A stretch of 38,839 nucleotides of DNA from a virus. This document shows positions 1 to 38,839 of the stretch, piece by piece (the first letter of the stretch is position 1; each line of letters begins with the position of its first letter). The stretch covers positions 1 to 38,839 of the IMG/VR virus record IMGVR_UViG_3300028146_000022; one strand, written 5' to 3'. The notes beneath the pieces were generated by a model that saw only the letters and a program-made list of their open reading frames with translations, was not told the origin of the DNA and made no database searches. The translations under genes were made by a program, and so were the position numbers.

Positions 1-8
1 GTAAGTGA
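1..8. repeat. Terminal 8-bp direct repeat, left copy
   Basis: The first eight bases, GTAAGTGA, are identical to the last eight at 38832-38839. Collapsing the two copies keeps a minus-strand reading frame open across the join. The repeat is therefore best read as the overlap left when a circular molecule was linearised in assembly. A chance match or a short true terminal repeat is the alternative. Confidence 0.75.
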
Positions 9-74
9 AACGACCACATATAGCGCCCCAAAAATGCCGATAATCCACCAGAAAGCTTTGCGATCTTCATGCAT
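1..74 (-). CDS. Small single-pass membrane protein, 5' part (continues at 38702-38839)
   Basis: The ATG at 74 opens a frame beginning MHEDRKAF, followed by a hydrophobic stretch of about 18 residues rich in I, G, V and F. The frame runs off position 1. Joined to the window end with the 8-bp overlap counted once, it continues to a stop at 38702-38704, giving 67 residues with one N-terminal membrane segment and a charged, cysteine-containing tail. The start overlaps the end of the upstream minus gene (stop at 67-69), typical of the tight early operon. The family is not recognised; function is unknown. Confidence 0.6.
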   Translation of the reverse strand, partial: MHEDRKAFWWIIGIFGALYVVVSL

Positions 75-228
75 TTTTCATGGCACCTTCTATAGACTTT
101 ACCGACACCCTCAGCATTTTACCCCACGGCAATTTAATGTCGTATAGGGATTCATCGCTGTATCGTTGAGCGCGCGTGGCACCGATAATAGTGCCACGCA
201 AAACCGGCTCATTTTTTACCATTATCAC
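67..228 (-). CDS. Small conserved-looking hypothetical protein (53 aa)
   Basis: A longer frame from 276 exists, but the AGGAGG at 235-240 sits 6 nt before the GTG at 228, so this start is preferred; an ATG two codons later at 222 is also possible. The upstream 57-aa gene ends at 209, overlapping it. The product begins IMVKNEPVLRGTIIGATRA and has the look of a small beta-strand-rich domain with a basic C-terminal half. It belongs to the exonuclease operon. No family is recognised and no function can be assigned. Confidence 0.55.
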   Translation of the reverse strand: MIMVKNEPVLRGTIIGATRAQRYSDESLYDIKLPWGKMLRVSVKSIEGAMKNA

Positions 229-382
229 GCTCGTCCTCCTTAAGCTTTGCATCGCATTCTGCAACATCCTTTTCATGCAATTCGCATGAGGTATGATAGC
301 GATCCGACAAGCGCTTCAAAAATCCGAGCGCTCTGTTGCGTCTAGCGGTGTAGTAGGCTTTTTCTGCGGTAGAAAGCGTCAT
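209..382 (-). CDS. Small charged hypothetical protein (57 aa)
   Basis: The frame starts with ATG at 382 after an AGGAG at about 8 nt. Its start overlaps the exonuclease stop as ATGA. It begins MTLSTAEKAYYTARRNRALG and ends with a lysine/glutamate-rich tail with two cysteines. It is probably helical. Four-base overlap and a good ribosome site support translation in the recombination operon. No function is recognised. Confidence 0.6.
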   Translation of the reverse strand: MTLSTAEKAYYTARRNRALGFLKRLSDRYHTSCELHEKDVAECDAKLKEDERDNGKK

Positions 383-1062
383 ATGTGTATCTCCTGTTCA
401 ATTTTACGTTCAGTCGGCACCAAGCGAATTGATTTATCCTCAATTCTTGATTGGTATATATCTAGTCTCATCTGCAGGCGAGCGTGAAATTCCGCTGCTG
501 CCTCCACAATTGCCGCCTGGATAATAGGGTCGGGCAATATGGTTACGGTGAACATGGGCAATCCGCCACAGTAACTTATAAAATCCCAAAACGGCCGCTC
601 GGTCACCAGCATTTCGGTCTGCACCTGCAGCCGGAATTCATCGGGCATAATACCGTCTATAATGGTTTCGATCTGGTATTTCGCCTTGCGAGACTTTATC
701 TGTATGCCGCGATTTTCACCCACCAAACCATCCGGCGAGCAACCGAGCGTAAATCCCCACTTATCGTTAGTGACAAAGCCGCAATCCTTGACTTGACCGT
801 AGTGCTTTTCGTATTCGGTTTTAGCGTATTTTTCATCGTCCAGGCCGCGCAACATATCGTCGCTGCGAAAATTAGGCTCCACATAGCCTGTAATGCGCTG
901 GGCAAGCAGTTCATTGAGATGCCCGCGCGATGTATCGTTTTCGGCATACTCCAATTTTTTCGCCGTAACGATTTTTGATACATCACTGGCGGTCAAAAGC
1001 CCCGCGCGAGCGATATACCATTCCGGGGTTTGCTGTAATAAATCATAATAATAATTAATCAT
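379..1062 (-). CDS. YqaJ/lambda exonuclease-type viral recombinase nuclease
   Basis: This 227-residue protein fits the YqaJ family of PD-(D/E)XK 5'-3' exonucleases, which resect double-strand ends for phage single-strand annealing. The N-terminal segment has the family pattern QQTPEWYIARAGLLTASD (W15, then G-x-T-A-S-D). The catalytic core is SPDG with D111, followed by QIK (Q121, K123) and the helix QVQTEMLV. The usual E of E-x-K is Q here, read directly as CAG at 700-702; Q-x-K variants exist in some nuclease families, so loss of activity is not certain. It lies downstream of a 51-aa gene (8-bp overlap) and upstream of a 57-aa gene (ATGA overlap). Across the circular join a candidate ssDNA-binding or annealing partner follows at 38248-38709. 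Confidence 0.85.
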   Translation of the reverse strand: MINYYYDLLQQTPEWYIARAGLLTASDVSKIVTAKKLEYAENDTSRGHLNELLAQRITGYVEPNFRSDDMLRGLDDEKYAKTEYEKHYGQVKDCGFVTNDKWGFTLGCSPDGLVGENRGIQIKSRKAKYQIETIIDGIMPDEFRLQVQTEMLVTERPFWDFISYCGGLPMFTVTILPDPIIQAAIVEAAAEFHARLQMRLDIYQSRIEDKSIRLVPTERKIEQEIHI

Positions 1063-1210
1063 GATTATGGCCCTTCAAGCGATTTTCTTCTTCGTCTATT
1101 TTTTCTCTCAAAGCATTCAGGTTTTTTAGCTGCTCGTACATATTAGTGGGCTTCAAGCAATCAAATAATGCCTGCCCAAAATCCGACATCAGCCTATCTT
1201 TCTCTTGCAT
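1055..1210 (-). CDS. Small helical acidic protein (51 aa), first gene of the recombination operon
   Basis: ATG at 1210 follows GGAGAG by 5 nt. The product starts MQEKDRLMSDFGQALFDCLK and continues as a charged helix rich in leucine, glutamate and lysine, probably coiled-coil. It overlaps the exonuclease start by 8 bp and lies about 26 bp downstream of a strong divergent promoter. The function is not recognised. Its place at the head of the operon suggests an accessory recombination or regulatory role, by inference only. Confidence 0.6.
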   Translation of the reverse strand: MQEKDRLMSDFGQALFDCLKPTNMYEQLKNLNALREKIDEEENRLKGHNHD

Positions 1211-1221
1211 AAAATCTCTCC

Positions 1222-1250
1222 TTGACATTTCGCACTATATAGCACATGAT
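1222..1250 (+). promoter_or_regulatory. Rightward sigma70-like promoter for the RHH gene
   Basis: A perfect -35 TTGACA at 1222-1227 is 17 bp from a weaker -10 CATGAT at 1245-1250 (4 of 6 matches). The RHH start is 37 bp downstream. It overlaps the leftward promoter on the other strand, so the two transcripts should interfere. Confidence 0.5.
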
Positions 1251-1264
1251 TATTCTATGTCAAG
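1236..1264 (-). promoter_or_regulatory. Leftward early promoter for the exonuclease operon
   Basis: On the minus strand a perfect TTGACA (1264-1259) is 17 bp from TATATA (1241-1236). The -10 is preceded by TGTGC, an extended -10 that belongs to a motif repeated elsewhere in this genome (TGTGCTATA). The first gene starts at 1210. Confidence 0.75.
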
Positions 1265-1286
1265 CACAATCACACAAAAAGGTGTT

Positions 1287-1439
1287 ATGAAAAAACAAGC
1301 TGATAAAACAGAGCATTTTCATGCGTATATTCCATGCCATCTTACCAAGAAATTGCGGGATGAAGCAGAAAAAAACAGCAGAAAGATATCCGCCCAGCTC
1401 AAAATTATTTTAGAAGATCGCTACCAGTTGGCGGAATAG
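1287..1439 (+). CDS. Ribbon-helix-helix (Arc-like) DNA-binding regulator (50 aa)
   Basis: The preferred start is ATG at 1287, after AAAGG; longer in-frame starts at 1146 or 1258 would place coding sequence across the divergent promoters. The 50-residue product has the RHH pattern: a short strand (FHAYIPCHL), helix A (TKKLRDEAEKN) and helix B (SAQLKIILEDRYQ). Such proteins dimerise and insert a beta-ribbon into the major groove, and phage members act like Arc or Mnt repressors. It sits next to two overlapping divergent promoters, so it is a good candidate to control both its own gene and the exonuclease operon. It is short but near the Arc length of 53 residues. Confidence 0.7.
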   Translation: MKKQADKTEHFHAYIPCHLTKKLRDEAEKNSRKISAQLKIILEDRYQLAE

Positions 1440-1444
1440 ATCAT

Positions 1445-1588
1445 ATGATTTTCTGGTGGAAATGGATGGCGCTCGGGTGGTACTGCTGGACGCACAAAGT
1501 CTGGTTTGCCTCTGAGGTAAATCAGCTACGCTATAAGAAGCAGGCGCAGATTATTCCGTTTAAAAAGCGCGTCGCAAATGACCGATGA
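1445..1588 (+). CDS. Tryptophan-rich mini-protein (47 aa)
   Basis: ATG at 1445 opens a 47-residue frame beginning MIFWWKWMALGWYCWTHKVW, strongly enriched in Trp and aromatics, followed by a basic tail. It could lie on or in the inner membrane. It overlaps the next gene by 11 bp and follows the RHH gene by 5 bp, so the three probably form an operon. No clear Shine-Dalgarno is seen. No family is recognised. Confidence 0.45.
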   Translation: MIFWWKWMALGWYCWTHKVWFASEVNQLRYKKQAQIIPFKKRVANDR

Positions 1589-2033
1589 CGACGTAACCGA
1601 GATTGAATGGAAGCTGCAGCAGGCAACCGCTACGTATTTGATGGGCAGTACAGGCGTCCCTATCCCCTTTCATTTCCTTAAATTCCACCATCCGGCGCTA
1701 GAATACCGGGGCGCATCCGAAGGCGCTAAGTACGCCAAGCGCGGCACAACCCCTGGCATCCCCGACTGGCTCCTATGGGGCCCGAACCGCTGGCACGCCA
1801 TGATTGAGCTTAAAGTAGCGGGGCGTCCCTTAAATGCCAACCAGAAGGAAGTGCACCGCTGGGCATTGGAGTACGGTTTCCCGTATGCCATAGCGCACAG
1901 CGTGGCGGAATTCAGGGACATTATCATCGGCTGGGGCTGGAAGTGCCACAACATGGCAGTGCGAGAGCCGGATTACGCGACAAAAGAGCAAAAATACCAA
2001 CGCTATTTCGATATGATGAAGCCATTAAAGTGA
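1578..2033 (+). CDS. VRR-NUC domain nuclease
   Basis: The 151-residue protein matches the VRR-NUC branch of PD-(D/E)XK nucleases. Visible motifs are GTTPGIPDWLL with D63 and MIELKVAG with E77 and K79, followed by the family's L-N-A-N-Q-K-E helix. Phage versions are small stand-alone single-domain enzymes thought to act on branched DNA or Holliday-like junctions in replication and recombination. It shares an operon with the RHH regulator and the Trp-rich mini-protein, and its last 9 bp overlap a convergent minus-strand gene. The complete active-site triad makes an active enzyme likely. Confidence 0.8.
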   Translation: MTDDDVTEIEWKLQQATATYLMGSTGVPIPFHFLKFHHPALEYRGASEGAKYAKRGTTPGIPDWLLWGPNRWHAMIELKVAGRPLNANQKEVHRWALEYGFPYAIAHSVAEFRDIIIGWGWKCHNMAVREPDYATKEQKYQRYFDMMKPLK

Positions 2034-2309
2034 TTTTTTCGTGTCGTATTTCGTGCCCTTTAGTTTATCCATATAGGCGGTTAGTCGCTGCGGATCGCAA
2101 AAAGAGGGCTGCGGTATCTCGAATCTTTTCCCCTTTGGCGATATAACGAAAGCATCAACCGCCTCGCGCGCAGGAAAAAATGGCTGGCGTATATATTTCG
2201 CCACATCTTCGCGCTTGTGAAAGACTATGCGCCCCTCCCAGTGTTTCCATTGCGTTACAATGGTCCAAACACCGGGCTTATAGGGCTTCCCTCTGTAGTC
2301 CTGCAGCAT
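2025..2309 (-). CDS. Hypothetical phage protein (94 aa)
   Basis: The frame begins MLQDYRGKPYKPGVWTIVTQ and is rich in aromatic, Lys and Pro residues; the C-terminus is basic. It ends inside the convergent VRR-NUC gene with a 9-bp overlap and is 4 bp from the RMF-like gene start side. It is the last gene of the leftward unit driven from 3328-3301. No domain is recognised. Confidence 0.6.
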   Translation of the reverse strand: MLQDYRGKPYKPGVWTIVTQWKHWEGRIVFHKREDVAKYIRQPFFPAREAVDAFVISPKGKRFEIPQPSFCDPQRLTAYMDKLKGTKYDTKKSL

Positions 2310-2313
2310 AGCG

Positions 2314-2493
2314 TTAATCGGACTGGATAGGGGTTATGGGTTGCTCTAGTTTCCAGTTCATACCGGCACACCATCCGTCATGCCAGAAGAGGGAGCGCAG
2401 ACTATACCAATCATACGGGCATTGCGCTTTGGAATCTCCGTGAGCGGCTGTTTCGTAACCTTCGCGCCAAGTGGCAGGAAATAGGAAAACCAT
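2314..2493 (-). CDS. Ribosome modulation factor-like protein (59 aa)
   Basis: Start chosen at ATG 2493 because GGAGG lies 4-5 nt upstream; a frame from 2514 reads through that site. Residues 11-45 align almost gap-free with the RMF core known from Escherichia coli: EGY..A..G..SK..CPY......R...W..GW..GM. RMF binds the 30S subunit near the 16S 3' end and drives 100S ribosome dimers in stationary phase; small phage and plasmid relatives exist (the CrpP group). Here it could alter host translation during infection. Function is inferred from the pattern alone, with one extra residue between CPY and GW compared with RMF. It lies in a leftward unit of four small genes. Confidence 0.6.
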   Translation of the reverse strand: MVFLFPATWREGYETAAHGDSKAQCPYDWYSLRSLFWHDGWCAGMNWKLEQPITPIQSD

Positions 2494-2562
2494 AAAACCT
2501 CCATTTCGTAACATAGGGGGGAGACCGTAGCAGTGTGTTACGCCACCGCGACGGCCATAGGG

Positions 2563-2907
2563 TTATGCCCGCTGCATATAGGCGGGCAACCAGTCATTTT
2601 GCAGCAAGACATGAGAATAGCAATATTTCCGTTTGGTTTTTCCAGTGACCGGAAAAGAGCATCTGAATTGCTTGCCAGACGGTGATGTAACTAAATAAGC
2701 GGGCTTACCATTCCATTCGCAAGGTTCAGATGTATAGACGCCTGCTTTAGCCTTCTTAGGCTTCGCCGCGTGCTTCGCCATTGCCGCACGTGCCTGTTGC
2801 TCAATATTCAAAAGCGCTTGCCGGTAGTCTTTTTCGTTAGCAATCGCCATACAAGCGTGCTCGGCGATAAATGATAGGGTTTCTAAAGTAATATTATGCG
2901 TAACCAT
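2563..2907 (-). CDS. Hypothetical basic protein (114 aa)
   Basis: The ATG at 2907 follows AAAGGA by 7 nt. The N-terminal 45 residues are helical (ITLETLSFIAEHACMAIANE), followed by a lysine/alanine linker (KPKKAKAG) and a compact domain starting VYTSEPCEWNGKPAYLVTSP with two cysteines. The layout resembles a helical oligomerisation segment joined to a small beta domain. No family is recognised. Confidence 0.6.
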   Translation of the reverse strand: MVTHNITLETLSFIAEHACMAIANEKDYRQALLNIEQQARAAMAKHAAKPKKAKAGVYTSEPCEWNGKPAYLVTSPSGKQFRCSFPVTGKTKRKYCYSHVLLQNDWLPAYMQRA

Positions 2908-2933
2908 AAAATTATCCTTTCAATGTTTGAGGG

Positions 2934-3254
2934 TTAGGCGGCGTTTCTGGCCAAATACTTTGCGTGGCGCTTTTCGTTATGCGCTTCCATCAAGCGCAAC
3001 GCTGCTAAAACCTGCGCATACATCGGATGCGAAGGCATAACCCGTATCCGGTCTTTTTCAAAATAATCTGTCATGCAATCGCTATCGTTTTCAACGTCGA
3101 AAGTCTCCTGAATATCCTTTGTAAAGCGCGAATACTCACGCGAATAGATTGTTATTGTGCCTTCAGGATGATGTAAGAGCGCACTTGCTGAATAGAAACA
3201 GCGCTGCAATTTACCGTCACCGCCTTTGATGCCGTTATAAAAGAATTTAAGCAT
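2934..3254 (-). CDS. Hypothetical protein (106 aa), first gene of a leftward unit
   Basis: Start placed at ATG 3254 (GGAGTT about 8 nt upstream) rather than the ATG at 3284, which lacks a ribosome site. It begins MLKFFYNGIKGGDGKLQRC and has an acidic middle (DVENDSDCMTDYFEKDRIRV). The promoter at 3328-3301 fires directly into it. No family is recognised; the gene resembles host-takeover early genes only in size and position. Confidence 0.55.
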   Translation of the reverse strand: MLKFFYNGIKGGDGKLQRCFYSASALLHHPEGTITIYSREYSRFTKDIQETFDVENDSDCMTDYFEKDRIRVMPSHPMYAQVLAALRLMEAHNEKRHAKYLARNAA

Positions 3255-3300
3255 GTTCGTAACTCCATGTTGCATGAGCTTCATTGCTCATTACAAACAC

Positions 3301-3328
3301 ACTATAACACAACATAGCACAATGTCAA
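3301..3328 (-). promoter_or_regulatory. Leftward promoter with recurrent TTGTGCTAT motif
   Basis: On the minus strand TTGACA (3328-3323) is 16 bp from TATAGT (3306-3301), with TGT before the -10 as an extended element. The spacer contains TTGTGCTAT, the motif shared with the promoters near 1250, 17525 and 31850. It drives the genes from 3254 leftward. Confidence 0.75.
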
Positions 3329-3379
3329 GCATGTTTTTATTGTGGCATAAAAACACCATAAAAAAGCAATATTGCCACA

Positions 3380-3408
3380 TTGACAGAAATGTAAGCCAGG
3401 AATAAATT
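3380..3408 (+). promoter_or_regulatory. Rightward promoter for the helicase-like gene
   Basis: TTGACA at 3380-3385 is 17 bp from TAAATT at 3403-3408 (4 of 6 matches). The transcript would have a leader of about 95 nt that contains the inverted repeat at 3423-3499. Confidence 0.5.
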
Positions 3409-3422
3409 CAAATAACCGACAG

Positions 3423-3499
3423 CTAGGGGATGATACGGTTCATGATTATTTCCACTTTATTATTTTACGGAGTAGATGCGGCGTAAACCGCTCCCCTAG
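3423..3499 (+). repeat. 8-bp inverted repeat in the leader of the helicase-like gene
   Basis: CTAGGGGA at 3423-3430 is the exact reverse complement of TCCCCTAG at 3492-3499, with 61 nt between that include a small GCGG/CCGC stem. The right arm touches the weak AGGG ribosome site of the GTG start at 3509. Pairing could hide the ribosome site; this is inference. Confidence 0.4.
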
Positions 3500-3508
3500 G
3501 GCGTTGCT

Positions 3509-4636
3509 GTGTCTACTCCACCATTTGTCTGCATGACCGATGCGGCTACACTATCGCCACTTTCCTGCATCTCTGCGTCAAGCTGGGAAGGCAAGGAAAT
3601 TGTACCCCAGGAATGGCTAGTAAAGGGCATGGTCCCTATGTTCACCACCACGGCCTTGGCCGGTGACGGTGGAATAGGCAAAAGCCTACTTGCCATGCAG
3701 CTAATGACTTGCTGCGGCGCTGGTAAGCGATTTTTGAACAAAGATACCCTCCCGTGCGTCTCGTTGGGCCTTTTTTGCGAGGATTACGAGAATCAGCTGC
3801 ATGAGAGGCAAAACAATATCATAGCCCATTACGGCGTAGGATACCCAGAAATCGCTGATGTGCACTATATGCCGAGAGTTGGCGAGGACAACGCCATTGT
3901 AGAGATTAAGTATGACAAGCCCGTTGCGACCGAATTCTTCAAGCAATTCCGCCAAGTGGCACTTGATATCGGCGCGAAGCTAGTGGTAATCGACACTGCC
4001 GCCGACACCTTTGCCGGTAATGAGAACATCCGCGCGCAGGTCCGCGCATACGTTCAATTGCTCAATGGCTTGGCGAACGAGCTACAGGGGGCGGTTGTAT
4101 TATTGATGCACCCGAGCTTGTCGGGCCTGGGCTCCGGCTCCGGCACCTCCGGCAGCACGGCTTGGAACAATAGCGTGCGCTCACGGTGGTATTTAGAGAA
4201 GGACCACTCCGAGGAAGCGGATGATAACGTTAGGATTTTGTCACATAAGAAGTCGAATTATTCGGCCGCTGAATCGGGGGGTATTGAGCTATTATGGAAA
4301 GAAGGCGCATTTGAACTTAAGCTGGATGAGAATAGCTTCATGAAAAAACTCGAAATGACCAGAATTAAGAAGGAATGTCTTGACCTTATCGAGCACCTCT
4401 ACAGCCAAAACATCCCATTGTCGATTTACGAGCAAGCCAGGAATTACGCCCCCCGCAAGCTCCGAGAAAAGTTTAGAGTGAAGCCCAGCCTGCAAGATAT
4501 TAAAACCTGCATAGAACAAATGCTTGATGAAAAAACCCTCGTTAACGTCCACCACGGAGCCCCCAGCCGCATGCAATTCTGCCTCCGCGATGCAACTGCC
4601 TACGATGTCCCTACGATGTCCCCGACAAGCGATTGA
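3509..4636 (+). CDS. RepA-like/AAA_25 RecA-fold ATPase, putative replicative helicase or loader
   Basis: A TAG just upstream limits the start to GTG 3509 (or ATG 3533). The 375-residue protein has Walker A GDGGIGKS at residues 52-59 and Walker B KLVVIDT ending at D162. A segment rich in Gly, Ser and Thr (SGLGSGSGTSGSTAWNNSVR) follows, typical of the RSF1010 RepA / AAA_25 group, where it carries sensor and DNA-loop residues. These proteins are hexameric DNA helicases or related ATPases in plasmid and phage replication. The last 100 residues form a helical extension. No DNA polymerase or primase is recognised in the window, so the phage probably recruits the host replisome, and this protein next to the AT-rich region is the best initiation candidate. 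Confidence 0.8.
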   Translation: MSTPPFVCMTDAATLSPLSCISASSWEGKEIVPQEWLVKGMVPMFTTTALAGDGGIGKSLLAMQLMTCCGAGKRFLNKDTLPCVSLGLFCEDYENQLHERQNNIIAHYGVGYPEIADVHYMPRVGEDNAIVEIKYDKPVATEFFKQFRQVALDIGAKLVVIDTAADTFAGNENIRAQVRAYVQLLNGLANELQGAVVLLMHPSLSGLGSGSGTSGSTAWNNSVRSRWYLEKDHSEEADDNVRILSHKKSNYSAAESGGIELLWKEGAFELKLDENSFMKKLEMTRIKKECLDLIEHLYSQNIPLSIYEQARNYAPRKLREKFRVKPSLQDIKTCIEQMLDEKTLVNVHHGAPSRMQFCLRDATAYDVPTMSPTSD

Positions 4637-4727
4637 TATGCATAAATACACGTGTTTTTGAAAAACCTACCGTGGTGTTAAATAAGCACCTGATTTATAT
4701 AAATTCTCAACTACCTATGTGTACCCC

Positions 4728-4748
4728 TATATATATATATATATATAT
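4728..4748. repeat. Pure TA dinucleotide tract (21 nt)
   Basis: Ten TA units plus one T run without interruption. The tract would melt easily, like a DNA unwinding element. Confidence 0.9.
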
Positions 4749-5002
4749 CCACTTGGGGCGATGGATAATATATCTATACATATAGTCTCCCCCGTAGCCC
4801 CCTCGCAAAGAGAGAATATGGGGGAATAACTATACAGGCCAATGGTATAGGGCTATAAATGGGGAGTGCAGAATATAGCAACATCTTGATTTTAAAGGAT
4901 AGTCAGTGGCATGCGGGGAAGGAAGGGGAGAGGTGTAGTTTTAATTCTACCCACAGTAGTAATGAATAAATGCTAAAAAATAGGATAAATCAAAATTAAA
5001 CA

Positions 5003-5131
5003 GCGCCGCGATGCGGTCCATTTTTGTGCTTTCAATGGCGTAAAATAGTTATGCTATTGATGTATATGTATACATAAGATTACCCTATGTATTGATGAGT
5101 TGTTGTTCGGTGGATTCTTGCCGCGCCGCGA
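5003..5131 (+). repeat. 11-bp direct repeat GCGCCGCGATG, two copies
   Basis: Exact copies lie at 5003-5013 and 5121-5131, 118 bp apart, upstream of the terminase gene. They may be terminase or initiator recognition sites; the sequence alone cannot decide. Confidence 0.5.
5064..5076. promoter_or_regulatory. Palindromic candidate operator ATATGTATACATA
   Basis: It contains the perfect 12-bp palindrome TATGTATACATA (5065-5076). A copy with one difference lies at 36600-36612, just upstream of the promoter of the HTH-containing early unit. A shared regulator is plausible. Confidence 0.4.
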
Positions 5132-5243
5132 TGAAATTTCCCCGCGCCGCCGGGGTTCTGGCCCGCGATTGCGTTGGCAACCCCACATTCGACAAAAAAA
5201 ATTTTTCTGCCCATTTTTTCCCAAGCCTGCTAAACTATTCCTG

Positions 5244-7187
5244 ATGAGCAAACTATGCGAGAATTGCTGGCAAGATTTCAAACCGCTGCGGACGGATTCG
5301 AGATTTTGCTCTATCAAGTGCAAGAACGCCGCGCACCATCGTGGCAAGAAACCGAAAGCAACGCCTGCATTGACGGCGGCGCGTGAAGCGATGCATGGTG
5401 ATGGTGGCGTAGCGAAATTTCCGAGGGCTAGATTTGAGGCATTTTGCGATAGGCTGATGATTCAGTCAAAGGATGCGGGGCTGGTGCAGTTTCGGATGCT
5501 GGAGTCGCAGAAATACATTCTGGATGAGATATGCAAAGGGCTGGATGAGGGTGTTTGTCGGTTCACGATACTGAAATCCAGACAGCTTGGAGCTAGCACA
5601 TTTTTTCTCGCGCTGGATTTGTTCTGGGCGTTTGAGCATCCTGGTTTGAATGGGGTGTTTGTGACGCACGATGAGGGGAGCCGGGATCAGTTTAGGAATC
5701 AGTTGGAGGTTTTTCTGCAGGCGCTGCCGAGTTCGCACAAGGTGACGTATAAGGGAAGCAATTCGCGGATGCTGACGCTGGAGAATTTATCGATGTTCCG
5801 GTATCTGGTGGCGGGAACGAGATCGACGACGAATAAGCTGGGGCGCTCGGGCGGCTGCAATTATTGCCATAGCACGGAGACGGCTTTTTATGGATCGGAG
5901 GATGATATCACGGCGCTGGAGCAGAGTTTCTCGGAGATTTACCCGCATCGCCTCTACATCAAGGAAACGACCGCCAATGGATTTAATTTCTTCGAGGAGA
6001 TGTGGCGGATTGCGGAGGATTCACCGGCCGAGCGCGCGATATTTGTCGGGTGGTGGAGGGATGAGCGGAATGAATTCGGGGTCGGGCATCCGATGTATGC
6101 GCATTACATGCCGCAAGGGGTGAGGACGCCGCTGAATGGCAGAGAGAAGCGCGGTATTGCGGAGGTGAAGGAGCGGTACGGTTACGATATCACGGCGGGG
6201 CAGATTGCATGGTATAGATTTCACCTGCAGAATAAGTGCAAGGGTGATTCTGCGCAGATGGATCAGGAAATGCCGTGGGTGCCGGACGATGCATTTATTG
6301 CCTCGGGTCAGAATTTCATTGAGACATTTACGCTCACCGAACTATCGAAGGAGGCCACGAAATACAAATGCAGCCCCTTTGTTTTCAGGATTACCGATAA
6401 TTTCATGGACACGACGATCAGCCATGTCGCGGCGACGCGCGGGGCGGAGTTGAAAATATGGGAGCCGCCGGTGGACGGGGCGGAGTATGTGATCGGTGCC
6501 GATCCGATATTTGGATCTTCCGACACACGCGATAACGGAGTGATTTGTATTGGAAGAGCTTACGCGGATTGCATTGTGCAGGTGGCGGAGTATGTGAGCC
6601 CGAATATTTCAGCCTACCAGTATGCGTGGGTGATTGCGTATCTGGCGGGGCTTTATGGGAATACGCTGCTTAACCTGGAGATCAGCGGGCCGGGGGCGGT
6701 CGTGTATCAGGAGTTGAAGCAGCTGAAGCAGAAATTGGCATCGGTCATGCCGGGGAAGGATTCGGGGATGAAAAACTGCCTGAAGCACATGCGGGATTTT
6801 CTCTATAGCCGCGCCGATTCGCTGACCGGGTCGGTCCTGCTGCAGTGGAAAAGCAACCCTGAACTGCGCAAGCAGCTGTTGTTCAAATACCGGGATGGCA
6901 TAACAGCCAAGCGCCTGCGCGTCCGCTCGCAGCACCTGATTGAGGAGATGCGCCACCTGCACATTGATGGGGGGTATGTCGAGGTGCCGAGCGGAAAGAC
7001 CGATGACCGGGTGTTCGGCGCGGCTCTCATGTACTGGGGATGGGATAACCGGCTGCGGGGCAAGCTCCAGCGCCGCCAGGGGATGAACCTGATAGACCAG
7101 GAGCGCGTGCGCGGTATGGGAGGAAACCCGAACAATCTGGTCGCGTCTGTGGAAAATGCGATCAGGAACATGACGATAAACACTTGA
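5244..7187 (+). CDS. terL: Terminase large subunit with N-terminal zinc finger
   Basis: The 647-residue start at ATG 5244 is preferred to an upstream TTG at 5100, whose extra residues are basic low-complexity sequence covering the hairpin and direct repeat. Residues 5-26 form a Cys4 finger (C5, C8, C22, C26: C-x2-C-x13-C-x3-C). The ATPase domain has a variant Walker A ILKSRQLGAST (109-119) and a Walker B/catalytic E region (HSTE, E212). The nuclease domain begins IGADPIFGSSDTRDNG (D420), with the further acidic patches LEISGPG and TDDRVFGAA. It packages DNA into proheads. No small terminase is recognised upstream, so the finger may help DNA recognition. Only a poor ribosome site precedes the ATG. 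Confidence 0.9.
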   Translation: MSKLCENCWQDFKPLRTDSRFCSIKCKNAAHHRGKKPKATPALTAAREAMHGDGGVAKFPRARFEAFCDRLMIQSKDAGLVQFRMLESQKYILDEICKGLDEGVCRFTILKSRQLGASTFFLALDLFWAFEHPGLNGVFVTHDEGSRDQFRNQLEVFLQALPSSHKVTYKGSNSRMLTLENLSMFRYLVAGTRSTTNKLGRSGGCNYCHSTETAFYGSEDDITALEQSFSEIYPHRLYIKETTANGFNFFEEMWRIAEDSPAERAIFVGWWRDERNEFGVGHPMYAHYMPQGVRTPLNGREKRGIAEVKERYGYDITAGQIAWYRFHLQNKCKGDSAQMDQEMPWVPDDAFIASGQNFIETFTLTELSKEATKYKCSPFVFRITDNFMDTTISHVAATRGAELKIWEPPVDGAEYVIGADPIFGSSDTRDNGVICIGRAYADCIVQVAEYVSPNISAYQYAWVIAYLAGLYGNTLLNLEISGPGAVVYQELKQLKQKLASVMPGKDSGMKNCLKHMRDFLYSRADSLTGSVLLQWKSNPELRKQLLFKYRDGITAKRLRVRSQHLIEEMRHLHIDGGYVEVPSGKTDDRVFGAALMYWGWDNRLRGKLQRRQGMNLIDQERVRGMGGNPNNLVASVENAIRNMTINT

Positions 7188-7224
7188 GGTTGCGGAATGT
7201 CCGTGCAACGGTTATTATGCCCCC

Positions 7225-7713
7225 ATGCCTTCAAAACATAAATACAAATGCCTGAACCTAGAATGCCCCGGCCCGGGGAATAAAAATTACACCGGGCTTT
7301 TTGTGGTCATGAATGCCCCGACACCTTGCTGTCCCGCCTGCGGATGCAGCAAGGTTGAGGACTGGGGGGATAGTGTCGAACGTGAGGGCTGGTGCCGCAC
7401 CCAAAACGCCGCGCCGGGTACGTGGGATAATATTAAACACGATGACCGCACCTTCCGCCGCATCGCTGACCAGTATAGCCTAACCGATATGAGCAACAAG
7501 GACGGAAAACCAATACGCGTCCCGAAGGAAGTGCCTGCGGATGCGCCGAAGATAAACTATAACGGCATGGAAGTGCCGCAAGTGGACGGCAAGGGAGCCT
7601 GCATCAACATGCCGGGGATGGCGCAAAAGTTGCAGGGAACCTGGACGGGCGCAGGCACGCCTTCACGCATGCTGAAGGGCATGACCAATGTGGTCGCGGA
7701 GCATAAGGGATGA
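7225..7713 (+). CDS. Zinc-ribbon protein between terminase and portal (162 aa)
   Basis: It starts MPSKHKYKCLNLECPGPG and has two cysteine pairs (C9/C14 region and CCPACG near residue 36) that should bind zinc. The remaining 110 residues are polar with many Pro, Gly and Lys. It overlaps the portal start by 4 bp. Position suggests a head or packaging role, possibly in place of a small terminase, but no motif supports that directly. Confidence 0.6.
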   Translation: MPSKHKYKCLNLECPGPGNKNYTGLFVVMNAPTPCCPACGCSKVEDWGDSVEREGWCRTQNAAPGTWDNIKHDDRTFRRIADQYSLTDMSNKDGKPIRVPKEVPADAPKINYNGMEVPQVDGKGACINMPGMAQKLQGTWTGAGTPSRMLKGMTNVVAEHKG

Positions 7714-9404
7714 AAATACCATCAAACGAGGCGGAAAAGCAGGGGCTCGTTGAGTATGTCATCAGCTGCTGCATGGCCTCGAAAGAAGACCGCCAGACCA
7801 TGTATGACCGAAGGCGGCGGTATTTTCTCTACGGCCGCGATGAAGAGGTGAAGGTTAAGTTCAATCGGCTAAAGAGCCACATGAAGCTGGTGAGCAGCTT
7901 TCTTTTTTCTCCCGACGGGTTGGTTTATAATATCGCGCCGCCTAAAAATGCGGATGAACAAACGATTCAACAATTCCTTGCCCTACAGGATGACTGGAAC
8001 GAGGATGTGCATGATAGCGGCCTCTCGGATGTATTCGGTGACGCGGTGCTGTGGGGGCTAAATTTTGATACGATGATCATCAAGCAGGGGTGGAACGACA
8101 CGTCGGGGCAGGGATTCGCTAAGTTGCTGGAGCCCGGATGCTTCGGAGTGTGGCGCGAAGATGACCCAGATTTTTCCTCCCAAGCCGCGATGAATCACCG
8201 CTTCACCCTGGACTATGACGAAGCCTGCGCGAGGCTAAAGAAAGCTGGACGCGGCGATATGATATCTTCCCTGCAGGCAAATTCAGGGCCTCCGCAAGGT
8301 GGCGCGCTTCCGGCCGCCATGAGTAGCATCATCATCGCCTCGGTGACCGGCACTGGGATCAACGAAACCATCTCGGGAAACGTCAACCCGAATTATCAGG
8401 CGAACCCCACCTTCCGCGCGCAGATTGTCGCGCCGCAGATTACGTTTGATGAGACCTGGATATGGGATTCCGATAGCAACGACTGGCGCATATTCCATTC
8501 ACTGAACGGCGGAACGGTGTTGTTGGCGGACTCGGCGGAAACGATTGACGCCATAAATAAGGCCGCGAAAAATGAGGCTAAATATTCCAGTACGACGAAC
8601 TGGTTTTTAGAAAAAGAAAATCCCTTTACGCCCGTGACGCCCTTTACGCTCTACGATTATTTCTGGGGCGATGCTCACATGGAAGATATCATTCCGCTTC
8701 AGGATTGGTCCGAGGAGCGCTTAACGTGGATAGAGGAAATACTGCAGGCGCAAGTCGATCCGCTGCGCATAGGTCATAATATGACGGGCTTGACAGACGA
8801 AAAAATGGATCTGGACTACGGCTCTTTTTATAACGACGATAGCCCGAACGGAAAATTTGAAGAGCATCGTCCTCCCATGCCGGAAGATGTATTCCGTGAG
8901 TTTAATGAAATCGGCGGCCTCATGATGGAATCCAGTGGCCTGACAGAAGTTGTTTCCGGCAAGAGCAGCGGCGGCGCGCGCGGCGGCCAGCAGCAAAAAC
9001 AGATGCAGATTACCGGCGGCGGGCAGATTCGGAAAGTTGCGATTGGACTAGAGCATCCATTGGTGCGCATGGGCGAAATAGGACTTCGCCTAAAGATGAA
9101 AAACGATGACGAGAAAATCAAAATGCCAGACGGCACTGAATTTATTCCCGCGCAGGTGCCGGATGGGTATTCGCTTCGTGTTGATGGACACTCTCACTCG
9201 CCGCTATTCACCCTGGAAACTAGGGAGATCGCCGCCATGCTATTTAAGGCCCAGGCCATTGACCGTGAATGGCTCATCCGCATGAGCAATGTAACGCAAA
9301 AATCGAATTTACTTCATTCGCTGAAGGGCAGAGAGAAGGCGGAGGCCGAAGCCCACAAGCAAGAACAGGCCGCCGAAGCCATGAAACACGCGCATAAGAA
9401 ATGA
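7710..9404 (+). CDS. Portal protein
   Basis: The 564-residue protein directly follows the terminase region and has the layout of podovirus portals. The N-terminus is helical and polar (DRRRRYFLYGRDEE). A middle domain contains WIWDSDSNDWRIF and a long helix (WSEERLTWIEEILQAQVDPL). A Gly/Gln loop (GGARGGQQQKQMQITGGG, near residues 425-443) and a C-terminal coiled tail rich in Glu, Ala and Lys complete it. Portals form the dodecameric DNA channel at one capsid vertex and bind terminase and adaptor. Overlaps of 4 bp on both sides couple it to the zinc-ribbon gene and, unusually, to a WaaL/Wzy-like membrane protein. Confidence 0.8.
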   Translation: MKIPSNEAEKQGLVEYVISCCMASKEDRQTMYDRRRRYFLYGRDEEVKVKFNRLKSHMKLVSSFLFSPDGLVYNIAPPKNADEQTIQQFLALQDDWNEDVHDSGLSDVFGDAVLWGLNFDTMIIKQGWNDTSGQGFAKLLEPGCFGVWREDDPDFSSQAAMNHRFTLDYDEACARLKKAGRGDMISSLQANSGPPQGGALPAAMSSIIIASVTGTGINETISGNVNPNYQANPTFRAQIVAPQITFDETWIWDSDSNDWRIFHSLNGGTVLLADSAETIDAINKAAKNEAKYSSTTNWFLEKENPFTPVTPFTLYDYFWGDAHMEDIIPLQDWSEERLTWIEEILQAQVDPLRIGHNMTGLTDEKMDLDYGSFYNDDSPNGKFEEHRPPMPEDVFREFNEIGGLMMESSGLTEVVSGKSSGGARGGQQQKQMQITGGGQIRKVAIGLEHPLVRMGEIGLRLKMKNDDEKIKMPDGTEFIPAQVPDGYSLRVDGHSHSPLFTLETREIAAMLFKAQAIDREWLIRMSNVTQKSNLLHSLKGREKAEAEAHKQEQAAEAMKHAHKK

Positions 9405-10498
9405 TCGGTAGCCGCTGGTTAGCTCCCGGATTGCATGCAATCGCGCTCATCATTGCCTTTTTTGCCCAGTCATCCGGCTCACCGTTCGCGGGGGCCTGGA
9501 TTTTTTTTAATGCCGCCGGTTGCGCGGTCTTGCTTTATTCCAATGAGCCGACGCCTCGGCGCGGCGTATTATGGTGGGCCACGCTAGGCTGGCTTGTTGC
9601 CCTCACTGTCCATACTTTTCTTATACGGCCCGTGGTCAATGGCGGATCCAACACAGCGGTTCTTATGGCTGGCCCCATGCTGGCGCTTTGCATGAAAAAA
9701 GATACATTGCCGTATTACATAAAAGCTTTTCTGGGGGTTGCCTTCGCCTACATTTTGGGCATGTATCTGCAACTCGCTATGGATGTGGAATACGCCCCCT
9801 ATAACTACGTCATGTGGTATGGGCGCACCGCTCCCGTATGGCCGATTATAGATCCAAACAATGCCGCGTGCGTGCTTAATATCGCGCTTCCGGCTTTTCT
9901 CTACGCCGCGTTTTATAATTGGCGTTTAAGTTTTCTTCCCGCATTGACCGCAGGAGCTATTATTTTAACGGGCAGTCAGGCGGGATGCGTGACCGCCGCT
10001 CTTACTTCAACGGCGATGATTATTTATTATTTGCGGCCCAGCAAAGATCTGATTGGGTTGACGGCGTGCGCGATGATTGTGGCAGTGTGGCCTTTCCTAG
10101 AGCATTTCTCGCAAAAGTGGGGCCATTCCCTTGATGCGCGCTTGCCTATGTGGGAATCCAGTTTGCATCTTCTTAACATATCACCCTTGTTTGGCGTGGG
10201 CTCAGGGCAGTTTTCTGTGTATTATAAATTTGTCCGCACGGAATTTACCACTGGCGGATTTTTCGCGCATAATGATCTGTTGCAGTTTGCCATTGAATTC
10301 GGGATACCCGTGGCGCTGATATTCGTTTGTTTTTTCGCTACAGCTTTATGGAAATCACCAATGGTTGCGCGCTGCTGTTTCTTTGCCGCACTGCTGCAGT
10401 CCATGTCTGAATTCCAATTTTATGTTCCGGTCGTAGCCTTGGCTTCCGGCTTACCCATAGCTTATACGCTGTTTATGGAATCATCCGATAAGAAATAG
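9401..10498 (+). CDS. O-antigen ligase/polymerase (WaaL/Wzy_C superfamily) membrane protein, copy 1
   Basis: A 365-residue, very hydrophobic protein with about 9-10 membrane segments. The large periplasmic loop carries the family hallmark H-N-x9-G (AHNDLLQFAIEFG, H290) preceded by GVGSGQFSVYYKFVRTEF. A second signature, WPIIDPNNAACVLN, is at residues 148-161. WaaL attaches, and Wzy polymerises, undecaprenyl-linked glycans in the periplasm; phage D3 is known to encode a Wzy-type polymerase for serotype conversion. The start overlaps the portal stop (ATGA), so it is translated with virion genes. A divergent paralogue lies at 23763-24887. Ligase and polymerase cannot be told apart by sequence alone. 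Confidence 0.75.
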   Translation: MIGSRWLAPGLHAIALIIAFFAQSSGSPFAGAWIFFNAAGCAVLLYSNEPTPRRGVLWWATLGWLVALTVHTFLIRPVVNGGSNTAVLMAGPMLALCMKKDTLPYYIKAFLGVAFAYILGMYLQLAMDVEYAPYNYVMWYGRTAPVWPIIDPNNAACVLNIALPAFLYAAFYNWRLSFLPALTAGAIILTGSQAGCVTAALTSTAMIIYYLRPSKDLIGLTACAMIVAVWPFLEHFSQKWGHSLDARLPMWESSLHLLNISPLFGVGSGQFSVYYKFVRTEFTTGGFFAHNDLLQFAIEFGIPVALIFVCFFATALWKSPMVARCCFFAALLQSMSEFQFYVPVVALASGLPIAYTLFMESSDKK

Positions 10499-10545
10499 TT
10501 GCAAAACTCTCAACTTAATGGCAGAATGAACATTGCCTATGATGA

Positions 10546-10582
10546 GTCAGGTTAACTGACCAATAAACCCCCGGCTTATTGG
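10546..10582 (+). promoter_or_regulatory. Two tandem hairpins before the first basic micropeptide
   Basis: GTCAG/CTGAC (10546-10550, 10556-10560) with a 5-nt loop is followed by CCAATAA/TTATTGG (10560-10566, 10576-10582) with a 9-nt loop. They share base 10560, so they may be alternative structures. No T-run follows, so these are not classic terminators; RNA processing or stability is possible. Confidence 0.4.
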
Positions 10583-10613
10583 CGCTGGGAAAGGAAAGAA
10601 GGAGGGCATGAAT

Positions 10614-10658
10614 ATGAAACGTGGCAAAAAGTCGCACAAGCGGCGCAGCAAGCGCTAG
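10614..10658 (+). CDS. Highly basic 14-residue micropeptide
   Basis: AAGGAGG at 10599-10605 is 8 nt before ATG 10614, an almost ideal ribosome site; an ATG at 10608 is too close. The peptide is MKRGKKSHKRRSKR, with 9 Lys/Arg in 14 residues. It stands alone in the 280 bp between the WaaL/Wzy-like gene and a terminator. A similar 14-mer occurs at 22609-22653. Such a peptide could bind DNA or RNA, or be packaged like the small basic J protein of microviruses; that comparison is only by character. Confidence 0.55.
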   Translation: MKRGKKSHKRRSKR

Positions 10659-10696
10659 TTTAGCGAAGATTGAATCAGCTCGACATAGTTAGGTTC

Positions 10697-10741
10697 AAAA
10701 AACAAAAGGGGGCTGGCGTTTCGCGGCTCCTTTTTGTTTTT
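10697..10741. terminator. Strong intrinsic terminator, likely bidirectional
   Basis: An A-rich arm (AAAAACAAAAGGGGGC) pairs with GCTCCTTTTTGTTTTT across a loop of about 12 nt, with one T bulged. The T-run follows on the plus strand and A-run mirrors it. It ends the terminase-portal-ligase unit before the capsid unit. Confidence 0.75.
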
Positions 10742-10743
10742 GA

Positions 10744-10772
10744 TTGACGGTATGCTTTAGTTGCGATATTCT
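10744..10772 (+). promoter_or_regulatory. Promoter for the capsid unit
   Basis: TTGACG at 10744-10749 is 17 bp from TATTCT at 10767-10772. It lies immediately after the terminator and 8 bp before the next ATG at 10780, so the leader would be very short or absent. Confidence 0.5.
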
Positions 10773-10779
10773 CAATTTT

Positions 10780-11148
10780 ATGATGCAACCAGCCGCCGCA
10801 TTGCCGAACTCCCCCGCAGGGCCACCCCCAGGAATGGGTGCCTCTCCGATGGCGGCACCTGGTGCGGGTGCTGGTAATACGGCCGCAGCGGTCAACGCCC
10901 TGAAGGGCATGTTCCCCCTGATGTATAAGCTTCTCTCAGCGTTCTCTCCTGGCAGCGAAGATTGGAAAAACGCCTCTGATGGCATCCGCTCATTCGGCAA
11001 GATCGTCGGCAAAGAGCCCGATGATTCCGCCGTCCCCGCCGCCATCCGACAAATGGCCCTTGCAGGCAAAGGCAGCCCCATGCGCGCCGCGCCGCCGATT
11101 GGAATACAGCCCAACGTCAAACCACCAGAGGAACCGGAACCGGTTTAA
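10780..11148 (+). CDS. Pro/Ala/Gly-rich head-module protein (122 aa)
   Basis: The double ATG at 10780/10783 is preferred to an in-frame ATG at 10744 that lies in the promoter. The first 45 residues are Pro/Ala/Gly-rich (PNSPAGPPPGMGASPMAAPG), followed by a helical part (MFPLMYKLLSAFSPGSEDWK) and a Pro-rich tail. It precedes the scaffold candidate. A minor head or scaffold-associated role is likely from position only. No Shine-Dalgarno is visible, fitting a leaderless transcript. Confidence 0.55.
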   Translation: MMQPAAALPNSPAGPPPGMGASPMAAPGAGAGNTAAAVNALKGMFPLMYKLLSAFSPGSEDWKNASDGIRSFGKIVGKEPDDSAVPAAIRQMALAGKGSPMRAAPPIGIQPNVKPPEEPEPV

Positions 11149-11157
11149 GGAGATTTT

Positions 11158-11364
11158 ATGGCAAAAGATGATTTATTCAGACCCAAAGTGGCAACCCCCG
11201 GATTGGATAGTATTTCCAGTGACCGCCGGGGCATGTTCGTTAACCCTCCTGGCTATGCGCAGATGGGTGGATTCACCAGCGCCAGCAAGCTGGAGCGCGG
11301 CAAAAAGAATTTGATGGGCCTTGAAAAGGGTGGCCCCAAAGCAAAGCAAGGTAAGCCCATATGA
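11158..11364 (+). CDS. Small head-module protein (68 aa)
   Basis: AAGGAG precedes the ATG by 5 nt. The basic, glycine-rich product (MAKDDLFRPKVATPGLDSIS...) has no hydrophobic core segments and looks extended. It overlaps the scaffold gene by 4 bp, so it belongs to the head operon. No family is recognised. Confidence 0.6.
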   Translation: MAKDDLFRPKVATPGLDSISSDRRGMFVNPPGYAQMGGFTSASKLERGKKNLMGLEKGGPKAKQGKPI

Positions 11365-11858
11365 GCGAAGTAAATCTTGATCCTGCAGCGCAGGCTATAC
11401 TAGCAAAACTCGCCATCGACCTGGCGAACAACCCGGAAACCCGCAAGGACTTTGCGCGCATTACCAAGAAAGTGGACCCGAGCCGCCGCTTCCACGACGT
11501 AGAAGCCGATGACTTGGAGGCTCGCGTTAATGCTCGTTTTGAGGAAGAAAAGCAAGCGCGCGAGGCTGAAAAGGCGACCAAGAAAATGGAGCGCGCCAAG
11601 ATGAAGCTTGCCGAGCGCTATGACGAAGATGCGATCAAAGAAATCGAAGGGCTCATGGAAAAGCATGGCCTCGCGGATTATGAGTTAGCGGCCCGTCTCT
11701 ATGCTGCCGATACGAAAGCTGCCACCCCGCATTCTCCGCAAGAGGATTATAGCTGGAAGCTTCCGAACATTGACGTGAAAGACTTTAATAATTTGAAACA
11801 GATCAGCCGTGACCGGGCATACCAGGCGCTGGATGATCTCAAACGCAAAAGAGCATAG
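11361..11858 (+). CDS. Putative scaffolding protein
   Basis: A 165-residue, highly charged, mostly helical protein. A long Glu/Lys/Ala coiled-coil (ARFEEEKQAREAEKATKK, residues about 57-95) is followed by a helical domain and a basic C-terminus (DDLKRKRA). Phage scaffolds are typically helical, charged and end with a basic capsid-binding tail, and are encoded directly before the major capsid gene, as here. The assignment rests on composition and position, not on a sequence motif. Confidence 0.65.
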   Translation: MSEVNLDPAAQAILAKLAIDLANNPETRKDFARITKKVDPSRRFHDVEADDLEARVNARFEEEKQAREAEKATKKMERAKMKLAERYDEDAIKEIEGLMEKHGLADYELAARLYAADTKAATPHSPQEDYSWKLPNIDVKDFNNLKQISRDRAYQALDDLKRKRA

Positions 11859-11871
11859 AAAGGACTAAGCC

Positions 11872-12900
11872 ATGCCAATCCTCGGACAGGGAATTTTGCC
11901 AGCTGCTGGCGCAATAGCAAACGAGCTGGAGGCAACCGTCCGCCGTGGCTTTTTAGAAACCTGCATTTTGCAGATTTATAAAAGTGCACCGTTGACTTGT
12001 GCATTGCTTTCTACCGCTCTCACCGCGTCCGGCGGTGTATCCCCTATCACTGCGCCGGTCCAGGGATCGCGCATGACGACGGTTTCCAACACGGATTATT
12101 CTGGCAAATTTAATATCCCCGGCATTATCCCAGGTATTCAGAATGCTGAGTTTAACCTGTCATCCTATCTCGCACTGATTCCTTTCCTCGGCATGGAAGG
12201 CTTGGTCGAGCTAGACTATAGCGTGGTTCCGCTGATTGAAGCACGCATGAACGACGCGGTGGAAAACACCCGCGATAAATTCTCAACCGACATCTGGAAC
12301 AACGTCAGCAATCAGTTGGCGCTTCTCGGTCTGCCTTGGGCGATTGATGACGGCACCAATGTTGCAACTTACGGCGGCATTGCGCGCACCACAACCAATA
12401 GCGACGGCACGGCCTGGTGGAAATCTACCGTGGTGAGCAATTCTGCCGGTCCCACAACTCCTACGCGTGATTTGTTCATGCAGTATGTGATGCAGGTGTT
12501 TAATAAAAACGGCGAAAAACCCACGATGGGCATTTGCGACCCGGGCACATGGACGCTGCTAACCCGTGATTTCACCCCGCAGGAGCGCTATAACACCAGC
12601 AATTCTGGCTCTTACGGCATGGACGGCCCGGTGAATGCACTCTTTGACGCGGTGATGATTGCCGGTGTACCCATTTACTGCGATCTCTACGCACCCGCAG
12701 GTACGCTCTATATGCTGAACACCAACTATTTGTCGCTTTATCTTCATAATAAAGCCGCATTCCAGTTGCAGCCGTTCCAAAGCACATTCATTAACGGCCA
12801 GCTTGGCTTCCTTGGCGGCATCCTTACATTGCTGCAGATGGTCAACGTCAAGCCGCAATCGCATGGCCGCTTCAGCAACCTCGCATATGTCAGCCTATAG
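11872..12900 (+). CDS. Major capsid protein
   Basis: The 342-residue protein follows the scaffold gene after an AAAGGA ribosome site. Features seen in HK97-fold capsid proteins of this kind are an N-terminal helix, a long spine-like segment (EARMNDAVENTRDKFSTDIW), the segment GTNVATYGGIARTT with a following tryptophan pair, and an A-domain rich in Gly/Asn. The conserved line CDPGTWTLLTRDFTPQERY fits capsid proteins of podoviruses and siphoviruses with non-T4 heads. Forms the icosahedral shell. No N-terminal propeptide or fused scaffold is visible. Confidence 0.8.
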   Translation: MPILGQGILPAAGAIANELEATVRRGFLETCILQIYKSAPLTCALLSTALTASGGVSPITAPVQGSRMTTVSNTDYSGKFNIPGIIPGIQNAEFNLSSYLALIPFLGMEGLVELDYSVVPLIEARMNDAVENTRDKFSTDIWNNVSNQLALLGLPWAIDDGTNVATYGGIARTTTNSDGTAWWKSTVVSNSAGPTTPTRDLFMQYVMQVFNKNGEKPTMGICDPGTWTLLTRDFTPQERYNTSNSGSYGMDGPVNALFDAVMIAGVPIYCDLYAPAGTLYMLNTNYLSLYLHNKAAFQLQPFQSTFINGQLGFLGGILTLLQMVNVKPQSHGRFSNLAYVSL

Positions 12901-12909
12901 GAGATTATC

Positions 12910-14007
12910 ATGTTAAACGGTCAAATTGCAGTACCTGGACTTCCGATAGCTGGACAAAATCAGCCGGTAACTATTGGGTTACAGAGCGGTGGCATATGGA
13001 CTCCTGCCGCTGGATCGTATCTGCTAAGGCTTGGCCCTGTGAGCGTCCTGCAGTGGTTTGATACGAATTCCGGCTTGTGGCACATTACCGATTCAGGTCC
13101 AAGCTCTCATCCTATTCCGATTGATACGGACGGTACGAATTTCCGTGTGGTGAATATTTCCGGCACGATTCTTGGTGCCAATATCACCAACGGTGGCACG
13201 GGCTATGCAACCGGTGACACATTTGCGCTTACCGCACCGGCTGCCGGTACACCATCGCGTACCGCTAAGGGTACGATGATTATCGGCGGATCGCTGACCT
13301 ACACCGTTGTCAGTGGCGGCACGGGCTATAGTAATCCTATTTTCATTGTTCAGCCTCCTCAGTTGTGTGGCGGCGCTTACGGCGCATCTCTGCCTGCCTT
13401 TATCGCAAGCTGCACAGTCACAGCTGGTGTTATTAGCTCTCCCACCGGCGGCTTTGCTGGTGCAGGCTACGTTCAGGCTCCCACCGTGACAGTTATCGAC
13501 GCAGTTCCGTCCGGCGTTACCCCCGGCTCTGGCGCGGTCATTACCGCAACGGTCGGCGGCGCTGGCATCTGGAAAGGCACGGTCATGACGGATTATGGTG
13601 CAGGTTATGATGGCACGCATATCCCGACATTTACCTTCACGACTGTTGCCGGTGCTTCCGCCGCCGCAACGGCGTTGCCTAGCATGTCGCTTAAATCCGT
13701 GACGATAGGCGGCACCAACACTGGCTATACGAGCAATGCAATGGTGGAAAGCAGCCTTGGTTCCGGTGGCGTTGCAACCGTACAGCTTAACGATGAATTG
13801 CCGCAGCCCCGCCCCGCGCGCGCAAGCTCGCTTACCGGCGGCAGTGTTCTGGGTGCATTTGTGGTGGAAGATCCAGGCAATGGATTTCAGACTGTGCCGC
13901 TTCTTAAGCAAGTGGGTAACGGAACGGCTGACGGAAGCGTTACCGCTACGTTTACCGCAGTGGTTGGCGGCGTGAATGATAGGGTTCAATACTGGCAGGT
14001 GGGTTAA
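12910..14007 (+). CDS. Repeat-rich decoration or head-fibre protein with GxGY beta modules
   Basis: A 365-residue protein rich in Gly, Thr, Val and Ala with at least five imperfect units of a beta pattern: hydrophobic strand, GG-x-G-Y/F, then P-T-hydrophobic strand (for example ITNGGTGYATGDTFALT, VSGGTGYSNPIFIV and FAGAGYVQAPTVTV). The N-terminal 80 residues form a different domain with a WTPAAGSYLLRLGP segment. Immediate location after the capsid gene suggests a capsid-surface decoration protein. The same module recurs in the next two structural genes, so it behaves like an add-on domain. It is long for a simple cement protein. Confidence 0.6.
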   Translation: MLNGQIAVPGLPIAGQNQPVTIGLQSGGIWTPAAGSYLLRLGPVSVLQWFDTNSGLWHITDSGPSSHPIPIDTDGTNFRVVNISGTILGANITNGGTGYATGDTFALTAPAAGTPSRTAKGTMIIGGSLTYTVVSGGTGYSNPIFIVQPPQLCGGAYGASLPAFIASCTVTAGVISSPTGGFAGAGYVQAPTVTVIDAVPSGVTPGSGAVITATVGGAGIWKGTVMTDYGAGYDGTHIPTFTFTTVAGASAAATALPSMSLKSVTIGGTNTGYTSNAMVESSLGSGGVATVQLNDELPQPRPARASSLTGGSVLGAFVVEDPGNGFQTVPLLKQVGNGTADGSVTATFTAVVGGVNDRVQYWQVG

Positions 14008-14011
14008 TGTC

Positions 14012-14428
14012 ATGCATCAGATCAAAGTTATCAATCAAAATAAGGAAGCCTTTTCGGACCGCAGTGACGGGATGCTTTATACCTTCCCTACCGGCGAAAA
14101 AGGAGTCAATATTCCGCTTGATGCTGCGGAACATATTTTCGGCGTAGAATTCCCCATGAACGCGGAGGAGTGCGCTAAGGAAGATTTCCGCGCGCAGATA
14201 TTCAATCACCTGCAAAGACGTTGGGGCTGGAACGCAACGCCTACTCGCAAAGAAATGGAACGCGGGGACTCTTCGGCACGCTTAGAGGTGGGCAGAAAGA
14301 CTTTCGCCAAACTCAGCTTTGTGCCGGTAGAAATGAAAATGGTGGAAATGGTAGTAAAGAATGATGATCTACCATTGCCGCACGGCGCTGATGAGGACAT
14401 CGAAGTTCCTGACGAGGAAGTAGCATAA
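14012..14428 (+). CDS. Hypothetical head/tail-module protein (138 aa)
   Basis: Start chosen at ATG 14012 (MHQIKVINQNKEAF), just after the previous stop. The central region (VNIPLDAAEHIFGVEFP) and the later RRWGWN segment are characteristic of a small globular protein of podovirus head regions; the tail is acidic (ADEDIEVPDEEV). It ends 1 bp before the adaptor GTG. No specific function is recognised. Confidence 0.6.
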   Translation: MHQIKVINQNKEAFSDRSDGMLYTFPTGEKGVNIPLDAAEHIFGVEFPMNAEECAKEDFRAQIFNHLQRRWGWNATPTRKEMERGDSSARLEVGRKTFAKLSFVPVEMKMVEMVVKNDDLPLPHGADEDIEVPDEEVA

Positions 14429-14429
14429 T

Positions 14430-15353
14430 GTGCAGTTACAGGATTACATCAATAATGTTCGCGTCCTAATAAACGACACGAATAGCGCCAATTTCACGGA
14501 CGCCACCCTTACCAATTTCATTAATCAGGCTCGCATCCGTGTTGCAATGGATACGCATTGCCTCCGTGGGTTTCTTTCCCTTACCGGTGGGAATGCGCTG
14601 AACACCATCGGGGGGCAAGAAAATTACAATTATAATGGATCCTGCGCAGGCGTGACAGTTACGGCTGGCGGTTCTGGCTTTACCGGAACGCCGACAATAA
14701 GTTTTGTCAACGCAGTGGGCGATACCACGGGTGCCGGGGCTACCGCGACGGCGACGGTATCAAACGGGGCTGTTACGGCCATTAACATGACAAACTGGGG
14801 AACCAATTATACATTGGCCCCCACCGTCAATATAGTAGGAGGCGGCGGCACGGGGGCAACTGCGCGCGCCACTATCCTCACCAATATATTTGATATCATT
14901 TCTATGACGACTATCTGGGGACAGACCCGGATTATGCATTACTGGCTTCCCTTCAGCGAATTCCAGACATGGTATCGCCAGCTAACCTTTAATGAAAGCG
15001 TACCCGGCGCGTACACGCTGCACCAGGGTATCGGGCAGGCATTTTTGTTCCCCATACCGGATTCGGCCTACACCTTGGAATGGGATGTGTTAATGACGCC
15101 GAACCCGTTAACAAGTAATTCCCAGGTCGATACGCAAATACTTTCTCCCTTTAGCGATGCGGTGCAATTTTTCGTGGCGCACCTCTGCGCGGCCAGCCTG
15201 AAAAATTTTCAGACTGCCGAATACTGGTACACTGGCAAGCGCCAGCAGCCCGGTAAGTATGATTCTCGCATTATGCAATTGGCATCCACTACTTTCTGCC
15301 GCCGCGTGTTTAATCCTTACCGCTCTTACCTGAAGCGTCTGCGGAGGATGTAA
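14430..15353 (+). CDS. Head-tail adaptor-like protein with an inserted GxGY beta module
   Basis: GTG at 14430 starts MQLQDYINNVRVLINDTNSA, a helical N-terminus typical of podovirus adaptor/head-completion proteins (D-Y-x-x-x-V-R-x-L-I-N-D, then N-F-T-D-A-T-L-x-x-F-I-N-Q-A). Residues about 70-150 are a Gly/Thr-rich beta insertion (VTAGGSGFTGTPTISFV and a second unit ending GGGGTGATARATI). Residues 150-307 resume with FDIISMTTIWGQTR and a helical C-terminal part. Adaptors seal the portal and dock the tail. The insertion would project from the neck. Overlaps the next gene by 1 bp. Confidence 0.7.
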   Translation: MQLQDYINNVRVLINDTNSANFTDATLTNFINQARIRVAMDTHCLRGFLSLTGGNALNTIGGQENYNYNGSCAGVTVTAGGSGFTGTPTISFVNAVGDTTGAGATATATVSNGAVTAINMTNWGTNYTLAPTVNIVGGGGTGATARATILTNIFDIISMTTIWGQTRIMHYWLPFSEFQTWYRQLTFNESVPGAYTLHQGIGQAFLFPIPDSAYTLEWDVLMTPNPLTSNSQVDTQILSPFSDAVQFFVAHLCAASLKNFQTAEYWYTGKRQQPGKYDSRIMQLASTTFCRRVFNPYRSYLKRLRRM

Positions 15354-17155
15354 TGTCCGCAGGTTCAGAGTTTTCAAATAAAAAACTCATTCCATTTACT
15401 GAATTCCAGGGAATGACGACGCAAGTGTTACGCCAGGATTGCCCGCAGAAAAAAGCCGCCTGGATGGAGAATTTGCAACCAATAGGTGCAAATAACGTCA
15501 GATGTACCCCCGCCGCCACTGCGGCAATAGCTTCACTTGCCAGCCAGGGCGAAACCATCACCAAGCAATTTTATTTTGATTTCGGCCTTTCTACTGACTA
15601 TATCGCGTGCTTTTGTTTGTCCGGTGCGGCCTACACGGTAGCGAATCCATCCGGTGCCATAGTTAAATTCGCCAATGCTGGCACGTTCAGTGCAACCCCA
15701 GATGTCACCAACTGGTCATTGCAGAGAATGCTGATTGCTGATTCGGTCGCGGGGTATTGCACGTATGATACTGTGGCCTTTGTTAAGCTGGGCGGCGTAT
15801 CTCCCAACATTACCGTCACGGCTGGTGGGTCGGGCTATTCATCCGGCGCCACTGCCGCGTCATCTGGCGGCTCGGGCTCCGGCGATACTTATTCCGTAAC
15901 CGTTGTGGGTGGTGTCGTCACAGCGATAACCTTGCTCACGCCCGGGACCGGTTTCTTGCCGACAGACACTCTAACGCTTACCATAACCCCCGTCAGTGGT
16001 GGAACCGGCGCAACCGCTATCGCGCATGTTTGGCCGAGCGTATCTCCCAATCCGACAACGCTTGCAATATTCCAGGGGCGGGTGTTTCTCGCTCAGAAAA
16101 ATGTTCTCACCTATACTGGAACCGGCGCTTCCTATGGTGGCGTAGGGTACGATGACTTTAAAACAGGCGATGCGGCCGGAACATCAACCATTCAGGATAC
16201 AGACTTGGCGCATCAAATCACGGGCCTTAGAACCTTCAACAACTATCTTTTCATTTTTGGCGATGCGTCGGTTAAGCAGATCGGCAATTTATCGGTTGCA
16301 AGCAGCGTGACAAATTTCACCATCACCACACTTTCATCGGACCAAGGCACCATTTACCGGGATAGCATAGTATCGTACAATCGCCTGGTGCTTTTTGCCA
16401 ACACAACTGGCGTTTTCGCGGTGTTTGGCTCATCGGTGGAAAAGATTTCCAGCGATATGGACGGCATATTTAGCGCTACCGATTTTACGCAAGCGCCCTC
16501 TGCCGCCGTTGCAGATATAAATAACATTCATACCTTTCTTTTGTTGGTGAGGTACAAAGATCCCCTAAACGGCACCCGTTCGCTTATGCTCGCCTTTGCG
16601 GAAAAGAAATGGTATGCGATTTCGCAAAGTAATTCATTGGCCTTTATCGTGAACGGCATCACAAACAGTGTGTTCAAGGCGTATGGCACTTCTGGCGCTG
16701 ATATAATTCCCTTGCTCGCGGACCCCATGACGGCGGTTTCGATAACCCTACAGACCTCTCTCACGTCTAACGGCGAGCCCATGATAGGAAAATCATCGGT
16801 GCAATTTGCTGTGGCGCAGTCGGTTGGTAATTCTAGCGTTATCAATCTTCTGGTTCAGTCGGAAAATCCGCAAAGCGCCAGCATTAATTATAACATTTCC
16901 AATGTGTTGAATTTTGTTAATAACTCTCAGGGCGCGCTACAGTTCATCAATTCCGGTGGCGGAAACTTAAATTTTATCACGAATGCCGCTGGATTTTTCT
17001 ATCGTCATGGTAATACGGGGGGGGTTGCGGGAGTATATTTGGGCGCAACCTTGACTGGAAATGTCATTAATTTTACATTGAATGCAATATTGCTGGAATA
17101 TGAAGAAACCTCCGCCTTTGGCACAGACCAGGTGGCTTATGCTGCAACACTATGA
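15353..17155 (+). CDS. Tail hub/stabilisation-like protein (600 aa), beta-rich
   Basis: A long beta-rich protein whose start (LIPFTEFQGMTTQVLRQDCP) and repeated strand-turn pattern resemble the packaged-DNA stabilisation and tail proteins of podoviruses (P22 gp10-like in place and size). Residues about 152-223 are a GxGY beta module (VTAGGSGYSSGAT and PGTGFLPTDTLTLTIT), matching those of the two upstream genes. After it the fold resumes with IFQGRVFLAQKN. The C-terminal 100 residues are Asn/Ser-rich. The exact tail role is uncertain. Confidence 0.6.
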   Translation: MSAGSEFSNKKLIPFTEFQGMTTQVLRQDCPQKKAAWMENLQPIGANNVRCTPAATAAIASLASQGETITKQFYFDFGLSTDYIACFCLSGAAYTVANPSGAIVKFANAGTFSATPDVTNWSLQRMLIADSVAGYCTYDTVAFVKLGGVSPNITVTAGGSGYSSGATAASSGGSGSGDTYSVTVVGGVVTAITLLTPGTGFLPTDTLTLTITPVSGGTGATAIAHVWPSVSPNPTTLAIFQGRVFLAQKNVLTYTGTGASYGGVGYDDFKTGDAAGTSTIQDTDLAHQITGLRTFNNYLFIFGDASVKQIGNLSVASSVTNFTITTLSSDQGTIYRDSIVSYNRLVLFANTTGVFAVFGSSVEKISSDMDGIFSATDFTQAPSAAVADINNIHTFLLLVRYKDPLNGTRSLMLAFAEKKWYAISQSNSLAFIVNGITNSVFKAYGTSGADIIPLLADPMTAVSITLQTSLTSNGEPMIGKSSVQFAVAQSVGNSSVINLLVQSENPQSASINYNISNVLNFVNNSQGALQFINSGGGNLNFITNAAGFFYRHGNTGGVAGVYLGATLTGNVINFTLNAILLEYEETSAFGTDQVAYAATL

Positions 17156-17505
17156 CCGTTTTTTTTCAACCAGATGTTGTGCTTCCTAAAGATCCAGCCG
17201 GGTTCGGCAGGTGGCTAACCGGGCATTACTATGAGCATATATCGCTAAGAAAAGCCGCCGCTGCTCTTGCCGTTCCTGTTATAGTGCCGGATTACGATAT
17301 ACTAGGGTGGCGCGATGAGCCGGAATTTGTGAATGGATGGCTGCAAAATCATGAGGCCATGCATAATCAGCTGCGCGTGGGTGCGAATTTGACCGGTATT
17401 GATCTCTCCCTAGTTGATTTTTCCAATGATGAAGAGTTTTTAGAGTGGATAGATGACCATAGATTGGAACATCAGCAGCTTAGAGCAATTTATAACATAA
17501 CTTGA
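17152..17505 (+). CDS. Small tail-module protein with three HxxxH repeats
   Basis: The 117-residue protein holds three copies of one helix: FGRWLTGHYYEHISLR, VNGWLQNHEAMHNQLR and FLEWIDDHRLEHQQLR. The shared pattern is W-L/I-x2-H-x3-H-x2-L-R. The spaced histidines could bind a metal or form a helical bundle. It overlaps the tail gene by 4 bp. Podovirus tails need small head-closure or nozzle proteins, but no known family is recognised. Confidence 0.6.
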   Translation: MTVFFQPDVVLPKDPAGFGRWLTGHYYEHISLRKAAAALAVPVIVPDYDILGWRDEPEFVNGWLQNHEAMHNQLRVGANLTGIDLSLVDFSNDEEFLEWIDDHRLEHQQLRAIYNIT

Positions 17506-17529
17506 CTTATCCCCTATTTGTGCTATATT
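17502..17529 (+). promoter_or_regulatory. Promoter of the lipoprotein/GNAT unit inside the late region
   Basis: TTGACT at 17502-17507 is 16 bp from TATATT at 17524-17529, with TGC before the -10 (extended -10) and the recurrent TTTGTGCTATATT motif. An AGGAGG follows before the lipoprotein ATG. This makes the two genes separately expressible. Confidence 0.75.
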
Positions 17530-17550
17530 GTGTATTAAATAGGAGGTTTT

Positions 17551-17760
17551 ATGAGAAAATCATTGATTTTATTGGTTCTATTCCTGGCTGGATGCAGCAC
17601 GCCGGTTACTACACTGGAAAATGACGAGGGGGATGTTGTCACGTGCGGTGGCGGCACGGCGGGATCGTTGATGGGTGGCCTAATCGGTTACACCATACAA
17701 GAGGGCCATGACCACGATTGCGTAGCTTCGTATAAATCGCAGGGCTATAGCGTGAAATGA
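17551..17760 (+). CDS. Small outer-membrane-type lipoprotein (69 aa), probable moron
   Basis: The signal MRKSLILLVLFLAGCSTPV has a perfect lipobox (LAGC, C15), so signal peptidase II processing would leave about 55 residues. The mature part has an acidic stretch, a glycine-zipper-like run (GGGTAGSLMGGLIGYTIQ) and two further cysteines. It has its own promoter and ribosome site in the middle of the virion operon. Phage lipoproteins of this size are known to block receptors or DNA injection in lysogens (superinfection exclusion, for example Cor or Llp types); that function is inferred. Confidence 0.7.
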   Translation: MRKSLILLVLFLAGCSTPVTTLENDEGDVVTCGGGTAGSLMGGLIGYTIQEGHDHDCVASYKSQGYSVK

Positions 17761-18227
17761 TAGAATATTTAACCCATGAAACCTTAGAGGAAGCCCTAGA
17801 TTTTGCAGAAAAGTCTCATGGAGATTCCGCATGGAAAGACTTTCCATTTAAGCGCGATATTTTGCGGGTAAATCTCCAAAAAATGATAGGTAATGAGCAA
17901 TTTTTCACCTGCATGTACCGAAAAGATGGCGTCCTGGTGGGATATTTCTTTGCCAGACTCGGATATTTCCTGTTTTCGGATCGTTTGCTGGGGTTAGAAA
18001 ATGGGATTTATATCACCCCAGAACATCGTGGCGGGCGCATAGGGTATCGCATGTTCCATGCCTATCTTGAATGGTGCAGGCGGCAGCTTTCAGAGCCACT
18101 GATAGATGTTTATTTTGGTGAGGACAAAGACAACGAAAAAACCTATAGTTTCCTTCGTAAGCTCGGTATGATAGAATGCGGCAGAAGCTTCAGAGGAGGA
18201 AATCATGGGCTGCGGGAAAGCGATTGA
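17757..18227 (+). CDS. GNAT-family N-acetyltransferase
   Basis: The 156-residue protein fits the GNAT fold: the acetyl-CoA loop is HRGGRIG (R/Q-x-x-G-x-G/A, in ITPEHRGGRIGYRMFHAYLE), preceded by the strand LENGIYI and followed by a DVYFGEDKDNEKTYSFLRKLG segment, in which the F-L-R-K-L-G ending is typical of motif B. GNATs transfer acetyl groups to amines on proteins, small molecules or sugars. It overlaps the lipoprotein stop by 4 bp and shares its promoter, then overlaps the next ejection gene by 23 bp. Whether it modifies a virion protein, host surface glycan or toxin is unknown. Confidence 0.75.
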   Translation: MIEYLTHETLEEALDFAEKSHGDSAWKDFPFKRDILRVNLQKMIGNEQFFTCMYRKDGVLVGYFFARLGYFLFSDRLLGLENGIYITPEHRGGRIGYRMFHAYLEWCRRQLSEPLIDVYFGEDKDNEKTYSFLRKLGMIECGRSFRGGNHGLRESD

Positions 18228-19428
18228 ATCAACTGCATTGGAAGTAGGCGGCGCTGCGATTGGCGGTGCGATTGGCGGCCCTATCGGAGCAGGCATCGGC
18301 GCAGCAGGTGGTAGCGCTCTATCAGGCGGCAGCATAAAGCAAGATTTATTGGCTGGTGCTACGGCGGGTTTAGGAAGTAGCGTTGATGTAGGGCAAGCTC
18401 TGGGGCTGGATACCAGCATTAGCGGGACGATAGAAAATGAAATCGGCAATGCATTTAATTCAGCCGGAAGCGCGCTCGGCCTAACGGGAGATGGGGCTAG
18501 TGCTGCGGGCGACACTGCGACGAATGCGGCTGGAGCGACGGTGAATCCGTCTACCGGAACAACGGTTTCTGCGCCTTCCGCTACGACTGTTGCCGCGCCC
18601 GCTAGTGGCGGCGGCGGCATTGCCTCTCCCTCCAATTTGGCAGATACCTTTGCTTCGCAAACCCAGTCTGAACTTGATAGCGGTGTTCTTGGCGGCTCAT
18701 CCGCCCCAACATCTTCCCCGCGGCTTGGAAGCGTTAGTTCTCCTGCGGCAGGCTCCAGCGGAGGAAATTTTAGTTATAATCTTTCTGGAAACCCAACCGG
18801 TGCGGCAGCGAATAGCGCAATAGGTGCCGCAGGTTCAGATGCAATAGGTTCGACTTCCGGCGGCGGCCTGAAGGATTTTCTGCCATCAAAAGCGTCAATC
18901 GGTAATACCCTTGAAAAGGCGGCCCTTCCTCTTGCCGGGGCTGCGTACTCAGCCATTAAGGGCCCTGCGGCATTACCTGCTGACGCTAGGAATCTACAAG
19001 CCGGAGGTGCTGCCACCGCGCCGCTGCTCGCGCTTGAAAATCAGGGGGCCAATGAAGCCATAACCGGACAGCTTACTCAGCCTCAGCAAGCGCAGGTTCT
19101 GCAATATGTCCAGAATGCGCAGAACGCTCTATTCCAGCAACTCGCATCGGCAGGCGTCACGAATCCTACGCAAGACAGCCGTTATATTGCAGGGATGCAG
19201 AAAATTGAGCAAGACGCTATGGCTCTGCAACAGCAGTTTATTACGCAGGCCATACAGCAAGCGACCTCTGCCGGAGGCGCAGCAAGCAGCAATATTGCAA
19301 GCGTGGCAAATGAACAGATCCAGCAGGATACTGAATACCAAAACGCTCTTTCCGCTGCTTTTGCCGCTCTCGGAGGTAGTATTGGCGGCGGAGGTATAAA
19401 CATTAACCAGTCAAAAGCGGCCGCATAA
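18205..19428 (+). CDS. Internal virion/DNA-ejection protein with glycine zippers
   Basis: The 407-residue protein begins MGCGKAIESTALEVGGAA and has a long glycine-zipper run at residues 14-33 (GGAAIGGAIGGPIGAGIGAA), typical of membrane-inserting ejection proteins. A Ser/Thr/Gly-rich low-complexity middle is followed by a Gln-rich helical part (residues about 280-380). Podoviruses inject such proteins to build a channel through the cell envelope before the DNA. It is the first of three consecutive candidates, overlapping the GNAT gene by 23 bp and sitting 1 bp before the next. Confidence 0.65.
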   Translation: MGCGKAIESTALEVGGAAIGGAIGGPIGAGIGAAGGSALSGGSIKQDLLAGATAGLGSSVDVGQALGLDTSISGTIENEIGNAFNSAGSALGLTGDGASAAGDTATNAAGATVNPSTGTTVSAPSATTVAAPASGGGGIASPSNLADTFASQTQSELDSGVLGGSSAPTSSPRLGSVSSPAAGSSGGNFSYNLSGNPTGAAANSAIGAAGSDAIGSTSGGGLKDFLPSKASIGNTLEKAALPLAGAAYSAIKGPAALPADARNLQAGGAATAPLLALENQGANEAITGQLTQPQQAQVLQYVQNAQNALFQQLASAGVTNPTQDSRYIAGMQKIEQDAMALQQQFITQAIQQATSAGGAASSNIASVANEQIQQDTEYQNALSAAFAALGGSIGGGGININQSKAAA

Positions 19429-19429
19429 T

Positions 19430-20734
19430 ATGGACGCCGACTCCGCATTGAATGGTGGGAGTGCAAATTCAGCGCTGAATGGCGTCGCGGGCGCATATAA
19501 AAATGTGCAAAATGTAATAGGACAGCAAGAGGCGGCGTCTAAACCGGCGATCCAAAAATTTCAGCAAGCAACCGCGCAGCCGCTCCCCCCGCAACCTGTC
19601 ATGAAGAAAGCGCCGACTGCACCCGATGCGCAGGAAATACAGAAAGATTCGCAAGGGTGGATCAGCGCCCTCTCCGCGTTTGCTGCATTGATAGGATCAC
19701 GCGGTCGCGCGCGTGGAACCGGAGCGCTCAAAGCATATGCAGCCGGTCTGAAGGGCATACAGGACGGCAATCAACAGGCCTTCGATAATTCCTATAAAAA
19801 GTGGAAAGCAGATACCGACGCAATGCTTGCTGACAACAAGGCGGAGGTCGATAAATACAACGCGATTCTGGAAAACCGTAAGTTGACCGAATCAGAAGCC
19901 ATGCAAGAAATGAAAATGGTAGCAGCAGAGTATGAAAATCGTACCATGCTTGCGATGGATACCTATCATCAGGCTGCGGCTCTGCGTGATTCCATAGTGA
20001 AGGCGCGTGTTGGTGCGGAAGTGTTTATCGATAAGCTGGACGCGCGCGCGAAAGAGCAGCAGAAAATCCAAGATGAAAAAATGGAAAAATATGCCAACGA
20101 TCCTGGGCTGCAGGGCTTAGTTAAGGCGTATATGTCAGGCGTGCCCGTATCGGCCCTTGTTAAGGGATGGGGTGGAGACGCGCAGGCTAAGGCCCAGGCC
20201 ATACAAGATGCGGCACAGAGGCAAGATCCGAATTTTGATTGGGCGCAGGCTCACAATCAATATATGGCGCAGGGATCGGAATTGCGGGGCATAGGCACGA
20301 TGGCAGGGAAAATAGAGCTCGGTGGCGAGATGCTCGAAAAATCTATTCCGTCTATGATGAAATCGGCGGAGAAAATTGGGCTTACTCCATCAACGGACCT
20401 AAACGCAGTGTATGAAACCATGCTCCGCCACGCAAGCAGCCAGGATTTTCAAAACTTCAGCACTCAGTTGCGCGCCACCACAAGCGATTATGCCTTATTC
20501 TTAGGGCGCGGGCGGCAGACTGTGCATAGCGATCAGGAAGCGCTGCGCATATTGAATGAGACAATGGGCATAACCTCGTTACAGGGTTTTGCTGACGCAG
20601 TGGCGGCGGAGAGAAACAACACCTCGGCAGCTATTGGTTCGCTGCTTAAGACACCGGCCTTGCCTTCCGCGCACGGAAGCCCTGGCGCATCTTCTGGCGG
20701 TGACGGATGGAAAATAGAACCGGTAGGGGAATGA
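19430..20734 (+). CDS. Internal virion/ejection protein, helical (434 aa)
   Basis: A mainly helical, Ala/Gln/Lys-rich protein. A coiled-coil (residues about 115-230) contains segments such as YENRTMLAMDTYHQAAALRD. A small hydrophobic region (WISALSAFAALIGSRG) may touch the membrane. The C-terminus is glycine-rich and disordered. It lies between two other ejection candidates with 1-bp gaps, the standard three-gene arrangement of P22-like (gp7/gp20/gp16) and T7-like (gp14/15/16) phages. Assignment by context and composition. Confidence 0.6.
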   Translation: MDADSALNGGSANSALNGVAGAYKNVQNVIGQQEAASKPAIQKFQQATAQPLPPQPVMKKAPTAPDAQEIQKDSQGWISALSAFAALIGSRGRARGTGALKAYAAGLKGIQDGNQQAFDNSYKKWKADTDAMLADNKAEVDKYNAILENRKLTESEAMQEMKMVAAEYENRTMLAMDTYHQAAALRDSIVKARVGAEVFIDKLDARAKEQQKIQDEKMEKYANDPGLQGLVKAYMSGVPVSALVKGWGGDAQAKAQAIQDAAQRQDPNFDWAQAHNQYMAQGSELRGIGTMAGKIELGGEMLEKSIPSMMKSAEKIGLTPSTDLNAVYETMLRHASSQDFQNFSTQLRATTSDYALFLGRGRQTVHSDQEALRILNETMGITSLQGFADAVAAERNNTSAAIGSLLKTPALPSAHGSPGASSGGDGWKIEPVGE

Positions 20735-20735
20735 A

Positions 20736-21941
20736 ATGCCCCAATACGATATAACATCCCCGGAAGGTAAAAAATACAGGGTCACCGCCCCGGATGGTGC
20801 GTCGCATGAGCAAGTATTGTCTTATGCAAAAGAGAAGTTTTCCAAACCACCCGAACAGCCAAAAACCACAATGTATGGCAGAGGGCAATTGCCTATTCCT
20901 GATTCCAAGCAAGAATTATTGGAGCCAAAACATTTGATAGAGGGTGCTGTTAATACCGCAACCATGATCCCCGGTTTCGGATTAGGCCCAAGGGCAATTA
21001 AAGGTGCGGAGAAGGTAGGGGAAGGTATAGATTTACTTAAAGAGGGCTGGATGGCGCGCACGCCGGAAGCTCTAGCCAATGCAACGGAAAACATGGCTAA
21101 GGAGGGACACTCTTCTTTCGAGGCCATGCGGAAATCTGGCGTTTCTCTCAATCCACAGCTTGCGACGGCGCTCACAAAGCACATGCAAGGAGAGGTGGAG
21201 AAAATGGGCGTTTTAAACCCCAAAATACACGGCGACACTATTTCTATTCTCAAACAAATGTCTAATGAATCCAAGAGTGGAATGAGTGTTGATAAGCTTC
21301 ATCAATATAGAAAATTATTGCGCGGCGCTGAGAAAAAGGAATTGCGTGCTGGAAATGACGAGGGAGCTTTAGCGGCGCAGAATGCACTGCACGCGCTGGA
21401 TGAAGCTGTGGAAACAGTGAAGGTAAAAAGCGGGCCTGGTGAAGGCGCTGCGGCGCTGCAATCCATGCAAAGCGGCATAAAAACATGGGCAAAAATGCGA
21501 AAATTTGACACGATATCGGATGCAGTAGAGCGCTCCTTGGGTGATCCTGATAAGTTAAAAACGGCATTGAAGAAAATTTATGATAGTGCGAAACTGCATC
21601 GCGGGTTCACAAAAGAGGAAATGAGCGCATTAAAAGAAGCGTCGGTAAATAGCACACCTGAGAGCTTGCTGAAGATGGTGGGGAAATTTGGTTTTGATGT
21701 GAGCAAGGGTGTTGCTGGCAATAAGGCTCCCTTTTGGACAGGAGTAGGCGCACACCTTATGGGGGCCCCGAGTCCTGAAATTCTAGCGGTAACTACCGCA
21801 GGGACAGGTGCTAGATACGCGCAGAAACTTGCGGCGCGAGCAAAGGCGGAAAGATTGCTTAATGCTATTGAGAAGGGCTCACCCTCAGAAGAGGCAATCG
21901 GGGCGTCTACTGCTCCGTTTGCCAGAAAGATTTTACCATGA
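20736..21941 (+). CDS. Ejection/internal virion protein with N-terminal PDG-type domain
   Basis: The first 35 residues (YDITSPEGKKYRVTAPDGAS, then helix VLSYAKEKF) form a small domain found at the N-terminus of many phage ejection, lysozyme-like and coat-associated proteins. A hydrophobic patch near residues 70-85 (GAVNTATMIPGFGLG) and a long helical remainder follow. No catalytic glutamate of a transglycosylase can be identified. It is the third ejection candidate and overlaps the KTSC gene by 4 bp. Confidence 0.65.
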   Translation: MPQYDITSPEGKKYRVTAPDGASHEQVLSYAKEKFSKPPEQPKTTMYGRGQLPIPDSKQELLEPKHLIEGAVNTATMIPGFGLGPRAIKGAEKVGEGIDLLKEGWMARTPEALANATENMAKEGHSSFEAMRKSGVSLNPQLATALTKHMQGEVEKMGVLNPKIHGDTISILKQMSNESKSGMSVDKLHQYRKLLRGAEKKELRAGNDEGALAAQNALHALDEAVETVKVKSGPGEGAAALQSMQSGIKTWAKMRKFDTISDAVERSLGDPDKLKTALKKIYDSAKLHRGFTKEEMSALKEASVNSTPESLLKMVGKFGFDVSKGVAGNKAPFWTGVGAHLMGAPSPEILAVTTAGTGARYAQKLAARAKAERLLNAIEKGSPSEEAIGASTAPFARKILP

Positions 21942-22150
21942 AACACGAACCCGTAGATAGCGGAACCCTAAGTTCCGTAGGTTATGACGAAGAAAAAAGG
22001 CAACTGCACGTTAAATTTAAAACTGGCGCGCAATATATCTATAATGATGTCCCGCCAGAGAAGTATGAGGCAATGATGATGGCTGAGAGCAAGGGAAAAT
22101 TCTTGCATCAAAATATCAAGGGTCCGCATGCTTTTGTGAGACTGGCATGA
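21938..22150 (+). CDS. KTSC-domain protein (70 aa)
   Basis: The whole protein is one KTSC domain: VDSGTLSSVGYDEEKRQLHV, then FKTGAQYIYNDVPPEKYEAM, then ESKGKFLHQNIKG, matching the S-x-I/L-x-x-V-G-Y-D and S-K-G-K-x-x-x-x-x-I-K/R signatures. The domain, named for a lysyl-tRNA synthetase C-terminal-like element, occurs as a stand-alone protein in phages and bacteria; its role is not settled. Four-base overlaps with both neighbours tie it to the ejection genes. Confidence 0.8.
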   Translation: MKHEPVDSGTLSSVGYDEEKRQLHVKFKTGAQYIYNDVPPEKYEAMMMAESKGKFLHQNIKGPHAFVRLA

Positions 22151-22329
22151 CTAAAAAAACCGATGAGGATCTGCTGAAATTGGTTGAAAGCGAAATACGG
22201 AAGGTGTTTAGTCACCCCGAAACGACGAATAAAGAACGTTTAGCAGCCGCAGGACTAGTCTTGAATGCCCTGCAAGTTCGGCATAAAATTGAAGGCGGCG
22301 ATAAACCGAAAGGATTTTTTGACAAATGA
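22147..22329 (+). CDS. Small helical charged protein (60 aa)
   Basis: MTKKTDEDLLKLVESEIRKV leads into two amphipathic helices and a short basic tail. It overlaps the KTSC gene and the next membrane-protein gene by 4 bp each. No family is recognised; it may act with its neighbours in tail or entry functions. Confidence 0.6.
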   Translation: MTKKTDEDLLKLVESEIRKVFSHPETTNKERLAAAGLVLNALQVRHKIEGGDKPKGFFDK

Positions 22330-22607
22330 ACGGAAATGGACACCTTCAGGAACATGAGCCGGATTTGTTTACTGCGCCTCCTCAGCAGTTGCCCAAAAGC
22401 GTGGATTATTCGCACTTGGTTAAGACGCTATCCGCATGGCGCTATGTGCTGAATGCGCGCCTTCTGGCTCTTTTTGCGCTCGCCGGTTCGCTCGTTGGTT
22501 TTGGGTTTACGATGTACGATGCAACCCCTCTTAGGTTGTGGGGTCTTGGCTTGTATGCTATATTGGTCCAGTTGCCGATTCTGGCTTTATATATGAGAAA
22601 GGGCTGA
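22326..22607 (+). CDS. Two-pass membrane protein (93 aa)
   Basis: A polar N-terminus of 40 residues precedes two membrane segments (LLALFALAGSLVGFGFTMY and LWGLGLYAILVQLPILALYM) joined by a short polar turn, then a basic end (MRKG). Two-pass small proteins of phages can be holins or assist DNA entry. Lysis genes lie 7 kb away, so an entry or membrane-assembly role is as likely as a holin one. Confidence 0.6.
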   Translation: MNGNGHLQEHEPDLFTAPPQQLPKSVDYSHLVKTLSAWRYVLNARLLALFALAGSLVGFGFTMYDATPLRLWGLGLYAILVQLPILALYMRKG

Positions 22608-22608
22608 T

Positions 22609-22653
22609 ATGGCTAAAAGATGCAGCAAACGCGGCGGCGGCAAGCGTTATTAA
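22609..22653 (+). CDS. Second basic 14-residue micropeptide
   Basis: The ATG at 22609 follows AAAGGG by 5 nt and is 1 bp from the preceding stop. The peptide MAKRCSKRGGGKRY has six Lys/Arg and one Cys. It matches the 10614-10658 peptide in length and charge but not in exact sequence. It may be a packaged basic peptide or a regulator; function unknown. Confidence 0.5.
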   Translation: MAKRCSKRGGGKRY

Positions 22654-22716
22654 GCCTCTTGCCAAGCGCCCCCCTCGGTGGTATTGTTTCAATTATCGCA
22701 ACCGACCGGAGGATTT

Positions 22717-23115
22717 ATGCGTTTACGCCACCTAATTGGACATTCTATAGCAATTTTCGTAGTATTTTCAGCGAATTTAGCTTTTGCCCAAACCGCCCCC
22801 ACGTTCGCAGATTGCTCCATTGCTTCAATGTCTGGAAGCTCGCAGAGTCTAGGCACATCCTTCACGCTCGGAAGCAAAGCGTATAATCGAAAATACCTGC
22901 ATATTTGCAACACTGGGTCCGCCGGAAATAACGTCGGCGTAAATTTAACCGGTGGAACGGCCGCACTTTCTGGCTCTGGTACTGAAACCTTAGTCCCCGG
23001 CGCGTGTCTTGAATTTTCCGCAGCCCCTGGCTCAGGCCTACCGCTGCCACCGTCAAACGCAATAAACGTGATAGGAACATCTAGCCAGCCCGTACTTTGC
23101 GAAGAAGGGAGATAG
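22717..23115 (+). CDS. Secreted fibre-cluster protein with Sec signal peptide (132 aa)
   Basis: Start chosen at ATG 22717, 4 nt after CGGAGG. The first residues (MRLRHLIGHSIAIFVVFSAN then LAFA-QT) form a clear signal peptide with basic n-region, hydrophobic h-region and AFA cleavage site. The mature part is beta-rich, Gly/Ser/Thr-rich with three cysteines, and resembles a small fibre-tip or base domain. It opens the fibre cluster. Signal peptides are not expected for virion proteins, which fold in the cytoplasm. Confidence 0.65.
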   Translation: MRLRHLIGHSIAIFVVFSANLAFAQTAPTFADCSIASMSGSSQSLGTSFTLGSKAYNRKYLHICNTGSAGNNVGVNLTGGTAALSGSGTETLVPGACLEFSAAPGSGLPLPPSNAINVIGTSSQPVLCEEGR

Positions 23116-23118
23116 ACC

Positions 23119-23763
23119 ATGCATTTTAAAAAATGGCTAGCGCTTAGTATAGCGCTGCTTCTGCCATTGCAGGCTTTAGCTGGCCCAGGCGCAGGACAAT
23201 ACGCAAACCCGCAGCCGCCATATATTAACATCACAGCGCCCAATCAGCTTGATGGCGTAAATATTAATCCGAATACATCTGCTGCCGGGAACTTTACTAC
23301 ATTATCGGCTAGTGGTGTATTTTCTCCCAACGGAGGTACGGCCACCCAGGGAACGGTTTTTAGCACCGTATTATCCGGCAATCCGCTGTCTTTTTTAAAC
23401 TTTCAGACTATTCCGGTTGCATCCGTCAATAGCGGAGCGGGCCAATTATTGCTTTCTGGCGTTGTTAATAGAACAATATTTGTTAACGGTGTGACCGCGC
23501 TAGTGAGCGGCACTGCATCCGGCGCTACTGCTGTCACCTTTCTATGCCAGCCGAGCGGCCGCACCATCGGCACTTTCCCTGTTGCGCAGCTTGTCACAAG
23601 CGTGCCGGTTAGCCTTTACTCTTCTGCGGGCGCAAACACTATAGCTGGTGCCGCAGCGGGGACTGGATGCGCCTCTGGTGATAGTGTCTATATATCGCAC
23701 ACGGGCAGCAACCTTGCGACTACCACCCAGGTTTACCCGACGCTTCTGTACACCATACAGTAA
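23119..23763 (+). CDS. Secreted fibre-like protein with Sec signal peptide (214 aa)
   Basis: The signal peptide (MHFKKWLALSIALLLPLQAL, then A-GP) ends at an ALA site. The mature part has segments typical of phage tail-fibre shafts, such as NTSAAGNFTTLSASGVFSPN (the A-A-x-x-F-T-x-L-S/N-A/T-x-G motif found in many trimeric fibres), and a C-terminal Gly/Thr-rich region with two cysteines. It ends 1 bp into the second WaaL/Wzy gene. The combination of a fibre shaft motif and export signal is unusual. Confidence 0.7.
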   Translation: MHFKKWLALSIALLLPLQALAGPGAGQYANPQPPYINITAPNQLDGVNINPNTSAAGNFTTLSASGVFSPNGGTATQGTVFSTVLSGNPLSFLNFQTIPVASVNSGAGQLLLSGVVNRTIFVNGVTALVSGTASGATAVTFLCQPSGRTIGTFPVAQLVTSVPVSLYSSAGANTIAGAAAGTGCASGDSVYISHTGSNLATTTQVYPTLLYTIQ

Positions 23764-24887
23764 TGCTCCCGGCCATTCTTTTGTCTAGCGCGGCGTTTGC
23801 CGCTCTATTCGTGCAGCTTTCAACTAGTTGGCTTGCTGGCGCGTGGCTCCCCCTCATGCTTTTTGGCTGCGTATCTGCGTATAACCCGAAAAACAACGGT
23901 GGGTTAATGTGGTGGGCGTCTTTGGCGTGGCTTTTATCCATAGTAGGGTCGGTATTTTTTATAAACCCGGTAATGCAGGGGGCTTACACCATGTGGGTTC
24001 TCTCCGCGCTTCCCATCGTTGCGCTTTCTCTGCCCGCTGAAAATATCAAGCCATGCATGATGGGTGTGCTGGGTGTTTTGGTGGTGTTTGCGCTCGGTCT
24101 TATTGCCCAAATGCTTATCCATGTACAGCCAAGTCTATATGGCACGCTGGTTCATGTATCTTACCGGTCAGGATATGCTTATGCGTGGCCTATGATTGAT
24201 CCTAACAACGCCGCCTGTGTGCTTAATTTTGGGCTTATATCGTGTTTTTGGCTGGGGCTGAAAGACAAAAGATGGTTTGCGGTTGTTGCCATATTCGCCT
24301 TTGCGCATATTTCCTGCGCAAGCAAGGCTGGGGCGCTTGCGGCAATTATTAGCTGCTCAGTATTATTAATAGAAAGATACCGTTTGATTGGAACATTGGC
24401 TGTTTTGCTATGTTTGGCGGCATGTATAGAGTTGTTATTTTGTCCAATAGAATGGATAACCCAGTATTTAGGAGAGCGCCCTGAGATGTGGGCCGCTTGT
24501 TTGCAGATGATAAAAATGCACCCCTGGGTTGGGTTTGGTGCGGGGTCATTCCCATTTTATTATTCTCAATTCCGAACAGAGCATATCAACGGCGGGTTTT
24601 ACGCGCACAATGACATACTTCAATTTGCGGTTGAGCTAGGGGTGCCTGTGTCGATTGTTTTTATATTGCTGGCTGCGATGGTAGCTATATGCACCAGGCG
24701 CGCCAATATTGTCTCTGGGGCTGTTTTCCTATGCACCTTTATTCAATCTATGGTGGAATTCCAATTTTATGTTCCGGTTATTAGTATATTGGCCGGTCTA
24801 ACGCTGGCCTATCATCGGTTGACTTATTGCGGTAATCGCAACATAATGTCATTAGGAGAAAACCATGAGCATACCGTCAAATTTTAG
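23763..24887 (+). CDS. O-antigen ligase/polymerase (WaaL/Wzy_C superfamily) membrane protein, copy 2
   Basis: A 374-residue multi-pass protein, paralogous to 9401-10498. The shared signatures are YAWPMIDPNNAACVLNF (D146), GFGAGSFPFYYSQFRTEH, AHNDILQFAVELGVPV (H282, the H-N-x9-G hallmark) and the near-identical C-terminal EFQFYVPV. Elsewhere the two differ widely, so they are old paralogues or came from different donors. It overlaps the fibre gene upstream (TAATG) and the following gene by 23 bp, so it is part of the fibre cluster. Likely role: periplasmic transfer or polymerisation of lipid-linked glycan, changing the host surface. Confidence 0.75.
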   Translation: MLPAILLSSAAFAALFVQLSTSWLAGAWLPLMLFGCVSAYNPKNNGGLMWWASLAWLLSIVGSVFFINPVMQGAYTMWVLSALPIVALSLPAENIKPCMMGVLGVLVVFALGLIAQMLIHVQPSLYGTLVHVSYRSGYAYAWPMIDPNNAACVLNFGLISCFWLGLKDKRWFAVVAIFAFAHISCASKAGALAAIISCSVLLIERYRLIGTLAVLLCLAACIELLFCPIEWITQYLGERPEMWAACLQMIKMHPWVGFGAGSFPFYYSQFRTEHINGGFYAHNDILQFAVELGVPVSIVFILLAAMVAICTRRANIVSGAVFLCTFIQSMVEFQFYVPVISILAGLTLAYHRLTYCGNRNIMSLGENHEHTVKF

Positions 24888-25209
24888 GGTAGTTGAGCAG
24901 CAAATATTGAACTGCGCTACGGGCGGCACAGCGGTTACTGCGCAATTTACCGTAGCTCCCCCCAAGGGTATAGGGGCAGATCAGTGCTTTGTTTGGAATG
25001 ATGGGGCCAATAGCGCGCAGATCATCACCGGACCTAATACAACGGCGGCAACTCCGGTTGTGGATGCCAGCGCCGCTGGGACTGGGCAGCTTAAGCTTGG
25101 CAGTAAAGTTGGTGTGCTGCTTATGCTCAATGGAGATACTTATATCGGCGCGGTTACGGAGTCGGCCACTACAACGAAAATCTACGCACATAGGGGTAGC
25201 GGGCAATGA
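24865..25209 (+). CDS. Small beta-rich fibre-cluster protein (114 aa)
   Basis: ATG at 24865 lies after TTAGGAG. The protein (MSIPSNFRVVEQQILNCATG) has no signal peptide and is rich in Thr, Ala, Gly and Val, with alternating polar and hydrophobic residues like a compact beta domain. The overlap with the WaaL/Wzy-like gene is 23 bp and with the next gene 4 bp. It could be a virion surface or fibre-adaptor protein. No family is recognised. Confidence 0.6.
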   Translation: MSIPSNFRVVEQQILNCATGGTAVTAQFTVAPPKGIGADQCFVWNDGANSAQIITGPNTTAATPVVDASAAGTGQLKLGSKVGVLLMLNGDTYIGAVTESATTTKIYAHRGSGQ

Positions 25210-25778
25210 TAACGCATAGTTCTGATATTAGGACTCCCGAAATCAATGAATTGAAGCACCTGGAGCTTTTGTCAAATGCGGCGAAGGCTCATCAGTATTT
25301 TGCTCAAAACCCCAAAGAAATTGATGTAATGGCCTCTAAAATAGTGGGGGCCTACAAACTGACCGAATCAGAAAGAAAAGAGCGTGACGACGCTATCCAG
25401 GCTGCGAGAGATGCCGATAAAATAGCTAAGGATGCTCAGTCTGCGCTAAAGTCTGCCACCGAAGAGGCTGGGCAGGTAAGAAAGGATGCGGATATTTACG
25501 CCAAGGGCGTTAAATCAGAGGCGGACCAATATAAACGCACTGCTTTCGCGGAAATTAAAAACGAGCAAGCGTTGCTTGAAGAAAAATCCAAGAATTTATC
25601 CGAAAAAGAATCCATCCTTTTGGAAGAAAAAAACAAGATCAACGAATTCCAGAAGCAGATTAAATTGGATTTGCAAAAGATTGCTGATTGGAAAAAAGAA
25701 AAAGAAGAGTGGGAGCAGGACTATCAGCACCGCCTTGCCGCGCTTAATGACAGGATGAGCCGAGCGGTCAGGGGGTAG
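25206..25778 (+). CDS. Coiled-coil protein (190 aa)
   Basis: From residue 50 to the end the protein is one long charged helix with heptad-like spacing (ERKERDDAIQAARDADKIAK, KSKNLSEKESILLEEKNKIN, DWKKEKEEWEQDYQHRLAAL). It is very likely a parallel or antiparallel coiled coil, 110-140 residues. The 4-bp overlap with the preceding gene and place before the large fibre suggest a fibre linker or assembly factor. Confidence 0.65.
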   Translation: MITHSSDIRTPEINELKHLELLSNAAKAHQYFAQNPKEIDVMASKIVGAYKLTESERKERDDAIQAARDADKIAKDAQSALKSATEEAGQVRKDADIYAKGVKSEADQYKRTAFAEIKNEQALLEEKSKNLSEKESILLEEKNKINEFQKQIKLDLQKIADWKKEKEEWEQDYQHRLAALNDRMSRAVRG

Positions 25779-25781
25779 TGC

Positions 25782-25937
25782 GTGGGCATTTCCTCTGCCA
25801 TATTAAATTACAAACACACAGTGGTTGTTGCGGCTGGTAGTTCTTCACCGTTCCCGCCTGATTCTTATGTGACCGAAGATGAGTCCGAGGTCTATGTGAC
25901 CGAAGATGGCTCGGAGGCATATGTACCGGAAAGCTAA
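25782..25937 (+). CDS. Small repeat protein with YVTED(G/E)SE units (51 aa)
   Basis: GTG at 25782 follows AGGGGG. The C-terminal half contains three short direct repeats: [18 protein letters not shown] and AYVPES. Each looks like one beta strand plus an acidic turn, a pattern seen in small phage fibre-associated proteins. It overlaps the large fibre gene by 32 bp in another frame. It is shorter than most gene predictions would report. Confidence 0.5.
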
Positions 25938-28900
25938 ATATCTCTTCCCGTGCTTGATTGTATTGGTATTTGCGTGCGCGGCGTATGCGCAGACGAAACT
26001 CAGCCAGATAACATCCGGTGGGGCCATAAACACTTCAACCGATACTGCGGTAGCCGTCCGCAGCGGCACACTGGATCGCCTGGTTAGTTTCGGCACAGCT
26101 GCGGGGCAGAATACGGGCACTTCAGGCGCAACCATACCGCTGTTGAACGGCACAAATACGTGGAGCGCTCCGCAGACATTTTCCAGCACCCCGGTATTTA
26201 GCACTATGACCGCTGGAAGCAACTTATTTGCTGGGACTAGTGGAACGCTTAGCCAGAACAATGCTAATTGGTTTTGGGACAACACCAATAAACGTTTGGG
26301 AATCGGCACAAACACGCCTGGATCGGGCTTGATTTACGGTGCTCTACAAACGGCCTTTCATAATTTTAGTTCCAGCTTAGCTATCACAGCAACGCAGAGT
26401 ACGGTGGGTTCGGCGCTTACCTATACCGAAGGATCCAGCAATGCCATTATTGCAGTAGCGGATAATGCAGCGACGACGAATTTTAGAATTTTAGATATTC
26501 TCTCCTCCGGGGGGATAATGAGTTTCCGCCGGATTAGGGATGATTACGGCGCGGCGCTGGCTACCGGACTTAGCATCGATTATAATAATTCCGGACGGAT
26601 TAATATTCCTAATTTGCCAGCCTCGGAAGCTGTATTCACCGACGGTTCAAGCAATTTGGTAGGCAACACCATTAGCGGCACCGGCTCGGTGTGCATGACC
26701 AATTCATGCGCAATGGTGACGCCAGCGCTGGGGACTCCGGCAAGTGGCGTGTTGACCAATGCGACTGGCTTGCCACTTACCACGGGTGTTACAGGGAATT
26801 TGCCCGTGACTAATTTGAACTCCGGTACAAGCGCTAGCAGCAGTACGTTTTGGCGCGGGGATGGCACATGGTCAACGCCTGCAGGCGGCGGCACAGTGAC
26901 TAGCGTGACGTTCACCGGCGACGGAACGGTGCTTTCCAGCACGCCCAGCGCCGCTGTACTTACGTCGGGCACTCTAACAGCTACGCTCGCTACGCAGACC
27001 GCCAATACTGTGTTGGGGGCTTTGACGGCCACTACCCCCTCTGACCTCGCGGTGCCGTCCTGTAGCACGTCCGGTAGCGCTTTAAAATGGACGAGCGGTA
27101 CGGGGTTCGGTTGCAACACCACTATTGCCGCTTCTACGGTGTCGACGATCAGCGGGCTTATATCCGCCAGCACCAACATAACCATTACTGGCGGAGGTAC
27201 GCAGGCGAGCCCTTATGTTATTGCTGCTGCGGGCGGGTCTAGCGGCGGCGGTGTGACATCGTTTACCGGCGATGGGGTTATTATAAGCAATTCCGGGTCC
27301 ACCGGGGCGGTGACGGATACACTAGTAGCTGCTGCGGCGAAAACGCTACTGGGCAACCCTCTGAACTCCGCTGCAGCGCCGGTTTATACCAGCGCGCCGT
27401 ATGTGAGCGGGGTTGTCACTGCTAGTGCATATAATGCCTTCACTGCTGGAACCGGCTCTGGGTATTTGGTGAATGGAATAAACGGTCTTTCGTACCCGTC
27501 GCAAGATAGCACGGCAAATGCCACGGTGGCTATTGGTTCGAGCACTCTAGCATTGTTAAGCACGGCTTCTGCAGCATATCATAATACTGGGGTGGGCTAT
27601 CAAGTTCTTGCCAGCAATATGAGTACAGCAGCATTGAATAATACCGCCGTAGGATATAAAGCCGGAAATAACGTAACTACGGGACCTAGCAATACTTTAA
27701 TTGGAGCAAATGCTGGTGCATCAGCTTCAACAGATCAAGGAAATACTGCTGTAGGGGCTTCTGCTTTGACTGCCACAGCCGCTGGATTTTTTGCAGAAAA
27801 TACCGCTGTGGGATATCAAGCCGGTACTAGCATTACTACGGGGTCAGGCAACGTTTTATTTGGGGCCAATACTGGGGGGGTTCTTGCAACTGGGAGTAAT
27901 AATATACTTATAGGCGGAAGTGGCCTATCCGGTTCGGCAACGGTGGCAACTTCAACGACTGGTGCGGGAATTGGTATAGGGGTAGCCACAAAACCTGGAT
28001 CGGATGACGTAGCCATAGGAACCGACGCGATGCAGCATACGACAACTAATAGCAATTTAAATACCGCCGTAGGCGCATTTGCCATGGCAGCGATCACCAG
28101 CGGACCTAACAATACAGCTGTAGGCGAAAACGCTTTAGCTGGGGCTCAGGCTGACGGCAACAATGTAGCTATAGGGCTTAATGCGTTAGGGGTGCAGAAT
28201 GGCGCTGGGGCTACTGCGGGGAATGTGGGAGTAGGATTTAATGCAGGGGATAAAATTACTACAGGGGCTAATAACACTGTGATAGGCGGCTCTGTAGGAA
28301 GTTTAACGCTTGTGTCAGGAGCGAGTAATATATTAATCGGCGTTAGTTCTGCTATAGATACCGCAGCTTCAAATACTAGCAACAGCATTCGCATAGGTGG
28401 TACAGGTGGGGCTTGGGTAGATGTGACAGGTTCTAACACGGTTTCTACGGCTAGCACTAAAGCGCGTGGCATATGGAATATGCCGGATCTCGCGTCTTCT
28501 TCTTCTGCTACCACCGGAACAGTTTGCTGGACCACTGCGACTGGGTTGCTTAATGTGGATACAACCGTTGCTTGCCTAGCATCGCTAGAAGAAATGAAAG
28601 ACAAGCATGGAGATATTGATAATGCGTTGGACTTAGTGGAGAAAATAAAACCATTCTGGTTTACTTGGAAAAAAGATACCCCGGAATATCCCGGCGATAA
28701 GCATGAACAGCCCGGCATGGGCGCGCATCAGGTTGAAAGCGTTGATACTCGGCTAGTGGCTTATACGCCAGACGGAAAGCTAAAAGGCGTACGTTATCAG
28801 GAAATGACGGCGGTGCTGGTAAAAGCTATCCAGGAGCAGCAGAAAGAAATTGAGAAATTAAAACGTGATCCTGTACTAGTGGCTGAAAGCGTGCCGTATC

Positions 28901-28938
28901 ATAAATGTTTTTTTGGGTTGCTGATGTGCGCGGATTAA
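25906..28938 (+). CDS. Large exported tail-fibre/adhesin with YadA-head-like repeats and S74 chaperone domain
   Basis: The protein starts at ATG 25906 (1010 aa) or ATG 25921, which has GGAGG only 3 nt away. Residues 1-29 are a signal peptide ([20 protein letters not shown]). Residues 30-550 are Thr/Ser/Gly-rich shaft with fibre motifs such as [10 protein letters not shown] and [11 protein letters not shown]. Residues about 555-820 hold many N-x-A-V/I-G units ([19 protein letters not shown]), the left-handed beta-roll pattern of YadA-type adhesin heads. Residues 893-990 form an S74 intramolecular chaperone with the Ser893-x4-Lys898 dyad, then a coiled coil ([17 protein letters not shown]). S74 domains fold trimeric fibres and then cleave themselves. 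No outer-membrane anchor is visible. Likely receptor-binding fibre, exported or with a cryptic signal. Confidence 0.8.
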
Positions 28939-28942
28939 TAAT

Positions 28943-29023
28943 ATGCCAGGTATTGCGGTATTAGCCTTAGTGTTTGTGTCAGCGGCCATTCTTTTGGCCC
29001 TATTTATGCCACGGTATTTATGA
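28943..29023 (+). CDS. Single-span membrane micropeptide (26 aa)
   Basis: The frame MPGIAVLALVFVSAAILLAL ends FMPRYL and is one hydrophobic helix. No convincing ribosome site precedes it. Its place between two fibre genes and its hydrophobicity suggest a real micropeptide, but it could be chance. Confidence 0.3.
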   Translation: MPGIAVLALVFVSAAILLALFMPRYL

Positions 29024-29072
29024 GAAAAAATTAAAGTTGAGAGAAACGCGGGTTTTATGATAAAGTTTCCCC

Positions 29073-29909
29073 ATGTTTAAGCGATTAGGGATACTGCTGG
29101 CCTCTATAGCGATGCTCTCATGTGTAGCCGCACCGCTTGCTTATGCAGTGTTGCCGAATATCTTCGCTACGCAGCCCGCTGGGAATGTTGCCGCATCACT
29201 ATTGGACACCAATTTTACCTTCCTCGAATCCCAGGGCGTCCAAGCGCTAACCACCACGGGCTCATCTAATGCTTATGTTGCAACTCCTGCTGACGCTTGG
29301 GTAACTGGATATTCAAGCTATGTCGGCCGCGCGCTCACGGTAAAGCCAAGCTTCACCAACACCGGCGCGTCAACAGTTAACGTTTCCGGGCTCGGTGCAG
29401 CATCGCTTTACAAAAATGTTTCCGGCGTACAGACGGCTCTTTCTTCTGGGGATATAGTTTCTGGCACTCCCGCTATTTTGATATGCGACGGCACGGCCTT
29501 TCTCCTGGCAAACCCCACGTCAAGTACATTTTCTCCGTCCCAAATAACAAACTCCATCAGCGGCAATGTCTCCCTTAACAATGTAAGCAATTTTTTTGAT
29601 GGGCCTTCTATTGCGCAAGGGTCAACTGGGGTATGGTTTGTATCCGGCACCGTAACTCTCTATGACACGGTTGGTATTGGAACATTTGACGCGAAATTAT
29701 GGGACGGGACCACTATCATAGATAGCAGCCGAGTTATTAGCTCGGGAGCAAATGCCACCATCACCATTGCGCTTTCCGGCTATCTCTCCGCGCCTGCAGG
29801 AAACCTCCGTATATCCGCGAGAGACTCAAACAGCACCAGTGGCGTGATGGCGAATAGCGTTAGCGGATTAGGGAAAGATTCAACCATTACTGCATTTAGG
29901 ATTCAGTGA
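29073..29909 (+). CDS. Secreted fibre-like protein with Sec signal peptide (278 aa)
   Basis: The first 25 residues (MFKRLGILLASIAMLSCVAA, then PLAYA-VLP) form a signal peptide. The mature N-terminus (NIFATQPAGNVAASLLDTNF) and the following GSSNAYVATPADAWVTGYSS region occur in many short tail-fibre proteins; the C-terminal half is a beta-sandwich-like domain (SGTVTLYDTVGIGTFDAKLW). A weak promoter (TTGAGA at 29037, TAAAGT at 29061) may lie upstream. It ends 1 bp before the holin-like gene. Confidence 0.7.
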   Translation: MFKRLGILLASIAMLSCVAAPLAYAVLPNIFATQPAGNVAASLLDTNFTFLESQGVQALTTTGSSNAYVATPADAWVTGYSSYVGRALTVKPSFTNTGASTVNVSGLGAASLYKNVSGVQTALSSGDIVSGTPAILICDGTAFLLANPTSSTFSPSQITNSISGNVSLNNVSNFFDGPSIAQGSTGVWFVSGTVTLYDTVGIGTFDAKLWDGTTIIDSSRVISSGANATITIALSGYLSAPAGNLRISARDSNSTSGVMANSVSGLGKDSTITAFRIQ

Positions 29910-29910
29910 T

Positions 29911-30165
29911 ATGGCCGAGCTTGATCTACTCACGGAAATTCATACAGATGTGAAATACATCAAGGAAACGCTCGCCGATCATATAGAGGATGATAAACAA
30001 AATAGGGATGAGGCGAAGCGGGTTAATGAAAAATTTCTGTTGCCACTTTGGGAGGCTCACCAGCAACAAAAGGGGGCGGCGAAAATGGCGGCTATCTCTT
30101 ACAGCTTAATAGGAGGGATAACAGCGTGGGCCTTTAGTTATTTTACAGGGATTAACCACAAATGA
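29911..30165 (+). CDS. Putative holin or hemolysin XhlA-like protein (84 aa)
   Basis: Residues 1-55 form a charged coiled coil (LTEIHTDVKYIKETLADHIE) and residues 60-80 a single membrane span (AISYSLIGGITAWAFSYFTG). This layout, charged helix then C-terminal span, matches XhlA-type and class III holin-like proteins. The 4-bp overlap with the endolysin supports a role in lysis. The endolysin has no export signal, so a holin is needed. Confidence 0.65.
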   Translation: MAELDLLTEIHTDVKYIKETLADHIEDDKQNRDEAKRVNEKFLLPLWEAHQQQKGAAKMAAISYSLIGGITAWAFSYFTGINHK

Positions 30166-30605
30166 TCGATGACACCCTCAGTAATCTGATTAAGCAGTTT
30201 GAGGGTTTCCGCGTGCTGGTTTATGACGATGCTAATGGAGCGCTTATTGCCAAAGGTAGCGCGGTAGAGGGAAACCCGACAATAGGGTGGGGGCGCTGCC
30301 TATCTACTCACGGCATTACAGTGCAAGAAGCGGAAATGATGCTCGAAAATGACATTGCAGACTGCGGAGACTTGGTTATCCAGGCCCTTCCCTGGGTGGC
30401 AAGGCTCTCTGAAGCCAGACAGAATGTGTTTATCTGTATGGCCTTCCAGATGGGAATAGTGGGCTTGCTAGAATTCAAGATTATGCTGGCGGCCGCCCAA
30501 CAAGGGAAGTTTGACCAGGCTGGAGCGGCGATGCTTCAGTCAAAGTGGGCTGACGAAACCCCTAACCGGGCAAAAATTCTTGCTAATATGATGATAGAAG
30601 GGTAG
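30162..30605 (+). CDS. GH24 (T4-type) lysozyme, endolysin
   Basis: The 147-residue protein has the family pattern: catalytic E14 (QFEGFRVLVYDDANG), D23 nine residues later, and PTIGWG with T40. The loop between D23 and T40 is longer than in T4 lysozyme, as in several phage GH24 enzymes. It cleaves the beta-1,4 bond of peptidoglycan. There is no signal peptide or signal-anchor segment, so access to the wall depends on the upstream holin-like gene. The C-terminus follows the usual helical lobe. Confidence 0.85.
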   Translation: MIDDTLSNLIKQFEGFRVLVYDDANGALIAKGSAVEGNPTIGWGRCLSTHGITVQEAEMMLENDIADCGDLVIQALPWVARLSEARQNVFICMAFQMGIVGLLEFKIMLAAAQQGKFDQAGAAMLQSKWADETPNRAKILANMMIEG

Positions 30606-30631
30606 ACTTTAATAATAACAAGGGGGGATTT

Positions 30632-31009
30632 ATGAGTTTTTTATCTGATATCTGGGGCCGTATTAAGGCTGCAGTCGAAGGCGAAGCCACCACAGTAGAA
30701 GCCACTCTGAGCGAATTGGAGCAAAAACTGCTTCCTGGCTTCGGCGCGCTGGTAAAGCAAATTGAAAACACCATTGGTGCGCAGGGGCTGACCATTCTGG
30801 AGCAGGGGTTAGCGGATATCGCTACCGTCATCGAATCAGGCGGTAATGTTGGAGCGGCAATAGCCGCGCTGGTGCCACAGGTTACTTCGCAGGTAACCGC
30901 AGACCTTAAGCAGGATGCAACCAACGCCGCTCACGGTGCCGTATCGCTTCTTATCGCGGGTCTACCGGCTCCAACCACTGCAACTCCCGCAGCGGAACCG
31001 ACGGCGTGA
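30632..31009 (+). CDS. Helical Ala/Gln-rich protein in the lysis region (125 aa)
   Basis: AAGGGGGG precedes the ATG. MSFLSDIWGRIKAAVEGEAT begins an amphipathic helical protein with a hydrophobic stretch (VGAAIAALVPQVTSQVTA) and a Pro/Ala/Thr tail. It lies between the lysozyme and the spanin-like pair. It could be an antiholin, pinholin or structural protein; nothing decides. No family is recognised. Confidence 0.55.
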   Translation: MSFLSDIWGRIKAAVEGEATTVEATLSELEQKLLPGFGALVKQIENTIGAQGLTILEQGLADIATVIESGGNVGAAIAALVPQVTSQVTADLKQDATNAAHGAVSLLIAGLPAPTTATPAAEPTA

Positions 31010-31013
31010 CCTT

Positions 31014-31169
31014 ATGTGGGCTTTCTGGGCCGCAGTGCTTTACAGAATTGCGGATTATTTCTGGGAAAAGCACGAACGCAAAACGCCGAATAATGCAGCG
31101 AATAGCGTTGATGCTATGCCCGATGATACTGTTAAGCGCGTGCTCGAGCGTGACTGGACCAAGCACTGA
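31014..31169 (+). CDS. Short N-terminally anchored protein, possible i-spanin-like partner (51 aa)
   Basis: MWAFWAAVLYRIADYFWEKHERK shows an N-terminal hydrophobic/aromatic segment followed by a charged tail. A lipoprotein gene starts inside it in another frame at 31093, the embedded arrangement typical of Rz/Rz1 spanins. It is much shorter than usual inner-membrane spanins, so the assignment is weak. Confidence 0.4.
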   Translation: MWAFWAAVLYRIADYFWEKHERKTPNNAANSVDAMPDDTVKRVLERDWTKH

Positions 31170-31293
31170 TTTTTGCGAGTACGCTCACCCCATTTATCTG
31201 GATAGGCAGGATATTTTGACACTCGATACGCAAAGAGAGGTTCTTAAGTTGAACCAGACTGGAGCCTCTCTTTGCGGCTGGGATAAAGTTTAA
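31093..31293 (+). CDS. o-spanin (Rz1-like) lipoprotein (66 aa)
   Basis: The signal MQRIALMLCPMILLSACSSV has a lipobox (LSAC, C17), giving a mature lipoprotein of about 50 residues. The mature pattern C...F-C-E...P-I-x-L...D-I-L-T-L-D-T...L-N-x-x-x-x-x-L-C is that of phage Rz1-like outer-membrane spanin subunits. It is embedded in the 31014-31169 gene in the +1 frame. It would fuse inner and outer membranes in the last step of lysis. The 3' end holds a 12-bp inverted repeat. Confidence 0.65.
   Translation: MQRIALMLCPMILLSACSSVTGPSTDFCEYAHPIYLDRQDILTLDTQREVLKLNQTGASLCGWDKV
31229..31276. repeat. Perfect 12-bp inverted repeat at the end of the o-spanin gene
   Basis: CGCAAAGAGAGG (31229-31240) is the exact reverse complement of CCTCTCTTTGCG (31265-31276), with a 24-nt loop. 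No T-run follows, so a classic intrinsic terminator is unlikely in the plus direction. It ends the late transcript, where it may protect the 3' end or be an RNase III site. Confidence 0.6.
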
Positions 31294-31484
31294 TCCTGCT
31301 TCGTCACGAAATCATAGAAAAAATTGGCAGCTGCTCGCAGATCCTCTTGCGAGCATGGCAAGCATTTAAGAGCTTGCTCTGCCGCCCACTGCCTAAGCTT
31401 CATCTGGTCAGCAATGCTTTTTACTATTTTCGCAGTTTCTTGCTGGTGCGCCTTTATCTGAGCGCCAGTTACTTGCTCGTTCAT
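31290..31484 (-). CDS. Small helical protein (64 aa), minus strand
   Basis: MNEQVTGAQIKAHQQETAKI and the following KSIADQMKLRQWAAEQALK form helical charged sequence with two cysteines. It overlaps the previous minus gene by 4 bp (start side) and the convergent o-spanin end by 4 bp. No function is recognised; it lies in the same leftward unit as 31481-31822. Confidence 0.55.
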   Translation of the reverse strand: MNEQVTGAQIKAHQQETAKIVKSIADQMKLRQWAAEQALKCLPCSQEDLRAAANFFYDFVTKQD

Positions 31485-31822
31485 TGGATAACTCCCTGCG
31501 GGCCTTGTTGTGGGTATAAATGCATTAGTTCAATACTGTCCTGCCTGCGCTTTATAAAACGAGCATTTTCCTGCCGTTTGGCGATATCGCGCTCACGAAT
31601 AACATCAAGAACCATGTCTTGATCTTCGATCATGAATGCATGGATATCTGCCACTGGCAATTGAATTTCGGCACCGAAATCATCCTTTAAAACAATAAAT
31701 TCTTCATTGGATTTTTTTCTTTCTTTATACTTTTCTCGCGCATCGTATGCGGAAGCATGGGTTTTATACCCAAGCAAAAATTGCACCGTAGAACCCTTCA
31801 AAAACACAGAAACATTGAACAT
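31481..31822 (-). CDS. Hypothetical protein (113 aa), minus strand, near integrase
   Basis: Start placed at ATG 31822, six nt after GGAG, rather than at the ATG at 31834. It begins MFNVSVFLKGSTVQFLLGYK and has a basic helix (YDAREKYKERKKSNEE) and a charged C-terminus with many Arg and Gln. It lies opposite the integrase-side small gene and shares the control region. It may be a lysogeny-related regulator, but no DNA-binding motif is visible. Confidence 0.55.
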   Translation of the reverse strand: MFNVSVFLKGSTVQFLLGYKTHASAYDAREKYKERKKSNEEFIVLKDDFGAEIQLPVADIHAFMIEDQDMVLDVIRERDIAKRQENARFIKRRQDSIELMHLYPQQGPQGVIQ

Positions 31823-31844
31823 TATAGACTCCATTTGTTGATGT

Positions 31845-31855
31845 TGTGCTATATT
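31845..31855 (+). promoter_or_regulatory. Extended -10 promoter element with TTGTGCTATATT motif
   Basis: TGTGC is followed by TATATT (31850-31855), the same combination as the promoter at 17524. A poor -35 (TAGACT) is 19 bp upstream. It would drive the 55-aa gene at 31903. The reverse strand may hold a weaker promoter for the 31822 gene. Confidence 0.5.
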
Positions 31856-31902
31856 ACTCTAATTTGTGTTGACAGCGCAACCTAAATAAGCAATCATTAC
31901 TC

Positions 31903-32070
31903 ATGCTTTTATCGGATGTAGAGAAAATGATTGAAGAGATGCGCCGTAATTCGCGGCGCGCTGATACCATATACCCGCAAACTGAGTCTCTGGAATTATC
32001 CGAGGTGATTTCTATCATACGAAAAAATTGCCTTCCATTACTCTCGAAAAAGCAGAAAAATAAGTCTTAA
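31903..32070 (+). CDS. Small basic helical protein before the integrase (55 aa)
   Basis: MLLSDVEKMIEEMRRNSRRA begins a frame of charged helices ending in a Lys-rich tail (LLSKKQKNKS). There is no clear ribosome site. It precedes the integrase by 38 bp and might be an excisionase-like or regulatory protein, but no winged-helix motif can be made out. Confidence 0.45.
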   Translation: MLLSDVEKMIEEMRRNSRRADTIYPQTESLELSEVISIIRKNCLPLLSKKQKNKS

Positions 32071-32073
32071 TAA

Positions 32074-32101
32074 TTGATTATTTTCACTTATTGTGTATAA
32101 T
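32074..32101 (+). promoter_or_regulatory. Integrase promoter
   Basis: TTGATT at 32074-32079 is 16 bp from the perfect TATAAT at 32096-32101. The expected transcription start coincides with the integrase ATG at 32108. Confidence 0.8.
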
Positions 32102-32107
32102 GAATCC

Positions 32108-32953
32108 ATGCTTAAATTCAGGGAATTGGCAGAAAAATTCTTAATTTGGAGCGCGGTGCACCGCCCAGGCCGGACGACCGAGTGGTATAAAAATTATATA
32201 TCCATGTTTCTTGCTTGGCCTGGTGTTGCAGATACCCCCGCCGATCAGATAAGGCCATACCAAGTGCAGGAATGGATAGACTCTCACGGCGATGCATGGG
32301 GCGATAATTATAGGGGCGGCGCTGTAATAGCTATAAAACGCATATACCATTGGGCTGATGAGCTAGGGTATATGGAGGCAAACCCTATTAAGAAGCTAAA
32401 AAAACCGCCTCCGCAGCGCCGTAAGAGCTATATGAAGCCGGAGGATTTTGACGCTATATTGCATAATTTAGAAGAAAACGACCCCTTCCGAGATCTTTTG
32501 ACATTTGCCTGGAATACTGGCGCGCGTCCGCAGGAGATACGGGCAATTGAGCATCGGCATCTAAATATCGAAAAGGGATATATCCTATTCCCCAAGGAAG
32601 AGGCCAAGGGAAAGCGGCATCCACGCAAAATTCTGCTCAATGGAATAGCGCTCCAAATTATTAAGCGGCTAATGGAGAAGAATGTAGACGGTAAAATATT
32701 TAGAAATAGCCGTAATGATGAATGGACAAAATACGCTCTGTGTAACCGAATGCATAGACTTTCTGAGGTAACCGGGAAGAAATTATGCATGTACGATGCG
32801 CGGCATGGATACGCCACCAGGAAACTAAAGGCGAAGCATGGACATCTGGAAATTGCCGCCACTATGGGCCATACGGATGGGTCAATGATAGCGAAAGTGT
32901 ACAGCCATATAGATGAAGATGACGAGCATTTGCGGAAGGTTCTTATAGACTAA
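32108..32953 (+). CDS. int: Tyrosine integrase/recombinase
   Basis: The 281-residue protein has an N-terminal SAM-like DNA-binding domain (residues 1-100) and a catalytic domain. Visible active-site residues are R140 (GARPQEIRAI), a lysine in KEEAKGKRHPRK, R232 (YDARHGYATRK), H255 (MGHTDG) and the nucleophile Y265 (KVYSHI). The first box-II His is Tyr here (Y229-x-x-R232), a substitution that many phage integrases tolerate. It would integrate the genome at a host attachment site. The TATAAT ends 6 nt before the ATG, so the mRNA is probably leaderless; a GTG at 32093 is the alternative start. The attachment site was not located. Confidence 0.9.
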   Translation: MLKFRELAEKFLIWSAVHRPGRTTEWYKNYISMFLAWPGVADTPADQIRPYQVQEWIDSHGDAWGDNYRGGAVIAIKRIYHWADELGYMEANPIKKLKKPPPQRRKSYMKPEDFDAILHNLEENDPFRDLLTFAWNTGARPQEIRAIEHRHLNIEKGYILFPKEEAKGKRHPRKILLNGIALQIIKRLMEKNVDGKIFRNSRNDEWTKYALCNRMHRLSEVTGKKLCMYDARHGYATRKLKAKHGHLEIAATMGHTDGSMIAKVYSHIDEDDEHLRKVLID

Positions 32954-33122
32954 AGCGAAAAATTTACATTGATTCTCCATAAAATTTTTGCGTAATCAGA
33001 GATAACCTTTAATAAACTTTTGTGGCTCATTGGCCCCCATACACAGAAACCCTTATGCCTTATAGAATAAGGTCGATACTTCATTAGTATGTAATGATGC
33101 ACGAATTCTCTCTCCGGAAGCC
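32954..33122. other. Short non-coding segment after integrase; possible attP region
   Basis: It holds a hairpin CCTTAT-AGA-ATAAGG at 33058-33072 and no gene. Its position after the integrase is where attP is often found, but no core can be identified from one sequence. Confidence 0.3.
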
Positions 33123-33311
33123 TCATAAGCTACCATCGTTTGATAGCGTTGTGTCCTGAATTATTATCTGAACGCCATGCGCGTTGAATATGGGGATGTA
33201 ATCTGCGATCTCCTTGACCTCGAAATGCCCTCCAACACAGTGCTTGAACATTGGCACATCCACATCATGCTTGGGCAGATAGCCATACTTGCCTTTGAGA
33301 ATTAGCATCAT
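33123..33311 (-). CDS. Small hypothetical protein (62 aa), end of the early operon
   Basis: It starts MMLILKGKYGYLPKHDVDVP and contains CVGGHFEVKEIADYIPIF. It is 6 bp downstream of the 33318 stop, which supports co-transcription. No clear Shine-Dalgarno is placed well. Function unknown. Confidence 0.5.
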   Translation of the reverse strand: MMLILKGKYGYLPKHDVDVPMFKHCVGGHFEVKEIADYIPIFNAHGVQIIIQDTTLSNDGSL

Positions 33312-33317
33312 GGCCGC

Positions 33318-33908
33318 TCATCCCCGCCTTCCTTGCTCTTGGGATATTAACGGGTCGCACGGCAGCGTTCGCAGATCTTCCACGTTGATCCAGGCTTTCA
33401 CGGTGCTTTGTGAATCAGTGAGACAGGTCCATCCAGTTTTCCGGTCGTCGCCCCAAGAATCCTTGTTTTTGCCCTTTCCATCATTCCATGGCGTAACGCA
33501 CATCTCGCCATCGGCAAGCCGAACTAGATACATGCCACCATCGGTGGGGAAACCCCGACGCCATTTCACACGCTCTTTGGCATTGGCCAGCGTCCGCCAC
33601 GCTGCAATCTCCGCGTCTTTGAGATCAACCGATTCCCGCTTGGTTGACCTGCCAGCCTCAAAGCAACGCCGCGCCAAGTCCGAGATGCTCTCGTGGCCAC
33701 CATCTGTCAACCATTGGTGATAAGCGTCGTAGTAGCCCAGAGAAGATATGTCGGAGCAATGATCCGGCTGTTCAGCGGCCTTGGCGCAGGCGATATATGC
33801 AGCTATGATCTTACGGCAGTCCTCCTTGGTTATCGCGCCGCACAGCTCCGCGACGGTATTTGCGGTGGCGTCCAATGCTCTTTCATCTATTTCCATTTCA
33901 GCCCCCAT
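33318..33908 (-). CDS. Hypothetical protein (196 aa) of the anti-defence cluster
   Basis: The first 12 bases overlap the Lar-like gene end, and the start could instead be MEIDERALDA at 33896. The N-terminal part (EIDERALDATANTVAELCGA) is helical; the C-terminal part contains a WRRGFPTDGGMYLVRLADGE segment typical of small phage proteins with unknown role, found near DUF-type early genes. It is probably two domains. No function is recognised. Confidence 0.6.
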   Translation of the reverse strand: MGAEMEIDERALDATANTVAELCGAITKEDCRKIIAAYIACAKAAEQPDHCSDISSLGYYDAYHQWLTDGGHESISDLARRCFEAGRSTKRESVDLKDAEIAAWRTLANAKERVKWRRGFPTDGGMYLVRLADGEMCVTPWNDGKGKNKDSWGDDRKTGWTCLTDSQSTVKAWINVEDLRTLPCDPLISQEQGRRG

Positions 33909-34471
33909 GCGTCAGCACATGCCTTCGCTATATCTTCGCTATCAAAGTTTCCTCGCATTTCACGGATGACCTCTTCTCCCGCCGTAAGATCAACCATCAC
34001 CGGCTTGCTAGTAGCGCTGATGATCTCAGCAAGCTTATTGATGTGATAAAGCTCGCCTTTACGGCACGGCATATAATAATGACCCGGTATAGCATCGGAT
34101 TCTTTCACAATGGCCGATAGATAGTTTGTGTTTAGTGCTAGGATGACATCCGTAATCTCACTCAGTAGCATTTGCCCACACTTATGGCAGCAATTCGGAT
34201 GATCTGGGGATGCCTCGCAAACATGCGCGGGTAATTCCCCATTATCCATATCCGGTGATGGGTTGGCGCGGGTATTCCATTCCTTGCACGCTATCTCGCG
34301 TGTTGAATAAGAGCATTGGATTCCCCGCCCGAAATGGCACTCATCATTCGTGCAATACGGTGCATAACCTTTGCTAAAGCCACCTAGACCAAATCCAGAG
34401 AAGTCCAGTATCTTGGCAGCGTTCCCGCAAAGTGGGCACGGCAGCAAATCGATTGGCGGTTCAGCAGACAT
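33887..34471 (-). CDS. Lar-like restriction alleviation protein
   Basis: Start at ATG 34471 (MSAEPPIDLLPCPLCGNAAK); a frame from 34489 adds six residues. The family signature P-C-P-x-C-G, then a C-x-x-x-x-C pair (CTNDEC) and the W-N-x-R element (KEWNTRAN) of Lar proteins are all present within residues 1-75. Rac prophage Lar modulates EcoK type I restriction and protects unmodified DNA. The remaining 120 residues add a CCHKCGQML zinc knuckle and an unknown C-terminal domain, so the protein is longer than Lar. The 11-bp overlap upstream suggests operon translation. Confidence 0.7.
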   Translation of the reverse strand: MSAEPPIDLLPCPLCGNAAKILDFSGFGLGGFSKGYAPYCTNDECHFGRGIQCSYSTREIACKEWNTRANPSPDMDNGELPAHVCEASPDHPNCCHKCGQMLLSEITDVILALNTNYLSAIVKESDAIPGHYYMPCRKGELYHINKLAEIISATSKPVMVDLTAGEEVIREMRGNFDSEDIAKACADAWGLKWK

Positions 34472-34616
34472 TGTTATCTCTTTCCACAAGTTTCACAAAT
34501 AAGCGCAATGGCAGACAATCCCTGCAATGGCAAGTTACTGGATGAGGTCCACCAATGGGTCCAAGCCATGATTTTACTTTCGCAATTGCTCGAGCTATCA
34601 GCGAATCGTTGCTCAT
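34461..34616 (-). CDS. Small protein with Cys/His cluster (51 aa)
   Basis: MSNDSLIARAIAKVKSWLGP starts at ATG 34616, overlapping the XF1762-like stop as ATGA. A CHCRDC cluster could bind zinc. It links the XF1762-like and Lar-like genes. Function unknown. Confidence 0.55.
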   Translation of the reverse strand: MSNDSLIARAIAKVKSWLGPIGGPHPVTCHCRDCLPLRLFVKLVERDNNVC

Positions 34617-35068
34617 GCTGCCAATTCCTTCTTCCAGCGTTGTTTTGCCTGTTGCGGTTGGTCGATACGTCTGCCACCGCGTGAAGGTACATTCCAATCG
34701 CCGCCCTCTGAAATGCGTTCAAATTCCCATCCGGCGGCCTTTAGCGATATGCCTGTTTCTTCTTCAAGGATAAAGGTCTGAATGCGCTTAAATCCCATCT
34801 CCTTGGCAATGCGGGCACAAGCTGCATATAGGATGCTGCAAGCGTTCTTCCGGCCATTGGTGACAAGGCGTGTGACCTCTGCCCAATCATATTGGGGATT
34901 CTTACGTCCAGTCGGACGACCAACTATCGCAGCCCCATGCAAAACGCCCGCCTCGTCCTTCACGCCGATGGAGAACCGATGCCCGACGACGGGCTTATGA
35001 TGCCGATGAAGTGAGGCGACCAGATCGTTTGCTTGCTTGAGCGTAAGGGGGGTAATCTCCAAACTCAT
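34613..35068 (-). CDS. XF1762-family protein (GNAT-like fold)
   Basis: The 151-residue protein matches the phage family around XF1762: ITPLTLKQANDLVASLHRHH, GAAIVGRPTGR, EVTRLVTNGRKNACSILYAA and EEETGISLKAAGWEFE. These proteins are widespread in phage early regions, with a putative acyltransferase-like fold; no reaction is proven. It heads a set of overlapping genes leading to the Lar-like gene, suggesting an early anti-host or accessory role. Confidence 0.7.
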   Translation of the reverse strand: MSLEITPLTLKQANDLVASLHRHHKPVVGHRFSIGVKDEAGVLHGAAIVGRPTGRKNPQYDWAEVTRLVTNGRKNACSILYAACARIAKEMGFKRIQTFILEEETGISLKAAGWEFERISEGGDWNVPSRGGRRIDQPQQAKQRWKKELAA

Positions 35069-35099
35069 AAACGACCACTCGTGCTCGTATCTGGATGTG

Positions 35100-35378
35100 T
35101 CATATGGTCATGGGCTTTCTGAGCAGTTCGGGGTCTAACCGTCTTGACTCTTTCAATTCATCTAGGATTGCCTCAACAGATTTGGCTGTCTTTATTAACT
35201 CGGCTTGGCCTTCTGGTGAATTCGCCCAGGCAGCCACGCGGTTCTTCTGAATTCGGAACCATTCTTCCGAGCCATATTCCGGCCTGTAGGAGCAATCGTT
35301 TTGCACGCATCCTTTATCCGCCGACTCGGCCATTGGCCAATCGCAAACAGGGCAACGAGATAGCGAGTTCGTGTTCAT
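35100..35378 (-). CDS. Hypothetical zinc-finger-like protein (92 aa)
   Basis: ATG 35378 overlaps the upstream stop as ATGA; an ATG at 35387 is also in frame. The N-terminus has CPVC and CVQNDC pairs that could form a zinc site, then a helical charged part. Unknown function. Confidence 0.55.
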   Translation of the reverse strand: MNTNSLSRCPVCDWPMAESADKGCVQNDCSYRPEYGSEEWFRIQKNRVAAWANSPEGQAELIKTAKSVEAILDELKESRRLDPELLRKPMTI

Positions 35379-35572
35379 ATACCCCATCCATGCGAGAAAT
35401 TTGCCTTGTCAGCTTGCCATTGCTCACGCATGGCCAAGCCTCGTCGCATAAGCTCTCTATCCTCTCGGACCATACCTATGGCAATCAGGACTTCAGCCAG
35501 CGGATGCAGTGACATTCCGCCTGTGCCGCCCGTGGCCGTGAAACGATCTATCAGGCTAGTTGTGGTGGTCAT
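35375..35572 (-). CDS. Hypothetical protein (65 aa)
   Basis: ATG 35572 has GGAG upstream and overlaps the preceding stop as ATGA. The product has a helical segment, MSLHPLAEVLIAIGMVRED. Function unknown. Confidence 0.5.
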   Translation of the reverse strand: MTTTTSLIDRFTATGGTGGMSLHPLAEVLIAIGMVREDRELMRRGLAMREQWQADKANFSHGWGI

Positions 35573-35751
35573 TTCTCTTCTCCCCAAATGTGGCTATGCA
35601 ACTCACGCTTCATATCACGCAGCGATCCCAGATTAAGACGCTCAAATGCTATGTTGGAGCCTAGAGCAGCACAGTAGCCATCAACCCAACAGAGAATATC
35701 CGCTAAGGCGTCGTGGTATTCCCGAATCTTTTCTTCTTTCAATGATGACAT
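35569..35751 (-). CDS. Hypothetical protein (60 aa)
   Basis: MSSLKEEKIREYHDALADIL begins a helical, charged small protein with two cysteines. Overlaps the next gene by 4 bp and lies 7 bp after 35759. Function unknown. Confidence 0.5.
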   Translation of the reverse strand: MSSLKEEKIREYHDALADILCWVDGYCAALGSNIAFERLNLGSLRDMKRELHSHIWGEEK

Positions 35752-35758
35752 ACGCGCC

Positions 35759-35980
35759 TTATCCTTTTGCCGTGTTATCGACCAGCGTGACCGATTGATT
35801 GCGTATCTCCAAATCTAAGAGGTTCTTGGCGCGGTTGTATTCTACTTTGGCTATTGCGTAGTCAGCCGCAATTACCGCTCCGCAGCCTTTCTGAAGAGCT
35901 TGATGCAGTGATTGCATGCGCTCTTGCTTCGCGTGGCAATCCGAGGCGAGTTCCGCCAATTTGTTTTTATCGATTTCCAT
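35759..35980 (-). CDS. Helical protein (73 aa)
   Basis: ATG 35980 is 8 nt after GGAG; a frame from 36001 is less likely. The sequence MEIDKNKLAELASDCHAKQE is helical with heptad spacing and two cysteines, likely a short coiled coil. Its start overlaps the 35-aa membrane peptide gene. Function unknown. Confidence 0.5.
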   Translation of the reverse strand: MEIDKNKLAELASDCHAKQERMQSLHQALQKGCGAVIAADYAIAKVEYNRAKNLLDLEIRNQSVTLVDNTAKG

Positions 35981-36074
35981 GTCTGTTTCTCCAATCCTCA
36001 ATTAGCAGGATAATAAGACTTGCTGCCACAAGCCCCATACACGCTCCTGCGATGCCGTATATGAAATTAGTCAT
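35967..36074 (-). CDS. Single-span membrane peptide (35 aa)
   Basis: ATG 36074 opens MTNFIYGIAGACMGLVAASL, then IILLIEDWRNRHGNR: one hydrophobic span and a basic tail. It overlaps the HTH gene stop by 8 bp and the next gene by 14 bp. It is small but fits the operon pattern. Confidence 0.45.
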   Translation of the reverse strand: MTNFIYGIAGACMGLVAASLIILLIEDWRNRHGNR

Positions 36075-36276
36075 TGGTTTCAGAACCCTTTGTCCGTAGT
36101 TCTTTGCGTTGCAATTCTCTTTCAATCCATCGTTCAACCGCTTTCGGGATCGGGTTTTTTGCCCTGGCCCAGCGGTTGATCGTCTCTCGCTCTCTGGCGA
36201 TGTCCCTGGCGAGAGCCGACTGCCAACGCTCACCATAAAGCAGGCGGCAGGCGGCGTTGAGTGCATCCGGTGTCAT
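36067..36276 (-). CDS. Helix-turn-helix Cro-like regulator (69 aa)
   Basis: The segment WQSALARDIARERETINRWA fits a helix-turn-helix (ALARDIARERETINRWARAK) with a second helical part VERWIERELQRKE. Length and small basic design match Cro-type regulators. It sits in the leftward unit with its own promoter (36580-36553) and near the palindromic site at 36600-36612. It overlaps the upstream gene by 4 bp. It may act as the lysogeny-lysis switch or as a Cro-like repressor; target unproven. Confidence 0.65.
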   Translation of the reverse strand: MTPDALNAACRLLYGERWQSALARDIARERETINRWARAKNPIPKAVERWIERELQRKELRTKGSETND

Positions 36277-36530
36277 CCAACCCCCAACTGCGTAAGCAGT
36301 TCTTCATCGGACATTGTGAGTGCCTCGCCGTAAACTTCGCCATCCAGCATGATGACTGCGGTTGCGAGGTCAAGCGATGTGTATTTGGCCGGATGTGTTG
36401 CAGCAGCTTCGAGGTGACGTTTAAGGTTGCGGATTTCTGACCGAGTGGACAGTGGGCTGGCCGTGGTGTTCCACATTTTCCTGCCGCTTTTATCCGTGAT
36501 GTACAGGTTGTGCCATGTTTCGGTATTCAT
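36273..36530 (-). CDS. Hypothetical protein (85 aa), first gene of the regulatory unit
   Basis: An AAGGAGG precedes the ATG at 36530. The product (MNTETWHNLYITDKSGRKMW) ends in an acidic region (MSDEELLTQLGVG). It is the first gene after the promoter at 36580-36553 and overlaps the HTH gene by 4 bp. Unknown function. Confidence 0.6.
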   Translation of the reverse strand: MNTETWHNLYITDKSGRKMWNTTASPLSTRSEIRNLKRHLEAAATHPAKYTSLDLATAVIMLDGEVYGEALTMSDEELLTQLGVG

Positions 36531-36552
36531 AAAGCCTCCTTGCTTGTGTTGT

Positions 36553-36580
36553 GCTATAACACTAGCGCAGTTCGTGTCAT
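36553..36580 (-). promoter_or_regulatory. Leftward promoter of the HTH/anti-defence unit
   Basis: On the minus strand ATGACA (36580-36575) is 16 bp from TATAGC (36558-36553), with TGT before the -10. The other strand reads TTGTGCTATAACAC, the recurrent motif, and GTGTT/AACAC form a small inverted repeat around it (36546-36562). Confidence 0.6.
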
Positions 36581-36599
36581 ATGTCTACAAGAAAGTGAC

Positions 36600-36612
36600 A
36601 TACGTATACATA
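36600..36612. promoter_or_regulatory. Candidate operator ATACGTATACATA
   Basis: It differs at one base from the palindromic site at 5064-5076. It is 20 bp upstream of the -35 of the leftward promoter at 36580, so a protein bound here could act on that unit. Confidence 0.4.
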
Positions 36613-36619
36613 TTTGTTG

Positions 36620-36916
36620 TTAACCATTGGAATTATCCCTATCCCTCGTAGGGTTGGCTTGCAGGAACTTATCAATTCCTTCGATCCAGTATTTCACCTC
36701 CGCTTCGGTGAGATAGACGCTCCCGTCGCGAGCAATTAGCAAGGCTCGTTCGAGGTTGCGACGCATGTTCGTGATGTCAGCAAGCGGGTCAGGCTCCGGC
36801 AGGCTAACCAGAAACTTGGCTATCTCAAGGCCATCTACCGGAAGTGGCTCGTTGCCCCATGTGTCACCGTGGCCTCCGGCTGCGTTTGTGGGCATATAAT
36901 CTGGATGGTGTCCCAT
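36620..36916 (-). CDS. Hypothetical protein (98 aa)
   Basis: MGHHPDYMPTNAAGGHGDTW leads into a helical acidic segment (LADITNMRRNLERALLIARD). The gene belongs to the leftward early region but has a gap of 25 bp to its upstream neighbour. Unknown function. Confidence 0.55.
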   Translation of the reverse strand: MGHHPDYMPTNAAGGHGDTWGNEPLPVDGLEIAKFLVSLPEPDPLADITNMRRNLERALLIARDGSVYLTEAEVKYWIEGIDKFLQANPTRDRDNSNG

Positions 36917-36941
36917 GTCTCACTCCTCATCATTTACGCGG

Positions 36942-37244
36942 TTAATCTTTGTCAGTAACGTCAACCCATCGGCCTTCCTTCTGGCCTTCCTCCCATTCAA
37001 CTAAAAGGCAGGCCCTTCTATCTCTGGGCCACGCGGCGTTATCTGCCGCCTGCTTTGAGAAGTGGACATTGATCTGGCAACGGCTGCCCTTTTTGCCGTA
37101 TACGTTCCAATAGCCAGATAGCCTCAAGGGAAGTGGCGGCTCGGGCTTGCGAACCACGATGACCTCATAAGGATCATTTGGTTTCTGCGCCAAAGCAGCC
37201 TCTAGAAGGGTAATTCTGTTCTTCAGTTCGTCGATTTCACTCAT
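36942..37244 (-). CDS. Hypothetical protein (100 aa) with N-terminal coiled coil
   Basis: MSEIDELKNRITLLEAALAQ is a leucine-heptad coiled coil; the rest is a Trp- and Arg-rich domain (SGYWNVYGKKGSRCQINVHF). Unknown function. Confidence 0.55.
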   Translation of the reverse strand: MSEIDELKNRITLLEAALAQKPNDPYEVIVVRKPEPPLPLRLSGYWNVYGKKGSRCQINVHFSKQAADNAAWPRDRRACLLVEWEEGQKEGRWVDVTDKD

Positions 37245-37295
37245 GATCTACCTACCGTTAATAGGGTGGGATGCCTTCCGACACCCCACCAAGCC

Positions 37296-37604
37296 TCACG
37301 CTGCAATTCCGACAGTGCTTAAATCTTCCCAGTCTTCCGCCAGCACATCGGTCTGCGAGGCCAGCCAAGGCACCACATTTTCTTGAGCAGTCTTCATGGC
37401 GATGTATGCACCGTATGGGACCAGCGGAACGCCAGATTCATGCGTTCCGGTCCCTCTGTTTGACCAATAGGATTTAGCCACTTCGGTTTGTGCCGGGTAA
37501 TTATTGGCGGGAACATAATAAAGGTACATTCCCTTGCCATTCCAACCAGAACGCCCAACAATGCGGCCAGCTTTCAGTGCCTTAATAGCTTCTCCAAAAT
37601 CCAT
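37296..37604 (-). CDS. Tad2-like (DUF2829) anti-defence protein
   Basis: The 102-residue protein is a full DUF2829/Tad2 domain: MDFGEAIKALKAGRIVGRSG, then WNGKGMYLYYVPA, AYIAMKTAQENVVPWLASQT and DVLAEDWEDL. These blocks (F-G-E-A-L-x-x-L-K-x-G, R-x-G-W-N-G-K-G-M, P-W-x-x-S-Q-x-D-x-L-A-E-D-W) are the family signature. Known members, Tad2, bind and sequester nucleotide signals of Thoeris (and some CBASS) defence. An AAGGAG site precedes the ATG. The signal bound by this version is unknown. Confidence 0.8.
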   Translation of the reverse strand: MDFGEAIKALKAGRIVGRSGWNGKGMYLYYVPANNYPAQTEVAKSYWSNRGTGTHESGVPLVPYGAYIAMKTAQENVVPWLASQTDVLAEDWEDLSTVGIAA

Positions 37605-37657
37605 ATTACTTCTCCTTTTGTGTTGCCTAGAGCCGCTAGGCGCGTTTACTCAAACCG

Positions 37658-37837
37658 TTAATCGTCGCTCATCTCTTTTAGACTCTTACCGATGCCTTTG
37701 AGGGCATCGCTCGTATATGGCTTGTGTCTATCCGTCAGTTCTCCGCCCAGTGTGGCAACGTCAGCAATAACGCTTACTGGCAATACAACTGCCGTTTTGA
37801 CTGCTGCTCCGACTAGGCCGTTTAGCAACTTGAACAT
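37658..37837 (-). CDS. Small protein with hydrophobic N-half (59 aa)
   Basis: ATG 37837 follows AAGGAG by 7 nt. The first half (MFKLLNGLVGAAVKTAVVLP) is hydrophobic and could lie along a membrane; the second is charged with YTSDALKGIGKSLKEM. It belongs to a type of small phage protein seen in many early regions, without known role. Confidence 0.6.
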   Translation of the reverse strand: MFKLLNGLVGAAVKTAVVLPVSVIADVATLGGELTDRHKPYTSDALKGIGKSLKEMSDD

Positions 37838-37849
37838 AGGAACTCCTTG

Positions 37850-38197
37850 TTAAATTAATCCACCGCCCAGGCTTCCTGCAACGCTCTTAGCGCAATCACC
37901 CTGATACCCGATAGCATTGGGATAGTTGTTGTAACCTTGCTCAATTTGGGCAATCTGACGCGCCTTGATCTCTTCAGTAGTTTCCTCCAAATGAACATGC
38001 AGCCCGAAGCCAGTCAGGTCTTTGGTACGGAAGCAAACCTTGTTGCCATTCAAATCAAGTTCGCAAAGGGGCTTGTCTGTGGTCACGGCATCCAGAAGTG
38101 TGTTGTAGATACCCTCGGCTTCTTCTTTGCTGTTGCACCGTTGACTTCCACCCATGTTGTAACCGCGTGTCTGAATCGAATAAACTTGAATTGGCAT
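37850..38197 (-). CDS. Hypothetical protein (115 aa)
   Basis: AAGGAG precedes the ATG at 38197. The beta-rich N-terminal part (MPIQVYSIQTRGYNMGGSQR) and the region DLTGFGLHVHLEETTEE suggest a compact globular domain; the C-terminus is glycine-rich. No family is recognised. Confidence 0.55.
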   Translation of the reverse strand: MPIQVYSIQTRGYNMGGSQRCNSKEEAEGIYNTLLDAVTTDKPLCELDLNGNKVCFRTKDLTGFGLHVHLEETTEEIKARQIAQIEQGYNNYPNAIGYQGDCAKSVAGSLGGGLI

Positions 38198-38247
38198 TAT
38201 CGTCTCCTTTGTTTATGTTAATCTTCACTACTGATTTCTTTCATGAG

Positions 38248-38709
38248 TTAGTTTCTAAACGCTGGGTGATTTTCCAGTTCACTATCTTTTTGGGTCGGCG
38301 CTGACTTGGCTGCGGCCTGCCCTATCGGGCTCACGGTAAACGGCTTTCGCTGTGCTTTAGTAGTAGTCAGCGCTAACGTAATCGGCCCAGCAATATCAGA
38401 CAAATGGCTAATGCGAATACCTCCAACATCAATACCTCCAAATTTTACCTTTTCATCCCGGTAAAGCGTCATGGAGCGTCCGACATACTTATTAGCGTCC
38501 GATCCCCAGCAATTTACCAAAACCCTGCGCATGGACTTCCCTGGCTTGAATGGCTTTCCATTATCGCCTTCGTAATGAATCGAAACCGGCTGTTCGCCCA
38601 TAGCAACTTTAACGCTTGTTATTTTAATGGTGAGCGTTCTTCCGCCGATTAAATCGTCCGCGTTAAGCTGATCGGATTTTGGGGTTATGGTGGATAACAT
38701 ATCAGTCAT
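38248..38709 (-). CDS. Putative ssDNA-associated recombination partner of the exonuclease (153 aa)
   Basis: A near-ideal AGGAGGTGAT ribosome site precedes the ATG at 38709. The product is beta-rich: GGRTLTIKITSVKVA, QPVSIHYEGDNGKPFKPGKS, MRRVLVNCWGSD, YVGRSMTLYRDEKVKFGG and DVGGIRISHLS, followed by a Lys/Ala/Pro-rich tail. This pattern is found in a common phage family of unknown function near recombination genes. Across the circular join it lies in the same unit as the YqaJ exonuclease, with two small genes and one membrane peptide between. A role in ssDNA binding or annealing is inference. Confidence 0.5.
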   Translation of the reverse strand: MTDMLSTITPKSDQLNADDLIGGRTLTIKITSVKVAMGEQPVSIHYEGDNGKPFKPGKSMRRVLVNCWGSDANKYVGRSMTLYRDEKVKFGGIDVGGIRISHLSDIAGPITLALTTTKAQRKPFTVSPIGQAAAKSAPTQKDSELENHPAFRN

Positions 38710-38839
38710 GCATCACCTCCTCTTTGTTAATCTCGCAGAACCCGTCTTTCCACTCGGACTCCCTGCAATATATGATATGGGCAGCGTGTTGTTTCATCTC
38801 TTCCGTAAACAATATATCAAGCGCACAAATGGTAAGTGA
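38702..38839 (-). CDS. Small membrane protein, 3' part (continues at 1-74)
   Basis: The frame from the window end reads SLTICALDILFTEEMKQHAA, then about 26 more residues with two cysteines, and stops at 38702-38704, overlapping the start of the 38709 gene by 8 bp. With the overlapping 8 bp collapsed it joins the frame starting at 74 to make 67 residues. Confidence 0.6.
   Translation of the reverse strand, partial: SLTICALDILFTEEMKQHAAHIIYCRESEWKDGFCEINKEEVMHD
38832..38839. repeat. Terminal 8-bp direct repeat, right copy
   Basis: GTAAGTGA, identical to bases 1-8. See the left copy for why this marks a circular join. Confidence 0.75.

Follow-up and report, generated by a model that had tools for sequence, protein, structure and literature searches.

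Tail fibres are assumed to be produced and attached within the cytoplasm, and the literature searched, which took in few subscription journals, yielded no account of tailed-phage fibres with export signals. Fibre-like proteins with signal peptides can be displayed on cells, since the mosaic adhesive trimer (MAT) proteins of Bdellovibrio are; a conserved ∼130-aa beta-rich domain lies directly behind their signal peptide (PMC10769870). MAT fibres resemble the proteins described here (SP1 to SP4, Table 1) in looking like tail fibres behind the signal, with S74 or TNF-like ends as suggested for SP3 and SP4, but they are encoded by a predatory bacterium and used by that bacterium itself (PMC10769870). 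The MAT S74 motif is SDxxxK, at which position SP3, a weak S74 match, has SLEEMK, and SP3 thus falls outside the S74 branch. YadA-like trimeric autotransporters have head repeats of a kind that is, by eye, similar to those in SP3, but their C-terminal anchor barrel was not found in SP3 by a Pfam scan.

Among phages, the tail fibres of the KP34 group share a C-terminal domain (D5) with the signal-bearing class described here but lack a signal peptide; in KP34 itself the fibre forms a virion band (PMC4411677). Two isolated phages encode members of the class, apparently unremarked so far: Burkholderia phage BcepC6B (gp19, YP_024939.1, tail fiber protein) and Xanthomonas phage PBR31 (gp35, putative structural protein). 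The genome section consulted for PBR31 says nothing of gp35 or of a signal on it. Both proteins have a signal peptide, an SP3-like Cys-pair motif and the C-terminal D5 domain, and their genes lie between spike or fibre genes and lysis genes; unlike the locus described here, each phage has a single signal-bearing fibre, beside a signal-less one (gp18/gp19 and gp34/gp35). Bradyrhizobium phage ppBjS10J-1 resembles our sequence in gene order and fibre modules but has at the corresponding place two fibres, both without signal peptides.

Signal peptides and domains of the fibre locus

The window, by which we mean the whole IMG/VR record of 38,839 bases, encodes a terminase, portal, major capsid protein, SU10-type adaptor, endolysin and tyrosine integrase and so represents a temperate tailed phage; a search of the phage collection gave no DNA-level relative of it. 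Gene calls were home-made, and the comparison contigs are fragmentary metagenome assemblies. An earlier note on this DNA had proposed that four genes of the fibre locus encode Sec signal peptides in front of tail-fibre or adhesin domains. As far as the signals are concerned this was borne out: the open reading frames are real and lie in the late structural region, and all four proteins have a basic n-region, a hydrophobic h-region and an A-x-A site near the N-terminus, of the Sec/signal peptidase I type, as judged by a home-made scorer (n/h/c regions and the -3/-1 rule) and not by SignalP. The same scorer predicted cleavage at LAFA/QT in SP1, LALA/GP in SP2, AAYA/QT in SP3 and LAYA/VL in SP4. 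None of the four proteins has a lipobox (L-[ASTVI]-[GAS]-C) where cleavage is predicted, the nearest approach being VFAC in SP3. The third gene encodes a signal peptide from either candidate start, although the start that the note had given, 25906, gives way to a probable one at 25921, with GGAGG before the ATG; the SP4 start has no clear Shine-Dalgarno sequence.

Of the known E. coli signal peptides on which the scorer was tried, all 25 were accepted, with scores of 12.1 to 18.7. Shuffled N-termini of the four proteins reached 15 or more in 21 of 8000 trials, and among 2001 genes called in the comparison loci 7.7% have such starts, fibres and lipoproteins included. Further flagged starts in the window belong to lipoproteins (17551, 31006), membrane proteins (22326 and the Wzy protein at 9401) and a single weak ORF on the minus strand (11176-11352, TTG start, score 12.3), so the secreted-type signals lie in the fibre locus.

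A tail-fibre or adhesin character of the mature parts found moderate evidence in SP3 and SP4 (phrogs, S74, C1q/TNF-like fold) and none in SP1 and SP2, for which family searches gave no tail-type match and viral_contigs no relative; these two are putatively fibre-type, from place and character only. SP4 matches the tail protein family phrog_4900 (E=3e-5) and nothing in the phage collection. A structure model of its C-terminal domain resembles, among others, TNF/C1q folds, a Bdellovibrio MAT domain (8okw) and the BC2L-C lectin, and the fold also matches fibre-like proteins of uncultured phages. Family searches recognised no signal-less long fibre in the window.

Table 1. Features of the fibre locus and the adjoining lysis gene in the window; a slash marks the predicted cleavage site and scores are those of the home-made scorer
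Feature	Position	Strand	Remarks
SP1, 132-aa small beta-type protein	22717..23115	+	signal plus 108-aa mature part with 4 Cys; orthologue in closest relative
Signal peptide of SP1	22717..22788	+	MRLRHLIGHSIAIFVVFSANLAFA/QT; score 15.4
SP2, 214-aa fibre-like protein	23119..23763	+	2 Cys in mature part
Signal peptide of SP2	23119..23181	+	MHFKKWLALSIALLLPLQALA/GP; score 15.75
114-aa protein without signal peptide, within fibre locus	24865..25209	+	sequence, signal scorer
190-aa coiled-coil-like protein without signal peptide, within fibre locus	25206..25778	+	sequence, signal scorer
SP3, 1005-aa main fibre	25921..28938	+	8 mature Cys, several closely paired; tail-spike phrogs, weak S74
Signal peptide of SP3	25921..25989	+	AAYA/QT; score 18.65
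Cys-pair module of SP3	26881..27135	+	homologous proteins nearly always signal-bearing
YadA-head-like repeats of SP3	27796..28095	+	phage tail-spike family phrog_4636, E=2.7e-16
S74-like intramolecular chaperone region of SP3	28597..28758	+	PF13884, E=7.7e-4; below the Pfam cut-off (20.1 bits, cut-off 22)
SP4, 278-aa fibre	29073..29909	+	fibre-type N-terminal module (LPNIF..LDTNF) directly after signal peptide
Signal peptide of SP4	29073..29147	+	MFKRLGILLASIAMLSCVAAPLAYA/VL; score 16.3
D4 domain of SP4, C1q/TNF-type beta-sandwich	29529..29906	+	common to fibres with and without signal peptides
Endolysin (Phage_lysozyme)	30162..30605	+	PF00959, E=3.6e-8; first of lysis genes adjoining fibre locus

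Recurrence, modules and cysteines in related fibres

The closest relative found is the contig IMGVR_UViG_3300006116_000075 (portal 56% and major capsid protein 63% identical). Downstream of genes of the 20736 and 22326 types, at the place that SP1 and SP2 occupy in the window, it carries four consecutive signal-peptide genes on the minus strand of its locus L023 (1301-1648, 600-1298, 221-589 and a last one truncated by the end of the contig). The first of these encodes an SP1 orthologue (39% identical, E=2e-19), for which nothing was found among phages. Its signal peptide shares little sequence with that of SP1, with the type unchanged. The Cys pair at the two ends of mature SP1 (C33-C128; DCSI, C.EGR) is kept in the orthologue, and the other two cysteines (64 and 97) are both missing, as a disulfide would predict. 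A fifth signal-bearing gene elsewhere in this relative encodes a 507-aa spike with the SP4 N-terminal motif (L014, 15486-17009). BLASTP between SP1 and either a small protein of PfAn1 or the window's 24865 protein gave no useful match, and when a profile of the SP1 pair was compared with PfAn1/ct76p945 proteins the probability was only 22%.

The class extends well beyond this relative. An alignment query built on the SP3 Cys-pair module (A2) retrieved 80 viral contig loci, of which 73 scored as signal-bearing, 4 did not and 3 were cut off; among the 4, L182 (MMLNKVVLQTMAWILLSTTFCCAQT) has a signal by eye and L176 is cut at its 5' end. The motif is thus accompanied by a signal peptide in 73 of some 77 intact proteins. 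Paraburkholderia prophages also encode signal-bearing fibres of this class, and the D5 domain occurs in 30 of 398 Burkholderiaceae genomes, most of the 30 being signal-bearing, with 2 of 398 genomes matched in a phylum-wide search. Adjacency to an endolysin was seen at 8 of 53 loci with a few seed sequences, a set too insensitive to build on. The contrast with cytoplasmic fibres that the earlier note had drawn stands, in that the same domains are found without signal peptides in other phages.

It looks as though the signal was added ahead of otherwise ordinary fibres, because the same modules follow the predicted cleavage site and start signal-less fibres. In a Paraburkholderia prophage the predicted mature protein begins QFTPGQVLTAAQLNAAL, and a signal-less spike next to that gene carries this motif at its own N-terminus, NFQPGQVLTHNGLNSAF. 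In SP4 and two relatives the predicted mature start is LPNIF/VPYIF..GNV.AS.LD..F, and the signal-less fibre L003 has LPNTLVNGTLADAVPVMADLNF. The D4 tree requires the signal label to change at least 6 times, so the signal has probably been gained or lost several times among D4 fibres; the branches of this tree are weakly supported, with too few well-supported independent pairs for a strict test.

In the class as a whole, paired cysteines appear to come and go with the signal. Among non-redundant D4 homologues, 14 of 17 signal-bearing proteins (one of them, L062, set as such by eye) and 2 of 46 signal-less ones have Cys at both of two fixed strand positions (Fisher p=2e-9), although shared descent inflates this and the other cysteine figures. 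These positions fall in strands 179-185 and 220-226 of the SP4 model, and SP4 itself is an exception to the class, its D4 domain lacking the pair. For D5, two or more Cys occur in 20 of 41 signal-bearing proteins against 0 of 9 signal-less ones (including L204, whose start is probably damaged); the strand position of the pair varies between proteins, and signal-less ones lack it. Among complete signal-bearing fibres, 60 have an even mature Cys count and 11 an odd one, or 52 and 11 when proteins with exactly two are left out, as the query motif itself brings two; signal-less D4 fibres have 11 even counts above zero, 24 odd and 13 zero. Within the window alone the mature counts (4, 2, 8 and 1 for SP1 to SP4) show no excess and their parity is uninformative, nor does cysteine density differ (0.98 per 100 aa in mature signal-bearing proteins versus 0.88 in others). 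A structure model of the BcepC6B-gp19-like family was of low confidence (mean pLDDT 53) and was set aside.

Probable export and possible fates of the fibres

Given genuine signals that are found again in relatives and accompany paired cysteines, export of the fibre-locus proteins is likely, in keeping with what the earlier note had suggested, and that such fibres reach an oxidising compartment is, on the sequence evidence, highly probable. We see an even chance that these tail fibres are Sec preproteins that fold in the periplasm, become disulfide-bonded and dock on virions at lysis. Late in infection the preproteins would cross SecYEG, and once the host's signal peptidase I had cut them at A-x-A they would fold and form disulfides in the periplasm; the neighbouring lysis genes would then open the cell, letting periplasmic fibres meet finished virions and dock on them through the N-terminal modules that ordinary fibres use. 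Of the fates that the earlier note had offered (coating of the host surface, receptor masking or loading on virions), we favour loading, at lysis, because virion-type N-terminal modules stand at the predicted cleavage sites and the window has no other recognised long fibre.

Virion proteins with hydrophobic ends exist, and the N-termini could be uncleaved anchors of this kind, serving as tail-attachment or membrane-insertion segments; VFAC near the SP3 cleavage site would suit this as a poor lipobox. The A-x-A site in all four proteins, the divergence of the segment's sequence while its type stays, the ordinary fibre modules beginning directly after it and the paired cysteines that go with it make such anchors improbable. 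That the export-type starts are chance products or mis-called is scarcely credible: the scorer is home-made and SP4 lacks a clear Shine-Dalgarno sequence, but the signals recur in dozens of proteins of unrelated phages and at the same locus of the closest relative, and shuffles seldom reach the scores.

Exported fibres might also never join a virion. As free receptor-binding proteins in the periplasm or medium they could saturate or hide the receptors of debris and neighbouring cells, or prevent superinfection, and it fits that signal-bearing fibres are often additional to a signal-less one (as gp19 and gp35 are), that their C-terminal domains are of adhesin type and that the phages are temperate, with surface-altering genes nearby. 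We regard this as unlikely, since a free blocker would have no need of the fibre-type N-terminal modules that are kept, the window is without a second recognised long fibre, and we see no way for the proteins to cross the outer membrane before lysis. Display as adhesins by the lysogen or infected cell would parallel the MAT fibres, which combine surface display with a signal peptide, fibre repeats and S74/TNF-like ends (PMC10769870), and the MAT and TNF/C1q matches of the SP4 model agree with it; the genes, however, lie between virion genes and the lysis cassette, like late genes, and a Pfam scan found no anchor domain, so that we hold display to be quite unlikely. It counts against docking on virions at lysis, the main explanation, that BcepC6B, PBR31 and the Paraburkholderia prophage each have a signal-less fibre or spike beside the signal-bearing fibre, which may therefore be accessory or not belong to the virion.

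Periplasmic maturation followed by docking at lysis, if true, would be a separate and overlooked last step of tail assembly. We propose tentatively, at a little short of even chances, that many tailed phages of Gram-negative bacteria use this extracytoplasmic route of Sec export, periplasmic oxidation and virion joining at lysis. Widespread exported Cys-pair fibres would mean either that the particle is partly finished outside the cytoplasm or that fibre-like adhesins are released for another use, and either outcome alters how receptor-binding proteins are predicted, expressed (in oxidising compartments) and searched for in virion proteomes. The question is directly testable on phages already isolated.

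For the glycan enzyme encoded next to SP2, which the earlier note had seen as fitting an envelope-directed cassette, membership of such a cassette found no support. This Wzy_C gene at 23763 has a paralogue in the head module (9401-10498, 34% identical), and the closest relative, as far as its fibre locus is sequenced, has no Wzy-like gene there; ordinary surface conversion by a temperate phage therefore explains its presence.

Signal-bearing fibres in other phages

Fibre genes with predicted Sec signals also occur in two isolated phages, the Xanthomonas phage PBR31 and the Burkholderia phage BcepC6B. The signal is mentioned in neither record, and the PBR31 genome section is silent on that of gp35. 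We also note runs of spike-like genes with signals in three other viral contigs (L020, L108 and L112), with 12 to 21 cysteines in the mature parts of the L108 and L112 proteins.

Ends of the window's fibre genes

The main fibre, SP3, has a coiled coil followed by a C-terminal cysteine pair (KCFFGLLMC). Its S74-like end carries SLEEMK in place of SDxxxK, which makes self-cleavage doubtful. The smaller fibre, SP4, lacks a clear Shine-Dalgarno sequence, and its translation start is possibly coupled to the tiny frame overlapping it.

Glycan, acetyltransferase and lipoprotein genes

This 38.8-kb phage encodes two Wzy_C (O-antigen ligase type) paralogues sharing 34% identity. Acetyltransferases at positions similar to that of the GNAT gene are also found in ppBjS10J-1, a Bradyrhizobium phage, and PfAn1. 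In the closest relative, a spike of 507 aa with a signal occupies the position of the small lipoprotein-type gene. The lipobox protein and the gene it overlaps are probably a spanin pair (Rz1-like).

Coordinates of the features discussed (in the window unless a locus is named)
Feature	Position	Remark
Wzy_C paralogue 1	9401-10498	head module
Small lipoprotein-type gene	17551-17760	LAGC
GNAT acetyltransferase	17757-18227	within virion module
Wzy_C paralogue 2	23763-24887	fibre locus
S74-like chaperone end of SP3	28597-28758	
Tiny reading frame	29057-29080	ATGATAAAGTTTCCCCATGTTTAA
Lipobox protein	31006-31293	LLSAC; overlaps 30915-31169
PBR31 gp35	L224 3566-4375	
BcepC6B gp19	L186 9791-10864
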